Part shown: positions 1 to 64,000 of the stretch, in pieces
Layout of the letters: the number at the start of each line of letters is the position of its first letter
Numbering within the stretch: the stretch's first letter is position 1
Assembly (NCBI RefSeq): GCF_012927085.1
Contig: NZ_JABBFX010000005.1
Span: 128,276-192,275 of the forward strand
Direction: 5' to 3'
Source: Ramlibacter agri
GTDB lineage: Bacteria > Pseudomonadota > Gammaproteobacteria > Burkholderiales > Burkholderiaceae_C
DNA: 64,000 nucleotides
Program-made: the position numbers and the translations under genes
Notes under the pieces: generated by a model
Database searches by the model: none
What the model saw: the letters and a program-made list of their open reading frames with translations, nothing else
What the model was told of the DNA's origin: nothing

Positions 1-3000
1 GCGACGCGAACGGGCGCGTCACCGGTCAGGGCTTCGACTCGGGTGGCAACCTGGCGGTGGACGTGCAAGCCGACGGCTGGCTCGTGCGCCACACCTACGA
101 CATCTTCGGCGACGAGCTCCGCACCACGAGCGCCGAGGGCCGCACCGTCGTCTACACCTACGACAAGGCCGGCCGCAAGTTGACCGCCACGCATGGCGTC
201 GCCGCGGTCTACCAGGCGAGCGGCCAGTGGGCGTCGCAGGTCGACTATCGCAACATCATCGAACGTTGGACCTACGACGAACTGGGGAACAAGCTCAACG
301 CGATCAACGGCAACTACGAGGAAACGCAATACATCTACGACGTGCAGGGCAACCTGCTGCAGACCCGGTTGCCGCTCGGTATTTCCACCCGTGCCGCCTA
401 TGACGCGCAAGGCCGCAAGATCGCGGAGGTCGATGCGGAGGGCAAGTCGTCGCAGTGGACGTACGACTACTTCGGCCAGCTGAAGACGCACGTCGACCAG
501 GGCGGCGGCATTTACCAGTACACGTACGACGGCGTGCGCCAGCTGGTGAGGGAAGTCATCACCCGCGGCGCCCCGGCAACGACGCTCTTCTTCTCCTACG
601 ACTCCGCGGGCCAGGTCACCGAGATGTACGACTCGGCGGTGGACAAGACCACCAGGTATTGGTACGACCTGAGCGGCAGGCGCGTCCGCGAATGGACGAT
701 GCAGGCAGGCGTCACCTACCAGGACAACCACCTCGCCTACGACGCTCGCGGCAACCTGCGCGACGTGGCCGATTCGCGGGTGCACATCGCCATGGAGTAC
801 GACAAGGTCGGCAACCGCACGCACATCGCGAGCTATGTCGACTACCGCGGGGTGAATGGAGCGGAGCAGCAGCCGCCGATCAGCGACCGTTGGTTCCGCT
901 ACGACGAGATGAACAGGCAGGTCATCGTCGATGGCGTGGACGCGCTGAACATCGGCCAACAAGGCCACTCGATCGCGTACGACCACGATGGCAATCGCAT
1001 CAGCGACCTGGCCTGGGGCAACCGCATCGTGCAGTCTGGCGGGCAGGCAGTGCTGGTGGGTTTCAACTCGGACGACACCGCGGTCTACGGCACCACGCCA
1101 GTGACATTCAGCGCCGGTTCGGGCTACAGCACCGAGGTCTATCGCTACGACGCGTTGTCGCGTTTGACGAGTGTCGTCAAAGACGGCGTCCAGATCGACA
1201 TGCGCTTCTACGACGGCGCCGACCGCGTAATCCAGTCCGGCCCGGTGGTGGCGCTGCCGAGCACCAATTACGGCGACCTGATCAACCAAGGCGTTGCGCC
1301 CGGTGACATGAACGGCAAGGAGCGCCGGCTGAACCGCTATGACGCGAACGGACGCTTGCTGCAGCAGGCGGTCTACACGCCAAGTGGAAGCACGAAGGTG
1401 GTCATCCACTGGGGCCCCGGCGACGCCGTCGAAGGCAAGGATCCGGATGGCTACGACCGGGCGGGCAACGTGAAAGGCTACGTGGTGCAGAACTACGAAG
1501 CCGGGGAGGTGACCGAGTTCACCAACTCGCCGGCCTACTACGAGGGCGCGGTCGTGCAGACGACGGTCGGGAATTCCTCCAAGCGCGGAACGGCGACCAC
1601 CACGCAAAGCTACGACGCGAACGGGTACCTGGTCGGCCTTGTCGACTCAGGCCAGCACGCCAACGACCGGATCTTCGTGAACGACGCTAGCGGGCGTGCC
1701 CTGTTCGTCAATCAGGGCGGCAATGTGCAGCGCCAGTTCATCGTCAACGGCGAAGTTCTGGGCATCTATGGCGCGGCCGTCAACCCGCTAGCCAGCGGCA
1801 GCACGCCGCAGTTCGCCAACCTGGTGGATTTCGACTTTGGCTATGCGCGCATCAGCGCGAGCTATCCGCTGCCAAGCCCTGGCGCGTATACGGTGCGCAC
1901 CGGCGACACGCTCCAGAGCATCGCCCAGGGTGCCTACGGCGACAGCAGCCTCTGGTACCGCATCGCCGAAGCCAATGGCCTCGCATCCGCCAAGGACCTG
2001 AAGGTCGGCACGACGCTGAACATCCCGAACCGGGTGTCCAGCATCCACAACAACGCGAGCACGTTCGAGCCCTACGACCCGAGCCGGATCGAGGGGGACA
2101 AGACGCCGACGATGCCGATGCCGCAGAACAAGCATGGCTGCGGGGGTGTGGGGACGTTGGTGATGGTGATCGTGGCGGTTGCCGTGACGGCCATGACCGG
2201 CGGAGCCGGTGGCGTCATAGCGCAAGCCCTGATCGATATGGGCATGGCCGCCATAGCGGATGTGGGTGCCTTCGTGATCGGAGCAGCGCTGGGCAACATG
2301 GCGGGGCAGGCCGTTGGCATGGCCATCGGTGCTCAGGACCGATTTGATTGGAAGTCGGTGGGTCTAAGCGCGGCGTCTGCCGCCTTCACGGCTGGTATCG
2401 GAGTCGCAGCCAATACACCTGGGGGAGTCCTGTCCGACACCTTCCTTTCAGGGAGTGAGACCCCGGCGATCATGGGACGTGCGGCGGTGAGCAACCTGGC
2501 AACGCAGGGTTTGGGGGTCGCTACTGGCCTGCAAGATCATTTCGACTGGCGCGGGGTGGCAGCGTCCTACTTCGGCAGCGGGCTCAGTAACGACGTGGCC
2601 GGGCAGGTTGGAGACTTTGGCGGTACAGCTGCCGGACTGTTTGCGAACCGCGCGGTCAGCGCTTTCGCCGGAGGGACCCTTGCGCAGCTGATGCGCGGTG
2701 GGCGGGTGGTCGTGCAGCAGGTGGCGGTGGATGCGTTTGGGAACACCATAGGCGAGAGTCTCGCTGCAGTAGCCCACGACCAGATCGTCTTCAACTTGTC
2801 AAACTCCGGAAACGAAAGTGCAGCAGGAAGCCAGATCGGTGCAGGTCCAAATCGCAATATCGACGGAGAAGGTTGGGATCTAAACGTCGTCGCTCGGCGC
2901 GCCGAGAGAGATCCGTATGGGATACGCCAGAACGGTGCAGATGCTGCATCAGTCATGCGTCGAGCCAAGGCGCTCTGGGGCACCGAGGTCGTCGGTGGGT

Positions 3001-3974
3001 TGAGCGATTCCTCGACGGAGTCTGATGTGCTGGCCGTTCAAATGAGGGCCGCCGGATTTCAAGACGATGTCATGTTAGTGGGAGGTGCAAGCGTACGCGT
3101 AACGCCGCGCACGGGTGCCGTCTCGGGTGAGATCAATGGGATAAGTGTTAACGCACGCGCTGATGCAGCGTTTCAGGCTGCCGGAGACTTACTTGGTATG
3201 GGAGACCTCTATCGAGACTACAAGCTGCTGGGATCGCTCATGAGCGACCTTCAACAGACCGCGACGCTCGACAAGCTTAAAGGCGCACTTCAGGAGAAGC
3301 TTGGAATGATGCGGGTGGTGCCTTCTCCCGAAGCCTTAGGGGCCACATCGAACCTCGGAGATGACGGCGTCGTTCGGTACAACAATGCGGAACTAATCGA
3401 CCGATATGCGGATGCGCTTCGGAAGGTTGAAATGTGGAAGCGAGGCATCGTTGAACTAGATACACGCAGCATGTTGATCACGTCGATTGGCAATCAGCGC
3501 ATGAGCCCGACACAGTGGGTCGAGGAAAACACGCAACGCTATCAACGTGCGTTCGCTGCCGCTGTCGAGGATGGACGCCAAAAGTACGCCCAAGGCGCGC
3601 TGCCATATCCCTCCGAAATGCCGGAGCAACTTCAGGTTGGCGTATTCGGTCACCAACAGGCTGAGCGAGTGATTGTTCGCTATAACACTGCACTTGGCGT
3701 TCCTGAGGGACCAGGCCAGTTGATCGTCATGAATAGGTGGGCATATGATCCAGCAGGGACTGGAACGACGATACGGCCAGACATGCTCCTGGACTTGGGG
3801 CCGAATCGGCCAGGGCAAGTCCTGCGCTTCGTGGTGGATGGCAAATCTTCTCTCGTAGAGGCCCAATCCTCAAATTCGCAATTCAGTCGTGCGAGTGAGT
3901 GGCTTGGCACGCGATCGATTAGGGCTGCAACTCCTGAAGGATTGTGGTCATGGACACCTACGAAACGGAGGTGA
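1..3974 (+). CDS. Rhs/YD-repeat polymorphic toxin with LysM domain and C-terminal nuclease-like tail (5' partial)
   Basis: The frame is open from base 3, so the true start lies upstream of the window; the GTG at 57 is only an internal codon. About bases 90-1700 encode tyrosine-aspartate repeats of the Rhs/wall-associated type (YDxxGR, YDxxGN). A LysM peptidoglycan-binding domain follows at about 1882-2037 (YTVRTGDTLQSIA ... LNIPN). Next is a Gly/Ala-rich hydrophobic stretch (about 2150-2420), then a C-terminal region with visibly lower GC and a different codon style. Near the end, RPDMLLDL (Asp codon 3780-3782) followed by FVVDGKSS (DGK at 3837-3845) fits the D...(D/E)xK core of restriction-endonuclease-fold toxins. 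Family knowledge: such proteins encapsulate and deliver a variable C-terminal toxin to competitor cells. The nuclease assignment is inferred from motif spacing; the Rhs-like class is clear. A small gene follows after 4 bases, as expected for an immunity partner. Confidence 0.85.
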   Translation, partial: DANGRVTGQGFDSGGNLAVDVQADGWLVRHTYDIFGDELRTTSAEGRTVVYTYDKAGRKLTATHGVAAVYQASGQWASQVDYRNIIERWTYDELGNKLNAINGNYEETQYIYDVQGNLLQTRLPLGISTRAAYDAQGRKIAEVDAEGKSSQWTYDYFGQLKTHVDQGGGIYQYTYDGVRQLVREVITRGAPATTLFFSYDSAGQVTEMYDSAVDKTTRYWYDLSGRRVREWTMQAGVTYQDNHLAYDARGNLRDVADSRVHIAMEYDKVGNRTHIASYVDYRGVNGAEQQPPISDRWFRYDEMNRQVIVDGVDALNIGQQGHSIAYDHDGNRISDLAWGNRIVQSGGQAVLVGFNSDDTAVYGTTPVTFSAGSGYSTEVYRYDALSRLTSVVKDGVQIDMRFYDGADRVIQSGPVVALPSTNYGDLINQGVAPGDMNGKERRLNRYDANGRLLQQAVYTPSGSTKVVIHWGPGDAVEGKDPDGYDRAGNVKGYVVQNYEAGEVTEFTNSPAYYEGAVVQTTVGNSSKRGTATTTQSYDANGYLVGLVDSGQHANDRIFVNDASGRALFVNQGGNVQRQFIVNGEVLGIYGAAVNPLASGSTPQFANLVDFDFGYARISASYPLPSPGAYTVRTGDTLQSIAQGAYGDSSLWYRIAEANGLASAKDLKVGTTLNIPNRVSSIHNNASTFEPYDPSRIEGDKTPTMPMPQNKHGCGGVGTLVMVIVAVAVTAMTGGAGGVIAQALIDMGMAAIADVGAFVIGAALGNMAGQAVGMAIGAQDRFDWKSVGLSAASAAFTAGIGVAANTPGGVLSDTFLSGSETPAIMGRAAVSNLATQGLGVATGLQDHFDWRGVAASYFGSGLSNDVAGQVGDFGGTAAGLFANRAVSAFAGGTLAQLMRGGRVVVQQVAVDAFGNTIGESLAAVAHDQIVFNLSNSGNESAAGSQIGAGPNRNIDGEGWDLNVVARRAERDPYGIRQNGADAASVMRRAKALWGTEVVGGLSDSSTESDVLAVQMRAAGFQDDVMLVGGASVRVTPRTGAVSGEINGISVNARADAAFQAAGDLLGMGDLYRDYKLLGSLMSDLQQTATLDKLKGALQEKLGMMRVVPSPEALGATSNLGDDGVVRYNNAELIDRYADALRKVEMWKRGIVELDTRSMLITSIGNQRMSPTQWVEENTQRYQRAFAAAVEDGRQKYAQGALPYPSEMPEQLQVGVFGHQQAERVIVRYNTALGVPEGPGQLIVMNRWAYDPAGTGTTIRPDMLLDLGPNRPGQVLRFVVDGKSSLVEAQSSNSQFSRASEWLGTRSIRAATPEGLWSWTPTKRR

Positions 3975-3978
3975 GGAA

Positions 3979-4374
3979 ATGGGGAAGAAGGAAGTGAGAG
4001 AGTTCGAGGATGAACTCGTTGGCGTGCAGGGAGGCATATCATTGTTCCGGAAGGGAATTGATGAGTTCTTCCTTTCGCACGGTTTCTTGATTGCGAACGA
4101 CAAGCTGCAGGCCGCGCGCAAGGATTTGGAGGCGCTTGGGTTGTTCGAGCGGTGCAGTCAGGCGCTCCGACGCACAGAGGAACTCGTGAAACTTGGTCCG
4201 GCGCACGACCAGGAGGCCGAGATGCTGATCCTCGAGACCGCTCGCGCTCTGATGAAGGCGTCTGGTACGCATGACGCCATGCGCAAGATGCTCCTCCAGA
4301 AGCCCACTGCTTCAGTTGAAGACTACAAGCCCGATCCAGATGCGTGGGCGCGAGAAGATCGGCAGAACAAGTAG
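3979..4374 (+). CDS. candidate immunity protein for the upstream Rhs-like toxin
   Basis: This 131-residue product (MGKKEVREFEDELVG...) matches no family I recognise. The ATG at 3979 is chosen because GGAGGTGAGGA, a strong ribosome-binding site, lies just upstream and overlaps the toxin stop codon. An in-frame start at 3889 would lie inside the toxin gene. The protein looks soluble, largely helical and rich in charged residues, with no signal peptide or membrane segment, so a cytoplasmic location is likely. Its position 4 bases after the toxin stop, its small size and its lower GC than the surrounding chromosome are the usual marks of a cognate immunity gene. That function is inferred from position only; no immunity motif is visible. 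Confidence 0.6.
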   Translation: MGKKEVREFEDELVGVQGGISLFRKGIDEFFLSHGFLIANDKLQAARKDLEALGLFERCSQALRRTEELVKLGPAHDQEAEMLILETARALMKASGTHDAMRKMLLQKPTASVEDYKPDPDAWAREDRQNK

Positions 4375-4441
4375 AGACAGCGCTCAATGTCCCTCGAGTC
4401 AGATCCAATGTGCGGTACTGCCAAGGTCTCTAGCGGGCAGT

Positions 4442-4470
4442 TGCTAGCGCGATAGAGATCGCGACTAGCA
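4442..4470 (+). terminator. hairpin downstream of candidate immunity gene, possible terminator
   Basis: TGCTAGCGCGAT pairs with ATCGCGACTAGCA with one bulged base, around the loop AGAG. Only a short CCTTT follows, so intrinsic termination is possible but not strong. Confidence 0.35.
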
Positions 4471-4515
4471 CCTTTAGATGCGGTGAGCGTTCGCCTGAAG
4501 TGACGCAAGCCCTCG

Positions 4516-4543
4516 CACGGCGCCGAGCCCCCTCGGCGCCGTG
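4516..4543. repeat. perfect 12-bp inverted repeat
   Basis: CACGGCGCCGAG and CTCGGCGCCGTG are perfect complements around a CCCC loop. There is no T tract on either side, so this is a structural hairpin rather than a classical intrinsic terminator. Confidence 0.5.
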
Positions 4544-4739
4544 CTGGCCACTGCCGGCACACCTGACGACGCCTATCCCTCGCACCGGCGGATGCGCGTG
4601 GCCAAGCCGCAGTGGTCAGGCGTTGGCGGGCATGCGGGGTCGATTGGATCGGTCGGCGGTGTGCGTCCCTCCCTGAACCAATACATCCGCGGCTGGACGA
4701 AGAAGTTTAGAAGCGAGGCGACGAACGGTAGTGGGCGAG

Positions 4740-4777
4740 CCCTCACCCCAACCCTCTCCCCAGAGGGGCGAGGGAGG
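4740..4777. repeat. dispersed palindromic repeat (CCCTCACCCCAACCCTCTCC type)
   Basis: The core CCCTCTCCCC-AGA-GGGGCGAGGG (4752-4774) is an inverted repeat with one mismatch, preceded by CCCTCACCCCAA. This sequence type is a familiar intergenic repeat in GC-rich proteobacterial genomes; only one copy was noticed in this window. Confidence 0.55.
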
Positions 4778-4894
4778 AAAACGCGCAACAACGGCCCCGC
4801 CGAACTGAGCAATAGTTGGCACGCCACCCTTCCGCATTCGACCGTCGATTCCTATCATCCCGCCGGGGACTACCCCCACAAGGAGAAGAAAAGA

Positions 4895-5260
4895 ATGACG
4901 TTCATCGATGCCGTCAAGGCCTGCTTCGGCAAGTACGCCACCTTCTCGGGCCGCGCCGGGAAGGCGGAATTCTGGTGGTTCGCCCTGTTCCAGTTCATCG
5001 TCCTTCTGGTGCTCGGCATGTTCAGCAACCTTCTCTATGGCCTGGCCAGCCTCGCCCTGCTGCTGCCGGCGCTGGCCGTGGGCACGCGCCGCCTGCACGA
5101 CATCGGCAAGAGCGGCTGGTTCCAGCTGATCTGGCTGGTCCCCTTCGTCGGCTGGATCTTGCTGATCTACTGGCTGGTGCAGCCCAGCGGGCCGGCCAAC
5201 GCATACGGCGACGGGCCCGATGCGCCGTTGCCGGAGGATGTGGTGCCCGGGGCGCAATAA
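4895..5260 (+). CDS. DUF805 family small membrane protein
   Basis: The 121-residue protein fits DUF805 (YhaH-type) inner-membrane proteins: an aromatic N-terminal motif (FSGRAGKAEFWWF), hydrophobic segments at about residues 30-70 and 78-100, and the signature TRRLHDIGKSGW between them. The ATG at 4895 follows AAGGAGAAGAAAAGA, a good ribosome-binding site; longer in-frame starts would run through the intergenic repeat. The tail is hydrophilic and acidic. Biochemical function is unknown for the family. It is a single gene, ending at a strong bidirectional terminator shared with the convergent transporter operon. Confidence 0.85.
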   Translation: MTFIDAVKACFGKYATFSGRAGKAEFWWFALFQFIVLLVLGMFSNLLYGLASLALLLPALAVGTRRLHDIGKSGWFQLIWLVPFVGWILLIYWLVQPSGPANAYGDGPDAPLPEDVVPGAQ

Positions 5261-5281
5261 GAGCCGAGGTCGCACAGGCAG

Positions 5282-5310
5282 AAAGGGCCGGATTCAGTCC
5301 GGCCCTTTTC
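5282..5310. terminator. bidirectional intrinsic terminator
   Basis: AAAGGGCCGGA (5282-5292) and TCCGGCCCTTT (5298-5308) form a perfect 11-bp stem with loop TTCAG. A T run closes it on both strands. It serves the DUF805 gene and the convergent ABC transporter operon. Confidence 0.85.
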
Positions 5311-5328
5311 ATTGGCGCGAAGGAGAAC

Positions 5329-6092
<764 letters not shown>

Positions 6093-6096
<4 letters not shown>

Positions 6097-7340
6097 TGCA
6101 GGCGCTCCCCGGTGCGGCGGCGGTAGATCACGTCGAACACCACGGCGACGATCAGCACCTGCCCGATGATCAGCATGCGGTTGCCCACGCTCACGTCCAG
6201 CAGCAGCAGCCCGCTTTCCAGGAACTGGATGACCAGCGCGCCGAGCACCGTTCCCAGCACCGTGCCACTGCCGCCGGACAGCGCGATGCCGCCGATCACC
6301 GCTGCGGCGATAGCGTACAGCTCCATGCCCGTGCCCAATGAATTCGTGCCGGCATTCAGGCGCGAGACGGCGACGACCCCGGCCACGGCCACCATCGTCC
6401 CGAGCAGCAGGAAGCTTTTGAGCATGACCCACTTCACCGGGATACCTACCAGCGCCGCGGCTTCCGGGTTGCCGCCGATCGCATAGATGTAGCGGCCGAA
6501 GCTGGTGCGGTTGACGATGAAGGCGACCAGCGCCACGACGCCACCCCAGATCAGCACCGGGTTCGGGATGCCTTGCGGCACGTCCTTGCTGGGGATGCGG
6601 TACGCGCACATGGTGGCGACGAAGGCCAGCACCGCCACCGCGAAGAAGCCGGTGTACAGCACGTCCAGCAGCAGCGGCCGCGGCGCGAAGCCGTGCTGCA
6701 CCGCCAGGCGCCGCCGCTGCATGGTGCTCCACGCAAGCCACGCACACACGGCGATGCCAAGCACCCAGCTCGCCGTGACGCCGATGGCGCCATCGATGCC
6801 GCCGCCGATCAAGAGGAAGGTGGCGTCGGTGACCGGCTGCGTGCGCCCATCGGAGATCAGGTAGGCCACGCCGCGGAAGGTGACCAGGCCGCCCAGCGTC
6901 ACCACGAACGATGGCACGCCGATATAGGCCGTCAGCCAGCCCTGGTACAGCGCGATCACCAGCGCGACCACCCATCCCGCCAGGCACGCGGGCACCCAGT
7001 GCCAGCCCTTGGTGTAGATCAGCCAGGCGACCAGCACGCCCACCGTGGCCAGCACCGAACCCACCGACAGGTCGATCTGCCGCTCCACGATCACGAGGCC
7101 GATGGCCGCTGCGACGATGCCGACCACCGCCGACTGCTGCGCGATGTTGTACAGGTTCTCCGGCGTGATGAAGTTGCCGGTGACGACGTGGAAGGCGATC
7201 GCCATGACCGCCAGCACGGCGGTCATGATCGCCAGCCGCAAGTCGAGCGAGCTGATATGCAGGCGCTCGTTCAGCGGCAGGGACGGGGCTCGCGTCCCGC
7301 CCTCCGCCAAGGCCTGCGTTCCCTCCGCCGGCTGCGCCAT
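6093..7340 (-). CDS. xylH: sugar ABC transporter permease (XylH-like)
   Basis: The 415-residue polytopic inner-membrane protein belongs to the ribose/xylose permease family (BPD_transp_2). Around ten hydrophobic segments are visible, with the family motifs IDLSVGS (after the third segment), [10 protein letters not shown], and the cytoplasmic ATPase-contact region [15 protein letters not shown] chose the ATG at 7340; the GTG directly before it (7343) is equally possible. The binding-protein stop lies about 14 bases upstream, and the 3' end overlaps the ATPase start. Similarity to XylH is judged from remembered family sequence, so the sugar could be another pentose or hexose. Confidence 0.88.
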
Positions 7341-7353
7341 CACGACCCGGAGG

Positions 7354-8376
7354 TCACTTGCAGGCTGCCGGCCCGGTGGCCTTGTCGACGCCGCGGCAGG
7401 CGTCGTCCTTGCTGATCCAGCCGGCCTTGATGACGACGTCGAGGTTGCTCGCCGTGATCGGGATCGGCTTCAGCAGGATGGCGTTCATCTTCACCTTCTT
7501 CTCGCCGCCTGCGAAGCTGGTGGCGTTCGGCACCTTCTGGCCCTTGGCCAGCGCCACGGCCACGGTGGCGGCTTCGCGGCCGAGGTCGCGCGAGTCCTTC
7601 CACACGGAGACAGTCTGCGTGCCCAGTGCCACCCGGTTCAGCGCCGCATGGTCGCCGTCCTGGCCCGAGACCGGCACGCCCTTCAGCCCGCGTGCGGACA
7701 GCGCCGCCACCACGCCGCCGGCCGTGCCGTCGTTGGAGGCCACCACCGCGTCGACCTTGTTGCCGGACTTGGTGAGGATCTGCTCCATGTTCTTCTGCGC
7801 CACTTCGGGCTTCCAGCCGTCGGTGTATTCCTCGCCCACGATCTTGATGTCGCCCTTCTTGACCGCGTCGCCGATCACCTCCTGCTGGCCTTCGCGCAGC
7901 AGGTTGGCGTTGGGGTCGGTGGAGGAGCCCTTGATCATGGCGTAGTTGCCCTTGGGCTTGACCTTGAAGATGGAGCCCGCCTGCAGGCGTCCCACCTCCT
8001 TGTTGTCGAAGGAGATGTAGAACACTTCCGGCGCCTCGATCAGGCGGTCGTACGCCACCACGGGAATGCCGCGCGCCTTGGCCTTGGCGAGGGCAGGGGC
8101 GATGGCGTCCTTGTCGTAGGCCAGGATGATGAGGACCTTGGCGCCCTTGTTGATGAGGCCTTCGACATCGGCGATCTGCTTTTCAGCCGAGGCGTTGGCG
8201 TCCGCGCTGACGTAGCTGGCGCCGAGCTTGGCGAGTTGGTCCTTGATGGCCTTCTCGTCGGTCTTCCAGCGCTCCTCCTGGAAGTTGGACCAGCTGACGC
8301 CGACGACCTGGGCGAAGCTGGTCGAACACGCACCGGCCACGAGGGCCGCGAACAGGAGCTGAAACTGCTTCTTCAT
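7354..8376 (-). CDS. xylF: D-xylose-type periplasmic sugar-binding protein
   Basis: This 340-residue type I periplasmic binding protein opens with a Sec signal peptide ([16 protein letters not shown]..., cleavage probably after SFA near residue 22). It resembles E. coli XylF strongly: ERWKTDEKA near the N-terminus, [14 protein letters not shown], a DGWKPE motif, [11 protein letters not shown] and SGQDGD. It would capture a sugar, probably xylose, and deliver it to the permease. The start at 8376 is backed by AGGAAGAG upstream and by the signal peptide. It is the first gene of a binding protein-permease-ATPase operon. No xylose catabolic gene is nearby, so the ligand remains a family-based inference. 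Confidence 0.88.
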
Positions 8377-8478
8377 GGCTCTTCCTCCACTGTGGATGCG
8401 GAGCGGAGATTCCAGCACGTTTTGCCGCGCCCCGGAAGCGGGGCATCGCCATAGGGAATACGCCGAACGCGGCCCAGG

Positions 8479-8502
8479 AAAGACCGGGCGCGGGGCCCGG
8501 GT
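8479..8502 (-). terminator. probable terminator of the histidine kinase operon
   Basis: Read on the minus strand, ACCCGGGC-CCCGC-GCCCGGT with one bulge is followed by CTTTCC, directly after the kinase stop codon (8505-8507). The T tract is short, so strength is uncertain. It would separate the two-component operon from the xylF operon downstream. Confidence 0.5.
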
Positions 8503-8504
8503 TC

Positions 8505-10454
8505 TCATGCGCCTTCGCCAGCCGCCTCGGCCGCGGCTTCCACCGCGGACGCGAGCGGGAGCCACAAGGTGAAACAGGTGCCCTCCGGACCCGAGCGCCA
8601 TTCGGCCCGTCCCCCGACCGCTTCCGCGCGCCGCAACTGGTTGCGCAGCCCCCGCCCGGTGCCCTCCGCCCGTGCCTTGCCGACGTCGAAACCGTGGCCG
8701 TTGTCTTCGATGCAGACCTCCACGCCGCCGTCCGCGATACCGGTGGCCACGTGGATCTCCGTGGCGCGCGTATGGCGCAGGATGTTGGTGACCGCTTCCT
8801 GCAGGATGCGCAGGACGTGCAGCGCGGTCGAAGCGTCGAGCCACGGCAGCGGGGGGATGTCGCGCACCTCCCAGCGCAGCGTGAGGCCCGCGCTCTCGAT
8901 GCGCGGCTCCAGCCGGAAACGCAGCGTCGCCAGCAGCAGCAGCAGGTCCGGCTCGACCTGCTCCATCGAGTCGATGGCGAGCTTCAGGTCGTCCATGCAG
9001 TCGGCGAGCAGCTGCGCCACGTCGGCGTCAGTCAAGGTTCCGCGTTCCACCGAACGGATGGCGCTCGTGAGCGAGGAGCCGAGGCCGTCGTGCATGTCCT
9101 GCATCAGGCGTTGCCGCTCCTCGTGCAGCACCTGCCGCTGCTCCACGGCCCGCAGCCTGTCGTAGCTGAGAGCCAGCTCCGCCTCGCGGGCCGCCAGGCG
9201 GTGCGCCAGGCCGGCGTTGACGCTCTCCACCTCGCCGATCGCGCATACGTAGCGCCGCAGCATGATGAACATGAGGGCGGCAAGGTGAAATGCGGGAATG
9301 TAGGGCGTGAGGTAGAACCACTCCATCGGCAGCAGGTGCTGGGCCAGCACCCAGTCGTAGACGCCGGCGACCAGGGCGAGGACGATGGTGGCGCAGAGCA
9401 GCATGCCGTCCCAGGAGCGGCTGCGCGCCGAATGCCACAGGCCCGCGACGAGGACGATCGTCACCAGCGACATCTGCAGCACCTGCAGGGCCGGGCGCAG
9501 CAGCAGCAGCGCGGGGAGCGCGCCCAGGGGCAAGGTGAGCACCGTGAAGAAGGACGTGAGCACCACCAGCGCCAGCGTCAGCCGCGGCATGGGCCGGCCG
9601 TGCAGCAGTTGCAGGAAGGCATGCATGATCACGATCTGCCAGGCCAGCGCGTTGACGGTGATCCAGCCGAACCAGGCATCGCTGACCGGCAGCGCTTCCA
9701 GCCCCGTGTGGAAGTGCCAGCGCCGCACCACCTGCAGCAGGGAGAAGCCCGCCAGCAGCAGGTACAGCGGTTCGCCGCGCAGCCAAAGCGACACGCCGAG
9801 GCAGAACAGCCCCACCGCCAGGAACGCCGCGCTGCTCATGAAAGGAACCTGGTATTCGAACCACTCCCGCACCGTGTACTGCGAGAGCAGGGCCCGCGCG
9901 CTGCCCACGTAGAACGACGACAGTCCGCCCCCCGCGCCCTGCACGCTGTCCATGCGGACCAGGATCTCGCGCGGCACGGGCTCCGAGGGCGTGCGGCTCA
10001 GGGGAACGAGCAGTCCGGGGTGCCGGAACACGTGCCACGCGGGGCTGCCGACCGAACGATGGACCAGGCGGCCGTCCGCATACACGGCGATCTGGCCCGC
10101 GGTCTGCCAGCGCTTGACGTACAGGCTGGCCGTGTCGCCGGGGTTGTCCAGGGCCGGTACCTGTACGCGGAACCAGCGCGTGGACACACTCGGTGCATCG
10201 GGATTCAGGATCACCTCGCGCGCGAACGTGAAGGGCAGCGCCACCTCGCGCCAGCCCGCGGCCAGGCGCTGCGCCTCGACGCGGTCCTGCAGCGGCGCCG
10301 CGGGGCCTGGCACTTCCAGCTCCTGCGCGGAGGTGAAGTGCGCGACGGGGCCAGGGGCTGCCTGCGCCCAGGCCATCCCGCAGGCCAGCAGCAAAGCCGC
10401 GGCGATCAGCGCTCGCAAGGTGGCAACCACGGCAGGGGGCCTCATGGCCCGCAT
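8505..10454 (-). CDS. 7TMR-DISM-type sensor histidine kinase (second of a tandem pair)
   Basis: The 649-residue kinase has a signal peptide (ends AWA near 30) and a periplasmic beta-rich domain to about 195 ([26 protein letters not shown]). Seven or so transmembrane helices follow at about 205-400, then a coiled linker, a HisKA_3 dimerisation domain with the phospho-accepting His455 in [11 protein letters not shown], and a HATPase domain ([21 protein letters not shown]). HisKA_3 kinases pair with NarL/LuxR-type regulators, and one is encoded two genes upstream. The start at 10454 leaves 11 bases after the preceding kinase; the ATG at 10445 is an alternative. It is a clear paralogue of that kinase over its whole length. 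The stimulus is unknown; 7TMR-DISM input domains are often thought to bind carbohydrate-like ligands. Confidence 0.9.
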
Positions 10455-10465
10455 TGTGCTCGGCC

Positions 10466-12382
10466 TCAGGTTGCGCCCTCCCGCACCAGGGGCAGGCGCA
10501 ACACCAGCACCGAGCCGCCCGGAGTGGATTCGTAGCGGACGTCGCCGCCCACCGCCTGCGCCCGCCGCTGCTGGTTGCCCAGGCCGCGGCCACCGGCTTC
10601 CAGCGCCTGCGCCACGTCGAATCCGCGCCCGTTGTCGACGATGCTCACCGTCACCCAGCCCGCCGCGGTGTCGGTGCGCAGGCGGATCTCCGTGGCGTGG
10701 GCGTGCTTCAGCGCGTTGGCGAAGGCTTCCTGCACGATGCGCAGCACGTGCAGCGCATTGCGCGGGTCCAGCCAGGGCAGCGGCGGCACCTCGTGCACGT
10801 CCCAGTGCAGGGTGATGCCGGTGCCATCGAGGCGGCTCTCCAGGCGGAAGCGCAACGTGGCGAGCAGCAGCAGCAAGTCCGTGTCGATCGTTTCCATCGA
10901 ATCGATGGCGAGCTTCAGGTCGTCGATGCAGCTGGCGAGCAGCACTTCCACTTCGGCCGCGTCCAGACGGCCCTGGCGCGCGGCGCGCAGCGCGCTCACC
11001 AGCGAGGAGCCCAGCCCGTCGTGCATGTCCTGCATCAGCCGCTCGCGCTCGTCGGCGATCATTTGCCGCCGCTCGACCGCCCGCAGGCGCTCGTGGCTGG
11101 CGTTGAGTTCGGCTTCGCGCTCCCGCAACCGGTGTTCCAGGCTCGCGTTCGCCAGCCTCACGTCGTCCATCGCTCCCATGTAGCGGCGGTACATGATCAG
11201 CATGAAGATCAGGAAGGCCCCGATGCCGGCATACGAACCGAGGTAGCTGCCTTCGACGTCGACCCGGTTGTTCTGCAGCGCCCACTCGTAGGCGCCCAGG
11301 ACGAGCGAGACGAGGCTCCAGCCCGCCAGCAGCAGCGCATCGCGCGAGCGCGTGCGCCGCGAACTCGCCAGGCCGAAGCCGAAGGCCACGATGCTCACCG
11401 CCAGCAGGATGCCGTAAAGCAGCGGCGCCAGCAGCGTCGCGCCCGGCAGGCCCGAAGGCAGCGCCGGCAGCGTGGCCAGGCTGACGGCCGCCGCCACGCC
11501 CAGCACCGTCTGGTCAAGCCAGCGCCGGCGTTCGCCGTGCAGCCGCACCAGGAAGAAGTGCGCCGTCGCCACCAGCCAGAACAGCGAGGCCACGGTGAGC
11601 CAGCCGAACCAGGCGTCGGACACCGGCAAGCGCTCCAGGCCCACGTAGTAGTGCAGGTTGCGCACGAACGACGCGGCCGACATCAGGAAGAACAGCAGGT
11701 ACAAGCGCTCCTGCCTGCGCCGAAGCCACACCAGGAACGCGAACACGCCTACGGCCAGGAAAGCGGCGCTCGTCATTCGCGGCAGCTGGATCTGCAGCAT
11801 GTCGCGCACGCGGTAGCGCCAGGCAATGGCCGCCTCATCGCCCAGCCACAGGCTGGAGATCGCGCCGCCGGTGTCGTGCAGCCGCTGGATGCGCAGCACC
11901 ACGGTGGCGGGCAGCGGGCCCGCGGTGGCGCCGTCCAGCGCGATCCACAGGGGATGGTTCGAACCGTTCCACAGCAGGTTGGCGTGGGACCGGTAGACGA
12001 GGCGGCCGTCGGCGTACACCGCGATCTGGCCGTCGGTCTTCCAGCGCGGCACGTACAGGTAGGCGGGGCCAGCCAGCGCGCCGGCCGCGGCAGCCGGCAC
12101 CTGGGCCCGATACCAGGTGACCACGGTCCGCGCCGCGCCACCTTCCGGTTCGGGCAGCAGCTGCGGCGGCAATGCGTGGGGCAGGGCGACAGGCTGCCAG
12201 GCGCCGTCCGGTCCTTGCGGCGCGATGGCGTGCGGGGGCGGCGAGAAGCCGCGGCCTTCCACCGTGAGCAGCTGCGCCTGCGTGATGCGCAGGCCGCCCG
12301 CTGCCGCCGGTGGCGCGAGGAGCAGCAGCGCGGCGAGGCAGGCGACGCTAGTCGCCCAGCAGCCCTTGCGTGCGTGCCTCAT
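10466..12382 (-). CDS. 7TMR-DISM-type sensor histidine kinase (first of a tandem pair)
   Basis: The 638-residue protein has the same plan as the kinase downstream: signal peptide (about 1-28), a periplasmic beta-rich input domain ([26 protein letters not shown]), a seven-helix membrane region at about 200-400, a coiled linker, HisKA_3 with His454 in [11 protein letters not shown], and a HATPase domain (EAFANALKHA, VDNGRGFD, GGRGLGNQ). The ATG at 12382 overlaps the response regulator's 3' end by 35 bases, so the two are translationally linked. The loop SDAWFGW between membrane helices is shared by both kinases. Two near-full-length paralogous kinases beside a single regulator suggests heterodimers or integration of two signals; this is inference. 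Confidence 0.9.
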   Translation of the reverse strand: MRHARKGCWATSVACLAALLLLAPPAAAGGLRITQAQLLTVEGRGFSPPPHAIAPQGPDGAWQPVALPHALPPQLLPEPEGGAARTVVTWYRAQVPAAAAGALAGPAYLYVPRWKTDGQIAVYADGRLVYRSHANLLWNGSNHPLWIALDGATAGPLPATVVLRIQRLHDTGGAISSLWLGDEAAIAWRYRVRDMLQIQLPRMTSAAFLAVGVFAFLVWLRRRQERLYLLFFLMSAASFVRNLHYYVGLERLPVSDAWFGWLTVASLFWLVATAHFFLVRLHGERRRWLDQTVLGVAAAVSLATLPALPSGLPGATLLAPLLYGILLAVSIVAFGFGLASSRRTRSRDALLLAGWSLVSLVLGAYEWALQNNRVDVEGSYLGSYAGIGAFLIFMLIMYRRYMGAMDDVRLANASLEHRLREREAELNASHERLRAVERRQMIADERERLMQDMHDGLGSSLVSALRAARQGRLDAAEVEVLLASCIDDLKLAIDSMETIDTDLLLLLATLRFRLESRLDGTGITLHWDVHEVPPLPWLDPRNALHVLRIVQEAFANALKHAHATEIRLRTDTAAGWVTVSIVDNGRGFDVAQALEAGGRGLGNQQRRAQAVGGDVRYESTPGGSVLVLRLPLVREGAT

Positions 12383-13052
12383 AGATCGCTTCGGCCTTGG
12401 ACTTGACCTTGAGCTTCACGTAGATGCGGCGCACGAAGGTCAGCACGGTATAGCGCGAGAGCTCCATCAGCCTGGCGATCTCGTCCGCCGTGAAGCCCTT
12501 GGTGATGAAGTCCAGCACTTCGCGCTCGCGCGGCGACAGCGAGATCGGCGTGTCCGGCGCGGCTTCGGCCGGCGGCGGGGCTGCGTTGACCGCATCGCCG
12601 GCGACGGGACGAAAGCGGCGCAGCACCTGGCGCGCAATGATCGGGCTGATGGGGCTGCCACCGGCCGCGAGGCTGCGGATCTCGGCGACCATCCTGCCCG
12701 GCGCGGCGTCCTTCAGCAGGTAGCCCGCGGCGCCCGCCTCGATCGAGCGCATCACGTTGGTCTCGTCGCCGAAGGTGGTGCTCACCATGATTCCGCAGTC
12801 CGGCCAGGCGCGCGCCGCGGCCTGGATGACGTCGATGCCCGAGCCATCGGGCAGGCCCAGGTCCACCAGCAGCACGTCGGCCGGCGTGTCCCGCAGCAAC
12901 GCGAGGCCCTGCGTGCGCGTGGCCGCCCGGCCGGCGAGCGCCATGTCGTCGGCGGCCTGGACGGCGCGCGCCAGCGCGCCCTGGAACTCCGGGTCGTCAT
13001 CGACGATGGCCACCCGGATCGGAGCGTTCGCTGGGACTGCGGAAGAAGTCAC
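12348..13052 (-). CDS. NarL/FixJ-family two-component response regulator
   Basis: The protein is 234 residues from the GTG at 13052. A receiver domain (acidic pair in IVDDD, phospho-acceptor Asp64 in LLVDLGLPDG, Lys in YLLKDAAPG) is joined to a LuxR-type helix-turn-helix (LSPREREVLDFITKGF ... ADEIARLMELSRYTV). An in-frame ATG at 13133 would add 27 residues but leave almost no room for promoters before the divergent tpsB start at 13142, so I prefer the GTG; neither has a strong ribosome-binding site. It heads the operon with the two kinases. Divergent placement next to the tpsB-tpsA pair makes these genes the likely targets, but this is not shown by sequence alone. Confidence 0.88.
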   Translation of the reverse strand: MTSSAVPANAPIRVAIVDDDPEFQGALARAVQAADDMALAGRAATRTQGLALLRDTPADVLLVDLGLPDGSGIDVIQAAARAWPDCGIMVSTTFGDETNVMRSIEAGAAGYLLKDAAPGRMVAEIRSLAAGGSPISPIIARQVLRRFRPVAGDAVNAAPPPAEAAPDTPISLSPREREVLDFITKGFTADEIARLMELSRYTVLTFVRRIYVKLKVKSKAEAIYEARTQGLLGD

Positions 13053-13079
13053 GGAGCCGATTGTGCGCAAGACAGGCGG

Positions 13080-13114
13080 GGCCTGCTGTAGATAGTTCTT
13101 GCGACATACAGGCC
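13080..13114. promoter_or_regulatory. inverted repeat in the divergent regulator/tpsB intergenic region
   Basis: GGCCTGCTGTA (13080-13090) and TACAGGCC (13107-13114) are inverted copies of GGCCTG..TA, with a 3-base insertion in the left arm. They sit between the divergent starts. This could be an operator for the adjacent NarL-type regulator. No convincing sigma-70 promoter was identified here. Confidence 0.3.
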
Positions 13115-13141
13115 GCGGGGCGCTTCCTAGCATCCCGCCCC

Positions 13142-14818
13142 ATGCCCGAGAACGCCCTGTTCCCCAGCAGCCTGCTGCCTGCCCTCGCCGCGGCGGGCCT
13201 CGCCGCGCCCTTCACCGTGCTGGCGCAAAGGCTGCCCGATGCCGGCTCGCTGCTGCAGGAAGTGCGGCCGCCGCCGATCACGGTGCCGCGCGCCGACCCG
13301 CCGGTGCTGCCGCAGGCGCCGGCGCTGCGACCGGCCATGCCGGCGGGCGGGCCCAAGCTCGCGCCGCGGCATTTTCACATCACCGGTGCCACATTGTTCA
13401 CGCAGGCGCAGTTGTTGCCGCTGGTGCAGGACGGCGTCGGTCGCGAGATGGACCTGGCCGGCCTGGAGGACCTGGCCGCGCGCATCAGCCGCTTCTACCG
13501 GGCCCACGGCTACACCGTTGCCCACGCGTACATCCCGCAGCAGGACGTCACGGACGGCACGGTGGAGATCGCGGTCATCGAAGGACGCTACGGCGCCATC
13601 ACGATCCAGGGCCCCGCGGCCGGCGCCGCGCCCCGCTCGCTGGGGGGCGTGAACGTGGGCGACGTGGTGGCCGACGCGCCGCTGGAGCGCGCGCTGCTGC
13701 TGCTGGCGGACCGGCCCGGGATCGCGACCCGCGCCACGCTGCAACCCGGCGCCTCGGTGGGTACCAGCGAACTGGTGGTCGACGTCCAGCCGGGCGAGCG
13801 CTTCACCGGCCGCGTGGATGCCGACAACTACGGCAGCCGCGCGTCCGGCAGCGAGCGCCTTGGCGCTTCGCTCGCCGTGAACAACGCCACGGGGCTGGCG
13901 GACGTGGCTGGCCTGAACCTGCTCACCACGGGGGAAGGCATGCAGTACGGGCGCGCCGCATGGCAACTGCCCGTGGGCAACCGGGGCACCAAGGCGGGCA
14001 TCGCCTATTCGGACATGCGCTACAAGCTGCTGCACGAATTCGAGGTGCTGCAAGCGAACGGCAGCGCGGGCATCGCCAGCGCCTTCGTCGCGCACCCGTT
14101 GCTGCGTTCGCGCGGCGCGAACCTGAATGCGCAGGTGGCGCTGGACGACAAGCGTATCGAAGACCGGATGGATGCGGTCGCCGTCGCGACCTCGAAGACG
14201 GCGCGGGTGCTGAACTTCGGCCTCTCCGGCGACGCCATCGACGATTTCGGCGGGGGCGGCTCCACCGCCGCATCGGCAACCTACTCGCAGGGACGGCTGG
14301 AGATCCGCAGCCCCACGGCCGCCGCCGCCGATGCCGCCACAGCGCGGACGCAGGGCCACTACGACAAGTTCTCGCTGAGCGTGCTGCGCCTGCAAAGCCT
14401 GGGCGGAGCCACCAGCCTGTATGCCAGCTTCATCGGCCAGTGGGCCGGCAAGAACTTGGATTCCTCCGAGAAGCTGCCGCTGGGTGGCCCGACCGCGGTG
14501 CGCGCCTACCCGCAAGGCGAAGCGTCGGCGGACGACGCGCAGATCCTCACGCTGGAACTGCGCCAGTCCGTCTCGGCGGCCTGGCAGTTCGTGGGCTTCG
14601 TCGACGCCGGCCGCGCCACGATCAACCAATCCCTCTGGGCGGGCGCGACCGGGGTCAACCGGCGCCATCTCTCGGGCGCCGGCATCGGCGTCAACTGGGC
14701 CGACCCCAGCGGCTGGACCGCCCGTGCCGCTTATGCCCACCGCCTCGGCAACGAACCCGCCACCTCCGAACCGGACAGCAGCAGCCGCTTCTGGCTGCAG
14801 GTCACCCGCAACTTCTGA
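13142..14818 (+). CDS. two-partner secretion outer-membrane translocator TpsB (ShlB/FhaC/HecB family)
   Basis: The 558-residue transporter exports the adjacent TpsA across the outer membrane. A signal peptide ends at VLA/Q near residue 28, followed by a proline-rich linker. POTRA domains span about 80-220 (FHITGATLFT, RISRFYRAHGYTVAHAYIPQQ, VEIAVIEGRYG), and a 16-strand-type beta-barrel starts near GERFTGRVDADNYG. The conserved barrel motif VRAYPQGE near residue 457, equivalent to the plug-loop VRGY motif, is present, and the protein ends on the aromatic residue F, as outer-membrane proteins do. The ATG at 13142 gives the signal peptide directly; an upstream in-frame ATG does not. tpsA starts 11 bases after the stop. 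Expression is probably controlled from the shared divergent region. Confidence 0.92.
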   Translation: MPENALFPSSLLPALAAAGLAAPFTVLAQRLPDAGSLLQEVRPPPITVPRADPPVLPQAPALRPAMPAGGPKLAPRHFHITGATLFTQAQLLPLVQDGVGREMDLAGLEDLAARISRFYRAHGYTVAHAYIPQQDVTDGTVEIAVIEGRYGAITIQGPAAGAAPRSLGGVNVGDVVADAPLERALLLLADRPGIATRATLQPGASVGTSELVVDVQPGERFTGRVDADNYGSRASGSERLGASLAVNNATGLADVAGLNLLTTGEGMQYGRAAWQLPVGNRGTKAGIAYSDMRYKLLHEFEVLQANGSAGIASAFVAHPLLRSRGANLNAQVALDDKRIEDRMDAVAVATSKTARVLNFGLSGDAIDDFGGGGSTAASATYSQGRLEIRSPTAAAADAATARTQGHYDKFSLSVLRLQSLGGATSLYASFIGQWAGKNLDSSEKLPLGGPTAVRAYPQGEASADDAQILTLELRQSVSAAWQFVGFVDAGRATINQSLWAGATGVNRRHLSGAGIGVNWADPSGWTARAAYAHRLGNEPATSEPDSSSRFWLQVTRNF

Positions 14819-14829
14819 AACGCGACGCC

Positions 14830-17800
14830 ATGAACCACGTCTACCGCATCATCTGGAACGACAGTACCGGGGCCTACCAGGCGGTGGCCGAGACGGCGGG
14901 CGGGCGCGGCAAGAAGAGCCTGGGCAAGAAGGCACGCGCGGCGCGGCTGCTCGGGTTGGCGGGCCTGGTGGCCGGCAGCGCGCTGGCCGAGCCGACGGGC
15001 GGGCAGATCAGCGCGGGGCAGGGCAGCATCCAGCAGGCCGGGCCGGTCACGACCATCCGGCAGGACAGTTCGAAGCTGGCGATCAACTGGCAAAGCTTCA
15101 GCGTGGGCACGCAGGAGACCGTCAACTTCGTGCAGCCCGGCGCCAGTGCCATCGCACTCAATCGCGTGGTGGGCACGGACGGCAGCAGCATCCTGGGCAA
15201 CATCAACGCCAACGGGCAGGTGTTCCTGCTCAACCCGAACGGCGTGCTGTTCGGCCGCTCGGCGCAGGTCAACGTGGGCGGACTGCTGGCGTCGACGCTG
15301 TCGATGTCGGATGCGGACTTCCTCGCGGGCCGCTACGTGCTGCAAGGCAACGGCACGGGCGTTGTCCGCAACGAGGGCACGCTGAACGCCGCGCCGGGCG
15401 GCTACATCGCGCTGGTCGGCGCGCAGGTGCAGAACAGCGGCACGATCACCGCGGACAAGGGCACCGCGGCGCTGGCTGCGGGCAACAAGGTGACACTGGA
15501 CTTCGCCGGCGATGGCCTGCTGCGCCTGTCGGTCGACGAAGGAACGCTGAACGCGCTCGCTGCCAACGGCGGCGTGATCCGCGCCGACGGCGGCACCGCG
15601 GTGCTGACCGCGCGCGCGGCCGACACGCTGGCCGCCACGGTGGTCAACAACACCGGCCTGATCCAGGCGCGCACGCTGGAGAACCGCAACGGCACGATCA
15701 GGCTGCTGGGCGGATCCAACGGCGGCACCGTGCAGGTGGACGGCACGCTGGACGCGAGCGCGCCCAACGGCGGCAACGGCGGCTTCATCGAAACGAGCGG
15801 CGCGACGGTGAAGGTGAGCGACAGCGCGCACATCACGACGCAGGCGGCGCAAGGCCAGACCGGCAAGTGGCTGATCGACCCCACCGACTACACCGTGGCT
15901 GCCTCCGGCGGCGACATGACGGGCGCGGCCCTGAGCAACGCGCTCACCACCACCGACGTGGAGATCCAGAGCACGGCCGGCGGGAGCGCCGGCAGCGGCG
16001 ACGTCAACATCAACGACACGGTGAGCTGGAGCGCCAACACGCTCACGCTGAACGCGCAGCGCAACGTCAACATCAATGCGGTGATGAGCGGCAGCGGCAC
16101 CGCGGGCCTGGCGCTGTGGTACGGGCAGGGCGCGGTGGCCGCGAACAACACGGCGAGCTACAACGTCAACGCGCCGGTGGACCTGGCCAGCAGCGGCAGC
16201 TTCCAGACCAAGCTGGGAAGCGACGGCACGCCCATCAACTGGACCATCATCACCAGCCTGGGTGCGCAGGGGTCCACCACGGGTACGGACCTGCAGGGCA
16301 TCAACGGCAACCTGGCAGGCTACTACGTGCTGGGGTCGGACATCGATGCCAGTGCCACGGCGGGGTGGAACGGCGGGAAGGGGTTCGAGCCGCTGGGCAA
16401 TCCGTCCAGCAACGTGCTCTATGCAACGCAGTTCACCGGTGCGTTCGATGGCCTGAATCACAGCGTCAAGAACCTCACGATCAACAACACGGTCGATCCC
16501 GGCAGCTACCAAGGAGGCTTCTATGTCGGCCTCTTCAGCTGGATCGGCTATGGCTCCGTGGTGCGCAACGTCGGACTGGCCGGAGGCTCCATCGCGGGGG
16601 ACTACGGCGTGGGGGCGCTGGCCGGCGAAAACGACGGCACGATCAGCAACGTCTATTCCACCGCCAACGTCACCGGCAGTTCCAGTGCTGGGATCGTGAA
16701 CTTCTTCGGCGCCAACAGCGACTATGTCGGCGGGCTGGTCGGCTTCAACTACGGCAGCATCAACCAGGCCTACGCCACGGGCAACGTCAACATCGTCGAC
16801 AACATTGGCTATGCCTCGGCCAGCAATGTCGGTGGCCTGGTCGGTGTCAGTTCCGGCAGCATCAGCAACAGCTACGTCACGGGCTCGGTCTCGGGAGCGG
16901 GCGTGGGATGGTTCTGCGGACTGACCTGCGGCGGCGCCACCAGCAACAGCTTCTACGCCACGACGGATGCCGCCGGCAATGCCATCAACACCGGGAGCGC
17001 CGACTACTACTACGGCACCACCAGCCTCGGCAGGACCTACGCCGATCTCCAGAGGCTCAGCACCTTCTCGTCCTGGGGCAGCAGCATCGCTGCGCAAGGC
17101 GGCTCGGGCGCGGCCTGGCGCATCTACGACGGGAACACGACGCCCCTGCTGCGTTCCTTCCTGAGGCCTTACGTCGTCACGGTGACGCCGGACTACGACG
17201 GCTTGACCACGTCCTTTGGCAGCATCGCGAGCTTCACGTACACCGGCAACATCAGCGATCCGCTGATCCTGGGCACGCTCACCAGCGGCGGCACCGGCGG
17301 CACGCTCACGCTGAGCGGGGGCGCGGCCGGCAGCTACGTAGCCACGCTGGCAACCAGCCTCGACGGCGTCTATTCCACCCAGCAGGGCTACGACCTCAGC
17401 TTCAAGGGAAGCCGCGTCATCAGCACCGCCGACACGGCGGGCGGCGCCGCGGGTGACGTGGTGCTGCCCTCGGGCGGACTGAGCTGGACCAGCGGCACCC
17501 TGAACATCAACACCAGCGGCAACGTCAGCGCCAGCGCGGCCCTCAACGGCACCAGCCTGAACATCAGCGCCGCGAACGTCGCGCTGGCCGGGGGCAGCCT
17601 CAGCAACAGCCTGACGGTGAATACCGCCGGCACCCTCAGCAACATTGCGCCCCTGAGCACCGCCGCCGCCACCATCACGGCACCGGACATCACCGCCACC
17701 TTCCTGGACAACCTCCCGGTCAGCGGCAGCCTCACGCTCAACACCAGCGGCTCGCTCGTGCTGCCGTCGTACAACCTCGCCAGTCTCACGCTCAACGCCG

Positions 17801-20800
17801 GCGGCACCATCACCGAAGACCACGCGGTGACCGTGTCGGGACTCTTCGACCTGCAGAACGGCGACTGGGTGCAGAACAGCGCCACGCTGCCGGCTTTCAG
17901 CGCCGGCGACTTCCGCTTGACCGGCGGCAGCTTCCTGCGCGTGCAGGGCGGCGACGGCAGCAGTGCTTCGCCGTACCGCATCGCCGACGTCTACGGCTTG
18001 CAGAGCATGGCCCAGAGCTGGCTGCTGGGCGACAGCTTCGTGCTGACGAACGAGATCGACGCCAGCGGCACGGCCAACTGGAATGCCGGCGCGGGTTTCG
18101 TTCCCATCGGCAACACCACCACTGCATTCACGGGCAGTCTCGACGGCCAGAGCCACAGCATCAGCGGCCTCACGATCTACCGGCCCGGCAACGAAGGCAC
18201 GGGGCTGTTCGGCGTCATCCAGAACGCCACGGTGGAAAACGTCGGCGTGGCGGGTGGCAACATCACGGGCGGCGGCAAGACCGGTGCGCTGGCAGGCGCG
18301 GCCTACGGCAGCAGCAGCTTAGCCAACGTGTACGCCACGGCGAACGTCGGCGGCACCGGAGACCGTGTCGGCGGCCTGGTGGGCTACGACGAAGGCAGCA
18401 TCAGCAATGCCTACGCCGGTGGCAACGTCAATGGCGCAAGCTACGTCGGCGGCCTGGTGGGCCAACAGGTGTACGGCAGCATCAGCAACACCTACGCGAG
18501 CGGCAGCGTCGGCGGCTCGGCATCGCTGGGTGGCCTGGTGGGTTCCATGGGATTCATCGATGCCTCCAACACCTTCAGGGGCATGCCAACCCTCGCCAAC
18601 AATTTCTATGCCACGACCGACAGCAACGGCAATGCGATCAACAACGGCGGCGGCTATTCCGGTGCGTGGGGCGGCAACTACCCCTACTACAACAAGATCA
18701 CGGGCCTGACCCGCGCGCAGCTCCAGAGCCTGGGTTCGTACGCCACCTGGGGCAGCAGCATCGATGCGCAGGGCGGCACGGGCAGCACCTGGCGCATCTA
18801 CGACGGCCTCGCCACGCCCTTGCTGCGCTCCTTCCTGACGCCGTACACCCTCAGCGTGGTGCCGGATTTCGACGGCTCGGGGACCGCACTGGGCAATGTC
18901 GCCAGCTACTCCGGCGGAACGAACGATCCCCTGCTGGTGAACACCAACCGGCTGACCCTGACCGGGCTGGCCGGCGGCAACGGCTACACGGCCAGCCTGG
19001 CCCTGTATTCCACCCAGCAGGGCTACGACCTCAGCGGCGCCGCGGTTCGCACCATCAGCACGCCGGGCACGGCAGCGGGCGACGTGTCGCTGGCCAACGG
19101 CGCCAACTGGACCAGCGGCACCCTGGTCATAGCCACCGCGGGAACGGCAACGGCCGCGGGCAGCATCCAGAGCAGCAACGGCAGCTTCGTCATGAACGGC
19201 GGCAACTGGGTGCAGAACAGCAGCACGCTGCCATCCTTCAGCGTGAAGGACTTCAGCATCGCCGGCGGCAGCTTCCTGCGCGTGCTGGGGGGCGATGGCA
19301 GCAGCAGCTCGCCCTACGAGATCGCCGATGTCTACGGCCTGCAAGGCATGGCGTCGACCTCGCTCCTGAGCCGGAACTTCGCGCTGGCGAACGACATCGA
19401 CGCCAGCAGCACCGCCAGCTGGAATGCGGGCGCGGGCTTCGCTTCCATCGGCACTGCGTACGACCCATGCAACGGCGGCTGCCTCGCCTATCGGCCCTTC
19501 ACCGGGACGTTCGACGGCCAGAGCCACGTCATCAGCGGCCTCACCATCTACAGGCCCAGCGCCAGCTACCAGGGGCTCTTCGGCATCACCCAGAACGCGA
19601 CGGTGAAGAATGTCGGGCTCGCGGGCGGCTACTTGACGGGGCGCAGCAACATCGGGCCGCTGGTCGGCTACGCCATGGGCGGGACCGTCATCAACAACGT
19701 CTTCGCCACGACTGGTGTCCACAGCGCCGGCGGCGGCGGCAGCATCGGCGGCCTGGTCGGCTCCAACGCGGGCAACATCAGCAATGCCTACGCGACGGGC
19801 ACCGTCAACGCGGACGATACCTATCGCGTCGGGGCGCTCAATGTCAGCTACAGCTACAACTCCATTGGCGGCCTGGTAGGCTACAACAACGGCGGCATCA
19901 GCAACAGCTACGCGGCGGGCAGCGTCCGTGTCTACGCCCCCTCCACCAGCAACCCGACCTGGGCCTACTACATCGGTGGCCTGGTGGGCAGGAACGACGG
20001 CGGCGTCGCCAACAGCTTCTATGCCACCACCAACAGCGGCGGCGGCACCGTCAACAACGGCGGCTCCGCCATCCAGAACGGCGACTATTTCTGGACCGGC
20101 AACACGGTCTCCGGCGCGACCGGCCTGACCTACGCCCAGTTGGAGAACCTGGGCACCTATGCCGCCTGGGGCGGCAGCATCGATGCGCAGGGCGGCACGG
20201 GCAGCGTCTGGCGCATCTACGACGGCCTCACGACGCCCTTGCTGCGTTCCTTCCTGACGCCGTACAACCTGCAGGCGACCTTCGACGGATCGGGCACGGC
20301 GATGACCAACATCGCGAGCTACGAGCCGGTCGCCACCAACCCGGCCAACCGTCCCGACGCCATCCAGGGCAGCTTGACGGACGGCACCTCGCTCACGCTC
20401 ACCGGACTGGCAGGAGGCGGAGGCTACACGGCGACCGTCGGCGGCGCCACCGCCGCCCTCTACTCGGGCCAGCGTGGCTACGACATCGTCAACGCCGGCC
20501 GCGTCATCAGCACGCCGGGCACGGCGGCGGGCGAGGTGTCGCTGGCGAACGGTGCAACGTGGACCCAGGGGACGCTGAACATCAGCACCACGGGCAGCGT
20601 CAGCGCGGGCGCGGCGCTCCATGGCGTCACCCTGACCATTGGCGCCCACGATGTCTCGCTGGCTGGAGCGACGACCAGCGGCAGCCTGACCATCAATGCC
20701 ACGGGCGACGTCGGGTCGAGCGCCGCACTCAGCGGGACCAACCTGGCCATCGCCGGCGACGATGTCTCCCTGGCCGGAGTCACGGCCAGCGGCAACCTGA

Positions 20801-23800
20801 CGCTAAACGCCGGCGGCACGATAGGCAACAGCGGCGCGACGAACGTCGCCGGCATCTTCACGCTGCAGAACGGCGACTGGATGCAGGACGGCAGCACGCT
20901 GCCGTCCTTCAGCGTCAACGACTTCCGCCTCGCCGGCGGGAGCTTCGTGCGTGCCCTGGGTGGCGACGGCAGCAACGCGTCGCCCTATCGCATCGCCGAT
21001 GTCTATGGCCTGCAGGGCATTTCCTCCCTGCTCGGCGCGAGCTTCGCGCTGGCCAACGACATCGACGCGACCAGCGCCGGCACCTGGAATGCCGGCGCTG
21101 GTTTCATCCCCATCGGCACGGCGGCAAACCCCTTCACTGGCAGCCTGGACGGCCAGGACCACGCCGTCACCCACCTGGTGATGAACCGTCCCCAGGACAG
21201 CGAAGTCGGCCTGTTCGGGCACGTGGGAACGACCGGCAGCCTGAGCAACATCGGCGTGAGCGGGAGCTCGTTCGTCGGCGGGCGCGCGGTCGGCCCGCTG
21301 GCCGCCCAGAACGACGGCACCATCACCGACGCCTATGCCGACAGCAGCGTCAGCGGCGCCGGCGTCCAGTTCAGCTACTCCTTCGTCACGCCCACGAACA
21401 ACGTCTCCAACGTCACCTACACGCCAAGCGCCAGCCTCGACGCCACGCGCATGCTGGGCGGGCTGGTGGGCGTGAACACGGGCACGGTCAGCCGTTCCTA
21501 CGCCAGCGGCAGCGTCAGCAACAGCTTCCAGGCGTCCTTCCAGGTCGGTGACGTATTCGCGCGTCTCACGACGGTCAATGCCAGCTTCAGCGTGGCGGGT
21601 GACCAGTATCTCGGGGGGCTGGTGGGCCAGAACCTGGGTCGCGTGAGCAGTGCCTATGCCACCGGCAGTGTCACCAATGACTTCCGGATCAACTACGGCA
21701 CCGGGATCATCGATTCCTCCCAGCTCAACTTCGGATCGGCCAGCTTCAACATCAGCAGCAACAGCTTCGTCGGTGGACTGGCGGGGGGCGGAGGCACCAT
21801 AGACCAAAGCTACGCCACCGGCACGGTCAGCGGCACCCACAGCGTCGTGTCAACGTTCCAGCAACCCCGGCCCGGGTACACGTTCGATCGCTCCTTCTCC
21901 GTAGCGAACCAGGCGGGCAGCATCCAGAGCGTGGGCGGCCTGGCCGGCAACGGCACCGCCAGCAACAGCTTCTACGCCACGACCGCCGATGCCGCCGGCA
22001 CTACCGCGATCAACAACGGCGGCACCGCCGGCGGCGACTGGAGCGGCAACAGCGTCGGTGAAGCCCGGACGCTGGCGCAGCTGCAATCGCTGTCCAACTA
22101 TGCCTCCTGGGGTAGCGATATCGACAACGCGGGCGGCACCGGCAGCATCTGGCGCATCTACGACGGCAACACGACGCCGCTGCTGCGCAGCTTCCTCAAG
22201 CCCTATGCCGTCACGGGCGTGGGCGTCGCGCCCGTGTACGACGGCTGGACCACGCTGGCCATGGGCGACATCGGCGCCGTGACGCTCACGGGCCTCAACT
22301 TCAGCAGCAGCGATCCGCTGGTCTTCGGCACGGCCACCGGCTTGGGGACTGGCGGAGGAACGCTCACACTGAGCGGCGGCGCGGCGGGCACCTACACGGC
22401 CACGGCCTCCGTGGCCATGAGCGGCGTGTACTCCACGCAGCAAGGCTACGACCTGGTCCTGACCGGCAGCCGCGTCATCAGCACACCGGACACGGCGGGC
22501 AGCGCGGCGGGCGATATCGTGCTGCCGTCCGCCGGCCTGAGCTGGACCAGCGGCAAGCTGGTCGTCGACACCACCGGCAACGTGAGCGCCGGCGCGGCGC
22601 TCAGCGGCCTCGCGCTGGACGTCCAGGCGCACAACATCGCCCTCGCCGGCGCGAGCTTGAGTTACGGCTTGTCGCTGACCGCCACGGGCAGCCTCAGCAG
22701 CAGCGGGATGCTGACCAGCCCGGTCGTGAGCGTCACCGCACCCGCGATCACGCAAGCCCTGGTTTCGCAACTTGCGGTCAGCGACCACCTCGCGCTCGAC
22801 ACCAGCGGCTCGCTCGCGCTTTCCACGCTCAACGTCAACGACGCCACGATAGCCGCCGCGGGGGATGTGACCATCAGCGGCGCCGTGACCGGCCACAACC
22901 TGGACATCACCGCCAGCAACGTCTCGCTGGCGGATGCCGCCGTCAGCGACCTGCTGCGCGTGCGGGCCACCAACGACGTCACGAGCAGCGGCCTGATCTC
23001 CGGAGCCCACCAGGACATCAGCGGCGGCACGATCTCGCTGGCCAGCGTCAACGCGGGCAGCGACCTCAAACTGGCGGCAACCGGCTCGATCACCGCGAGC
23101 GGAACACTGAGCGGGGATCGCCTGGACATCGCCGGAAACAGCATCGCGATGGCGGGTGTGACGGCCACCGGAACCCTGACGCTGAATGCCACCGGCACCA
23201 TCACCAACAGCGGTGCGACGAACGTCGGCGGCCTGTTCACACTCCTGGGTGGCAACTGGGTGCAAAACGCCAGTACGCTGCCCAGCTTCAGCACGGGGGA
23301 CTTCCGCATCGCCGGCGGCAGCTTCCTGCGCGTCGTGGGCGGGGACGGCAGCACGGCTTCGCCCTACCTGGTCGCCGACGTCTATGGCCTGCAAGGCATG
23401 GCCTCCACGCCGTTGCTGGGCCAGAGCTTCGCATTGGCGAACGACATCGATGCCAGCGCCGCGGCAGCCTGGGATGGGGGCGCGGGCTTCACGCCGATCG
23501 GCAACGGGACCCACTATTTCACCGGCAGCTTCGACGGGCAAGGCCATGTCATCGGCAACCTGGCCATCAACCGGGCAGGCAACAACGGCACGGGCCTGTT
23601 CGGCGTCATCCAGGACGCGACGGTGACGAACGTCGGCCTGGCGGGCGGCAACATCGTCGGCGGTGACAACACGGGCGCGCTGGTAGGCGTGGCCCTCGGA
23701 ACCAGCAGCATCGACAACGTGTACGCCACGGCCGGCGTCCAGGGCGGCGGCCATGTCGGCGGCCTGGCGGGCTACAGCGAGGGCAGCATCAGCCGCTCCT

Positions 23801-26800
23801 ATGCCACGGGTGGCGTCAACGGCGACAAATGGGTTGGTGGCCTGGTGGGCTACATGCAGGGCGGTGCCCTGGACAACTCACATGCGGCGGGCATGGTCGG
23901 TGGCAACGACTTCGCCGGTGGCCTGGTGGGCTACCTGGCGGGCGGAAGCGTCAGCACGGTCTACGCGACGGGCAATGTCGCGGCCCCCAGCGATGCGGGT
24001 GGCCTGATAGGCGCCATGATGGGGGGCGGGGTCTCCACCGCGTTCGCGACGGGCGATGTCGTCGGCGACGCGCACGGCGGATCGAACACCGGCGGGCTGG
24101 TGGGCTACATGAACAGCGCCAGCATCCTCGATGCCTATGCGACAGGCAACGTCAGCGGCTTCGTGGGCGTGGGCGGACTGCTCGGCCAGGCCGTCTACGG
24201 CAACATCACCAATACCTATGCCACGGGCGGTGTCACCGGCAGAATCGCGGCTGGAGCGCTGACGGGCGCTACCGCGGGAACCAATCTTGCCGCCAACTTC
24301 TCCGACGGCAGCCTCACCACCCAATCGAGCACCTATGCCGGCGCGGGCTGGAGCATCGACGCAGAAGGCGGCACGGGCAGTACCTGGCGCATCTACGAAG
24401 GCAGCACCTTGCCGCTGCTGCGCGCCTTCCTCACGCCGCTGACCGCGACGCTGCAAAGTGGCCTGGGCAAGACCTACGACGGCAGCGCCGCCAGTGGCAG
24501 CGCCGGCTACACGCTCAGCGACGGCACCGCGAGCGTCAGCGTCAGCGGCAGCGCCAGCATCAACTACGCCACCGGCAGCAGGAACGCGGGCGCCTACAGC
24601 GTCGCCGGCGGCAACCTGGCGGTGAGCGGCGACCTGTATTCCGGCCAGCTGGGCTACGACATCAGCTACGCCGGCAGCTACGCGATCGCGCAGAAGCAGG
24701 TCACGGGCACGGTCACCACGAGCGACAAGGTCTATGACGGCACCACGGCGGCGTCGGTGAGCGGCACGCTGAACACCGCGGGCATCGTCAGCGGCGACGT
24801 GGTGAGCCTGAAGACCGATGGCGGGAGCTTCGCCGACAAGAACGTCGGCACTGCCAAGGTGGTCGACGTCAGCAGCGCGCTGCAGGGCGCGGACGCCGGC
24901 AATTACGTACTGGTGAATACAGGCGGCGCCTTGACCGCGAACATCACGCCCGCAGCGCTGACGGTGAGCGGCGTCACGGCGCAGGACAAGGTGTACGACG
25001 CCAGCACAGTGGCGACGCTGAATACCGGCGCGGCCGTCCTGGGCGGCCTCATCGCGGGCGACGTGGTGACGGTCTCGGGCTTGACGGGCGGCTTCGCGGA
25101 CAAGAACGCGGGAACGGACAAGGCCGTGGCGGTCAGCGGCGCCACGCTGGGCGGCGCCGACGCCGGCAACTACACGGTGAGCAACCCGACGGGCCTGACG
25201 GCCAGCATCACGCCGGCGACGCTGACGGTGACTGGCGTGACGGCGCAGGACAAGGTGTACGACACCACGACGGCGGCCTCGCTCGCCGGGACCGCGAGCC
25301 TGCTTGGTGTTCTGGGAACCGATTCCGTGAGCGTGGGTGGCCTTTCCGGCAGCTTCGCCGACAAGAACGCGGGCACCAACAAGGACGTCACCGTGGCCGG
25401 TGCCACGCTGGCCGGCATCGACGCCGGCAACTACACGGTCAGCAACCCGACGGGCCTGACGGCGAGCATCACGCCGGCAGCGCTCACGGTGAGCGGCGTG
25501 ACGGCGCAGGACAAGGTTTACGACCGCAGCACCGCCGCGTCGCTGGACACGTCCGGCGTCACGCTCAACGGCGTGCTGGGAAGCGACTCGGTCAGCGTGT
25601 CGGGCCTGGCCGGCAGCTTCGCGGACAAGAATGCAGGCACCAACAAGGCGGTCGCGGTCAGTGGCGCGACGCTGGGCGGAGCCGACGGCGGCAACTATGT
25701 CGTGAGCAATCCCACCGGCTTGACCGCAAGCATCACGCCTGCGTCGCTGGCGGTGAGCGGTGTGACCGCGCAGGACAAGGTGTACGACACCACCACGGCC
25801 GCCGCGCTGAACACCAGCGCCGCGAGCCTGTCCGGCGTCATCTCCGGCGACGCGGTGAGCGTGTCCGGCATGACGGGCAGCTTCGCCGACAAGAACGCCG
25901 GCACGAACAAGTCGGTGACGGTCGCCGGCGCCACGCTGGGCGGGGCCGATGCCGGCAACTACACGGTGACCAACCCGACGGGCGTCACGGCCAGCATCAC
26001 GCCCGCCTCGCTGACGGTTGGCGGCGTCGTCGCACAGGACAAGGTGTACGACCGCACCACCGCCGCTTCCCTGGACACGTCCGCTGCCACGCTCTCCGGC
26101 GTGCTGGCAGGCGACACGGTGAGCGTGTCGGGCTTGAGCGGCAGCTTCGCCGACAGGAACGTGGGCACCAGCAAGGCGGTCACCGTCAACGGTGCGACGC
26201 TGAGTGGCGCGGACGGAGGCAACTACGTCGTGAGCGCCCCCGCCGGTTTGACGGCCAGCATCGCGCCCGCTTCGTTGACGGTGAGCGGCGTGACGGCGCA
26301 GGACAAGGTGTACGACACCACCACGACGGCCTCGCTCCTTGGTGCCGCGAGCCTGGTCGGTGTGATCGCCGGCGATACGGTGACCGTGTCGGGCCTGAGC
26401 GGCAGCTTCGCGGACAAGAACGCCGGCACGAACAAATCGGTGACAGTCAGCGGCGCGACCCTGGGCGGCGCCGATGGCGGCAACTATGTGGTGAGCAACC
26501 CGACGGGCCTGACGGCGAGCATCACGCCTGCGTCGCTGACGGTGAGCGGTGTGACCGCGCAGGACAAGGTGTACGACCGTACCGCCACGGCGTCGCTGGA
26601 CACGACGGCCGCCACGCTCAACGGCGTGCTGGGAAGCGATTCGGTGAGCGTGTCGGGCCTCGGCGGCAACTTCGCCGACAAGAACGCCGGCACGAACAAG
26701 TCCGTGACGGTGGGCGGCGCCACGCTGGCCGGGGCGGATGCGGCCAACTACACGGTGGCCAACCCCACGGGCCTGGCGGCGACCATCACGCCGGCGTCGC

Positions 26801-29800
26801 TGACCGTGAGCGGCGTCATCGCGCAGGACAAGGTGTACGACCGTACCACCACGGCTTCGCTGGACACGACGGCCGCCACGCTCAACGGCGTGCTGGCCGG
26901 CGATGCCGTGAGCGTGTCGAACCTTTCCGGCAGCTTCGCCGACAAGAACGCCGGCGCGAACAAGTCGGTGACCGTTGCCGGCGCCACGCTGGGTGGCGCC
27001 GATGGCGGCAACTACATCGTGAGCAACCCCACGGGCCTGGCGGCAAGCATCACGCCCGCGGCGTTGACGGTGAGCGGTGTGATTGCGCAGGACAAGGTCT
27101 ACGACCGCAGCACCACGGCCTCGCTGGACATGGCAGCGGCCACGCTCTCCGGCGTGCTGGCGGGCGATGCGGTGAGCGTGTCGGGGCTGGCCGGCAGCTT
27201 CGCGGACAAGAATGCCGGGACGAACAAGACGGTGACGGTCGGCGGCGCCACGCTGGGCGGGGCCGACGCGGGCAACTACACCGTGACCAACCCGACGGGC
27301 TTGACGGCGAGCATCACACCCGCGGCGCTGACGGTCAGCGGCGTCACCGCGCAGGACAAGGTGTACGACACCACGACGACGGCGTCGCTGGGGACTGGTG
27401 CCGCGAGCCTGGTCGGCGTGCTGGCCGGCGACGCCGTGAACGTGGCTGGCCTTTCCGGCAGCTTCGCGGACAAGAACGCTGGCACGAACAAGGCGGTCAC
27501 CGTCGCGGGTGCAACGCTGGGCGGAGCCGATGCCAGCAACTACACGGTGACCAATCCGGCGGGCCTGACCGCGAGCATCACGCCGGCGTCGCTGACGGTC
27601 AGCGGCGTGACGGCACAGGACAAGGTGTACGACGCCACGTCGATTGCCTCGCTGAACACGGGCGCCGCAACCCTGGTCGGCGTGCTGGCCGGCGATGCGG
27701 TGAATGTCTCGGGCCTGAGCGGGAGCTTTGCCGACAAGAACGCGGGTGCGAACAAGGCGGTGACCGTCAACGGCGCCACGTTGGGCGGGGCGGACGGCGC
27801 GAACTACATCGTGAGCAATCCCGCCGGGCTGACGGCCAGCATCACGCCGGCGCAGCTCACGATGAGCGGTGTCACTGCGCAGGACAAGATCTACGACGCC
27901 ACGACGAGCGCAGCGTTGAACACCGGTGCCGTGAACCTGGTCGGCGTGATTGCCGGCGACACGGTCAGCGTCTCGGGTCTCTCCGGCAGCTTCGCCGACA
28001 AGAACGCGGGCACGAACAAAGCCGTGGCGGTCAGCGGCGCGACGCTGGGGGGCACCGATGGCGGCAATTACACGGTGAGCAACCCCTCCGGGCTGACGGC
28101 CAGCATCACGCCGGCGCAACTCACGGTGGGCGGCGTCACCGCGCAGGACAAGGTGTACGACACCACGACGGCGGCTTCCCTGAACACAGGATTCGCCAGC
28201 CTGGTCGGCGTGCTGGGAAGCGACACCGTGAGCGTGTCGGGCCTCAGCGGCAGCTTCGCCGACAAGAACGCCGGCACGAACAAGTCCGTGACGGTGGCCG
28301 GCGCCACGCTGGCCGGGGCGGATGCGGCCAACTACACCGTGGCCAACCCCACGGGCCTGGCGGCGAGCATCACGCCGGCGTCGCTCACGGTGAGCGGCGT
28401 CACGGCGCTGGACAAGGTGTACGACCGCACCACGGCCGCATCGCTGGACACGTCCGCGGCCGCTCTCGCCGGCGTGCTCGCGGGTGATACGGTGAGCGTG
28501 TCGGGCCTGAGCGGCAGCTTCGGCGACAGGAACGTCGGTACGAACAAGGCGGTCACCGTCAACGGTGCCACGCTGGGCGGCGTGGACGCGGGCAACTACA
28601 CGGTGGCCAACCCGGCAGGCCTGACGGCGAGCATCACGCCAGCGCAGCTCACGGTGAGCGGCGTCACCGCGCAGGACAAGGTGTACGACGCCACGACGAC
28701 TGCCGCGCTGAACACGGGTGCCGCAACGCTGGCCGGCGTGCTGGCCGGCGATACGGTGAGTGTGTCGGGCCTGAGTGGCAGCTTCGCGGACAAGAACGCC
28801 GGCACGAACAAATCGGTGACGGTCAGCGGCGCGACGCTGGGCGGCGCCGATGGCGGCAACTATGTCGTAAGCAACCCCACGGGCCTGGTGGCGAGCATCA
28901 CCCCCGCGGCGCTCACGGTGAGCGGCGTGACCGCGCAGGACAAGGCCTACGACCGCGGCACGACGGCCACGCTCGCCACGGCAGCCGCCAACCTGGTCGG
29001 CGTGATTGCCGGCGACACGGTGAGCGTGTCGGGACTTTCCGGAAGCTTCGCGGACAAGAACGCCGGCACGAACAAGGCGGTCACCGTCGCTGGTGCAACG
29101 CTGGGCGGAGCCGACGCTGGCAACTACACGGTGACCAACCCGACGGGCCTGGCGGCGAGCATCACGCCCGCGTCGCTGACGGTGAGCGGTGTCACCGCGC
29201 AGGACAAGGTGTACGACGCCACCACGGCGGCTTCGCTGAACACAGGTGCGGCAAGCCTGGTCGGCGTGCTTGCGGGCGACTCGGTGAGCGTGTCGGGCCT
29301 GAGCGGGAGCTTTGCCGACAAGAACGCCGGAACGAACAAGGCGGTCACGGTCGCCGGTGCCACGTTGAGCGGTGCCGACGGCAGCAACTACGTCGTGAGC
29401 AACCCCTCCGGGCTGACGGCGAGCATCACGCCGGCGGCGTTGACGGTGAGCGGCGTGTCGGCGCAGGACAAGGTCTACGACGCCACGACGACTGCTTCGC
29501 TGAACACCGGTGCCGCGATCCTGGTCGGCGTGATCGCCGGCGACACAGTCAGCGTCTCGGGCCTTTCAGGCAGCTTTGCGGACAAGAATGCGGGCACGAG
29601 CAAGGCCGTGGCGGTCAGCGGTGCGACGCTGGGCGGGGCCGATGGTGGCAACTATACGGTCAGCAACCCGACGGGGATCACGGCCAGCATCACGCCGGCG
29701 TCGCTCACGGTGAGCGGCGTCACGGCGCTGGACAAGGTGTACGACACCACCACGATTGCCACGCTGAACACGGGATCTGCAAGCCTGGGCGGCGTGGTCG

Positions 29801-32800
29801 CCGGCGATGCGGTGAGCGTGTCGGGCATGACGGGCAGCTTCGCCGACAAGAACGTCGGCACGAGCAAGGCGGTGACGGTGGCTGGTGCGACGCTGGGCGG
29901 GGCGGACGCCGGCAACTACACGGTGAACAACCCTGCCGGCGTGACGGCCGGCATTACGCCCGCGACCTTGACGGTCGTCGGCGTGGGCGCACAGGACAAG
30001 GTCTACGACCGCACGACCACCGCCTCGCTGGACACGTCCGCTGCGACGCTCTCCGGCGTGCTCGCGGGTGACACCGTGAGCCTGTCCGGCCTGAGTGGCA
30101 GCTTCGCCGACAGGAACGCCGGCACGAGCAAGGCGGTCACGGTCAGTGGCGCCACCCTGGGTGGCGCCGATGGCGGCAACTACACGGTCGGCAGCCCCAC
30201 GGGGCTCACGGCCAGCATCACCCCGGCGCAGCTCTCGGTGAGCGGCGTGACGGCACAGGACAAAGTCTATGACCGCACCATCACCGCTTCGTTGGACACG
30301 TCCGCTGCCACGCTTTCCGGTGTGCTTGCGGGCGACTCGGTCAGCGTGTCGGGCCTGAGTGGGAGCTTTGCCGACAAGAACGCGGGCACGAACAAGGCAG
30401 TCACCGTCGCCGGTGCGGCCTTGGGCGGTGCCGACGCCGGCAACTACACGGTGAGCAACCCGGCAGGCTTGACGGCGAGCATCACGCCGGCGTCGCTGAC
30501 CGTGAGCGGTGTCACGGCGCAGGACAAGGTGTACGACGCCACCACCGCGGCCTCGCTGAACACTGGTGCAGCAAGCCTGGTTGGCGTGCTGGCCGGCGAC
30601 GCCGTGAGCGTGTCGGGCCTGAGCGGCACCTTCGTCGACAAGAACGCAGGCACGAACAAGGCAGTCACCGTCGCCGGTGCGGCCTTGGGAGGTGCCGACG
30701 CCGGCAACTACACGGTGAGCAACCCGACGGGCCTGACGGCGAGCATCACGCCGGCGTCGCTGACGGTCGGCGGCGTGACGGCGCAGGACAAGGTCTACGA
30801 CGCCACCACGGCGGCGTCGCTGAACACCGGTGCTGCGAACCTGGTCGGCGTGATCGCCGGCGACACGGTATCGCTTTCCGGCCTGAGCGGAAGCTTCACC
30901 GACAAGAACGCAGGCACCAACAAGGCGGTCACCGTCAGCGGAGCCACGCTGGGCGGCACCGATGGCGGCAACTATGTTGTGAGCAATCCCACGGGCCTGG
31001 TGGCGAGCATCACGCCCGCGGCGCTCACGGTGAGCGGCGTGACCGCGCAGGACAAGGTCTACGACCGCAGCACGACTGCCACGCTCGATACGGCAGCCGC
31101 CAACCTGGTCGGCGTGATCGCCGGCGATACGGTCAGCGTGTCGGGCCTGAGCGGCAGCTTCGCTGACAGGAACGCGGGCACGAACAAGGTGGTCACCGTC
31201 AGCGGTGCGACGCTGGGCGGGGTGGACGGTACGAACTACGTCGTGAGCAATCCCGCCGGGCTGACGGCCAACATCACGCCCGCGGCGTTGACGATCACCG
31301 GCGTCGCGGCGCAGGACAAGGTCTACGACCGCGGTGCGTCCGCCACGCTGGACACCGGTGCTGCGAGCCTGGTTGGCGTGATCGCCGGCGACGTGGTGAG
31401 CGTCGCCGGCCTGAGCGGCAGCTTCGCGGACAAGAACGCGGGGACGAACAAGACTGTCACCGTTACCGGCGCCACGCTGGGCGGGACGGATGGCGGCAAC
31501 TACACGGTGAGCAACCCCACCGGCCTCACGGCCAGCATCGCGCAAGCGTCGCTGACGGTGAGCGGTGTCACCGCGCAAGACAAGGTGTACGACACCACCG
31601 CGACGGCCTCGCTGAACACGGGCGCCGCGAGCCTGGTCGGCCTGCTGGCCGGCGATGCCGTGAGCGTCTCGGGACTTTCCGGCGGCTTCGCGGACAAGAA
31701 CGCCGGCACGAACAAGGCAGTCACGGTCTCCGGTGCCGCGCTGGGCGGAGCCGACGCCGGCAACTACACGGTCAGCAACCCGACGGGCTTGACGGCCAGC
31801 ATCACTCCCGCGTCGCTGACGGTGAGCGGCGTGACGGCGCAGGACAAGGTCTATGACCGCACCGTCACGGCCTCGCTGGACACGGCCGGCATGACGCTCG
31901 CCGGCGTGCTGGCGGGCGACTCGGTGAACGTGTCCGGGCTGGCCGGCAGCTTCGCCGACAAGAACGCCGGCACGAACAAGGCGGTGAGCGTCAACGGTGC
32001 CACGCTGGGCGGAGCCGACGCCGGCAACTACACGGTAAGCAACCCCAGCGGGTTGACCGCAAGCATCACTCCCGCTGCGTTGACAGTCAGCGGCGTGACG
32101 GCGCAGGACAAGGTCTATGACGCCACCACGACTGCCGCACTGAACACTGGTACAGCGAACCTGGTCGGCGTGATTGCCGGCGACACGGTGAGCGTGTCCG
32201 GGCTGGCCGGCAGCTTTGCCGACAAGAACGCCGGCACCAACAAGTCGGTGACGGTGGCTGGTGCCACGTTGGGCGGCACCGACAGCGGGAACTACACGGT
32301 GGCCAATCCCACCGGCCTGGCGGCGAGCATCACGCCGGCATCGCTGACGGTGAGCGGCATCACTGCGCAAGACAAGGTCTACGACAGCACGGCGGCGGCG
32401 ACCCTCGTAGGCGGTTCGCTCGCCGGCGTGCTCGCCGGCGACACGGTGACGGTGTCCGGCCTGGCCGGCACGTTCGACACGAAGAACGTCGGCACCGGCA
32501 AGGTTGTGAGCGTGTCGGGCGCGACGCTGGGCGGCGCCGATGCCGGCAACTACACCGTCGCCAATCCGGCCGCACTGACGGCCGACGTCACGGCGGCGAC
32601 GCTGACGGTCACGGGCGTGAGCGCGAGCAGCAAGGTGTACGACAGCACCACGGCTGCGACGCTCAACGGCGGCAGTCTTGCCGGCGTGTATGCCGGCGAT
32701 GCCGTCACGCTCACGGGCATGGCCGGTGCGTTCGACACGAAGAACGTCGGCAACGCCAAGCCCGTGACGGTCACCGGCGCGGCGCTCGCCGGCGTCGACA

Positions 32801-33555
32801 GCGGCAACTACGTCGTCGCGAATCCGACGGGGCTCACCGCGGACGTTACGCCGGCCAACCTGACGGTGGCCGGGCTGAGCGCGAACGGCAAGGTCTACGA
32901 CAGCACCACGGCCGCGAGCTTCAGCGGCGGTGCGCTGGTGGGCGTGCTCGCGGGAGACGCCGTCACCCTGGCCGGCGCGAGCGGCGCGTTCGACACCAAG
33001 AATGTGGGCACCGGCAAGGCCGTGACGGTTTCCGGCGTCACGCTGGCAGGCAGCGACAGCGGCAACTATGTGGTCGTCGCTCCAGCCGGCCTCAGCGCCA
33101 GCATCACGGCGGCCACGCTGTCCCTCACCGGTGTGAGCGCCATCAGCCGCGAATACGATGCCACCACCAACGTGGTGCTCGACGCGAGCGGCGCCGCACT
33201 GGCCGGCGTGCTCGCCGGCGACGCGGTGAGCCTGGACACGAGCGCCGCGCGCGGTGTGTTTGCCGATGCGAACCCCGGCCGGGACAAGCCGGTGACGGCC
33301 AGCGGATATGCGCTGAGCGGCGCGGATGCGGCCAACTACGCGCTGCGCGATCCGGCTGGCCTGGTTGCCGACGTCACCGCCGCGCCCGCCACCGCGCCCG
33401 TTCCTGCCATCGCGTCGCTGGTCGTCGCGGCCACGCAGGCGATCCCGCAACCGACACCGCCCGCCATGCCGCCGTCGCCGGCGGATCCGGAAGAAGAAAA
33501 ACGCCGCAAGTCCCTGCGGCTGGACATCGTGGGCGGCGGAGTGCGCCTGCCGTGA
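14830..33555 (+). CDS. giant TpsA exoprotein: filamentous haemagglutinin-type adhesin with GLUG modules and YDG/MBG repeats
   Basis: The product has 6241 residues. An extended signal peptide region (MNHVYRIIWNDSTGAYQAVAE) precedes a hydrophobic core and a cleavage site near ALA53/E. The TPS secretion domain (about 54-330) has the hallmark NPNGVLFG at 135-142. Residues about 487-3203 hold five large modules of GLUG-type repeats (GGLVG ... YATG), each closing on WRIYDG.TTPLLRSFL, separated by beta-helix-like segments. Residues about 3288-6191 are 33 YDG/MBG-like repeats (GVTAQDKVYD ... NYTVSNPTGLTASITPA). The tail is proline- and charge-rich (PPSPADPEEEKRRKS) with no visible toxin domain or anchor. 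The longer in-frame reading back to 13099 crosses tpsB in a second frame and is an artefact; the ESPR fixes the start at 14830. It is probably a secreted, fibrous surface adhesin, translocated by the upstream TpsB. The receptor is unknown. Confidence 0.93.
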   Translation: MNHVYRIIWNDSTGAYQAVAETAGGRGKKSLGKKARAARLLGLAGLVAGSALAEPTGGQISAGQGSIQQAGPVTTIRQDSSKLAINWQSFSVGTQETVNFVQPGASAIALNRVVGTDGSSILGNINANGQVFLLNPNGVLFGRSAQVNVGGLLASTLSMSDADFLAGRYVLQGNGTGVVRNEGTLNAAPGGYIALVGAQVQNSGTITADKGTAALAAGNKVTLDFAGDGLLRLSVDEGTLNALAANGGVIRADGGTAVLTARAADTLAATVVNNTGLIQARTLENRNGTIRLLGGSNGGTVQVDGTLDASAPNGGNGGFIETSGATVKVSDSAHITTQAAQGQTGKWLIDPTDYTVAASGGDMTGAALSNALTTTDVEIQSTAGGSAGSGDVNINDTVSWSANTLTLNAQRNVNINAVMSGSGTAGLALWYGQGAVAANNTASYNVNAPVDLASSGSFQTKLGSDGTPINWTIITSLGAQGSTTGTDLQGINGNLAGYYVLGSDIDASATAGWNGGKGFEPLGNPSSNVLYATQFTGAFDGLNHSVKNLTINNTVDPGSYQGGFYVGLFSWIGYGSVVRNVGLAGGSIAGDYGVGALAGENDGTISNVYSTANVTGSSSAGIVNFFGANSDYVGGLVGFNYGSINQAYATGNVNIVDNIGYASASNVGGLVGVSSGSISNSYVTGSVSGAGVGWFCGLTCGGATSNSFYATTDAAGNAINTGSADYYYGTTSLGRTYADLQRLSTFSSWGSSIAAQGGSGAAWRIYDGNTTPLLRSFLRPYVVTVTPDYDGLTTSFGSIASFTYTGNISDPLILGTLTSGGTGGTLTLSGGAAGSYVATLATSLDGVYSTQQGYDLSFKGSRVISTADTAGGAAGDVVLPSGGLSWTSGTLNINTSGNVSASAALNGTSLNISAANVALAGGSLSNSLTVNTAGTLSNIAPLSTAAATITAPDITATFLDNLPVSGSLTLNTSGSLVLPSYNLASLTLNAGGTITEDHAVTVSGLFDLQNGDWVQNSATLPAFSAGDFRLTGGSFLRVQGGDGSSASPYRIADVYGLQSMAQSWLLGDSFVLTNEIDASGTANWNAGAGFVPIGNTTTAFTGSLDGQSHSISGLTIYRPGNEGTGLFGVIQNATVENVGVAGGNITGGGKTGALAGAAYGSSSLANVYATANVGGTGDRVGGLVGYDEGSISNAYAGGNVNGASYVGGLVGQQVYGSISNTYASGSVGGSASLGGLVGSMGFIDASNTFRGMPTLANNFYATTDSNGNAINNGGGYSGAWGGNYPYYNKITGLTRAQLQSLGSYATWGSSIDAQGGTGSTWRIYDGLATPLLRSFLTPYTLSVVPDFDGSGTALGNVASYSGGTNDPLLVNTNRLTLTGLAGGNGYTASLALYSTQQGYDLSGAAVRTISTPGTAAGDVSLANGANWTSGTLVIATAGTATAAGSIQSSNGSFVMNGGNWVQNSSTLPSFSVKDFSIAGGSFLRVLGGDGSSSSPYEIADVYGLQGMASTSLLSRNFALANDIDASSTASWNAGAGFASIGTAYDPCNGGCLAYRPFTGTFDGQSHVISGLTIYRPSASYQGLFGITQNATVKNVGLAGGYLTGRSNIGPLVGYAMGGTVINNVFATTGVHSAGGGGSIGGLVGSNAGNISNAYATGTVNADDTYRVGALNVSYSYNSIGGLVGYNNGGISNSYAAGSVRVYAPSTSNPTWAYYIGGLVGRNDGGVANSFYATTNSGGGTVNNGGSAIQNGDYFWTGNTVSGATGLTYAQLENLGTYAAWGGSIDAQGGTGSVWRIYDGLTTPLLRSFLTPYNLQATFDGSGTAMTNIASYEPVATNPANRPDAIQGSLTDGTSLTLTGLAGGGGYTATVGGATAALYSGQRGYDIVNAGRVISTPGTAAGEVSLANGATWTQGTLNISTTGSVSAGAALHGVTLTIGAHDVSLAGATTSGSLTINATGDVGSSAALSGTNLAIAGDDVSLAGVTASGNLTLNAGGTIGNSGATNVAGIFTLQNGDWMQDGSTLPSFSVNDFRLAGGSFVRALGGDGSNASPYRIADVYGLQGISSLLGASFALANDIDATSAGTWNAGAGFIPIGTAANPFTGSLDGQDHAVTHLVMNRPQDSEVGLFGHVGTTGSLSNIGVSGSSFVGGRAVGPLAAQNDGTITDAYADSSVSGAGVQFSYSFVTPTNNVSNVTYTPSASLDATRMLGGLVGVNTGTVSRSYASGSVSNSFQASFQVGDVFARLTTVNASFSVAGDQYLGGLVGQNLGRVSSAYATGSVTNDFRINYGTGIIDSSQLNFGSASFNISSNSFVGGLAGGGGTIDQSYATGTVSGTHSVVSTFQQPRPGYTFDRSFSVANQAGSIQSVGGLAGNGTASNSFYATTADAAGTTAINNGGTAGGDWSGNSVGEARTLAQLQSLSNYASWGSDIDNAGGTGSIWRIYDGNTTPLLRSFLKPYAVTGVGVAPVYDGWTTLAMGDIGAVTLTGLNFSSSDPLVFGTATGLGTGGGTLTLSGGAAGTYTATASVAMSGVYSTQQGYDLVLTGSRVISTPDTAGSAAGDIVLPSAGLSWTSGKLVVDTTGNVSAGAALSGLALDVQAHNIALAGASLSYGLSLTATGSLSSSGMLTSPVVSVTAPAITQALVSQLAVSDHLALDTSGSLALSTLNVNDATIAAAGDVTISGAVTGHNLDITASNVSLADAAVSDLLRVRATNDVTSSGLISGAHQDISGGTISLASVNAGSDLKLAATGSITASGTLSGDRLDIAGNSIAMAGVTATGTLTLNATGTITNSGATNVGGLFTLLGGNWVQNASTLPSFSTGDFRIAGGSFLRVVGGDGSTASPYLVADVYGLQGMASTPLLGQSFALANDIDASAAAAWDGGAGFTPIGNGTHYFTGSFDGQGHVIGNLAINRAGNNGTGLFGVIQDATVTNVGLAGGNIVGGDNTGALVGVALGTSSIDNVYATAGVQGGGHVGGLAGYSEGSISRSYATGGVNGDKWVGGLVGYMQGGALDNSHAAGMVGGNDFAGGLVGYLAGGSVSTVYATGNVAAPSDAGGLIGAMMGGGVSTAFATGDVVGDAHGGSNTGGLVGYMNSASILDAYATGNVSGFVGVGGLLGQAVYGNITNTYATGGVTGRIAAGALTGATAGTNLAANFSDGSLTTQSSTYAGAGWSIDAEGGTGSTWRIYEGSTLPLLRAFLTPLTATLQSGLGKTYDGSAASGSAGYTLSDGTASVSVSGSASINYATGSRNAGAYSVAGGNLAVSGDLYSGQLGYDISYAGSYAIAQKQVTGTVTTSDKVYDGTTAASVSGTLNTAGIVSGDVVSLKTDGGSFADKNVGTAKVVDVSSALQGADAGNYVLVNTGGALTANITPAALTVSGVTAQDKVYDASTVATLNTGAAVLGGLIAGDVVTVSGLTGGFADKNAGTDKAVAVSGATLGGADAGNYTVSNPTGLTASITPATLTVTGVTAQDKVYDTTTAASLAGTASLLGVLGTDSVSVGGLSGSFADKNAGTNKDVTVAGATLAGIDAGNYTVSNPTGLTASITPAALTVSGVTAQDKVYDRSTAASLDTSGVTLNGVLGSDSVSVSGLAGSFADKNAGTNKAVAVSGATLGGADGGNYVVSNPTGLTASITPASLAVSGVTAQDKVYDTTTAAALNTSAASLSGVISGDAVSVSGMTGSFADKNAGTNKSVTVAGATLGGADAGNYTVTNPTGVTASITPASLTVGGVVAQDKVYDRTTAASLDTSAATLSGVLAGDTVSVSGLSGSFADRNVGTSKAVTVNGATLSGADGGNYVVSAPAGLTASIAPASLTVSGVTAQDKVYDTTTTASLLGAASLVGVIAGDTVTVSGLSGSFADKNAGTNKSVTVSGATLGGADGGNYVVSNPTGLTASITPASLTVSGVTAQDKVYDRTATASLDTTAATLNGVLGSDSVSVSGLGGNFADKNAGTNKSVTVGGATLAGADAANYTVANPTGLAATITPASLTVSGVIAQDKVYDRTTTASLDTTAATLNGVLAGDAVSVSNLSGSFADKNAGANKSVTVAGATLGGADGGNYIVSNPTGLAASITPAALTVSGVIAQDKVYDRSTTASLDMAAATLSGVLAGDAVSVSGLAGSFADKNAGTNKTVTVGGATLGGADAGNYTVTNPTGLTASITPAALTVSGVTAQDKVYDTTTTASLGTGAASLVGVLAGDAVNVAGLSGSFADKNAGTNKAVTVAGATLGGADASNYTVTNPAGLTASITPASLTVSGVTAQDKVYDATSIASLNTGAATLVGVLAGDAVNVSGLSGSFADKNAGANKAVTVNGATLGGADGANYIVSNPAGLTASITPAQLTMSGVTAQDKIYDATTSAALNTGAVNLVGVIAGDTVSVSGLSGSFADKNAGTNKAVAVSGATLGGTDGGNYTVSNPSGLTASITPAQLTVGGVTAQDKVYDTTTAASLNTGFASLVGVLGSDTVSVSGLSGSFADKNAGTNKSVTVAGATLAGADAANYTVANPTGLAASITPASLTVSGVTALDKVYDRTTAASLDTSAAALAGVLAGDTVSVSGLSGSFGDRNVGTNKAVTVNGATLGGVDAGNYTVANPAGLTASITPAQLTVSGVTAQDKVYDATTTAALNTGAATLAGVLAGDTVSVSGLSGSFADKNAGTNKSVTVSGATLGGADGGNYVVSNPTGLVASITPAALTVSGVTAQDKAYDRGTTATLATAAANLVGVIAGDTVSVSGLSGSFADKNAGTNKAVTVAGATLGGADAGNYTVTNPTGLAASITPASLTVSGVTAQDKVYDATTAASLNTGAASLVGVLAGDSVSVSGLSGSFADKNAGTNKAVTVAGATLSGADGSNYVVSNPSGLTASITPAALTVSGVSAQDKVYDATTTASLNTGAAILVGVIAGDTVSVSGLSGSFADKNAGTSKAVAVSGATLGGADGGNYTVSNPTGITASITPASLTVSGVTALDKVYDTTTIATLNTGSASLGGVVAGDAVSVSGMTGSFADKNVGTSKAVTVAGATLGGADAGNYTVNNPAGVTAGITPATLTVVGVGAQDKVYDRTTTASLDTSAATLSGVLAGDTVSLSGLSGSFADRNAGTSKAVTVSGATLGGADGGNYTVGSPTGLTASITPAQLSVSGVTAQDKVYDRTITASLDTSAATLSGVLAGDSVSVSGLSGSFADKNAGTNKAVTVAGAALGGADAGNYTVSNPAGLTASITPASLTVSGVTAQDKVYDATTAASLNTGAASLVGVLAGDAVSVSGLSGTFVDKNAGTNKAVTVAGAALGGADAGNYTVSNPTGLTASITPASLTVGGVTAQDKVYDATTAASLNTGAANLVGVIAGDTVSLSGLSGSFTDKNAGTNKAVTVSGATLGGTDGGNYVVSNPTGLVASITPAALTVSGVTAQDKVYDRSTTATLDTAAANLVGVIAGDTVSVSGLSGSFADRNAGTNKVVTVSGATLGGVDGTNYVVSNPAGLTANITPAALTITGVAAQDKVYDRGASATLDTGAASLVGVIAGDVVSVAGLSGSFADKNAGTNKTVTVTGATLGGTDGGNYTVSNPTGLTASIAQASLTVSGVTAQDKVYDTTATASLNTGAASLVGLLAGDAVSVSGLSGGFADKNAGTNKAVTVSGAALGGADAGNYTVSNPTGLTASITPASLTVSGVTAQDKVYDRTVTASLDTAGMTLAGVLAGDSVNVSGLAGSFADKNAGTNKAVSVNGATLGGADAGNYTVSNPSGLTASITPAALTVSGVTAQDKVYDATTTAALNTGTANLVGVIAGDTVSVSGLAGSFADKNAGTNKSVTVAGATLGGTDSGNYTVANPTGLAASITPASLTVSGITAQDKVYDSTAAATLVGGSLAGVLAGDTVTVSGLAGTFDTKNVGTGKVVSVSGATLGGADAGNYTVANPAALTADVTAATLTVTGVSASSKVYDSTTAATLNGGSLAGVYAGDAVTLTGMAGAFDTKNVGNAKPVTVTGAALAGVDSGNYVVANPTGLTADVTPANLTVAGLSANGKVYDSTTAASFSGGALVGVLAGDAVTLAGASGAFDTKNVGTGKAVTVSGVTLAGSDSGNYVVVAPAGLSASITAATLSLTGVSAISREYDATTNVVLDASGAALAGVLAGDAVSLDTSAARGVFADANPGRDKPVTASGYALSGADAANYALRDPAGLVADVTAAPATAPVPAIASLVVAATQAIPQPTPPAMPPSPADPEEEKRRKSLRLDIVGGGVRLP
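16288..24438 (+). repeat. five GLUG-type super-modules within tpsA
   Basis: Modules run at about 16288-17170, 17983-18846, 19324-20268, 20995-22206 and 23374-24438. Each begins with a block like YGLQGM ... FALANDIDAS ... GAGFxPIG ... FDGQ.H.I, contains several GGLVG/YATG units and FYATT(D/N) loops, and ends on CTGGCGCATCTACGA (at about 17115, 18789, 20209, 22149 and 24383). They appear to be duplications of about 0.9-1.2 kb that have since diverged. Confidence 0.8.
24691..33390 (+). repeat. tandem array of YDG/MBG-like repeats within tpsA (28 regular 264-bp units plus flanking divergent units)
   Basis: Twenty-eight units run from 24958 to 32343. All are 264 bp (88 codons) except two of 261 bp (the second and the sixth), which accounts exactly for the array length. 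A divergent first unit lies at 24691-24957, three 258-bp variant units start at 32344, 32602 and 32860, and a last one starts at 33118. Consensus cues are SGVTAQDKVYD, GVLAGD, SGSFADKNAGTNKAV and GATLGGADAGNYTV. Unit identity at DNA level is very high, so copy number may vary by recombination and assembly could be unreliable. Confidence 0.92.
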
Positions 33556-33572
33556 CCTGCCCCTGAAAGCAA

Positions 33573-33602
33573 AAAAAGCCGCGGCTCTCGCCGCGGCTTT
33601 TT
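33573..33602. terminator. bidirectional intrinsic terminator between tpsA and groEL
   Basis: AAAAAGCCGCGG (33573-33584) and CCGCGGCTTTTT (33591-33602) form a perfect 12-bp stem with loop CTCTCG. It has T runs on both strands and serves the convergent tpsA and groESL transcripts. Confidence 0.88.
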
Positions 33603-33630
33603 CGTTGAAGCAGGAAGCTTCAGGCGGACA

Positions 33631-35295
<1,665 letters not shown>

Positions 35296-35318
35296 TCAGT
35301 TGTGGGGTGGAAGGGGGA

Positions 35319-35609
35319 TCAGCGCTCGACGACCGCGAACAGGTCGTCTTCCTTCATGACCAGCAGCTCGTCGCCATCGACCTTGACGGTCTGGCCGCTG
35401 TACTTGCCGAACAGGACGCGGTCGCCGACCTTGACGTTGGGGGCAATCAGGTCGCCCTTGTCGTTCTTGCGGCCGGGGCCCACGGCCAGCACTTCACCCT
35501 GATCGGGCTTCTCGGCGGCGTTGTCGGGGATGACGATGCCGGAGGCCGTCTTGGTTTCTTGTTCGAGGCGCTTGACGATCACGCGATCGTGCAGGGGGCG
35601 AAGTTTCAT
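35319..35609 (-). CDS. groS: 10-kDa co-chaperonin GroES
   Basis: The 96-residue protein is full length for GroES, the heptameric lid of the GroEL chamber. It starts [20 protein letters not shown], and the mobile loop region [15 protein letters not shown], the LAVGPGRK turn and [18 protein letters not shown] are all present. AAGGAGATGCA precedes the ATG at 35609. It is the first gene of the groES-groEL operon, with a sigma-70-like promoter and CIRCE element 86-139 bases upstream. Confidence 0.99.
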
Positions 35610-35694
35610 TGCATCTCCTTCAGGGAAGCTTGGGCATCAAAAAGCGCCAACCCGGTCGGCGCTCATTAACTGGTTCGTGGGGCGAGCTCTGCTG

Positions 35695-35721
35695 TTAGCA
35701 CTCGGCCCCAACGAGTGCTAA
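35695..35721. promoter_or_regulatory. CIRCE operator (HrcA binding site) of groESL
   Basis: TTAGCACTC (35695-35703), a 9-base spacer and GAGTGCTAA (35713-35721) give a perfect match to the CIRCE consensus. It sits at the start of the groES transcript, so HrcA should repress the operon until heat stress. hrcA itself is not in this window. Confidence 0.97.
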
Positions 35722-35748
35722 TCATAAGGGCTTTCTTGTCGGTTGCAA
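35721..35748 (-). promoter_or_regulatory. sigma-70-type promoter of groESL
   Basis: On the minus strand, TTGCAA (35748-35743), a 16-base spacer and TATGAT (35726-35721) lie directly upstream of the CIRCE operator. This is the expected arrangement for HrcA control. No clear sigma-32 pattern was seen. Confidence 0.7.
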
Positions 35749-35838
35749 GCGCGGCCTGACATAGGAAAGCACTGACGGGGGGCCGCGGGCGCGTGCTTTT
35801 TCATGCATTGGCAGGCTGGATGGATGGGCTAGAATCCA

Positions 35839-35857
35839 AATAAGAATAATTCGTATT
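35839..35857. promoter_or_regulatory. putative Fur box upstream of the TonB-dependent receptor
   Basis: AATAAGAATAATTCGTATT matches the 19-bp Fur consensus at 12 positions and contains the palindrome GAATA-ATTCG-TATTC. It lies 11 bases upstream of the receptor start codon, where Fe-Fur would block transcription or initiation. It is AT-rich in an otherwise GC-rich region. Confidence 0.7.
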
Positions 35858-35868
35858 CGAAAGTCCCC

Positions 35869-38058
35869 ATGCCCCATCAACTCCGTCCGGTGGCTGCCGC
35901 CGCCGCCCTGGCCCTGCTCGCGTCCGGCAGCTGGGCCCAGCAACAGGACAGCGCCGCCACCCCGACCCTGTCCACCGTGACGGTGCGCGCCAGCGCCGAC
36001 GCTTCCGCGCAAGGCCTGTCGCCGGCCTTCCCGGGCGGCCAGGTCGCCCGCGGCGGGCGCGCCGGCATCCTGGGGACCCAGGACAACATGGAGACGCCGT
36101 TCTCCATCACCAGTTACACCAACGAATACATCCTCGACCGCCAGGCCAGCAGCGTCGGCGCGGTGTTGCGCAGCGACCCCTTCGTGGGCGTCGCACGCGG
36201 CTTCGGCAACTTCCAGGAAGCCTATTTCATCCGCGGCTTCGTGGTGACTTCCGACGACACCGCCTACAACGGCCTGTACAGCCTGATGCCGCGCCAGTAC
36301 ATCGCGACCGAGCTGTTCGAGCGCGTCGAAGTGCTGCGCGGCGCCACCGCCTTCCTGACCGGCGCCACGCCCAGCGGCAACGGCCTGGGCGGCGCCATCA
36401 ACCTGCTGCCCAAGCGCGCGCCCAACGAGCCGCTGAATCGCGTGAGCGTCGAAACGGGCAGCGGCGGCTACGGCCACGTGTCGGCCGACATCGCGCGCCG
36501 CTTCGGCCCGGACGGCTCCACCGGCATCCGCGTCAACGCGGGCTACCGCGACGGCGGCACCGGCGTCGACAGCGAGAAGCAGAAGACCACCGTCGCCTCC
36601 GTGGGCCTCGACTGGCACAACCGCGACGTGCGCCTGTCCGGCGACATCGGCTGGCAGGAGAACCAGTTCAAGCAGACGCGCCCGAGCGTCACGCCGGCCG
36701 GCGCGACTTCCATCCCGGCGCCGAATGCGAGCGTCAATTTCGCCCAGCCCTGGACCTACTCCAACGAGAAGGACCTGTTCGGCACGCTGCGCGGCGAGTG
36801 GGACATCAATTCCGCCGTCACCGCCTGGGCTGCCTACGGTGGCCGCCGCGGCGACGAAAGCAACCGCCTGGCCGGCTTCAACCTCACGAACGGCAGCACC
36901 GGCGACGGCTACACCTACCGCTACGACAACGTCCGCGAGGACCAGGTCGACACCGGCGAACTGGGCCTGCGCGGCAAGCTGCGCACCGGCAGCGTGGGCC
37001 ACGAATGGGTGGTGGCCGCCTCGCGCTTCAAGTCCACCGAGAAGAACGCCTACAAGATGGACTTCTTCAACCAGCAGGCGACCAACCTGTTCAACCCGGT
37101 GTACAGCGCGCTGCCGGCGTTCAGCGGCGCCGAATTCGCCGGCGGCAACCTGGCCGCGCCGGGCGTGACGAACCGCATCAACCTCACCAGCTACGCCCTC
37201 GGCGACACGCTCTCGCTGGTGAACGACACCGTGCTGCTGACGCTGGGGGCGCGCCACCAGCAGATGCACACGACGGCCTACGACTTCAACACCGGCGCCG
37301 TCAATGCCAACGGCGACTACGACAAGAGCCGCACCAGCCCCGCGCTGGGCGCCGTCTGGAAGGTCAACAAGCAGTTCTCGGCGTACGCCAACTACATCGA
37401 AGGCCTGACCAAGGGCGACGTGGCGCCCCCCGGCACCACCAACGCGAACGCCGTGTTCGCGCCCTACGTCACCAAGCAGCAGGAAGTCGGCCTGAAGTAC
37501 GATGCCGGCCGCCTGGGCGCCGGCCTGGCCTTGTTCTCCATCGAGCGTCCGCGCTCCACCGGCGGCGGCGTCGGCCAGACCTTCACGCAGAGCGGCAAGG
37601 ACCGCCACCAGGGCGTGGAGCTGAGCGTCTTCGGCGAAGCCACCCGCGGCCTGCGCCTGCTGGGCGGCGTGACCTGGCTCGATGCCAAGCAGGTCTCCAC
37701 CGGCGATGCCACAACCGAGGGCAAGCGCGTGATCGGCGTGCCGAAGATGCAGGGCTCCATCGGCGCCGAATGGGACGTGCCGGGTGTCGACCGCCTCGCG
37801 CTGGACGCACGCCTGACCGCTGGCGGCTCGCGCTACGCGGATGCGGCCAACACGCTCAAGGTGGGCGGCTGGGGCCGTGTCGACGTCGGCGCGCGCTACC
37901 TGATGGAAGTGGGCGGCCGCCTGGTCACGCTGCGCGCGCGCATCGACAACCTGGCCGACCGCAGCTACTGGGCCTCCACCGGCGGCTATCCGGGCCAGGG
38001 CTACATGGTGGTCGGCGCGCCGCGCACCTTCTCGCTCGGCGCCAGCATCGACTTCTGA
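35869..38058 (+). CDS. TonB-dependent siderophore receptor
   Basis: The 729-residue outer-membrane protein imports a ferric siderophore using TonB energy. A signal peptide ends at SWA/QQ near residue 24. A TonB-box-like stretch STVTVRA follows, then the plug domain (TPFSITSYTNEYI, AYFIRGFVVTSDDTAYNGLY, VEVLRGATAFLTGATPSGNG, GGAINLLPKRAP). The rest is a 22-strand beta-barrel ending in a C-terminal F (RTFSLGASIDF). There is no extra N-terminal signalling domain, so it should not drive an ECF sigma pathway. The ATG at 35869 gives the signal peptide. The Fur box upstream and the PepSY membrane protein 8 bases downstream both support an iron role. The ligand cannot be named; the general type recalls FhuE/FoxA-like hydroxamate receptors. 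Confidence 0.93.
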   Translation: MPHQLRPVAAAAALALLASGSWAQQQDSAATPTLSTVTVRASADASAQGLSPAFPGGQVARGGRAGILGTQDNMETPFSITSYTNEYILDRQASSVGAVLRSDPFVGVARGFGNFQEAYFIRGFVVTSDDTAYNGLYSLMPRQYIATELFERVEVLRGATAFLTGATPSGNGLGGAINLLPKRAPNEPLNRVSVETGSGGYGHVSADIARRFGPDGSTGIRVNAGYRDGGTGVDSEKQKTTVASVGLDWHNRDVRLSGDIGWQENQFKQTRPSVTPAGATSIPAPNASVNFAQPWTYSNEKDLFGTLRGEWDINSAVTAWAAYGGRRGDESNRLAGFNLTNGSTGDGYTYRYDNVREDQVDTGELGLRGKLRTGSVGHEWVVAASRFKSTEKNAYKMDFFNQQATNLFNPVYSALPAFSGAEFAGGNLAAPGVTNRINLTSYALGDTLSLVNDTVLLTLGARHQQMHTTAYDFNTGAVNANGDYDKSRTSPALGAVWKVNKQFSAYANYIEGLTKGDVAPPGTTNANAVFAPYVTKQQEVGLKYDAGRLGAGLALFSIERPRSTGGGVGQTFTQSGKDRHQGVELSVFGEATRGLRLLGGVTWLDAKQVSTGDATTEGKRVIGVPKMQGSIGAEWDVPGVDRLALDARLTAGGSRYADAANTLKVGGWGRVDVGARYLMEVGGRLVTLRARIDNLADRSYWASTGGYPGQGYMVVGAPRTFSLGASIDF

Positions 38059-38066
38059 GCCTTCGC

Positions 38067-39164
38067 ATGGCATTGAGCGCGCGTGCCGTCCGCGGCTGGT
38101 CCTGGGTCCACAAGTGGTCCAGCCTGGTCTGCACGCTGTTCATGCTGCTGCTTTGCCTGACCGGCCTGCCGCTGATCTTCCACGAGGAGATCGGCGACCT
38201 GACCGGCGCCGTGGCGCGGCCGCCTGCCATGCCAGCGGGGACGCCGCACATCAGCCTGGACCGCGCGCTGGAAATCGCGCACGGCGTGCATCCGGACCGG
38301 GTCGTGCAGTTCGCCTCGCAGGACGAGTCGCATACCGACGCCTGGTACATCACGATGACGCCGACGCCCGCGCCGACCGCCGACTTCGTGCAGGTGGTGG
38401 TCGACTCGCGCACCGGCGCCGTGCTGCCGCAGCCGCCGATCGGCAAGGGCTTCATGGCCGTCATCGAAAGCCTGCACGTCGACCTGTTCGCGGGCCAGCC
38501 GGGCAAGCTGTTCCTGGGCGCGATGGGCGTGCTGCTGCTCGCGGCCATCGTCTCGGGCCTGGTGCTGTATGCGCCCTTCATGCGCAAGCTGGACTTCGGC
38601 CAGGTGCGGACCGACCGCTCGCCGCGCGTGCGCTGGCTCGACCTGCACAACCTGCTGGGCATCGCCACCCTGGTGTGGGCGCTGGTGGTCGGCGCCACCG
38701 GCGTCATCAACACCTGGGCCGAGCTGCTGCTGGATCACTGGCAGAAAGAGGAGCTGGCGGCGCTGCTGCAGCCCTACGAAGGCCAGCCGCTGGTGCCGGC
38801 GGCCGAACGCGCGTCGCTGCAACGCTCGCTGGAAACCGCGCTGGCCGCCGCGCCCGGCATGAAGGTCGCCTTCATCGCCTTCCCCGGCACGTCGTTCTCC
38901 AGCCCGCACCACAACACCTTCTACCTGCGCGGCAGCGACCCGCTGACCGCGCGCCTCAATCACACGGTGATGGTCGATGCGCGCACCGCGCAGCTCACGG
39001 CCATTCCGGCAACGCCCTGGTACCTGCTGGCGCTGCGCCTGTCGCAGCCGCTGCACTTCGGCGACTACGGCGGCATGCCGATGAAGATTCTCTGGGCGCT
39101 GCTCGATGTCGCCACGCTCGTGGTGCTGGGCAGCGGCCTTTACCTCTGGTGGAAACGGGCATGA
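38067..39164 (+). CDS. PepSY-associated TM (PiuB-like) membrane protein
   Basis: The 365-residue inner-membrane protein is of the PepSY-TM type often found beside siderophore receptors. Membrane helices lie at about residues 18-38 (LVCTLFMLLLCLTGLPLIF), near 150-170, near 200-220 and at the C-terminus (ALLDVATLVVLGSGLYLWW). The periplasmic part carries PepSY-like sequence (ISLDRALEIAHGVHPDRVVQF, VVDSRTGAVL). Conserved histidines (HKW, LHVDLF, WLDLHNLLG) fit proposed heme-binding or electron-transfer roles in reductive iron release. The ATG at 38067 is 8 bases after the receptor stop and the 3' end overlaps the next gene by four bases, so the three form one operon. The precise reaction is unknown. 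Confidence 0.87.
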   Translation: MALSARAVRGWSWVHKWSSLVCTLFMLLLCLTGLPLIFHEEIGDLTGAVARPPAMPAGTPHISLDRALEIAHGVHPDRVVQFASQDESHTDAWYITMTPTPAPTADFVQVVVDSRTGAVLPQPPIGKGFMAVIESLHVDLFAGQPGKLFLGAMGVLLLAAIVSGLVLYAPFMRKLDFGQVRTDRSPRVRWLDLHNLLGIATLVWALVVGATGVINTWAELLLDHWQKEELAALLQPYEGQPLVPAAERASLQRSLETALAAAPGMKVAFIAFPGTSFSSPHHNTFYLRGSDPLTARLNHTVMVDARTAQLTAIPATPWYLLALRLSQPLHFGDYGGMPMKILWALLDVATLVVLGSGLYLWWKRA

Positions 39165-39334
39165 ACGCCTTCCTGCGACTCTGGGGCTGGCCCATAGGGC
39201 TGGCCGTGCTGACGGCCTCGGGCCTGTTCACCGCGCTGGTCTCCGACGGCGCCGGCGACGTCTGGTCCTGGTTCGCCCTGGGCGTGCCGGTCGCCGTGAT
39301 GCTCTGGTTCTCGCGCGGCCGCCGCCGCAACTGA
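39161..39334 (+). CDS. small two-helix membrane protein, iron-uptake operon
   Basis: The 57-residue product is MNAFLRLWGWPIGLAVLTAS..., with two predicted transmembrane helices (about 8-25 and 33-50) and a basic tail (SRGRRRN). Its ATG overlaps the stop of the PepSY gene (ATGA), the strongest reason to accept it as real. I do not recognise a named family. Location suggests an accessory subunit of the PepSY membrane protein or of siderophore uptake. It ends about 45 bases before a long hairpin. Confidence 0.7.
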   Translation: MNAFLRLWGWPIGLAVLTASGLFTALVSDGAGDVWSWFALGVPVAVMLWFSRGRRRN

Positions 39335-39379
39335 CGCAGCCTGACCGCGGCCACGCACCGGCCGCGACTCCCGCGCAAC

Positions 39380-39417
39380 GCGCCGAAAGGCGGGGCTCCC
39401 CCGTCCCTTTTCGGCGC
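39380..39417 (+). terminator. hairpin after the iron operon, probable terminator
   Basis: GCGCCGAAA (39380-39388) pairs perfectly with TTTCGGCGC (39409-39417), and the inner GGCGGGG/CCCCGTC arms extend the stem. No T tract follows on the plus strand, so the role is probable, not certain. Confidence 0.5.
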
Positions 39418-39479
39418 TTCGGCGCGCCTCCCTCGCTTCTACATTGACACCGCCGCCCAGGGCCTGGGCGCGCGGGGGC

Positions 39480-39506
39480 TCAAGCTTTCCGGCGCGCGGC
39501 CGAAAG
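39480..39506 (+). promoter_or_regulatory. candidate sigma-28 (FliA) promoter of the chemotaxis operon
   Basis: TCAAGCTT (39480-39487), an 11-base spacer and GCCGAAAG (39499-39506) fit the flagellar sigma-28 pattern (T(A/C)AAGTTT-N11-GCCGATAA). It ends 34 bases before the first chemotaxis gene. The site also contains an inverted repeat (AAGCTTTC/GAAAGCTT), so an alternative reading as a hairpin exists. Confidence 0.65.
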
Positions 39507-39540
39507 CTTCGGGGACGGCAACAGCGTTCCCGAACCCATC

Positions 39541-40731
39541 ATGTCCGATACCCTTTCCGCCCCCGCCGCGCCGGTGGCCCTGCACCTCCCGCGCTGGCGG
39601 CGATGGACCCGCCTGCGCACGACCGCCCTGGCCCTGGCCGCCGCGGCGGCCATCTGGGGCGCTGGCGGCGCCCATTTCAACGCCTGGAGCGCCTGCGCGG
39701 CGGCCGCCATCGTCGCCGCCGGCGCCATCGAAGACCGGCGCCGCCTGCAGGCCGAAGCCACGCAGCGCGCCGATGTCGAGGGCTTCGTCGACGGCGCCGA
39801 CCGCCTGGGCCGCGAGTTGCTCCCGATCTGGGGCGCCCAGCTGGAAAGCTCGCGCGCGCAGATGGAGGATGCGGTGTCCGCGCTCACCGTGCGCTTCGGC
39901 GCCATCGTCGAACGCCTCACGCAGGCGCTGCAGGCCTCCATGCAGCACGGCGACCACGGCATGGCCGGCGTGTTCGAGGAGAGCGCACGCGAGCTCGGCA
40001 GCCTGGTGGACTCGCTGCGCGCGGCGCTCGCCGGCAACGCCGCCCTGCACCAGGAAGTGCAAGGCCTGTCGACCTTCGTCGCCGAACTGCAGGAGATGGC
40101 GCAGGGCGTGGCCCTGATCGCCAACCAGACCAACCTGCTGGCCATCAACGCCGCCATCGAGGCGGCGCATGTGGGCGAGCAGGGCCGCGGCTTCGCGGTG
40201 CTGGCGCAGGAAATGCGCAAGCTGTCCGCGTCGTCCGGGGAAACCGGCGCTCGCATGGGCGACAAGGCCCGCACCATCGGCGCCGCCATCCAGGCGGCCT
40301 GCAGCAGCGCCGAGGCTTCCTCGGTCCGCGAGACCGCCGCCGTGCGCGACGCCGAACACAAGATCGACGCCGTCCTGGCCCGCTTTCGCGGCGTCACGAC
40401 CACGCTGGGCAGCGCCAACGAAGTGCTGCAGCAGGAAAGCACCGCCATCCAGGGCGAGATCGTCGAATCGCTGGTGCAGCTGCAGTTCCAGGACCGCGTG
40501 AGCCAGCGCATGAGCCACGTGCGCGACAGCATCGATAGCGTCCCGCCCCTGCTGGCGCAGGCGCGCGAGGACTTCGCCGCCGGTGCCCCGCTGCGTCCGC
40601 TGCAGCCCCGCGAGCTCGTCGAGGAACTGGAGCGCAGCTACGCGATGGCCGACGAACGCAGCACCCACAGCGGCGGCTCGTCGCCGGCGCCCGCAGCGCC
40701 GGCCGGCGACGGCGACATCACCTTCTTCTGA
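39541..40731 (+). CDS. methyl-accepting chemotaxis-like protein without HAMP domain
   Basis: The 396-residue protein begins with two short hydrophobic helices (about 27-45 and 48-63) with almost no periplasmic loop. A long helical coiled coil follows, carrying the receptor hairpin tip ([16 protein letters not shown], about residues 195-210) and the adjoining [17 protein letters not shown]. No HAMP domain or sensory domain is evident, and the flanking coil is shorter than in classical receptors. It ends in DITFF, unlike the EVDFARF ends of the two other receptors here. It is the first gene after the sigma-28-like promoter and is followed by cheY. It may sense a cytoplasmic or membrane-state signal, or act as an accessory receptor; this is inference. 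Confidence 0.82.
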
Positions 40732-40754
40732 TCACGAACAGGGAACCAAGAGAC

Positions 40755-41123
40755 ATGGCCAAGACCATCATGATCGTCGACGACTCCGCCTCGCTGCGGC
40801 AGGTCGTCGCCATTTCGCTGCGTGGCGCGGGCTACGAGGTGCTCGAGGGCTGCGACGGCGCCGACGCGCTGAAGAAGCTCACGGGCCAGAAGGTCCACCT
40901 GATCATCAGCGACGTCAACATGCCCAACATGGACGGCATCACCATGGTGAAGGCCGTCAAGGCGCTGCCCGCCTACAAGTTCACGCCCATCGTCATGCTG
41001 ACGACCGAGTCGCAAGAGGCGAAGAAGCAGCAGGGCCAGGCCGCCGGCGCCAAGGCCTGGATGGTGAAGCCCTTCAATCCGCCGCAGCTGCTGGCCGTGG
41101 TGCAGAAGCTGGTGCTGCCGTGA
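40755..41123 (+). CDS. cheY: chemotaxis response regulator CheY
   Basis: The 122-residue single receiver domain has all catalytic residues visible: acidic pair Asp9-Asp10 (IVDDSAS), phospho-acceptor Asp53 (IISDVNMP), Thr83 (VMLTTES) and Lys105 (MVKPF). Phospho-CheY binds the flagellar switch to change rotation. There is no output domain, as expected. It lies between the first receptor-like gene and a STAS gene, and its stop overlaps the GTG start of that gene. The sequence resembles the CheY type with PNMDG that is common in polar-flagellate proteobacteria. Confidence 0.95.
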   Translation: MAKTIMIVDDSASLRQVVAISLRGAGYEVLEGCDGADALKKLTGQKVHLIISDVNMPNMDGITMVKAVKALPAYKFTPIVMLTTESQEAKKQQGQAAGAKAWMVKPFNPPQLLAVVQKLVLP

Positions 41124-41413
41124 GCACGCCCGTGACCGTGCTCGCCGTCGAGGGCGAGCTGAGCATCTACCGCGCGGCGGACCTGTGCGCCGAATGGCGC
41201 GAGGCCATTGCACCCGATACCGCGCTCGTCCTGGACCTGGCCGAAGTGAGCGAGTGCGACACCGCCGGCGTGCAGCTGCTGCTGGCCGCCGCGCGCCGGC
41301 TGGAGCAGGGCGGCGGCAGCCTGCAGCTGCGCGCGCCCAGCGCGCCGGTGTGCGACGCGCTCGCCACCCTGGGGCTGCAAGCCCGCTTCGCGCACGAAGG
41401 AGAACCGGCATGA
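41120..41413 (+). CDS. STAS-domain protein in chemotaxis operon
   Basis: The 97-residue single STAS domain starts at a GTG overlapping the cheY stop (GTGA) and overlaps the cheA start (ATGA), so it is translationally coupled on both sides. The fold signature is clear: VEGELSIYRAADLCAEW, LVLDLAEVSECDTAGVQLLL and a C-terminal helix. The position phosphorylated in SpoIIAA-type antagonists is Thr here (DTAG). STAS genes between cheY and cheA recur in some proteobacterial chemotaxis operons, but their biochemical role is not established. It may act as a scaffold or a phosphorylation-sensitive switch for CheA; this is inference. Confidence 0.85.
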   Translation: MSTPVTVLAVEGELSIYRAADLCAEWREAIAPDTALVLDLAEVSECDTAGVQLLLAAARRLEQGGGSLQLRAPSAPVCDALATLGLQARFAHEGEPA

Positions 41414-43353
41414 GCGTGAACCTGCAAGACGCCCTGCAGACCTTCCTGGTCGAGGCGCGCGAGCTCCTGGACGACATGGAGGCGATGCTGCTGCGCGTGG
41501 GCGCCGAGCCCGGCGGCACCGAGACGCTGAACGCCATCTTCCGCGCCGCGCACACCATCAAGGGATCCGCCGGCCTGTTCGGGCTGGACGCGATCGTCGA
41601 ATTCACCCACGTCGTCGAAAGCCTGCTGGATGAAGTGCGTGCCGGCCAGGTGAACCTGGGCGCGCCGCTGGTGCAGCTGCTGCTGGCCAGTGCCGACCAC
41701 ATCGGCGCACTGGTCGATGCTGCCGACAGCGGCGCGGCGCTGGAGCCGCAGGCTGCGGCCGAAGGCCAGCGCCTGGTGGCGCAGTTGGCTGGCTATGCCG
41801 CCGGCGGCATCGAGGCTGCCGCGACGCACGTCGCCGCGGCAGCCGCGCCCGCCAACGGCGAACGCCGCTGGCGCATCGCGCTGCGCTTCGGCGCCGACGT
41901 GCTGCGCAACGGCATGGACCCGCTGTCCTTCATCCGCTACCTGTCCACGCTGGGCACGGTCGACGCGATCACCACGCTGGACGACCGCCTGCCGGCGCTG
42001 GCCGACCTGGACGCCGAGAGCTGCCACCTGGGCTTCGAGATCGCCTTCCGCGGCGCCGTCGACCGGGCCGCGATCGCCGCCGTCTTCGAGTTCGTCGCCG
42101 AAGATTCCGAAATCCGCATCGAGGAGGAGGGCGCACCTGCTCCCGCAACGCCAGTGGCCGCTCCCGAAGCTGCCATGGCACGCGCCGGCACTACCCGCGA
42201 AGCGGCGCAATCCATCCGCGTCGAGGCCGACAAGCTCGATCGCCTGATCAACCTGGTGGGCGAGCTGATCATCGCCACCGCCGGCGCCAGCCTGCTGGCG
42301 CGGCGCAGCCAGCAGCTGGAACTGCAGGAATGCCACTCGGTGCTGTCGCACCTGGTTGAGGAGGTGCGCGACAGCGCGCTGCAGCTGCGCATGGTCAAGA
42401 TCGGCGGCACCTTCGGCAAGTTCCAGCGCGTCGTGCACGACGTGGCGCTGGAATTGGGCAAGGACATCGCTCTCCGCATCAGCGGCGAGGACACCGAACT
42501 GGACAAGACGGTCGTCGAGAAGATCGGCGATCCGCTGATGCACCTGGTACGCAACGCCATGGACCACGGCATCGACTCCGCGGAGCTGCGCGCCGCGCGC
42601 GGCAAGCCGGTGCAGGGCACCGTGTCGCTGAATGCCTTCCACGACTCCGGCAGCATCGTCATCCAGGTCGGTGACGACGGCGGCGGCCTGGACCGCGAGC
42701 GCATCCTGGCCAAGGCCACCGAGCGTGGCCTGGTGGAACCGGGCAAGGTGCTCACCGATGCCGAGACCTACGCGCTGATCTTCGAGCCGGGCTTCTCCAC
42801 GGCGGAGAAGATCACCAACCTGTCCGGCCGCGGCGTCGGCATGGACGTCGTCAAGCGCAACATCGAGGCGCTGCGCGGCAGCGTCGACATCGCCAGCGAA
42901 CCGGGCCGGGGCACGACCGTCACAGTGCGCCTGCCGCTGACGCTGGCCATCATCAACGGCTTTCAGGTCGCGGTGGGCAAGGCGGTCTTCGTCGTGCCGC
43001 TGGAGCTGGTGGACGAGTGCGTCGAGTTCTCCGCCGAACCGGGCCGCGACTACACGGACCTGCGCGGCGAGGTGCTGCCCTTCATCCGGCTGCGCGAGCT
43101 GTTCGAGGTGGCCGGCGAAGCCGCTGCGCGCCAGAACATCGTGGTCGTGCGCCACGCCGGCCAACGCGTCGGCCTGGTTGTCGACGCGCTGCTCGGCGAG
43201 ACGCAGGCTGTCATCAAGCCGCTATCGCGCGTCTTCGCGCAGGTGCAGGGCATCAGCGGCTCCAGCATCCTGGGCAGCGGCGAAGTCGCCCTGATCCTGG
43301 ACGTGCCGGTGCTGCTGCGGGTTGCTTCGGCCGCGGAACTGCACCAGGAGTAG
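41410..43353 (+). CDS. cheA: chemotaxis histidine kinase CheA
   Basis: The 647-residue cytoplasmic kinase carries, in order: an Hpt P1 domain with phospho-His48 (FRAAHTIKGSAGLFG); a variable region with a second folded segment at about 155-235 (RRWRIALRFG ... DPLSFIRYLSTLG); P3 dimerisation starting at SIRVEADKLDRLINLVGEL; a P4 ATPase with N box HLVRNAMDHGID, G1 DDGGGLD, F box FEPGFST and G2 GRGVGMDVVKRNI; and a C-terminal CheW-like P5 (IINGFQVAVGKAVFVVPLE). The start overlaps the STAS stop. It phosphorylates CheY and CheB on receptor command. Domain order and all active-site boxes are complete. cheW follows after 3 bases. Confidence 0.97.
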   Translation: MSVNLQDALQTFLVEARELLDDMEAMLLRVGAEPGGTETLNAIFRAAHTIKGSAGLFGLDAIVEFTHVVESLLDEVRAGQVNLGAPLVQLLLASADHIGALVDAADSGAALEPQAAAEGQRLVAQLAGYAAGGIEAAATHVAAAAAPANGERRWRIALRFGADVLRNGMDPLSFIRYLSTLGTVDAITTLDDRLPALADLDAESCHLGFEIAFRGAVDRAAIAAVFEFVAEDSEIRIEEEGAPAPATPVAAPEAAMARAGTTREAAQSIRVEADKLDRLINLVGELIIATAGASLLARRSQQLELQECHSVLSHLVEEVRDSALQLRMVKIGGTFGKFQRVVHDVALELGKDIALRISGEDTELDKTVVEKIGDPLMHLVRNAMDHGIDSAELRAARGKPVQGTVSLNAFHDSGSIVIQVGDDGGGLDRERILAKATERGLVEPGKVLTDAETYALIFEPGFSTAEKITNLSGRGVGMDVVKRNIEALRGSVDIASEPGRGTTVTVRLPLTLAIINGFQVAVGKAVFVVPLELVDECVEFSAEPGRDYTDLRGEVLPFIRLRELFEVAGEAAARQNIVVVRHAGQRVGLVVDALLGETQAVIKPLSRVFAQVQGISGSSILGSGEVALILDVPVLLRVASAAELHQE

Positions 43354-43356
43354 CAC

Positions 43357-43851
43357 GTGTCCAGCCAATCCCACGACGGTCAGTACCTGACCTTCCAGCT
43401 CGCTGGCGACATGTACGCCATCGGCATCCTCGCCATCAAGGAAATCATCGAATACCGCGGCCTCACGCCGGTGCCGATGATGCCGGCCTTCGTGCGCGGC
43501 GTGATCAACCTGCGCGGCGCGGTGGTGCCGGTGATGGACCCGCTCGCGCGCTTCGGCCGCGCCTCCAGCGTGCCCGGCAAGCGCACCTGCGTCGTGATCG
43601 TCGAGATCGACGGCGGTGACGGCGAGCCGCAGAGCGTCGGCATGCTGGTCGATGCCGTGAGCGAGGTGCTGGAAATCGGCGCCGCGGACATCGAGCCGCC
43701 GCCGCCCTTCGGCTCGCGGATCCGCACCGACTTCATCGCGGGCATGGGCAAGGTCCGCGGGAAGTTCGTGATCCTGCTGGCCGCCGGCCATGTCCTGTCT
43801 CTCGATATCGAAGGCCTCGCAGAAGCGCGGGCCGAAGCCGCCGTCGCCTGA
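43357..43851 (+). CDS. cheW: chemotaxis coupling protein CheW (first copy)
   Basis: The 164-residue SH3-like adaptor links receptors to CheA. Typical motifs are [59 protein letters not shown] and the C-terminal [18 protein letters not shown]. The start is a GTG at 43357, three bases after cheA. A second, related CheW gene occurs two genes downstream, suggesting that each receptor has its own coupling protein or that the pair arose by duplication of a cheW-mcp unit. Confidence 0.95.
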
Positions 43852-43874
43852 GGCGGCATTCCAGAAAGATTCCC

Positions 43875-45662
43875 ATGAAGCAAATCAAGCTGTTCTCGCA
43901 CTGGAAGGTGTCCACCCGGCTCGCCGCCGGCTTTGGCGCCGTCATGGTGCTGTTGTTCGCGCTCGCCGGCCTCAGCCTCTGGAGCCTGGCCACCGTGCAG
44001 GGCACGACCGAGACCATCGTCCGGCAGCGCCTGCCGGCGGTGAAACTCGCCAACGAAGCCGCGGTGCTGACCGTGGACACCGGCCGCAAGATGCGCGCGC
44101 TGCTGATGGCCGTGAACGGCCTCGAAGCGAAGGAGGCCATGCAGTCGGTGGAGGCCAACCGCGCGCGGATCGCCGACGCGCTGCACCGCCTGGACGGCAT
44201 GGCCGACAGCGCGCAGTCCCGTGCCCTCGTCAAGGCCGTGCGCACGGAGCACGCCACGCTGGAGCAGAAGTTCGAGCCCGTGCTGGTGCTGGCGCGCGGC
44301 GAAGACCCCAAGGCCGCGGAAGTGCTGCGCAGCGAGTTCGTGCCCGCCAACCGCCGCTTCGAGACGGCGCTGCAGGAACTGGTGAAGCACGAGTCGGCCG
44401 CAATGAATGCCTCGGCGGCCGCCTCTGCGAGCACTTACGACAGCACGCGCATCGTCTTGCTGGTCCTCGCGGCCACGGCGCTGGCGCTGGGCGCCGGCAT
44501 CGCGCTGGCCATCACGCGCGGCCTGCATCGCATCCTGGGCGGCGAGCCGGCGGAAGCGGCGGGCATCCTGCGCCGCATCGCCCAGGGCGACCTGGACGTG
44601 GTGGTGGAAACGCGGGAGGGCGACGACCACAGCCTGCTGCATGCCGTGGGCGAGACCGTGGGCCAGCTGCGCGGGCTGATGGGCGAAGTCGCCACCGTCA
44701 TGGGCGGCGTCGCCGAGGGCGACCTGACGCGCACCATGGACGGCAGCTACCAGGGCGCCTTCGCGACCATCCAGGCGGACATCAACCGCTCGGTGCAGCA
44801 GTTGGCGCAGGTGGTGAAGGACGTGAACGCCGCGGCCGAGAGCCTGGTCGGCGCCTCCGAGGAAGTGAGCGCGACGGCACAGTCGCTGTCGCAAGCCGCG
44901 ACCGAGCAGGCCGCGGGCGTCGAGCAGACGAGCGCGTCGATGGAGGAGATGACGGCCTCCATCGCGCAGAACACCGAAAACGCCAAGGTCACCGACGGCA
45001 TGGCCACCAAGGCGGCCAGCGAAGCGGCCGAAGGCGGCGAAGCCGTGAAGGCCACGGTGGCGGCGATGAAGCAGATCGCGCAGAAGATCGTGATCATCGA
45101 CGACATCGCCTACCAGACCAACCTGCTGGCGCTGAACGCGGCGATCGAGGCCGCCCGCGCGGGCGACCACGGCAAGGGCTTTGCCGTCGTCGCCGCCGAA
45201 GTCCGCAAGCTGGCCGAGCGCAGCCAGGTGGCGGCGCAGGAGATCGGCACCGTGGCTTCGTCCAGCGTGGAGATGGCGCAGCGCGCCGGCCAGCTGCTGG
45301 ACGCCATGGTCCCCACGATCCGCAAGACCTCCGACCTGGTGCAGGAGATCGCGGCGGCCTCGGCCGAACAGGCCAGCGGCGTCGGCCAGATCAACGCCGC
45401 CGTCACCCAATTGAGCCAGACGACGCAGCAGAACGCGGCAAGCGCCGAGGAGCTGGCCGCGACTTCCGAAGCCATGAGCGGACAGGCCGGCAACCTGCAG
45501 CAGGCCATGGGCTTCTTCCGCGTCGGCGCGCCCACGCCCGCCGGCCAGGCGGCGACGACCGCGATCGCCGTGGCCGCCGGCAAGGCGCAGCCGCCGGCCC
45601 GGCCGCGCGCCATGCCCGCGGCTTCCGCGGCGGCGGACGAAGTCGACTTCGCCCGTTTCTGA
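43875..45662 (+). CDS. methyl-accepting chemotaxis protein (second receptor of the operon)
   Basis: The 595-residue transmembrane receptor has TM1 at about 17-37 ([21 protein letters not shown]), a periplasmic four-helix-bundle type sensor to about 190, TM2 at about 193-215 and a HAMP-type region ([19 protein letters not shown]). The signalling coil has its tip at [17 protein letters not shown] (around 413). It ends in EVDFARF. No CheR/CheB-docking pentapeptide of the NWETF type is seen. Its signalling domain is nearly identical at DNA level to that of the third receptor (46189-48123), while the sensor parts differ, so ligand specificities should differ. The ligand is unknown. Confidence 0.93.
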
Positions 45663-45672
45663 AGGAACGGCC

Positions 45673-46164
45673 GTGGCTGAACCCTACCTGAGCTTCCAGC
45701 TCGGCGCCGACATGTACGCCGTCGGCATCCTGTCGGTGCGCGAGATCATCGAGTACCCCGAACTCACGCCGGTGCCGATGGCGCCAGCCGCCGTGCGCGG
45801 CGTGATCAACCTGCGCGGCGCCGTCGTGCCGGTGGTGGACCCGCAGGTCCGCTTCGGCAAGCCAGCCAGTGCGCCGGGGCGCCGCACCTGCATCGTGATC
45901 GTCGAGACCACGCTGGCCGACGGCAGCGCGCGCACCGCCGGCGTCGTGGTCGACGCGGTCAGCGAAGTAGTCGACATCGCGGCGGAGGACATCGAGCCGC
46001 CGCCGACCTTCGGCACCCGCCTGCGCACGGAACTGCTGCGCGGCGTGGCCAAGGTGCGCGGCCGCTTCGTGATCCTGCTCGATCCCGCCCCGCTCCTGGA
46101 CCTCGACCTGCCCGACGAGGGCGACTTCGATCCGCACTCCCTTCCCGAGCCCCTGGCCGCCTGA
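45673..46164 (+). CDS. cheW: chemotaxis coupling protein CheW (second copy)
   Basis: The 163-residue CheW-fold adaptor is closely related to the first copy: [81 protein letters not shown]. The GTG start at 45673 follows GAAGGAACGGCC. It lies between two receptor genes in the pattern cheW-mcp-cheW-mcp, which looks like a tandem duplication of a cheW-mcp unit. It couples receptors to CheA; any division of labour with the first copy is unknown. Confidence 0.94.
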   Translation: MAEPYLSFQLGADMYAVGILSVREIIEYPELTPVPMAPAAVRGVINLRGAVVPVVDPQVRFGKPASAPGRRTCIVIVETTLADGSARTAGVVVDAVSEVVDIAAEDIEPPPTFGTRLRTELLRGVAKVRGRFVILLDPAPLLDLDLPDEGDFDPHSLPEPLAA

Positions 46165-46188
46165 GGCCGCTCCCCGCGAAAGATTTCC

Positions 46189-48123
46189 ATGAACTGGTTC
46201 CTGCGCCTGAAGCTGGCCAACAAGCTTCTCCTCTCCTTCCTGCTATGCACTGCCGTCACGGCAGCCGTCGGCGGCTTCGCGCTGCTGCGCCTGGCCGAAG
46301 TGCGGCAAAGCCTGAAGTCGGTCTATGAGGACAACATCCTGCCGATGCAATACCTGGCCGAGGCCAACGCGCGGATCATGGCGCACAGCCGCGGCTATTC
46401 GCGACTGGGCTCGATGAAGGACCTGGCGGAGCAGAAGGACACCATCAAGCGCGTGATCCCCCACATCGAGAAGTTCCGCAAGGCGATGGCGCAGTACGAC
46501 CTGACGCACATGAGCGAGGAAGAGAAGCAGCTGAAGAAGGACCGCGAGCCGCTGCTGGTGGCTTACCTCGCCGCGAACGACAAGGTGGCCCAGCTCGCCG
46601 CCGATCGCAAGTTCGACCAGGCCGTCGAACAGAGCAACGGGCCGGCCCGCCTCGCGTCCAACGCGATCGAGGCGAGCCTCGCCAAGGCGATCGCGGAGCA
46701 GACCCGCCAGGCCGACGAGGCGAACGCGCAGGCGGCCGCCGCCGCGCAGAGCACCCGCAACACGCTGATCGCCGTCATTGCCGCCGCCGCGATCCTGGCG
46801 ATCGCCATGGGCCTGCTGGTGACGCGCGTGATCGCGCGCCAGATCGGTGGCGAGCCGGACGATGCCGCGCGGCGCCTGCGGCAGCTGGCCGCCGGTGAAC
46901 TGAACGCCGACCTGCGCCTGCGCGAAGGCGACGACAGCAGCCTGCTGCATGCGCTGAAGCAGACCATCGCCCGCCTGCACCAGGTGGTCGAAGGCCAGCA
47001 GCGCGTCATCGAGGCGGCCAACCGCGGCGACTTCCAGGAGCGCGTGGACCTGGCCGGCCTGCAGGGCTTCCAGCGCGAGCTGGGCCAAGGCCTGAACAAC
47101 CTGGCGGCCACCACCGGCGCCAGCGTGGGCGACGTGGTGCGCGTCATGTCCGCGCTGTCCGAAGGCGACCTCACGCAGCAGATCGACGCCGACTACGAAG
47201 GCGAGTTCGGCCGCATGAAGGAGTTCGTCAACGGCACGCTGCTGAAGCTGACGCACGTCGTGCAGGACGTGAACAGCGGCGCCGAGTCGCTGGCCGGTGC
47301 GTCGGAAGAAGTCAGCGCCACGGCGCAGTCGCTGTCGCAGGCCGCCAGCGAGCAGGCCGCGGGCGTGGAGCAGACCAGCGCGTCGATGGAAGAAATGACG
47401 GCGTCCATCGCGCAGAACACCGAAAACGCCAAGGTCACCGATGGCATGGCCACCAAGGCCGCGGCCGAAGCGGCCGAAGGCGGTGAAGCCGTGAAGGCCA
47501 CGGTGGCGGCGATGAAGCAGATCGCGCAGAAGATCGTGATCATCGACGACATCGCCTACCAGACCAACCTGCTGGCGCTGAACGCGGCGATCGAGGCCGC
47601 CCGCGCGGGCGAGCACGGCAAGGGCTTTGCCGTCGTCGCTGCCGAAGTGCGCAAGCTGGCCGAGCGCAGCCAGGTGGCGGCGCAGGAGATCGGCACCGTG
47701 GCTTCGTCCAGCGTGGAGCTGGCCGAGCGCGCCGGCCATCTGCTGGATGCGATGGTTCCCAACATCAAGAAGACCAGCGACCTGGTGCAGGAGATCACGG
47801 CGGCGTCGGAGGAGCAGACCTCCGGCGTGGGCCAGATCAACGGGGCGATCACGCAGCTGAGCCAGACGACGCAGCAGAACGCCAGCAGCAGCGAGGAGCT
47901 GGCGGCGACGGCGGAGGAGCTGAGCAGCCAGGCCGAACAGCTGCAGCAGACGATGGCGTTCTTCAAGCTGTCCGGCGGCACGGCTTCGGGCCAGGCCGCC
48001 GCCCAGGCCATCGCCGCCGCGCGCAGCACGCCGCGCAAGCGCAAGACGCCCGCGCCGGCCAAGGCCCTGGCGACCCCGCTCGCCACCGGCGGGCCGGACG
48101 AAGTCGACTTCGCCCGCTTCTGA
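46189..48123 (+). CDS. methyl-accepting chemotaxis protein (third receptor of the operon)
   Basis: The 644-residue receptor has TM1 at about 11-31 ([21 protein letters not shown]), a periplasmic four-helix-bundle sensor domain (residues about 35-190; [20 protein letters not shown]), TM2 at about 193-217 ([19 protein letters not shown]), an extended HAMP-like region with two segments ([14 protein letters not shown] and [15 protein letters not shown]), and a signalling coil with its tip near 462 ([17 protein letters not shown]). It ends in EVDFARF. The signalling part is almost the same DNA as in the preceding receptor, while the N-terminal half differs. It is followed after 10 bases by cheR. 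The ligand is unknown. Confidence 0.93.
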
Positions 48124-48133
48124 ACCCGCTGCC

Positions 48134-48934
48134 ATGCACACCATCACCGACGCCGAGTTCGGCAAGTTCCAGCAGTTCATCCACGAAGCTGCGGGCATCA
48201 CCATGTCGGGCGCCAAGAAGGCGCTGGTGTGCGGGCGGCTGGCCCGGCGCCTGCAGGTCCACCAGCTCTCCAGCTACACGGCCTATTACGAGCTGCTGCG
48301 CAGCGGCAGGGCGCCGCAGGAGGTGCAGGTGGCCGTGGACCTGCTGACGACCAACGAGACCTACTTCTTCCGCGAGCCCCGCCATTTCGAGCTGCTGCGC
48401 GAGCTGGCCGCCGCCGCGCGCGGCCAGGGCCAGCCTTTCCGCGTGTGGAGCGCCGCCTCGTCGAGCGGCGAGGAGTGCTACAGCATCGCCATGGTGCTGG
48501 CCGACTGCCTGGGCGAAGCTGCCTGGGAGGTGGTCGGCACCGACATCAGCACCCGCGTGCTGGAGCGCGCGCGCACCGGCCACTATCCGCTGGAGCGCAC
48601 GCGCCATATCCCGCAGGACTACCTGAAGCGCTTCTGCCTGCGCGGCACCGGCACGCAGGACGGCACGCTGCTGGTGGACCGCCGCGTGCGCGCCCGGGTG
48701 CAGTTCGCGCACGCCAACCTCAACGAAGCGCTGCCTCGCATGGGCAGCTTCGACGTGGTCTTCCTGCGCAACGTGATGATCTACTTCAACGGCGACACCA
48801 AGCGGCAGGTCGTCGAGCGCGTGCTGGCGCCCTTGAAGCCGGGCGGCCACCTCTTCATCGGCCACTCGGAAAGCCTGCACGAGATCAACGCCACGGTGCG
48901 CCAGCTCGCGCCGTCGATCTACCGCAAGCCATGA
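48134..48934 (+). CDS. cheR: chemotaxis protein methyltransferase CheR
   Basis: The 266-residue enzyme transfers methyl groups from S-adenosylmethionine to receptor glutamates. An N-terminal helical domain (FGKFQQFIHEAAGITMS, LARRLQVHQLSSY) precedes the Rossmann methyltransferase domain (NETYFFREPRHF, VWSAASSSGEECYSIAMVLAD, VVGTDISTRVLERAR, FDVVFLRNVMIYF). FIGHSESL near the C-terminus is typical. It opens a cheR-cheD-cheB adaptation block; its stop overlaps the cheD start by four bases (ATGA). Confidence 0.96.
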   Translation: MHTITDAEFGKFQQFIHEAAGITMSGAKKALVCGRLARRLQVHQLSSYTAYYELLRSGRAPQEVQVAVDLLTTNETYFFREPRHFELLRELAAAARGQGQPFRVWSAASSSGEECYSIAMVLADCLGEAAWEVVGTDISTRVLERARTGHYPLERTRHIPQDYLKRFCLRGTGTQDGTLLVDRRVRARVQFAHANLNEALPRMGSFDVVFLRNVMIYFNGDTKRQVVERVLAPLKPGGHLFIGHSESLHEINATVRQLAPSIYRKP

Positions 48935-49485
48935 GCGTTCATGAGGTGCTGACGCGGACGCAGCCCACGCAGCTGGACGTGTTCCTGCAGCCTGGCGAGT
49001 ACTTCGCCGGCGATGCGCAGCATCGCGTGCGCACCTTGCTCGGCTCCTGCGTGTCGGTCGTGCTGTGGAGCCCGCATGTGCGCATAGGCGCCATGTCGCA
49101 CTCGCTGCTGCCCGGGCGGCCGCAGCAGGATGCGTCCGGGCCCATGCTGGATGGCCGCTACGGCGACGAGGCGCTGCGCCTGATGCTGGAGGAACTGGTC
49201 GGCCTGGGCGTGCGCCCCGCGCATTGCCGCGCCAAGATCTTCGGTGGCGGCGACATGTTCGGCGCCAGGCACCCCGGGCCCACGGTGGGCCAGCGCAATG
49301 GCGAGGCCGCGCGCGAGCAACTGCGCCGCTGCGGGATCGAGGTCGCGTCCGAGAGCCTCTACGGCGACGGCCACCGCCAGGTCGTCTTCGACATCGCCAC
49401 GGGCGAGGTGTGGGCGCGGCAGACCCCGCGCAGCACGCGGCAGCTGCCCGTGCTGCCTGAATTCCGGATCGGGAGGTCCGCGTGA
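48931..49485 (+). CDS. cheD: chemoreceptor glutamine deamidase CheD
   Basis: The 184-residue enzyme deamidates receptor glutamines to methylatable glutamates. The catalytic Cys40 ([11 protein letters not shown]) and His57 ([11 protein letters not shown]) stand at the expected spacing, and FGGGDMF and [10 protein letters not shown] are conserved family segments. The ATG at 48931 overlaps the cheR stop, and the cheB GTG overlaps this gene's stop (GTGA), so the three adaptation enzymes are translationally coupled. Confidence 0.95.
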
Positions 49486-50549
49486 ACAAGATCAAGGTCC
49501 TGGTCGTCGACGACTCCGCCGTCGTGCGGCAGGTCGTCGCCGGCATGCTGGCCGCTGCGCCGGGCATCGAGGTGATGGCCGCGGTGGCCGACCCGCTGCT
49601 GGCCATCGAGCGGCTGCGCCAGCAATGGCCGGACGTCATCGTGCTGGACGTGGAGATGCCGCGCATGGACGGCATCACCTTCCTGCGCAAGATCATGCAG
49701 GAGCGGCCCACGCCGGTTGTCATCTGCTCCACGCTGACGGAGAAGGGCGCGAAGACCACGCTGGAGGCGATGGCCGCCGGCGCGGTGGCGATCGTGACCA
49801 AGCCCAAGCTGGGGCTGAAGCAGTTCCTCAGCGAATCGGCCGAGGAGTTCGTTGCCACCGTGCGCGCGGCGGCGCGTGCCAACGTGCGCCGCCTCGCGGC
49901 CCGGGTCGAAGCGCCGCCCGTGGCCGCGAAGCACAGCGCCGACGCCGTGCTGCCGCCCGCGCCGGCGCGCGCCATGACGCAGACCACCGAGCGCGTGGTG
50001 GCGCTCGGCACGTCCACCGGCGGCACGCAGGCGCTGGAGGAGGTGCTGACGGCGCTGCCGCGCGTCAGCCCCGGCATCGTCATCGTGCAGCACATGCCCG
50101 AGAAGTTCACGGCCGCCTTCGCGGCGCGCCTGGACAGCGTGTGCCGCATCAGCGTCAAGGAAGCCGAGAACAACGATCGCGTGGTGCCCGGCCGCGCCCT
50201 GATCGCGCCCGGCGGCAAGCACCTGGTGCTGCGGCGCAGCGGCGCGCAGTATTTCGTGGACGTCATCGACGGCCCGCTGGTCAACCGCCACCGGCCCTCG
50301 GTGGACGTGATGTTCCGCTCGGTGGCCAAGTGCGCCGGCGGCAACGCCCTGGGCGTCATCATGACCGGCATGGGCGACGACGGCGCCGCCGGCCTGCTGG
50401 AGATGCGCAACGTCGGCGCCCGCACCATCGCGCAGGACGAGGAAAGCTGCGTGGTCTATGGCATGCCGAAGGAAGCCATCAAGCGCGGCGGCGCGGAGCG
50501 GGTGCTGCCGCTGGACGCGATCGCGCAGGAGATCCTGAAGCAGCTGTGA
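49482..50549 (+). CDS. cheB: chemotaxis methylesterase/response regulator CheB
   Basis: The 355-residue two-domain enzyme has a receiver domain (VVDDSAVVR, phospho-acceptor Asp56 in [11 protein letters not shown], Lys in IVTKPK), a linker of about 60 residues, and a methylesterase domain with the triad elements [12 protein letters not shown] (Ser), IVQHMPEKF (His) and [12 protein letters not shown] (Asp). It removes methyl groups from receptors when phosphorylated by CheA. It starts at a GTG overlapping cheD and is the last gene of the operon. It converges on marC with only 9 bases between stop codons and no clear intrinsic terminator. Confidence 0.96.
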
Positions 50550-50558
50550 GACGGCTAG

Positions 50559-51203
50559 CTAGCCGCCCACGGTGCGGCCGAGGATCGGGAACAGCTTGCC
50601 CAAACCGTCGGCCATGACCTCCACCGCCAGCGCGGCGAGGATCAGGCCCATCAGCCGCGTCAGCACGTTGATGCCGGTCTGGCCCAGGATGCGCGCGATC
50701 GGGTTGGCCAGCGCGAACGACAGCGCCGTCACGAGCCCGATCACCACGCCGTAGCCGACCAGCGTCGCGAGCTGCAGCACGGTGTGCGCGCGTTCGGCAT
50801 AGATCACCACGGTGGACATCGTGGCCGGGCCCGTGAGCAGCGGGATCGTCAATGGCACCACGGCGATGCTGTAGCCCATGGCCGCCTTCTCGGCGCCTTC
50901 GGCCAGGTCGTTGGTCGCGGGCTTGGCTTCGGCCGGCTTGGCGTTCAGCATGTTCAACGCGCTGGTCAGCAGCAGCATGCCGCCGCCCACCTGGAAGCTC
51001 GCCAGCGAGATGCCGAAGAACTCCAGGATGCGGATGCCCAGCAGCGCGCAGGCGGCGATCACGCAGAAGGCGGTGAAGGAGGCGACGCCGATGGTGCGGC
51101 GCCGCTGCAGCGTGCTGAAGCCCTGCGTGTAGTGGATGAAGAAAGGGATGATCGCCGGCGGGTTGACGATCGCCAGCAGCGTGATGAGCGGCTTGAATTC
51201 CAT
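50559..51203 (-). CDS. MarC family (UPF0056) integral membrane protein
   Basis: The 214-residue protein has six hydrophobic segments of the MarC/YhgN type. Characteristic stretches are LLAIVNPPAIIPFF, GGGMLLLTSALNML, VPLTIPLLTGPATMSTVV and LTRLMGLILAALAVEVMADGL. Family function is unsettled despite the historical multiple-antibiotic-resistance name. Its ATG at 51203 abuts the stop of the upstream MaoC-like gene with no gap, so it is the third gene of an SDR-MaoC-MarC operon. It converges on cheB. Confidence 0.88.
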   Translation of the reverse strand: MEFKPLITLLAIVNPPAIIPFFIHYTQGFSTLQRRRTIGVASFTAFCVIAACALLGIRILEFFGISLASFQVGGGMLLLTSALNMLNAKPAEAKPATNDLAEGAEKAAMGYSIAVVPLTIPLLTGPATMSTVVIYAERAHTVLQLATLVGYGVVIGLVTALSFALANPIARILGQTGINVLTRLMGLILAALAVEVMADGLGKLFPILGRTVGG

Positions 51204-51704
51204 TCAGGACGCCGCGCGCTGCGCGTCCAGTTGCGCCAGTTCCGCGGGCGTGGCCGGCTCGCGCCGCCCGAACATGCCCCAGCCTTCCATCTCCAGCACC
51301 TTGGCGCCGTCCTGGTTGAACATCTCCCAGCGCGAACGCACCAGGCCCGTGTCGGGCCGCTTGCGCATGGCCTTCTGCTCCAGGATCGTGTGGCGCAGCG
51401 TGAGCTGGTCGCCCGGGTACACGGGCTTCAGCCACTTCAGGCTCTCGAGCCCGGGCGAACCTTTGCTGGGCGTCTTCTTCAACATGTTGTCGACGGTCAG
51501 GCGCATCGCCAGGCCGGCGGTCTGCCAGCCGCTGGCGCACAGGCTGCCGAAGATCGAATGCTTCGCCGCTTCTTCGTCCAGGTGGAAGGGCTGCGGGTCG
51601 TACTTGGCCGCGAACTCCTTGATCTCCTCCGCGGTGACGGAGGTGGTGCCGAGCTCGCGTGTGCTGCCCGGAGTCATGTCTTCCCAGTAGATGCTGAAGG
51701 CCAC
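51204..51704 (-). CDS. MaoC-like (R)-specific enoyl-CoA hydratase/dehydratase
   Basis: The 166-residue hot-dog-fold protein has the hydratase motif YDPQPFHLDEEAAK followed by FGSLCASGW, giving the catalytic Asp and His in the expected context. It should hydrate short or medium enoyl-CoA esters or a related thioester. The GTG at 51704 is chosen because it lies 2 bases after the SDR stop with GGGAGGA as ribosome-binding site; an in-frame ATG nine codons later (MTPGS) is possible. With the neighbouring SDR it may form a ketoreductase-hydratase pair acting on acyl-CoA substrates; this is inference from context. Confidence 0.87.
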   Translation of the reverse strand: MAFSIYWEDMTPGSTRELGTTSVTAEEIKEFAAKYDPQPFHLDEEAAKHSIFGSLCASGWQTAGLAMRLTVDNMLKKTPSKGSPGLESLKWLKPVYPGDQLTLRHTILEQKAMRKRPDTGLVRSRWEMFNQDGAKVLEMEGWGMFGRREPATPAELAQLDAQRAAS

Positions 51705-51706
51705 GG

Positions 51707-52456
51707 TCAACGTCCTCCCGACACTTCCACCAGCGACATGGTGGTGTAGCTCGCTTCCGGCGACAGCAGCCAGACGATGGCCTGCGCCACTTCCTCCGCC
51801 GTGCCGCCACGCTGCATCGGCACCTGGTGCTTCAGGTCCTTCACCCGGTTCGGCTGGCCGCCGGAGGCGTGGATGTCGGTTTCGATCAATCCGGGGCGCA
51901 CCGCGTTGACGCGGATGCCGTCGTCCGCCACTTCCTTGGCCAGGCCGATCGTGAAGGTGTCGATGGCGCCCTTCGATGCCGCGTAGTCCACGTACTGGCC
52001 TGGGCCGCCCAGGCGCGCGGCGGCGCTCGACACGTTGACGATGGCGCCGCCGCGGCCGCCATGGCGCTTGCCCATGCGCTTGATGGCCTCGCGCGCGCAC
52101 AGGAAGCTGCCGATCACGTTGACGTCGAACATCCGCTTCAGGCGCGCGAGGCTCATGTCCTCCACGCGCTGCGTGCGGTCGACGATGCCGGCGTTGTTGA
52201 CCAGCGCCGTAAGCCGGCCAAGCGACGCGTCCACCTGCGCGAACATCGCCATCACCTGGTCTTCGTCGGCGACGTCGCCGGGGACGGCGATCGCCTTGCC
52301 GCCACCAGCGCGGATGGCGGCGACCACCTTCTCGGCCGCGGCCTGGTCGCGCGCGAAATTGACGGCGACGGCGAAGCCCTTGCTCGCGGCCAGCAGCGCG
52401 GTGGCCGCGCCGATGCCGCGGCTGCCGCCGGTGACCAACAACACCTGCTCGTTCAC
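51707..52456 (-). CDS. short-chain dehydrogenase/reductase
   Basis: The 249-residue classical SDR has the nucleotide motif TGGSRGIG (residues 9-16), NNAG at 87-90, the catalytic Ser in NVSSAAA, Tyr158 and Lys162 (YVDYAASK), and NAVRPGLIETDIH. The residues after the second beta strand (NFARD) suggest NADP(H) preference, uncertain. It is the first gene of an operon with a MaoC-like hydratase and MarC. The substrate is not evident from sequence; a 3-oxoacyl thioester would fit the neighbour. Confidence 0.9.
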   Translation of the reverse strand: MNEQVLLVTGGSRGIGAATALLAASKGFAVAVNFARDQAAAEKVVAAIRAGGGKAIAVPGDVADEDQVMAMFAQVDASLGRLTALVNNAGIVDRTQRVEDMSLARLKRMFDVNVIGSFLCAREAIKRMGKRHGGRGGAIVNVSSAAARLGGPGQYVDYAASKGAIDTFTIGLAKEVADDGIRVNAVRPGLIETDIHASGGQPNRVKDLKHQVPMQRGGTAEEVAQAIVWLLSPEASYTTMSLVEVSGGR

Positions 52457-52579
52457 GGGTCTCCTCCTCCTCGCCGCGCAGCAGGCGGCGAGCCGTCATT
52501 AAAGCAAAAGCAGCCGATTGACGCGCGGGGCCCGGATGGGGGAAGCTAGCCGCCTTTGCAGCATCCACAGGAGCAGGCC

Positions 52580-53263
52580 ATGGGCCAATTCACGGAACTC
52601 AAGGCCGCCGACGGCCAGGCCATCCCCGCCTATGTCGCCCAGCCCGCCGGTCAGCCCAAGGGCGGCGTCGTCGTCATCCAGGAAATCTTCGGCGTCAATT
52701 CGCACATCCGCTCCGTCGCCGACGGCTATGCCGCCGCGGGCTACCTGGCCGTCGCGCCGGCCATCTTCCACCGGGTGCGCCCGAACGTCGAGCTCGGCTA
52801 CACGCAGGAAGACATGGCGGAAGGTTCGACGCTGAAGGCCGCCACCGAAGCGTTGCCGACGCCGGGCGTGATGCAGGACATCCAGGCGGCGATCAACCAC
52901 GCCGGCGAGGCCGGCAAGGTGGGCATCGTCGGCTATTGCTACGGCGGCCTGCTCACCTGGCGCGCCGCCTGCACGCTGAAGGGCCTGAGCGCCGCGGCGC
53001 CTTACTACGGCGGCGGCATGACCACGCCGGACGAGGTGGCGCGCAAGCCCAAGGTGCCGGTGATGGCGCACTTCGGCAGCAAGGACCACTGGATCAGCCA
53101 GGAGAGCGTGGAGCAGTTCAAGCGGGCGCATCCGGAGGTGGAGGTCCACGTCTACGACGCCGACCACGGCTTCAACTGCGACCAGCGCGGCTCGTACGAT
53201 CCGGCTTCGGCGCAGCTGGCCCGGGAGCGGACGCTGGAGTTCTTCGCGAAGCACCTGGCGTAA
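52580..53263 (+). CDS. dienelactone hydrolase family protein
   Basis: The 227-residue alpha/beta hydrolase carries the dienelactone hydrolase triad: Cys120 nucleophile (GYCYGG), Asp169 (GSKDHW) and His196 (DADHGF), plus Glu35 in QEIFGVN, which positions the cysteine in this family. The ATG at 52580 follows CAGGAGCAGGCC; a start eight codons earlier lacks such a site. No aromatic ring-cleavage genes lie nearby, so a role in chlorocatechol breakdown is not implied, and many homologues act on other esters or lactones. Its last 92 bases overlap the 3' end of the convergent DUF72 gene. Confidence 0.9.
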   Translation: MGQFTELKAADGQAIPAYVAQPAGQPKGGVVVIQEIFGVNSHIRSVADGYAAAGYLAVAPAIFHRVRPNVELGYTQEDMAEGSTLKAATEALPTPGVMQDIQAAINHAGEAGKVGIVGYCYGGLLTWRAACTLKGLSAAAPYYGGGMTTPDEVARKPKVPVMAHFGSKDHWISQESVEQFKRAHPEVEVHVYDADHGFNCDQRGSYDPASAQLARERTLEFFAKHLA

Positions 53264-53972
53264 GGCGCTGCAGTTCCAGCGCATTCGCCGCCGCTGCGCC
53301 GCTACCGGTGTTGTCGAAGATGCACCAGGCTTCTTCGCACTCGCGGTCGGCAAGCCGCAGCCGCGCGGCCAGCGCCTGCAGCAGCTCCGGCTCGTAAGGC
53401 GAGAAGTACATCCGCGGCGAGCCGTGCAGCCGCAGGTAGACCCGCGCCGTCCAGCCGCCAGGCGCGCGCGCTTCGTCGATGCGCACCGGATCCGCCAGCA
53501 CTCGGGCGATGCGCAGCTCGCGCAGCAGCGCGTCGACGTTGTAGCCGAACCAGCTCGCATGCCTTGGCTCGCAAGCGATGTTGCCGTCGAAGCGCTCGCT
53601 CAGCAGTTCGAGGAAGGGCAGGGCGACCGCGCTCTCGAAGGCAAAGCTGGGTGGCAGCTGCACCAGCAGCCAGCCCAGCTTCTCGCCCAGTCCCGTCACT
53701 TCAGCGAGGAAGGTGTCGAGCAGCGCCTCGCAATCCACGAAGCGCCGCTCGTGCGTGATCGCCTTCGGCAGCTTGGCGCTGAAGCGGAAGTCCGCCGGCA
53801 CGCTGGCCGCCCAGCGCTCGTACACCTTGCGCTGGTGCGGCCGGTAGAACGAGGTGTTGATCTCCACCGCCGGCAGGCGGGTGGCATAACGGGCCAGCTG
53901 GCTGTCGCCCGGCCCGAACTCCTCGCGCACCGCGCGCGGCAGCGCCCAGCCGGCGCAGCCGCTGCGGATCAT
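53172..53972 (-). CDS. DUF72 (YecE-like) domain protein
   Basis: The 266-residue TIM-barrel-like protein of the YecE/DUF72 family starts MIRSGCAGWALPR and shows VEINTSFYRPH, FSAKLPKAITHERR, GWLLVQLPPSF, CEPRHASWF, YLRLHGSPRMY and FDNTGSGAAAANAL. The family ends naturally about there; the last ~28 residues (PGASRRTPASAPG...) are encoded antisense to the dienelactone hydrolase gene and look like read-through composition. The ATG at 53972 overlaps the upstream corA-like stop (ATGA), which fixes the start and shows coupling. Biochemical function is not established. Confidence 0.87.
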   Translation of the reverse strand: MIRSGCAGWALPRAVREEFGPGDSQLARYATRLPAVEINTSFYRPHQRKVYERWAASVPADFRFSAKLPKAITHERRFVDCEALLDTFLAEVTGLGEKLGWLLVQLPPSFAFESAVALPFLELLSERFDGNIACEPRHASWFGYNVDALLRELRIARVLADPVRIDEARAPGGWTARVYLRLHGSPRMYFSPYEPELLQALAARLRLADRECEEAWCIFDNTGSGAAAANALELQRLTPGASRRTPASAPGPAAPKPDRTSRAGRS

Positions 53973-55066
53973 CGCGCGCGGGCGAGGTAGCGCTTGCGCC
54001 AGAACACGAGGCCCAGGGCGATGGCCATGGTCGCCATCACGCCGACGGTCCACCACAGGCCTTCCTGGTTGTGGATCGCCGGCATGAATTCGAAGTTCAT
54101 GCCGAAGAAGCCCACGATCAGGTTCAGCGGCAGGAAGATGGCCGTCAGCGCCGTCAGCGTGCGCATGATCTCGTTGGTGCGGTGGCCGACGGCGGAGAAG
54201 TGGATCTGCACCGCCGTCTCCGCGCTCTGCTCCATGCGGCGCACGTGGTGCACGACGCGCTGGATGTGCTCCACGACGTCGCGCGCCCGCGCCAGCAGGC
54301 CATCCAGCTCCGCCTGCCCCATCCACTGCGGCGGCTGTTCGCGCTGCGTGTCCAGCCATTCCTGCACCGCGTCCTGCTGCTCCTCGCACATGTCTTCCAG
54401 CGAGTGCAGGGCGTTGCGCGCGGTCATCAGCGACGACCAGTCGGCGCCGCGGCTGGACGGGGCGAGCAGGCTCTGCTGCCACTGGTCGAGTTCGTTGCTC
54501 AGGTCCTTGCGCAGCTCCAGGTAGCTGTCCACCATCATGTTCAGCATGCGCACCATCAGGTCCGCGGTGCTGATCGGCAGGCGGCTGCGGGCCGCGGCCG
54601 TCAGGCCCTCCGCCTGCACTGCGTCGGCCAGGTAGCGCTCGATGAACAGGCGCGCCGCATAGCAGCCGCCCGGGTGCACGGTAATCAGCAGGCGGTCGAA
54701 GACGACGAAGCCGACGGCGCGCGAGCGGATGCGGCGGAACAGTTCCAGGGGGCCCGCCCGCACGTGCGACTCGTCGCCCAGCTCCGCCTGCACTTCCGCC
54801 TCGGACGCGAGCCGCCGGAAGATCATCAGGTCATAGACCGACGTGTAGTCGTAGCGGGCCGGGTGCGCGCGATTGCCCAGGTCCTTGACGTGCACGTCCA
54901 GCAGCTGCGATCCCCCGAGGACGTGCGCGGCGCGCTGCAGCATGGGCAGGTCCTGGTCCAGGTGCTCGCGTTCGAGGTAGATCCAGACGAAACCCCGCTC
55001 CGGCGCCTGGTGCGGGATGGTTTCCAGGAAGCGCAGCGTGCCGTTGGCGAATTCGACGATCTGCAA
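53969..55066 (-). CDS. corA: CorA family magnesium/divalent cation transporter
   Basis: The 365-residue protein fits CorA/ZntB channels: a large N-terminal cytoplasmic domain, a long stalk helix (about 200-310; ELDQWQQSLLAP, LEDMCEEQQDAVQEWL) and two C-terminal membrane helices with the selectivity motif GMN in VGFFGMNFEFMP, then a short basic tail (WRKRYLARAR). It forms pentamers in the inner membrane. Whether it transports Mg2+, Ni2+/Co2+ or exports Zn2+ cannot be decided from the motif. It starts at 55066, 21 bases after hemB, and overlaps the DUF72 gene, so hemB-corA-DUF72 may be one transcript. Confidence 0.92.
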   Translation of the reverse strand: MQIVEFANGTLRFLETIPHQAPERGFVWIYLEREHLDQDLPMLQRAAHVLGGSQLLDVHVKDLGNRAHPARYDYTSVYDLMIFRRLASEAEVQAELGDESHVRAGPLELFRRIRSRAVGFVVFDRLLITVHPGGCYAARLFIERYLADAVQAEGLTAAARSRLPISTADLMVRMLNMMVDSYLELRKDLSNELDQWQQSLLAPSSRGADWSSLMTARNALHSLEDMCEEQQDAVQEWLDTQREQPPQWMGQAELDGLLARARDVVEHIQRVVHHVRRMEQSAETAVQIHFSAVGHRTNEIMRTLTALTAIFLPLNLIVGFFGMNFEFMPAIHNQEGLWWTVGVMATMAIALGLVFWRKRYLARAR

Positions 55067-55087
55067 CCGGCGTCCCTTCCCGAGGCC

Positions 55088-56161
<1,074 letters not shown>

Positions 56162-56178
56162 TCACGTAAGGCCTTGCC

Positions 56179-56207
56179 TTGAAAGGCCGAGTCCGGTTTG
56201 TTAAATT
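56179..56207 (+). promoter_or_regulatory. sigma-70-like promoter of the putative small RNA/leader
   Basis: TTGAAA (56179-56184), a 17-base spacer and TAAATT (56202-56207) form a good promoter, predicting transcription from about 56214. It lies between divergent hemB and hemJ. Confidence 0.6.
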
Positions 56208-56213
56208 ACGCGC

Positions 56214-56314
56214 GGGCGGCTTGCCGCTCCCCGCTTTTCCTCCCTGAGCGGGCGCCTTGATGTGTGACAGCAAAAAGGCTTCGCACCCCGGCCGGTGGCC
56301 GGGGTCTTTTTTTT
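56214..56314 (+). ncRNA. putative ~100-nt small RNA or hemJ attenuator leader
   Basis: A promoter (56179-56207) and a strong terminator (56285-56314) define a ~100-base transcript without a convincing ORF. Its 5' half can fold as a stem (GCGGG ... CCCGC around GCGG-CTTG-CCGC). A single-stranded pyrimidine stretch TTTTCCTCCC then follows, containing CCTCC, the complement of a Shine-Dalgarno sequence, as in many base-pairing regulators. The match to any known RNA family was not recognised. Alternatively it is a terminated leader that attenuates the hemJ operon. Confidence 0.4.
56285..56314 (+). terminator. strong intrinsic terminator upstream of hemJ-like gene
   Basis: ACCCCGGCC (56285-56293), loop GGT and GGCCGGGGT (56297-56305) form a perfect 9-bp stem, followed by C and eight Ts (56307-56314). 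It lies upstream of, not after, a plus-strand coding gene, so it must end a short transcript or act as an attenuator. Confidence 0.85.
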
Positions 56315-56345
56315 GGTGGGTCCCGCATCCGTACACTCGGGGCAA

Positions 56346-56768
56346 ATGCTCTGGGTCAAGGCCTTCCACATCGTGTTCGTGGCCAGCTGGTTTGCCGGCC
56401 TCTTCTATCTTCCCCGCATCTTCGTGAACCTCGCCATGGTGCCGCCCGGCTCCGAGGCCGAGAGGGCCCGGCTGCTGCTGATGGCGCGCAAGCTGCTGCG
56501 GTTCACGACGATGCTCGCGGTGCCGGCCCTCGCCCTCGGCCTGTGGTTGTGGCTGGGATACGGCATCGGGCGCGGCAGCGGCTGGCTGCACGCCAAACTG
56601 GCGGTTGTCCTGCTGACCATCGGTTATCACCACGGCTGCGCGGTGATGCTGCGCAAGTTCGAGTCAGGCGCCAGTCAGCGCGGGCATCGCTGGTTCCGCG
56701 TTTTCAACGAAGTGCCGGTGCTGTTCCTGGTGGCGGCCGTGATCCTGGTGGTGGTGAAGCCCTTTTGA
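56346..56768 (+). CDS. hemJ: HemJ-like protoporphyrinogen IX oxidase (CopD/UPF0093 family)
   Basis: The 140-residue, four-helix membrane protein matches HemJ in length and pattern: MLWVKAFHIVFVASWFAGLFYLPR at the start with the conserved His8, HAKLAVVLLTIGYHHG in the third helix, FRVFNEVP before the last helix and a VVVKPF end. HemJ oxidises protoporphyrinogen IX to protoporphyrin IX, the penultimate step of heme synthesis. Divergent hemB supports a heme role. The ATG at 56346 gives the family N-terminus; longer starts run through the terminator. The stop overlaps the next gene's likely TTG start. Related CopD-like proteins exist, so the assignment is probable. Confidence 0.75.
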   Translation: MLWVKAFHIVFVASWFAGLFYLPRIFVNLAMVPPGSEAERARLLLMARKLLRFTTMLAVPALALGLWLWLGYGIGRGSGWLHAKLAVVLLTIGYHHGCAVMLRKFESGASQRGHRWFRVFNEVPVLFLVAAVILVVVKPF

Positions 56769-57901
56769 GCGCGCACAAGACATCGGCCTGGCCGCTGGCC
56801 GGCGCTTACACGGCGCTGGTGGTCTACGCCAGCCTCTACCCCTTCTCCGGCTGGCGCGACCAGGAGATCGCGCCCTGGGAGTTCCTGTTCGCCGGCTGGC
56901 CCCGTTACTGGACCTGGTTCGACATCGGCGCCAACGTCGTGGGCTACATGCCGCTGGGCTTCCTGCTGGCCTTGAGCTTCCTGAGGCGCGGCAACGTGCG
57001 CCGGTTTGCCGGCCACCCGAATGTCGGCGCGGTGGCCGTGGCGGTGCTGGCCGGCGCCGCGCTGTCGCTGGCGATGGAGACGCTGCAGAACTACCTGCCC
57101 TCGCGCGTTGCCAGCAACGTCGATTTCGGGCTCAACGTGGCGGGCACCTTGCTGGGTGCGAGCGTCGCTGCCGGCCTGGAACTGGTGGGCGCCATCTCGC
57201 GCTGGAGCCGCTTCCGCGCGCGCTGGTTCATTCCGGAGTCGCGCGGTGCGCTGGTGCTGCTGGCGCTGTGGCCGTTCGCGTTGCTGTTCCCGGCGGCCGT
57301 GCCGCTGGGGCTGGGCCAGGTGCTGGAGCGGCTCGAAGCGGGCATCGCCGACTGGCTGCAGGACACGCCCTTCCTGGAATGGCTGCCGGTGCGGGACATC
57401 GAACTGCAGCCGCTGGTGCCCGCCGCCGAATTGCTGTGCGTCGCGCTCGGTGCCTTCATTCCCTGCCTGCTGGGGTACTGCATCCTGCGCACGGTGGGCC
57501 GGCGCGCGATCTTCGCCGTCGTCGCGCTTGCGGTGGGCATCGGCGTGACCGCGCTGTCCGCCGCCCTGAGCTGGGGACCTTCGCATGCCTGGGCCTGGCT
57601 CAGCGTGGCGGTGCGCATGGGCCTGGCCTTCGGCTTCGTGCTGTCGCTGCTGATGTTGCCGGTGCCGCGCCGCGGCTGTGCGGCGGTGCTGCTGCTGGCC
57701 CTGGTGGTGCACCTCAGCGTCCTGAACCAGGCGTCGGCCAGTGCGTATTTCACGGACACGCTGCAGGCCTGGGAGCAGGGCCGCTTCATCCGTTTTCACG
57801 GCCTGGCGCAGTGGCTCGGCTGGATCTGGCCTTACGTGGCGCTGGTTTATGTGCTGCTGCGGGTTTCCCGCCCGGAGGCCCCTCCTACAATCCCGCAATG
57901 A
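56765..57901 (+). CDS. VanZ-like family membrane protein
   Basis: The 378-residue polytopic protein has an N-terminal VanZ-like half (YTALVVYASLYPFSGW, WFDIGANVVGYMPLGFLLAL, ALSLAMETLQNYLPSRVASNVDFGLNVAGTLLG), then further helices to about ten in all. The start is uncertain: the TTG at 56765 overlaps the hemJ stop (TTGA) and starts SAHKTSAWPLAG; no ATG with a ribosome-binding site precedes the conserved region. VanZ-family proteins have been linked to teicoplanin resistance and envelope functions, but here the role is unknown. It is translationally coupled on both sides. Confidence 0.82.
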   Translation: MSAHKTSAWPLAGAYTALVVYASLYPFSGWRDQEIAPWEFLFAGWPRYWTWFDIGANVVGYMPLGFLLALSFLRRGNVRRFAGHPNVGAVAVAVLAGAALSLAMETLQNYLPSRVASNVDFGLNVAGTLLGASVAAGLELVGAISRWSRFRARWFIPESRGALVLLALWPFALLFPAAVPLGLGQVLERLEAGIADWLQDTPFLEWLPVRDIELQPLVPAAELLCVALGAFIPCLLGYCILRTVGRRAIFAVVALAVGIGVTALSAALSWGPSHAWAWLSVAVRMGLAFGFVLSLLMLPVPRRGCAAVLLLALVVHLSVLNQASASAYFTDTLQAWEQGRFIRFHGLAQWLGWIWPYVALVYVLLRVSRPEAPPTIPQ

Positions 57902-58242
57902 CCGCGCCTTCGTCTCCCCAGTACTACGAACACCACGTCTTCTTCTGCCTCAACCAGCGCACCAATGGCGAGGCTTGCTGCGCGGACCACAACGCCCAGG
58001 CGGCGTTCGACCGCTGCAAGAAGCAGGTGAAGGCGCAGGGGCTCGCAGGCCCGGGCAAGGTGCGGGTGAACAAGGCCGGCTGCCTGGACCGCTGCCAGGG
58101 CGGCCCGATCGCCGTGGTCTACCCCGAAGGCACCTGGTACACCTATGTGGACGAGGCGGACATCGACGAGATCGTCGAATCGCACCTGAAGAACGGCAAA
58201 GTGGTCGAACGCCTGCTGACCCCGCCGCACCTCGGTCGCTGA
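57898..58242 (+). CDS. thioredoxin-like [2Fe-2S] ferredoxin
   Basis: The 114-residue protein has the cysteine pattern of Shethna/NuoE-like [2Fe-2S] proteins: FFCLNQR at residue 17, EACCADH at 27-28, and GCLDRCQGGP at 62/66, with VYPEGTWY after the last ligand. It should be an electron carrier in the cytoplasm. The ATG overlaps the VanZ stop (ATGA), and its own stop overlaps the next start (TGATG). Clustering with a HemJ-like oxidase makes an electron-acceptor role in heme synthesis conceivable, but nothing in the sequence proves it. Confidence 0.88.
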   Translation: MTAPSSPQYYEHHVFFCLNQRTNGEACCADHNAQAAFDRCKKQVKAQGLAGPGKVRVNKAGCLDRCQGGPIAVVYPEGTWYTYVDEADIDEIVESHLKNGKVVERLLTPPHLGR

Positions 58243-58871
58243 TGAACTCCCGCACCGAGAAGCTGGAGATCGCCGGCCCGGCGGGGCGGCTGCAGGCGCT
58301 GCGCGACCAGCCGGAAGGCCCGCCCGCCGGTACGGCGGTCATCGCCCATCCGCATCCGCTGTTCGGCGGGACCATGGACAACAAGGTGGTGCAGACGCTG
58401 GCCCGCGCCTTCGTGCAATGCGGCTGGACGGCGATCCGCTTCAACTTCCGCGGCGTCGGCGCCAGCGAGGGGCAGTTCGACGAGGGCCGCGGCGAGATGC
58501 AGGACCTGCTGGCCGCCGTGCGCGAGCTGGCAGGCGCCGGTCCGCTGGCGCTGGCGGGCTTTTCCTTCGGCTCCTTCGTCACCATCCAGGCCCTGCAGGA
58601 ACTGTGGGGAGCCCGCGAAATCAGGCACATCGTGCTGGTGGGCACGGCCACGGCGCGCTTCGCGGTCCCGGCGCTGCCGCCCGAGGCGCACGAGCGCACC
58701 CTGGCCATCCACGGCGAAGTGGATGACACGGTGCCGCTTGCTTCGGTGCTCGACTGGGCCCGGCCGCAGACACTGCCGGTTACGGTCGTCCCCGGGGTCG
58801 AGCATTTCTTCCACGGACAATTGCCCCTTTTGAAGAGCCTGGTGGTCCGCCACCTGCGCGTACAGGGATGA
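58242..58871 (+). CDS. alpha/beta hydrolase
   Basis: The 209-residue protein is of the small serine-hydrolase type: HPHPLFGGTMDNKV near the N-terminus, NFRGVGASEG, the nucleophile elbow AGFSFGS (Ser at the centre), Asp in HGEVDDTVPL and His in GVEHFFHG. Length and motifs match the CocE/YsgA-like 'alpha/beta hydrolase of ~210 residues' group with no known substrate. Start and stop both overlap neighbours, placing it in the hemJ-vanZ-ferredoxin-hydrolase-carboxypeptidase operon. Confidence 0.88.
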   Translation: MNSRTEKLEIAGPAGRLQALRDQPEGPPAGTAVIAHPHPLFGGTMDNKVVQTLARAFVQCGWTAIRFNFRGVGASEGQFDEGRGEMQDLLAAVRELAGAGPLALAGFSFGSFVTIQALQELWGAREIRHIVLVGTATARFAVPALPPEAHERTLAIHGEVDDTVPLASVLDWARPQTLPVTVVPGVEHFFHGQLPLLKSLVVRHLRVQG

Positions 58872-60028
58872 AACCTGCCTGGATGAGGGCGCTGCTGGCG
58901 CCCTGGATCTTCCTTTTCTGCGCCGTGGCGGCGGCCCAGGTGCCGCAAGCCCCGCAGATCGCGGCCCGCCAGTTCCTGCTGCTGGACGTGACGGCCGACC
59001 AGGTGCTGGCCGCCAAGGACGCCGATGTCCAGGTCGAGCCCTCGTCGCTGACCAAGCTGATGACCGCCTACCTGGTCTACGACGCGCTGCGGTCCGGCAA
59101 GATCCGCCTGGACCAGAAGCTGCCGGTGAGCACGCGGGCCTGGAAGACCCCCGGTTCGCGCATGTTCATCGACCCCAAGATGCAGGTGCCGGTGGAGGAC
59201 CTGATCAAGGGCATGGTGGTGCAGTCCGGCAACGACGCCACGGTCGCGCTGGCCGAAGGCGTGGGCGGGACGGTGGAGCACTTCGTCGAGCTGATGAACC
59301 AGCAGGCGAAGGCGCTGGGCATGAGCCACACCACCTTCAAGAACCCTGAGGGCCTGCCGGCGCCAGGCCACACCAGCACCGCGCGCGACCTGGGCGTCCT
59401 GGCCACCCGCCTGATCCAGGACTTCCCGCAGGACCTGCCGTACTACGCGATCAAGAAGTACCGCTACCAGGGCACGCCGACGGCCAACGACACCAACCGG
59501 AACACGCTGCTGTTCCGCGACCCGACGGTGGACGGGCTGATGACCGGCCATACCGATGCGGCGGGCTATTGCGTCATCGCCACGGCCAAGCGCGACTTCC
59601 CCAACCTGCAGGGCCGCCGGCTGCTGGCGATCGTGCTGGGCGCCACCAGCGACTCGGCGCGGGCGAACGAAACCCAGAAGCTGCTGAACTGGGGTTTCAC
59701 GGCCTTCGAGGGCCTGAAGCTGTTCGGTGCCAACCAGGCGGTGCTGGAACCGCAAGTCTGGAAAGGCTCGGCCACGACGGTGAAGCTGGGCCAGCCGCAG
59801 CCGATCGTGCTGGCCGTGCCGGCCGGCAGCGGCAGCCGGATCAAGACCCAGGTGGCCCGCCCCGACCCGCTGGTCGCCCCGATCCAGAAGGGCCAGAAGG
59901 TCGCCACGCTGAAGATCCTCTCGGGCGAGCAGGTGCTGCGGGAGGTGCCGCTGGTGGCGCTGGAAACCGTGGAACAGGCGGGGATTTTCGGCCGGGCCTG
60001 GGACGCCATCCGCCTCTGGATCAAGTAG
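58868..60028 (+). CDS. dacC: D-alanyl-D-alanine carboxypeptidase (PBP5/6 family) with MTG third motif
   Basis: The 386-residue periplasmic enzyme trims the terminal D-Ala from peptidoglycan pentapeptides. A signal peptide ends at AAA/Q near residue 23. The SxxK motif is Ser60-Leu-Thr-Lys63, and SGN is at 120-122 (VVQSGNDATVALAE). The third motif, normally KTG, reads Met225-Thr-Gly (DGLMTGHTDAAGYC), so the catalytic Lys is replaced. The PBP5-type C-terminal domain (ANQAVLEPQVWKG ...) and an amphipathic membrane helix (GRAWDAIRLWIK) are present. The ATG overlaps the hydrolase stop. The enzyme may be weak or altered; symbol by homology to DacA/DacC. Confidence 0.9.
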   Translation: MKPAWMRALLAPWIFLFCAVAAAQVPQAPQIAARQFLLLDVTADQVLAAKDADVQVEPSSLTKLMTAYLVYDALRSGKIRLDQKLPVSTRAWKTPGSRMFIDPKMQVPVEDLIKGMVVQSGNDATVALAEGVGGTVEHFVELMNQQAKALGMSHTTFKNPEGLPAPGHTSTARDLGVLATRLIQDFPQDLPYYAIKKYRYQGTPTANDTNRNTLLFRDPTVDGLMTGHTDAAGYCVIATAKRDFPNLQGRRLLAIVLGATSDSARANETQKLLNWGFTAFEGLKLFGANQAVLEPQVWKGSATTVKLGQPQPIVLAVPAGSGSRIKTQVARPDPLVAPIQKGQKVATLKILSGEQVLREVPLVALETVEQAGIFGRAWDAIRLWIK

Positions 60029-60046
60029 GCCGGCCCAGCCCCATAT

Positions 60047-60075
60047 TTGCGGGTTTTCACCACCCGGGCTATACT
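60047..60075 (+). promoter_or_regulatory. candidate promoter of the str operon (rpsL)
   Basis: TTGCGG (60047-60052), a 17-base spacer and TATACT (60070-60075) precede rpsL by 82 bases. The leader contains the hairpin CCGTTC-TC-GAACGG (60113-60126). The -10 box is good, the -35 only half matched. Confidence 0.6.
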
Positions 60076-60157
60076 CGCGGGCTTTCCCGCAATTTGGGGT
60101 GGGAAAGCTTTTCCGTTCTCGAACGGATTTCACGTAATTAACGGGACGTTTTTTTCA

Positions 60158-60535
60158 ATGCCAACCATCAATCAACTGGTGCGTCAGGGCCGGGAGGTCG
60201 AGAAGACCAAATCCAAGAGCCCCGCGATGCAGAACAGCCCCCAGCGCCGTGGCGTGTGCACCCGCGTGTACACCACGACGCCGAAGAAGCCGAACTCCGC
60301 GCTGCGCAAGGTCGCCAAGGTGCGCCTGACCAACGGTTTCGAAGTCATCTCCTATATCGGCGGTGAAGGCCACAACCTGCAGGAACACTCCGTGGTGCTC
60401 GTGCGCGGCGGCCGTGTGAAGGACTTGCCCGGTGTGCGTTACCACATCGTCCGCGGTTCCCTGGACCTGCAAGGCGTGAAGGATCGCAAGCAGTCCCGCT
60501 CCAAGTACGGCGCGAAGCGCCCGAAGAAGGCCTAA
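60158..60535 (+). CDS. rpsL: 30S ribosomal protein S12
   Basis: The 125-residue protein is standard length for S12, a decoding-centre protein. It starts [12 protein letters not shown] and carries the PNSALRK loop and [19 protein letters not shown], both wild-type at positions where streptomycin resistance changes occur (TPKKPNS and GRVKDLPG). A start at 60047 would run through the promoter region and is rejected. It is the first gene of the str operon; rpoBC are not directly upstream here, where the carboxypeptidase gene lies instead. Confidence 0.99.
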
Positions 60536-60708
60536 GGGCCTGGCCCGCAAGAGGGCGTAATCAGTCTGTCGTTTGTCGGTGCTCGAATCGCCAGGCAGGC
60601 GAATCAAGCGTAGTGACCCAGTTCCGGGTCGAGTAAGTGGGATGTCCTTGATGGCTCCCGCGGCCCCCGCAAGGGCAGGCCAACTGAAGCAAAGAGTAGA
60701 GGTTAGAA

Positions 60709-61182
60709 ATGCCACGTCGTCGCGAAGTCCCCAAGCGTGAAATCCTGCCGGATCCCAAGTACGGCAATGTCGAGCTCGCCAAGTTCATGAACGTCATCAT
60801 GCAAGGCGGCAAGAAGGCGGTTGCCGAGCGCATCGTTTACGGTGCCCTCGAGCAGATCGAGAAGAAGAACCCCGGCCGTGACCCGCTGGAAGCCTTCACC
60901 ATGGCGATCAACAACATCAAGCCCATGGTCGAAGTGAAGTCCCGCCGCGTCGGCGGTGCGAACTACCAGGTTCCGGTCGAAGTGCGCCCGGTGCGCCGCC
61001 TGGCGCTGTCGATGCGCTGGCTCAAGGAAGCCGCCAAGAAGCGCGGCGAGAAGTCCATGGCCCTGCGCCTGGCGAACGAGCTCATGGAAGCCACGGAAGG
61101 CCGTGGCGGCGCCATGAAGAAGCGTGACGAAGTGCACCGCATGGCCGAGGCCAACAAGGCCTTCAGCCACTTCCGCTTCTAA
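60709..61182 (+). CDS. rpsG: 30S ribosomal protein S7
   Basis: The 157-residue protein is standard for S7, a primary 16S rRNA-binding assembly protein. It begins [19 protein letters not shown] and carries [33 protein letters not shown], and ends [11 protein letters not shown]. It lies 173 bases after rpsL; that gap holds no gene I can support. A purine-rich stretch (AGAGTAGAGGTTAGAA) precedes the ATG. Confidence 0.99.
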
Positions 61183-61251
61183 AGATCGTCCCCATCTAGC
61201 GGTGCGGGCCCGCCACGAGCGGGCCTGTGCCCATTTACAGAAAGACTCATC

Positions 61252-63354
<2,103 letters not shown>

Positions 63355-63360
63355 CGACTT

Positions 63361-63441
63361 GGGGTCAGACCAGGAAGCGAAGCGACTGCTCTGACCTCAC
63401 TGGCTGGAAGCTAGTCAGTTAGTCGTCTGCGATCCGACCCC
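63361..63441. repeat. inverted-repeat insertion-like element between fusA and tuf
   Basis: GGTCAGA (63363-63369) and TCTGACC (63390-63396) are perfect inverted copies, and the outer GGGGTCAGA (63361) is repeated inverted as TCCGACCCC near 63433-63441. This looks like a small palindromic dispersed element placed in the operon gap. No coding sequence is present. Confidence 0.45.
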
Positions 63442-63527
63442 CTGTGCTGCCCGTGGCGCAGGACCCAGGAGCCGGGTGCAGACGTAAAACCCCATCACGG
63501 GCATTGCTCTTTATCGGAGATTATTGA

Positions 63528-64000
63528 ATGGCAAAAGGCAAATTCGAGCGGACCAAGCCGCACGTCAACGTCGGCACGATCGGCCACGTGGACCACGGCA
63601 AGACGACCCTGACGGCGGCGATCACGACCGTGCTGTCGACCAAGTTCGGCGGCGAAGCCAAGGCCTACGACCAGATCGACGCGGCGCCCGAAGAAAAGGC
63701 GCGCGGCATCACGATCAACACCGCGCACGTCGAGTACGAGACGCAGAACCGTCACTACGCGCACGTGGACTGCCCCGGCCACGCCGACTACGTGAAGAAC
63801 ATGATCACCGGTGCCGCCCAGATGGACGGCGCCATCCTGGTGGTGTCGGCCGCTGACGGCCCGATGCCCCAGACGCGCGAGCACATCCTGCTGGCGCGCC
63901 AGGTGGGCGTGCCCTACATCATCGTGTTCATGAACAAGTGCGACATGGTGGACGACGCGGAACTGCTGGAACTGGTCGAAATGGAAGTGCGCGAACTGCT
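63528..64000 (+). CDS. tuf: translation elongation factor Tu (3' partial)
   Basis: The ATG at 63528, after CGGAGATTATTGA, opens [19 protein letters not shown], and the window ends after 157 codons. [10 protein letters not shown] (G1), [10 protein letters not shown] (G2), DCPGHADY (G3) and NKCDMVDD (G4) are all present and typical. EF-Tu delivers aminoacyl-tRNA to the ribosome. It is the last expected gene of the str operon; the 3' end lies beyond the window. Confidence 0.99.

Follow-up and report, generated by a model that had tools for sequence, protein, structure and literature searches.

A giant YD-repeat carrier with a predicted PD-(D/E)XK nuclease tail in Ramlibacter agri, and its genomic link to a second flagellar-type cluster

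The giant gene and its constant carrier

The window (the whole 64,000-nt stretch of DNA analysed, G000:C5:128276-192275 of the whole genome of Ramlibacter agri) opens within a giant gene whose open frame, on the plus strand, extends past the left edge. Once the upstream sequence was obtained, the full frame was found to comprise 4,221 codons (L009:6585-19250), and the start kept among relatives, at C5:119617, gives a YD/Rhs-repeat protein (P0001) of 4,210 amino acids, of which the window encodes the last third (Table 1). A frame with a T2SSF domain lies near the gene (L009:4352-5872), and GspE/F/G-like genes, recognised by eye, are found beside another YD locus (L010). A search of positions 1-12000 of the window against Rfam gave no match.

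Table 1. Features of the carrier, tail and partner genes (window coordinates).
Feature	Position (nt)	Strand	Basis or remark
Giant YD/Rhs-repeat carrier-toxin gene, 3' third	3..3974	+	whole gene G000:C5:119617-132249, about 4,210 aa
Last YD/RHS repeats of the carrier	3..1620	+	PF05593; the repeat region has its final YD dipeptide at full residue 3435
LysM domain (peptidoglycan binding)	1887..2027	+	PF01476, E=2e-8, 34.5 bits vs cut-off 20.9, residues 629-675
Hydrophobic Gly/Ala-rich stretch, constant carrier	2133..2333	+	sequence; common to carriers with other tails
Conserved carrier/toxin boundary motif RGGRVVVQQVAVDAFGNTIGESLA	2694..2765	+	motif shared by carriers with unrelated tails
Variable tail, low GC3	2766..3974	+	third-position G+C, tail comparison
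Modelled toxin region, 279 aa	3135..3971	+	without Pfam, NCBIfam or PADLOC family
Predicted PD-(D/E)XK nuclease core	3624..3971	+	conserved residues, AlphaFold, Foldseek, VIA-align
E191	3705-3707	+	nuclease core residue
D216	3780-3782	+	nuclease core residue
D/E235	3837-3839	+	nuclease core residue
K237	3843-3845	+	nuclease core residue
Q249	3879-3881	+	nuclease core residue
Cognate partner gene, 131 aa, predicted all-helical	3979..4374	+	begins 4 nt past the toxin stop

An earlier note on this DNA had listed YD repeats, a LysM domain, a hydrophobic stretch and a compositionally distinct tail in the frame, and all four were confirmed (PF05593, PF01476, the sequence itself and the G+C content at third codon positions, GC3). 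The Pfam YD/RHS repeat family was matched with E=2.6e-24 in the part encoded by the window and E=3.7e-50 in the first 889 residues; the YD-repeat model of NCBIfam was matched as well, while its RHS element core model was matched in part (42.5 bits vs a cut-off of 2000, positions 468-716 of 1261). At the N-terminus of the carrier about 100 residues are conserved, and no Sec signal was apparent on the giant protein upon inspection by eye. The same note had placed LysM at the toxin boundary. The domain does precede the variable region, but it is not itself the boundary; as judged from the compared sequences, it is part of a constant carrier that runs through the hydrophobic stretch, for which membrane insertion is a possible role, up to a DAFGNALG motif.

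This motif, in its general form RGG[RK]V..QQVA.DAFGNALG, marks the point beyond which the tails diverge. The change is also visible in composition, since GC3 in 300-nt blocks is 0.85-0.92 across nt 3 to 2102, 0.75 and then 0.69 in the two following blocks, and 0.54-0.62 from nt 2703; overall G+C is 0.54-0.59 in blocks 2751 to 4500, partner gene included. The tail looks horizontally acquired. As for the DPxGL motif, of which the earlier note had noticed none, it is indeed missing near the boundary and between repeats and toxin, but two such strings occur within the YD repeats (residues 1327 and 1372). Past the repeats, DPxG recurs only as DPYGI (residue 3868, nt 2910) and, within the toxin, as DPAGT.

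An exchangeable tail with a predicted nuclease fold and its partner

The resemblance of RPDMLLDL (nt 3774) and VVDGKSS (nt 3831) to a PD-(D/E)XK core, pointed out in the earlier note, is supported both by residue conservation and by the predicted fold. Among 52 aligned rows, 47 reach the motif (P0060-P0062, P0064 and P0065 stop short of it), and in these the D is kept in 47/47, the D/E in 47/47, the K in 46/47 and the Q in 47/47, the sole K exception being a distant relative (P0066). Such retention of D...[DE]xK across 47 relatives means that the motif is not a chance match. The fold was assessed with AlphaFold, Foldseek and VIA-align: in the tail model (pLDDT 84.7), whose closest PDB structure is Cas4, D and ExK lie on adjacent strands between two helices. 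The tail is thereby very probably a PD-(D/E)XK nuclease. A non-nuclease protein that merely shares the restriction-endonuclease-like arrangement is improbable, given that the E, D, [DE]xK, Q set is invariant and placed on the expected strands and helix. The predicted core fold and the D, [DE]xK and Q residues are those of Cas4/AddB/TnsA-type nucleases, from which the tail differs in its long helical N-terminal extension and its toxin context.

Pfam contains named Tox-REase families. However, no curated family for the tail was found in Pfam, NCBIfam or PADLOC; Pfam searches with 38 aligned members, the present one included, gave chance-level matches (best E 0.054) and no REase family, and a PDB sequence search with tail and partner returned chance-level rows and no relevant match. 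Searches for the tail matched 4/399 and 2/369 genomes, the own genome being counted in both. One of these genomes (G045) holds a real tail relative, whereas G393 (L013) and G417 (L015) were dropped as chance matches and G322 (L014) because its match covers the carrier/tail junction and not the toxin. In a search for viral relatives of the tail, four stretches fit a pattern and none was confirmed.

The partner gene lies directly 3' of the tail in 6/6 loci examined with this tail. Its product has no known family in Pfam (one row, E 0.081), NCBIfam or PADLOC, and its model gave no Foldseek match with E under 0.6, the matches being mostly helical bundles. The arrangement recurs with other tails: an ORF of at least 70 codons starts -16 to +20 nt from the stop in 11/18 carrier rows, and none was present 3' of the carrier in the fetched stretch for the other 7/18. 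The carrier, defined by its conserved N-terminus, YD repeats, LysM and DAFGNALG boundary, was found in 28/399 genomes of the family, and the same N-terminus heads a gene of ~12,900 aa in one plasmid. Comparison of 16 carrier genes revealed 16 distinct tails in 15 tail families. The swapping of tails, each followed in many cases by a small gene, speaks for toxins, and the gene pair is almost certainly a polymorphic toxin with its immunity, the partner being the probable immunity protein.

According to Zhang et al. 2012 (PMC3482391), polymorphic toxins combine a constant N-terminal carrier, an exchangeable C-terminal toxin and an adjacent immunity gene; in the available part of that study, RHS repeats are described, LysM is counted among the adhesion domains, and some of the REase-fold Tox-REase clades show an E, D, ExK, Q signature. 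The present system is alike in layout, RHS, LysM and E-D-ExK-Q, and differs from the clades covered there in that its tail is without Pfam, NCBIfam or PADLOC family and its carrier is linked to a flagellar system. By sequence and model, it constitutes a new family of polymorphic toxins, for which a PD-(D/E)XK (REase) fold is predicted.

The second flagellar-type cluster and a possible route of export

The genome has a second flagellar-type T3SS cluster, situated on a separate contig from the giant gene. It comprises an export gate, ATPase, MS ring, rod, hook and L/P rings, together with a sigma factor of its own (FlhB, FlgH, FlgB, FliM and FliF were read by eye). With respect to a non-flagellar injectisome, which is characterised by secretin and needle genes in place of rings and hook, FlgH, FlgI and FlgE were observed. 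Export, ring, rod and hook components are also annotated in two plasmid clusters. The second-type FlgE (FlgE-2), and not TPR386, was taken as the marker because it marks the machine; in a local check it reached 6e-200 vs a best of 7e-38 for other FlgE-like frames. The carrier occurs in 16/18 machine-bearing genomes vs 28/399 overall (p=2e-12, computed without the six genomes used for building the probe), and in several genomes, as well as on a conjugative plasmid, machine, TPR genes and giant form one continuous block. In hinting at a less described delivery architecture, the earlier note understated the case, as the carrier shows a link to a second flagellar-type cluster, one that is filament-less.

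Based on this genetic linkage, export of the carrier through the T3SS appears reasonably likely, and the explanation as a whole (carrier-toxin, immunity and flagellar T3SS export) is considered likely. In the proposed mechanism, the toxin at the end of the giant constant carrier is exchangeable and, in this case, a nuclease of PD-(D/E)XK fold that most probably cleaves the DNA of a competing bacterium, while the 131-aa partner most likely binds and blocks the toxin in the producer. The carrier would most likely leave the cell via the second, flagellum-derived T3SS without filament genes, with the TPR proteins encoded beside the carrier gene presumably acting as chaperones. LysM may hold the carrier at the peptidoglycan, and the hydrophobic stretch may aid the tail in crossing the target membrane.

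Alternatively, toxin and immunity could be correctly assigned and export could follow another route (Sec-independent or lysis), the cluster co-occurring through a shared mobile island or lifestyle. This is unlikely, even if 12/28 carrier genomes lack FlgE-2, one genome (G097) has the carrier with a T3SS remnant, both genes are found on plasmids and the substrate is huge. Against it, TPR genes of the T3SS cluster lie within 0.5 kb of 7/12 carrier starts in the fetched stretches, and beside the own carrier as well; moreover, of 16 genomes with carrier frames of at least 3,000 codons, 13 have FlgE-2 and 3 belong to the 12 without it (p=0.006, a post hoc comparison in which contig ends cut some frames).

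It could also be envisaged that a real (lateral) flagellum is assembled from the second cluster, with filament proteins encoded elsewhere, and that the giant is an adhesin associated with the surface or the hook and not a secreted weapon. Genes for the hook, rod, L- and P-rings are all there, and proteins with LysM or YD repeats can be bound to the surface. Nevertheless, the annotation of the two plasmid stretches, in which hypothetical genes remain, names no flagellin, FlgK, FlgL, FliD or MotA/B, the own flagellin-domain matches occur only at the other flagellar locus, and swapped tails with adjoining small genes argue against an adhesin, which makes this reading very doubtful.

T6SS Rhs effectors are PAAR/VgrG-linked and DPxGL-cleaved, and bear RHS/YD repeats and a C-terminal toxin followed by an immunity gene. 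The repeats, toxin and immunity-like gene are common to the present giant, which is however much longer, carries LysM and the hydrophobic stretch and has DAFGNALG instead of DPxGL at its boundary. With no match to VgrG, TssK or PAAR in a genome of listed completeness 100, nor among nine scanned proteins from the neighbourhood or the second locus, T6SS delivery is refuted here to the extent that the assembly is complete, and a canonical T6SS Rhs effector is virtually discounted.

Relation to known systems and significance

A secretion role was suggested by the authors for the flag-2 secondary flagellar systems of Enterobacterales, and one Escherichia fergusonii flag-2 locus carries Rhs/VgrG/Imm26 cargo in which an Rhs of 1,556 aa stands beside a T6SS VgrG (PMC6993521). 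The present cluster is likewise a second flagellar locus; what co-occurs here across genera with the filament-less cluster and its TPR genes is one particular family of giant carriers. A flagellar T3SS is likewise known in the non-flagellated Lysobacter enzymogenes (Fulano et al. 2020, via PMC9410377), with similar export parts and, in the text accessible through that source, no link to an Rhs/YD giant. The routes tabulated for REase toxins in the available part of PMC3482391 are T2SS, T5SS, T6SS, T7SS, TcdB/TcaC and PrsW, the flagellar system being absent from that table. No report pairing the giant carrier with a flagellar cluster was among the matches listed by a literature search outside bioRxiv.

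In a broader formulation, about as likely as not, a filament-less flagellum would have become, in Burkholderiales, a dedicated machine for exporting weapons, namely giant YD/LysM toxins of about 4,000-6,200 aa with interchangeable warheads; co-encoded TPR chaperones and a sigma factor of its own would serve it, and the whole could travel on plasmids as a single module. If true, this would extend the known delivery routes of polymorphic toxins by one and provide a function for second flagellar clusters without filament genes. The toxin itself represents a new family with a predicted REase fold, and the clear motif at the carrier boundary would make many new toxin-immunity pairs readable.

The giant gene, its tail and the partner gene

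The frame at nt 3-3974 is the 3' end of a gene whose start sits 8.7 kb upstream of the window, the giant protein comprising about 4,210 residues when counted from the start conserved among relatives. YD/RHS repeats cover most of it; the 4,221-codon frame encodes 86 YD dipeptides. The YD repeats, LysM domain, hydrophobic Gly/Ala-rich stretch and distinct tail claimed in the earlier note are all present. GC3 falls from about 0.9 in the carrier (the constant part up to the boundary motif) to 0.54-0.62 in the tail, a predicted PD-(D/E)XK nuclease, and low overall G+C extends through the downstream gene, as expected for an exchanged cassette.

Features of the giant gene, the second flagellar-type cluster and other loci (C1, contig of the R. 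agri genome)
Feature	Position	Strand	Basis
LysM domain	nt 1887-2027	+	
Hydrophobic Gly/Ala-rich stretch	from nt 2133	+	
Boundary motif RGG[RK]V..QQVA.DAFGNALG	nt 2694-2765	+	
Tail	~400 residues, C-terminal	+	
Partner (probable immunity gene), 131 aa	nt 3979-4374	+	
Two adjacent frames resembling paralogous membrane sensor kinases	nt 8505-12406	-	
Second cluster: FliQ, FliR, FlhA, rod or hook proteins, FlgA, FlgI, FliE, GH46/PG-binding protein	C1:850-872 kb		Pfam
Second cluster: FliI, FlgD, FlgE, FliN, FliP, sigma, TPR386, FliG/MgtE-N-like protein	C1:850-872 kb		similarity to G228
Second cluster: FlhB, FlgH, FlgB, FliM, FliF	C1:850-872 kb		read by eye
GH46 + PG_binding_1 protein	L076:10543-11553 (G000:C1:850542-851552)		
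All three flagellin-domain matches	C1:1374-1399 kb		
Second YD-repeat locus	L010:3580-13657 (G000:C1:1443579-1453656)		

Queried with the LysM-to-boundary part (nt 1752-2790), 28 of the 399 family genomes searched gave a carrier match, and in 16 of these the carrier frame reaches at least 3,000 codons (longest 6,183). Twenty carrier stretches were examined and 18 yielded a tail (L061 and L073 had no carrier match); two pairs being the same gene, 16 distinct tails remained, which form 15 families (E<=1e-4, last 160 residues compared), those of L014 and L027 being the only ones alike. The boundary motif, a pattern that misses some carriers, closes the constant part in many that bear unrelated tails. 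An ORF of at least 70 codons starts -16 to +20 nt from the carrier stop in 11 of the 18 rows and is absent from the other seven within the stretches fetched (short for most); such ORFs are supportive only, because GC-rich DNA can yield them by chance. The toxin tail and partner are also found on proteins of 947 and 989 aa that have a proline-rich N-terminus and match neither YD nor LysM (L048:5988-8831, L049:5862-8831), and on a 412-codon ORF followed downstream by another carrier-like fragment (L050:7602-10824). A distant tail relative (P0066) has DGS, with serine where the predicted catalytic lysine is expected; this version may be inactive or misaligned.

The partner starts 4 nt past the toxin stop, is modelled as all-helical (pLDDT 91) and has 18 relatives besides itself. 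A homologue lies directly 3' of the toxin in all five GTDB loci, or six of six examined loci including its own, and we infer that the partner is an immunity protein. Its profile matches four of the 399 family genomes, namely R. agri, G045 (tail present), and G177 and G322, which show no toxin match, meaning that orphan partner genes exist.

A second flagellar-type cluster and its linkage to the carrier

No match to VgrG (PF05954), TssK (PF05936) or PAAR (PF05488) was obtained in the R. agri genome. In the family genome G228, the giant lies directly 3' of a FliI, FlgD, FlgE, FliM/FliN, FliO, FliP and sigma-factor cluster, in which two TPR proteins, TPR193 (193 aa) and TPR386 (386 aa), are encoded along with a protein of 126 aa. 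Homologues of TPR193 (34-62% identity to four others) and of the 126-aa protein stand just upstream of the R. agri giant, in divergent orientation. R. agri has its own cluster of this type, a second flagellar-type T3SS without filament genes, and its flagellin-domain matches all adjoin the other FlhA. The first gene of the second cluster encodes the GH46 + PG_binding_1 protein, which may open the wall instead of FlgJ. The second YD-repeat locus adjoins GspE/GspF/GspG-like genes and two of its proteins look signal-peptide-bearing by eye; other YD proteins may be linked to a T2SS.

Among 12 carrier starts in genome stretches selected for carrier or machine, seven have TPR193 or TPR386 within 0.5 kb, two have the second-type FlhA (FlhA-2) at 3.4-4.1 kb, and three have neither in the fetched stretch. 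Carrier and cluster are contiguous in G228, G258 and G386. The first 300 carrier residues match six of 72,556 plasmid records and the second-type FlgE (FlgE-2) matches 211, its top three (53.5, 43.6 and 37.4% identity) all being among those six; the remaining three do not appear in the best 20 of the 211. On the conjugative plasmid pMSMB2035 of Burkholderia ubonensis, FliQ to FliP and sigma are succeeded in order by a TPR gene, a small gene, another TPR gene in reverse orientation and a giant of 4,897 aa with RHS repeats and a LysM slightly under cut-off (18.9 vs 20.9 bits), whose stop is overlapped by a 196-aa gene; gene set and order are nearly the same in Variovorax PDNC026. On an Undibacterium YM2 plasmid, a 38.8-kb gene annotated as a tandem-95 repeat protein (L116:39784-49001 and on; NZ_AP018442.1 129783-168629) has its 3' end about 3 kb and two genes away from the cluster, in which FlgI is annotated in two pieces; the gene's carrier likeness is an N-terminus match. 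The annotated YM2 and pMSMB2035 stretches, in which hypothetical genes remain, name no flagellin, hook-filament junction, filament cap or stator gene.

Co-occurrence and the question of delivery

A FlgE-2 profile built from six genomes, applied at 1e-80 after a local check in which no other FlgE-like frame scored better than 7e-38, matched 18 of the 399 genomes; 16 of these belong to the set of 28 with the carrier (Fisher p=3e-19). With the six profile-building genomes set aside, 10 of 12 FlgE-2 genomes have the carrier vs 22 of 393 (p=1.9e-12), and at genus level the counts are 13/15 vs 20/141 (p=9e-12), shared ancestry being allowed for through this genus count alone. FlgE-2 is present in 13 of the 16 carrier genomes whose frame has at least 3,000 codons vs 3 of the other 12 (p=0.006; a post hoc split, with contig ends shortening frames).

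Several observations count against flagellar T3SS delivery. In R. agri, carrier and machine are on separate contigs; 12 of the 28 carrier genomes lack FlgE-2 (one, G143, has a 58%-identical FlhA-2) and the carrier was not found in two of the 18 FlgE-2 genomes. The congener G097 (L094:9616-11062, on its contig C1) has kept the carrier and TPR genes with a mere remnant of the machine in the fetched stretch (sigma and adjoining FliP and FlhA fragments), the pattern that a single large deletion would leave. The L048 and L049 proteins bear the tail without YD or LysM, and the substrate length would be unusual for any T3SS.

LysM is already known in polymorphic toxins (PMC3482391), and a secretion role has been suggested for the flag-2 second flagella of Enterobacterales, one of which carries Rhs/VgrG cargo (PMC6993521). 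No report of the pairing of giant carrier and flagellar machine was found in the open PMC literature, among the matches listed. The giant is filed here as a member of polymorphic toxin systems and its tail as a new toxin family; the bold reading is that of a dedicated flagellar delivery machine for giant toxins.
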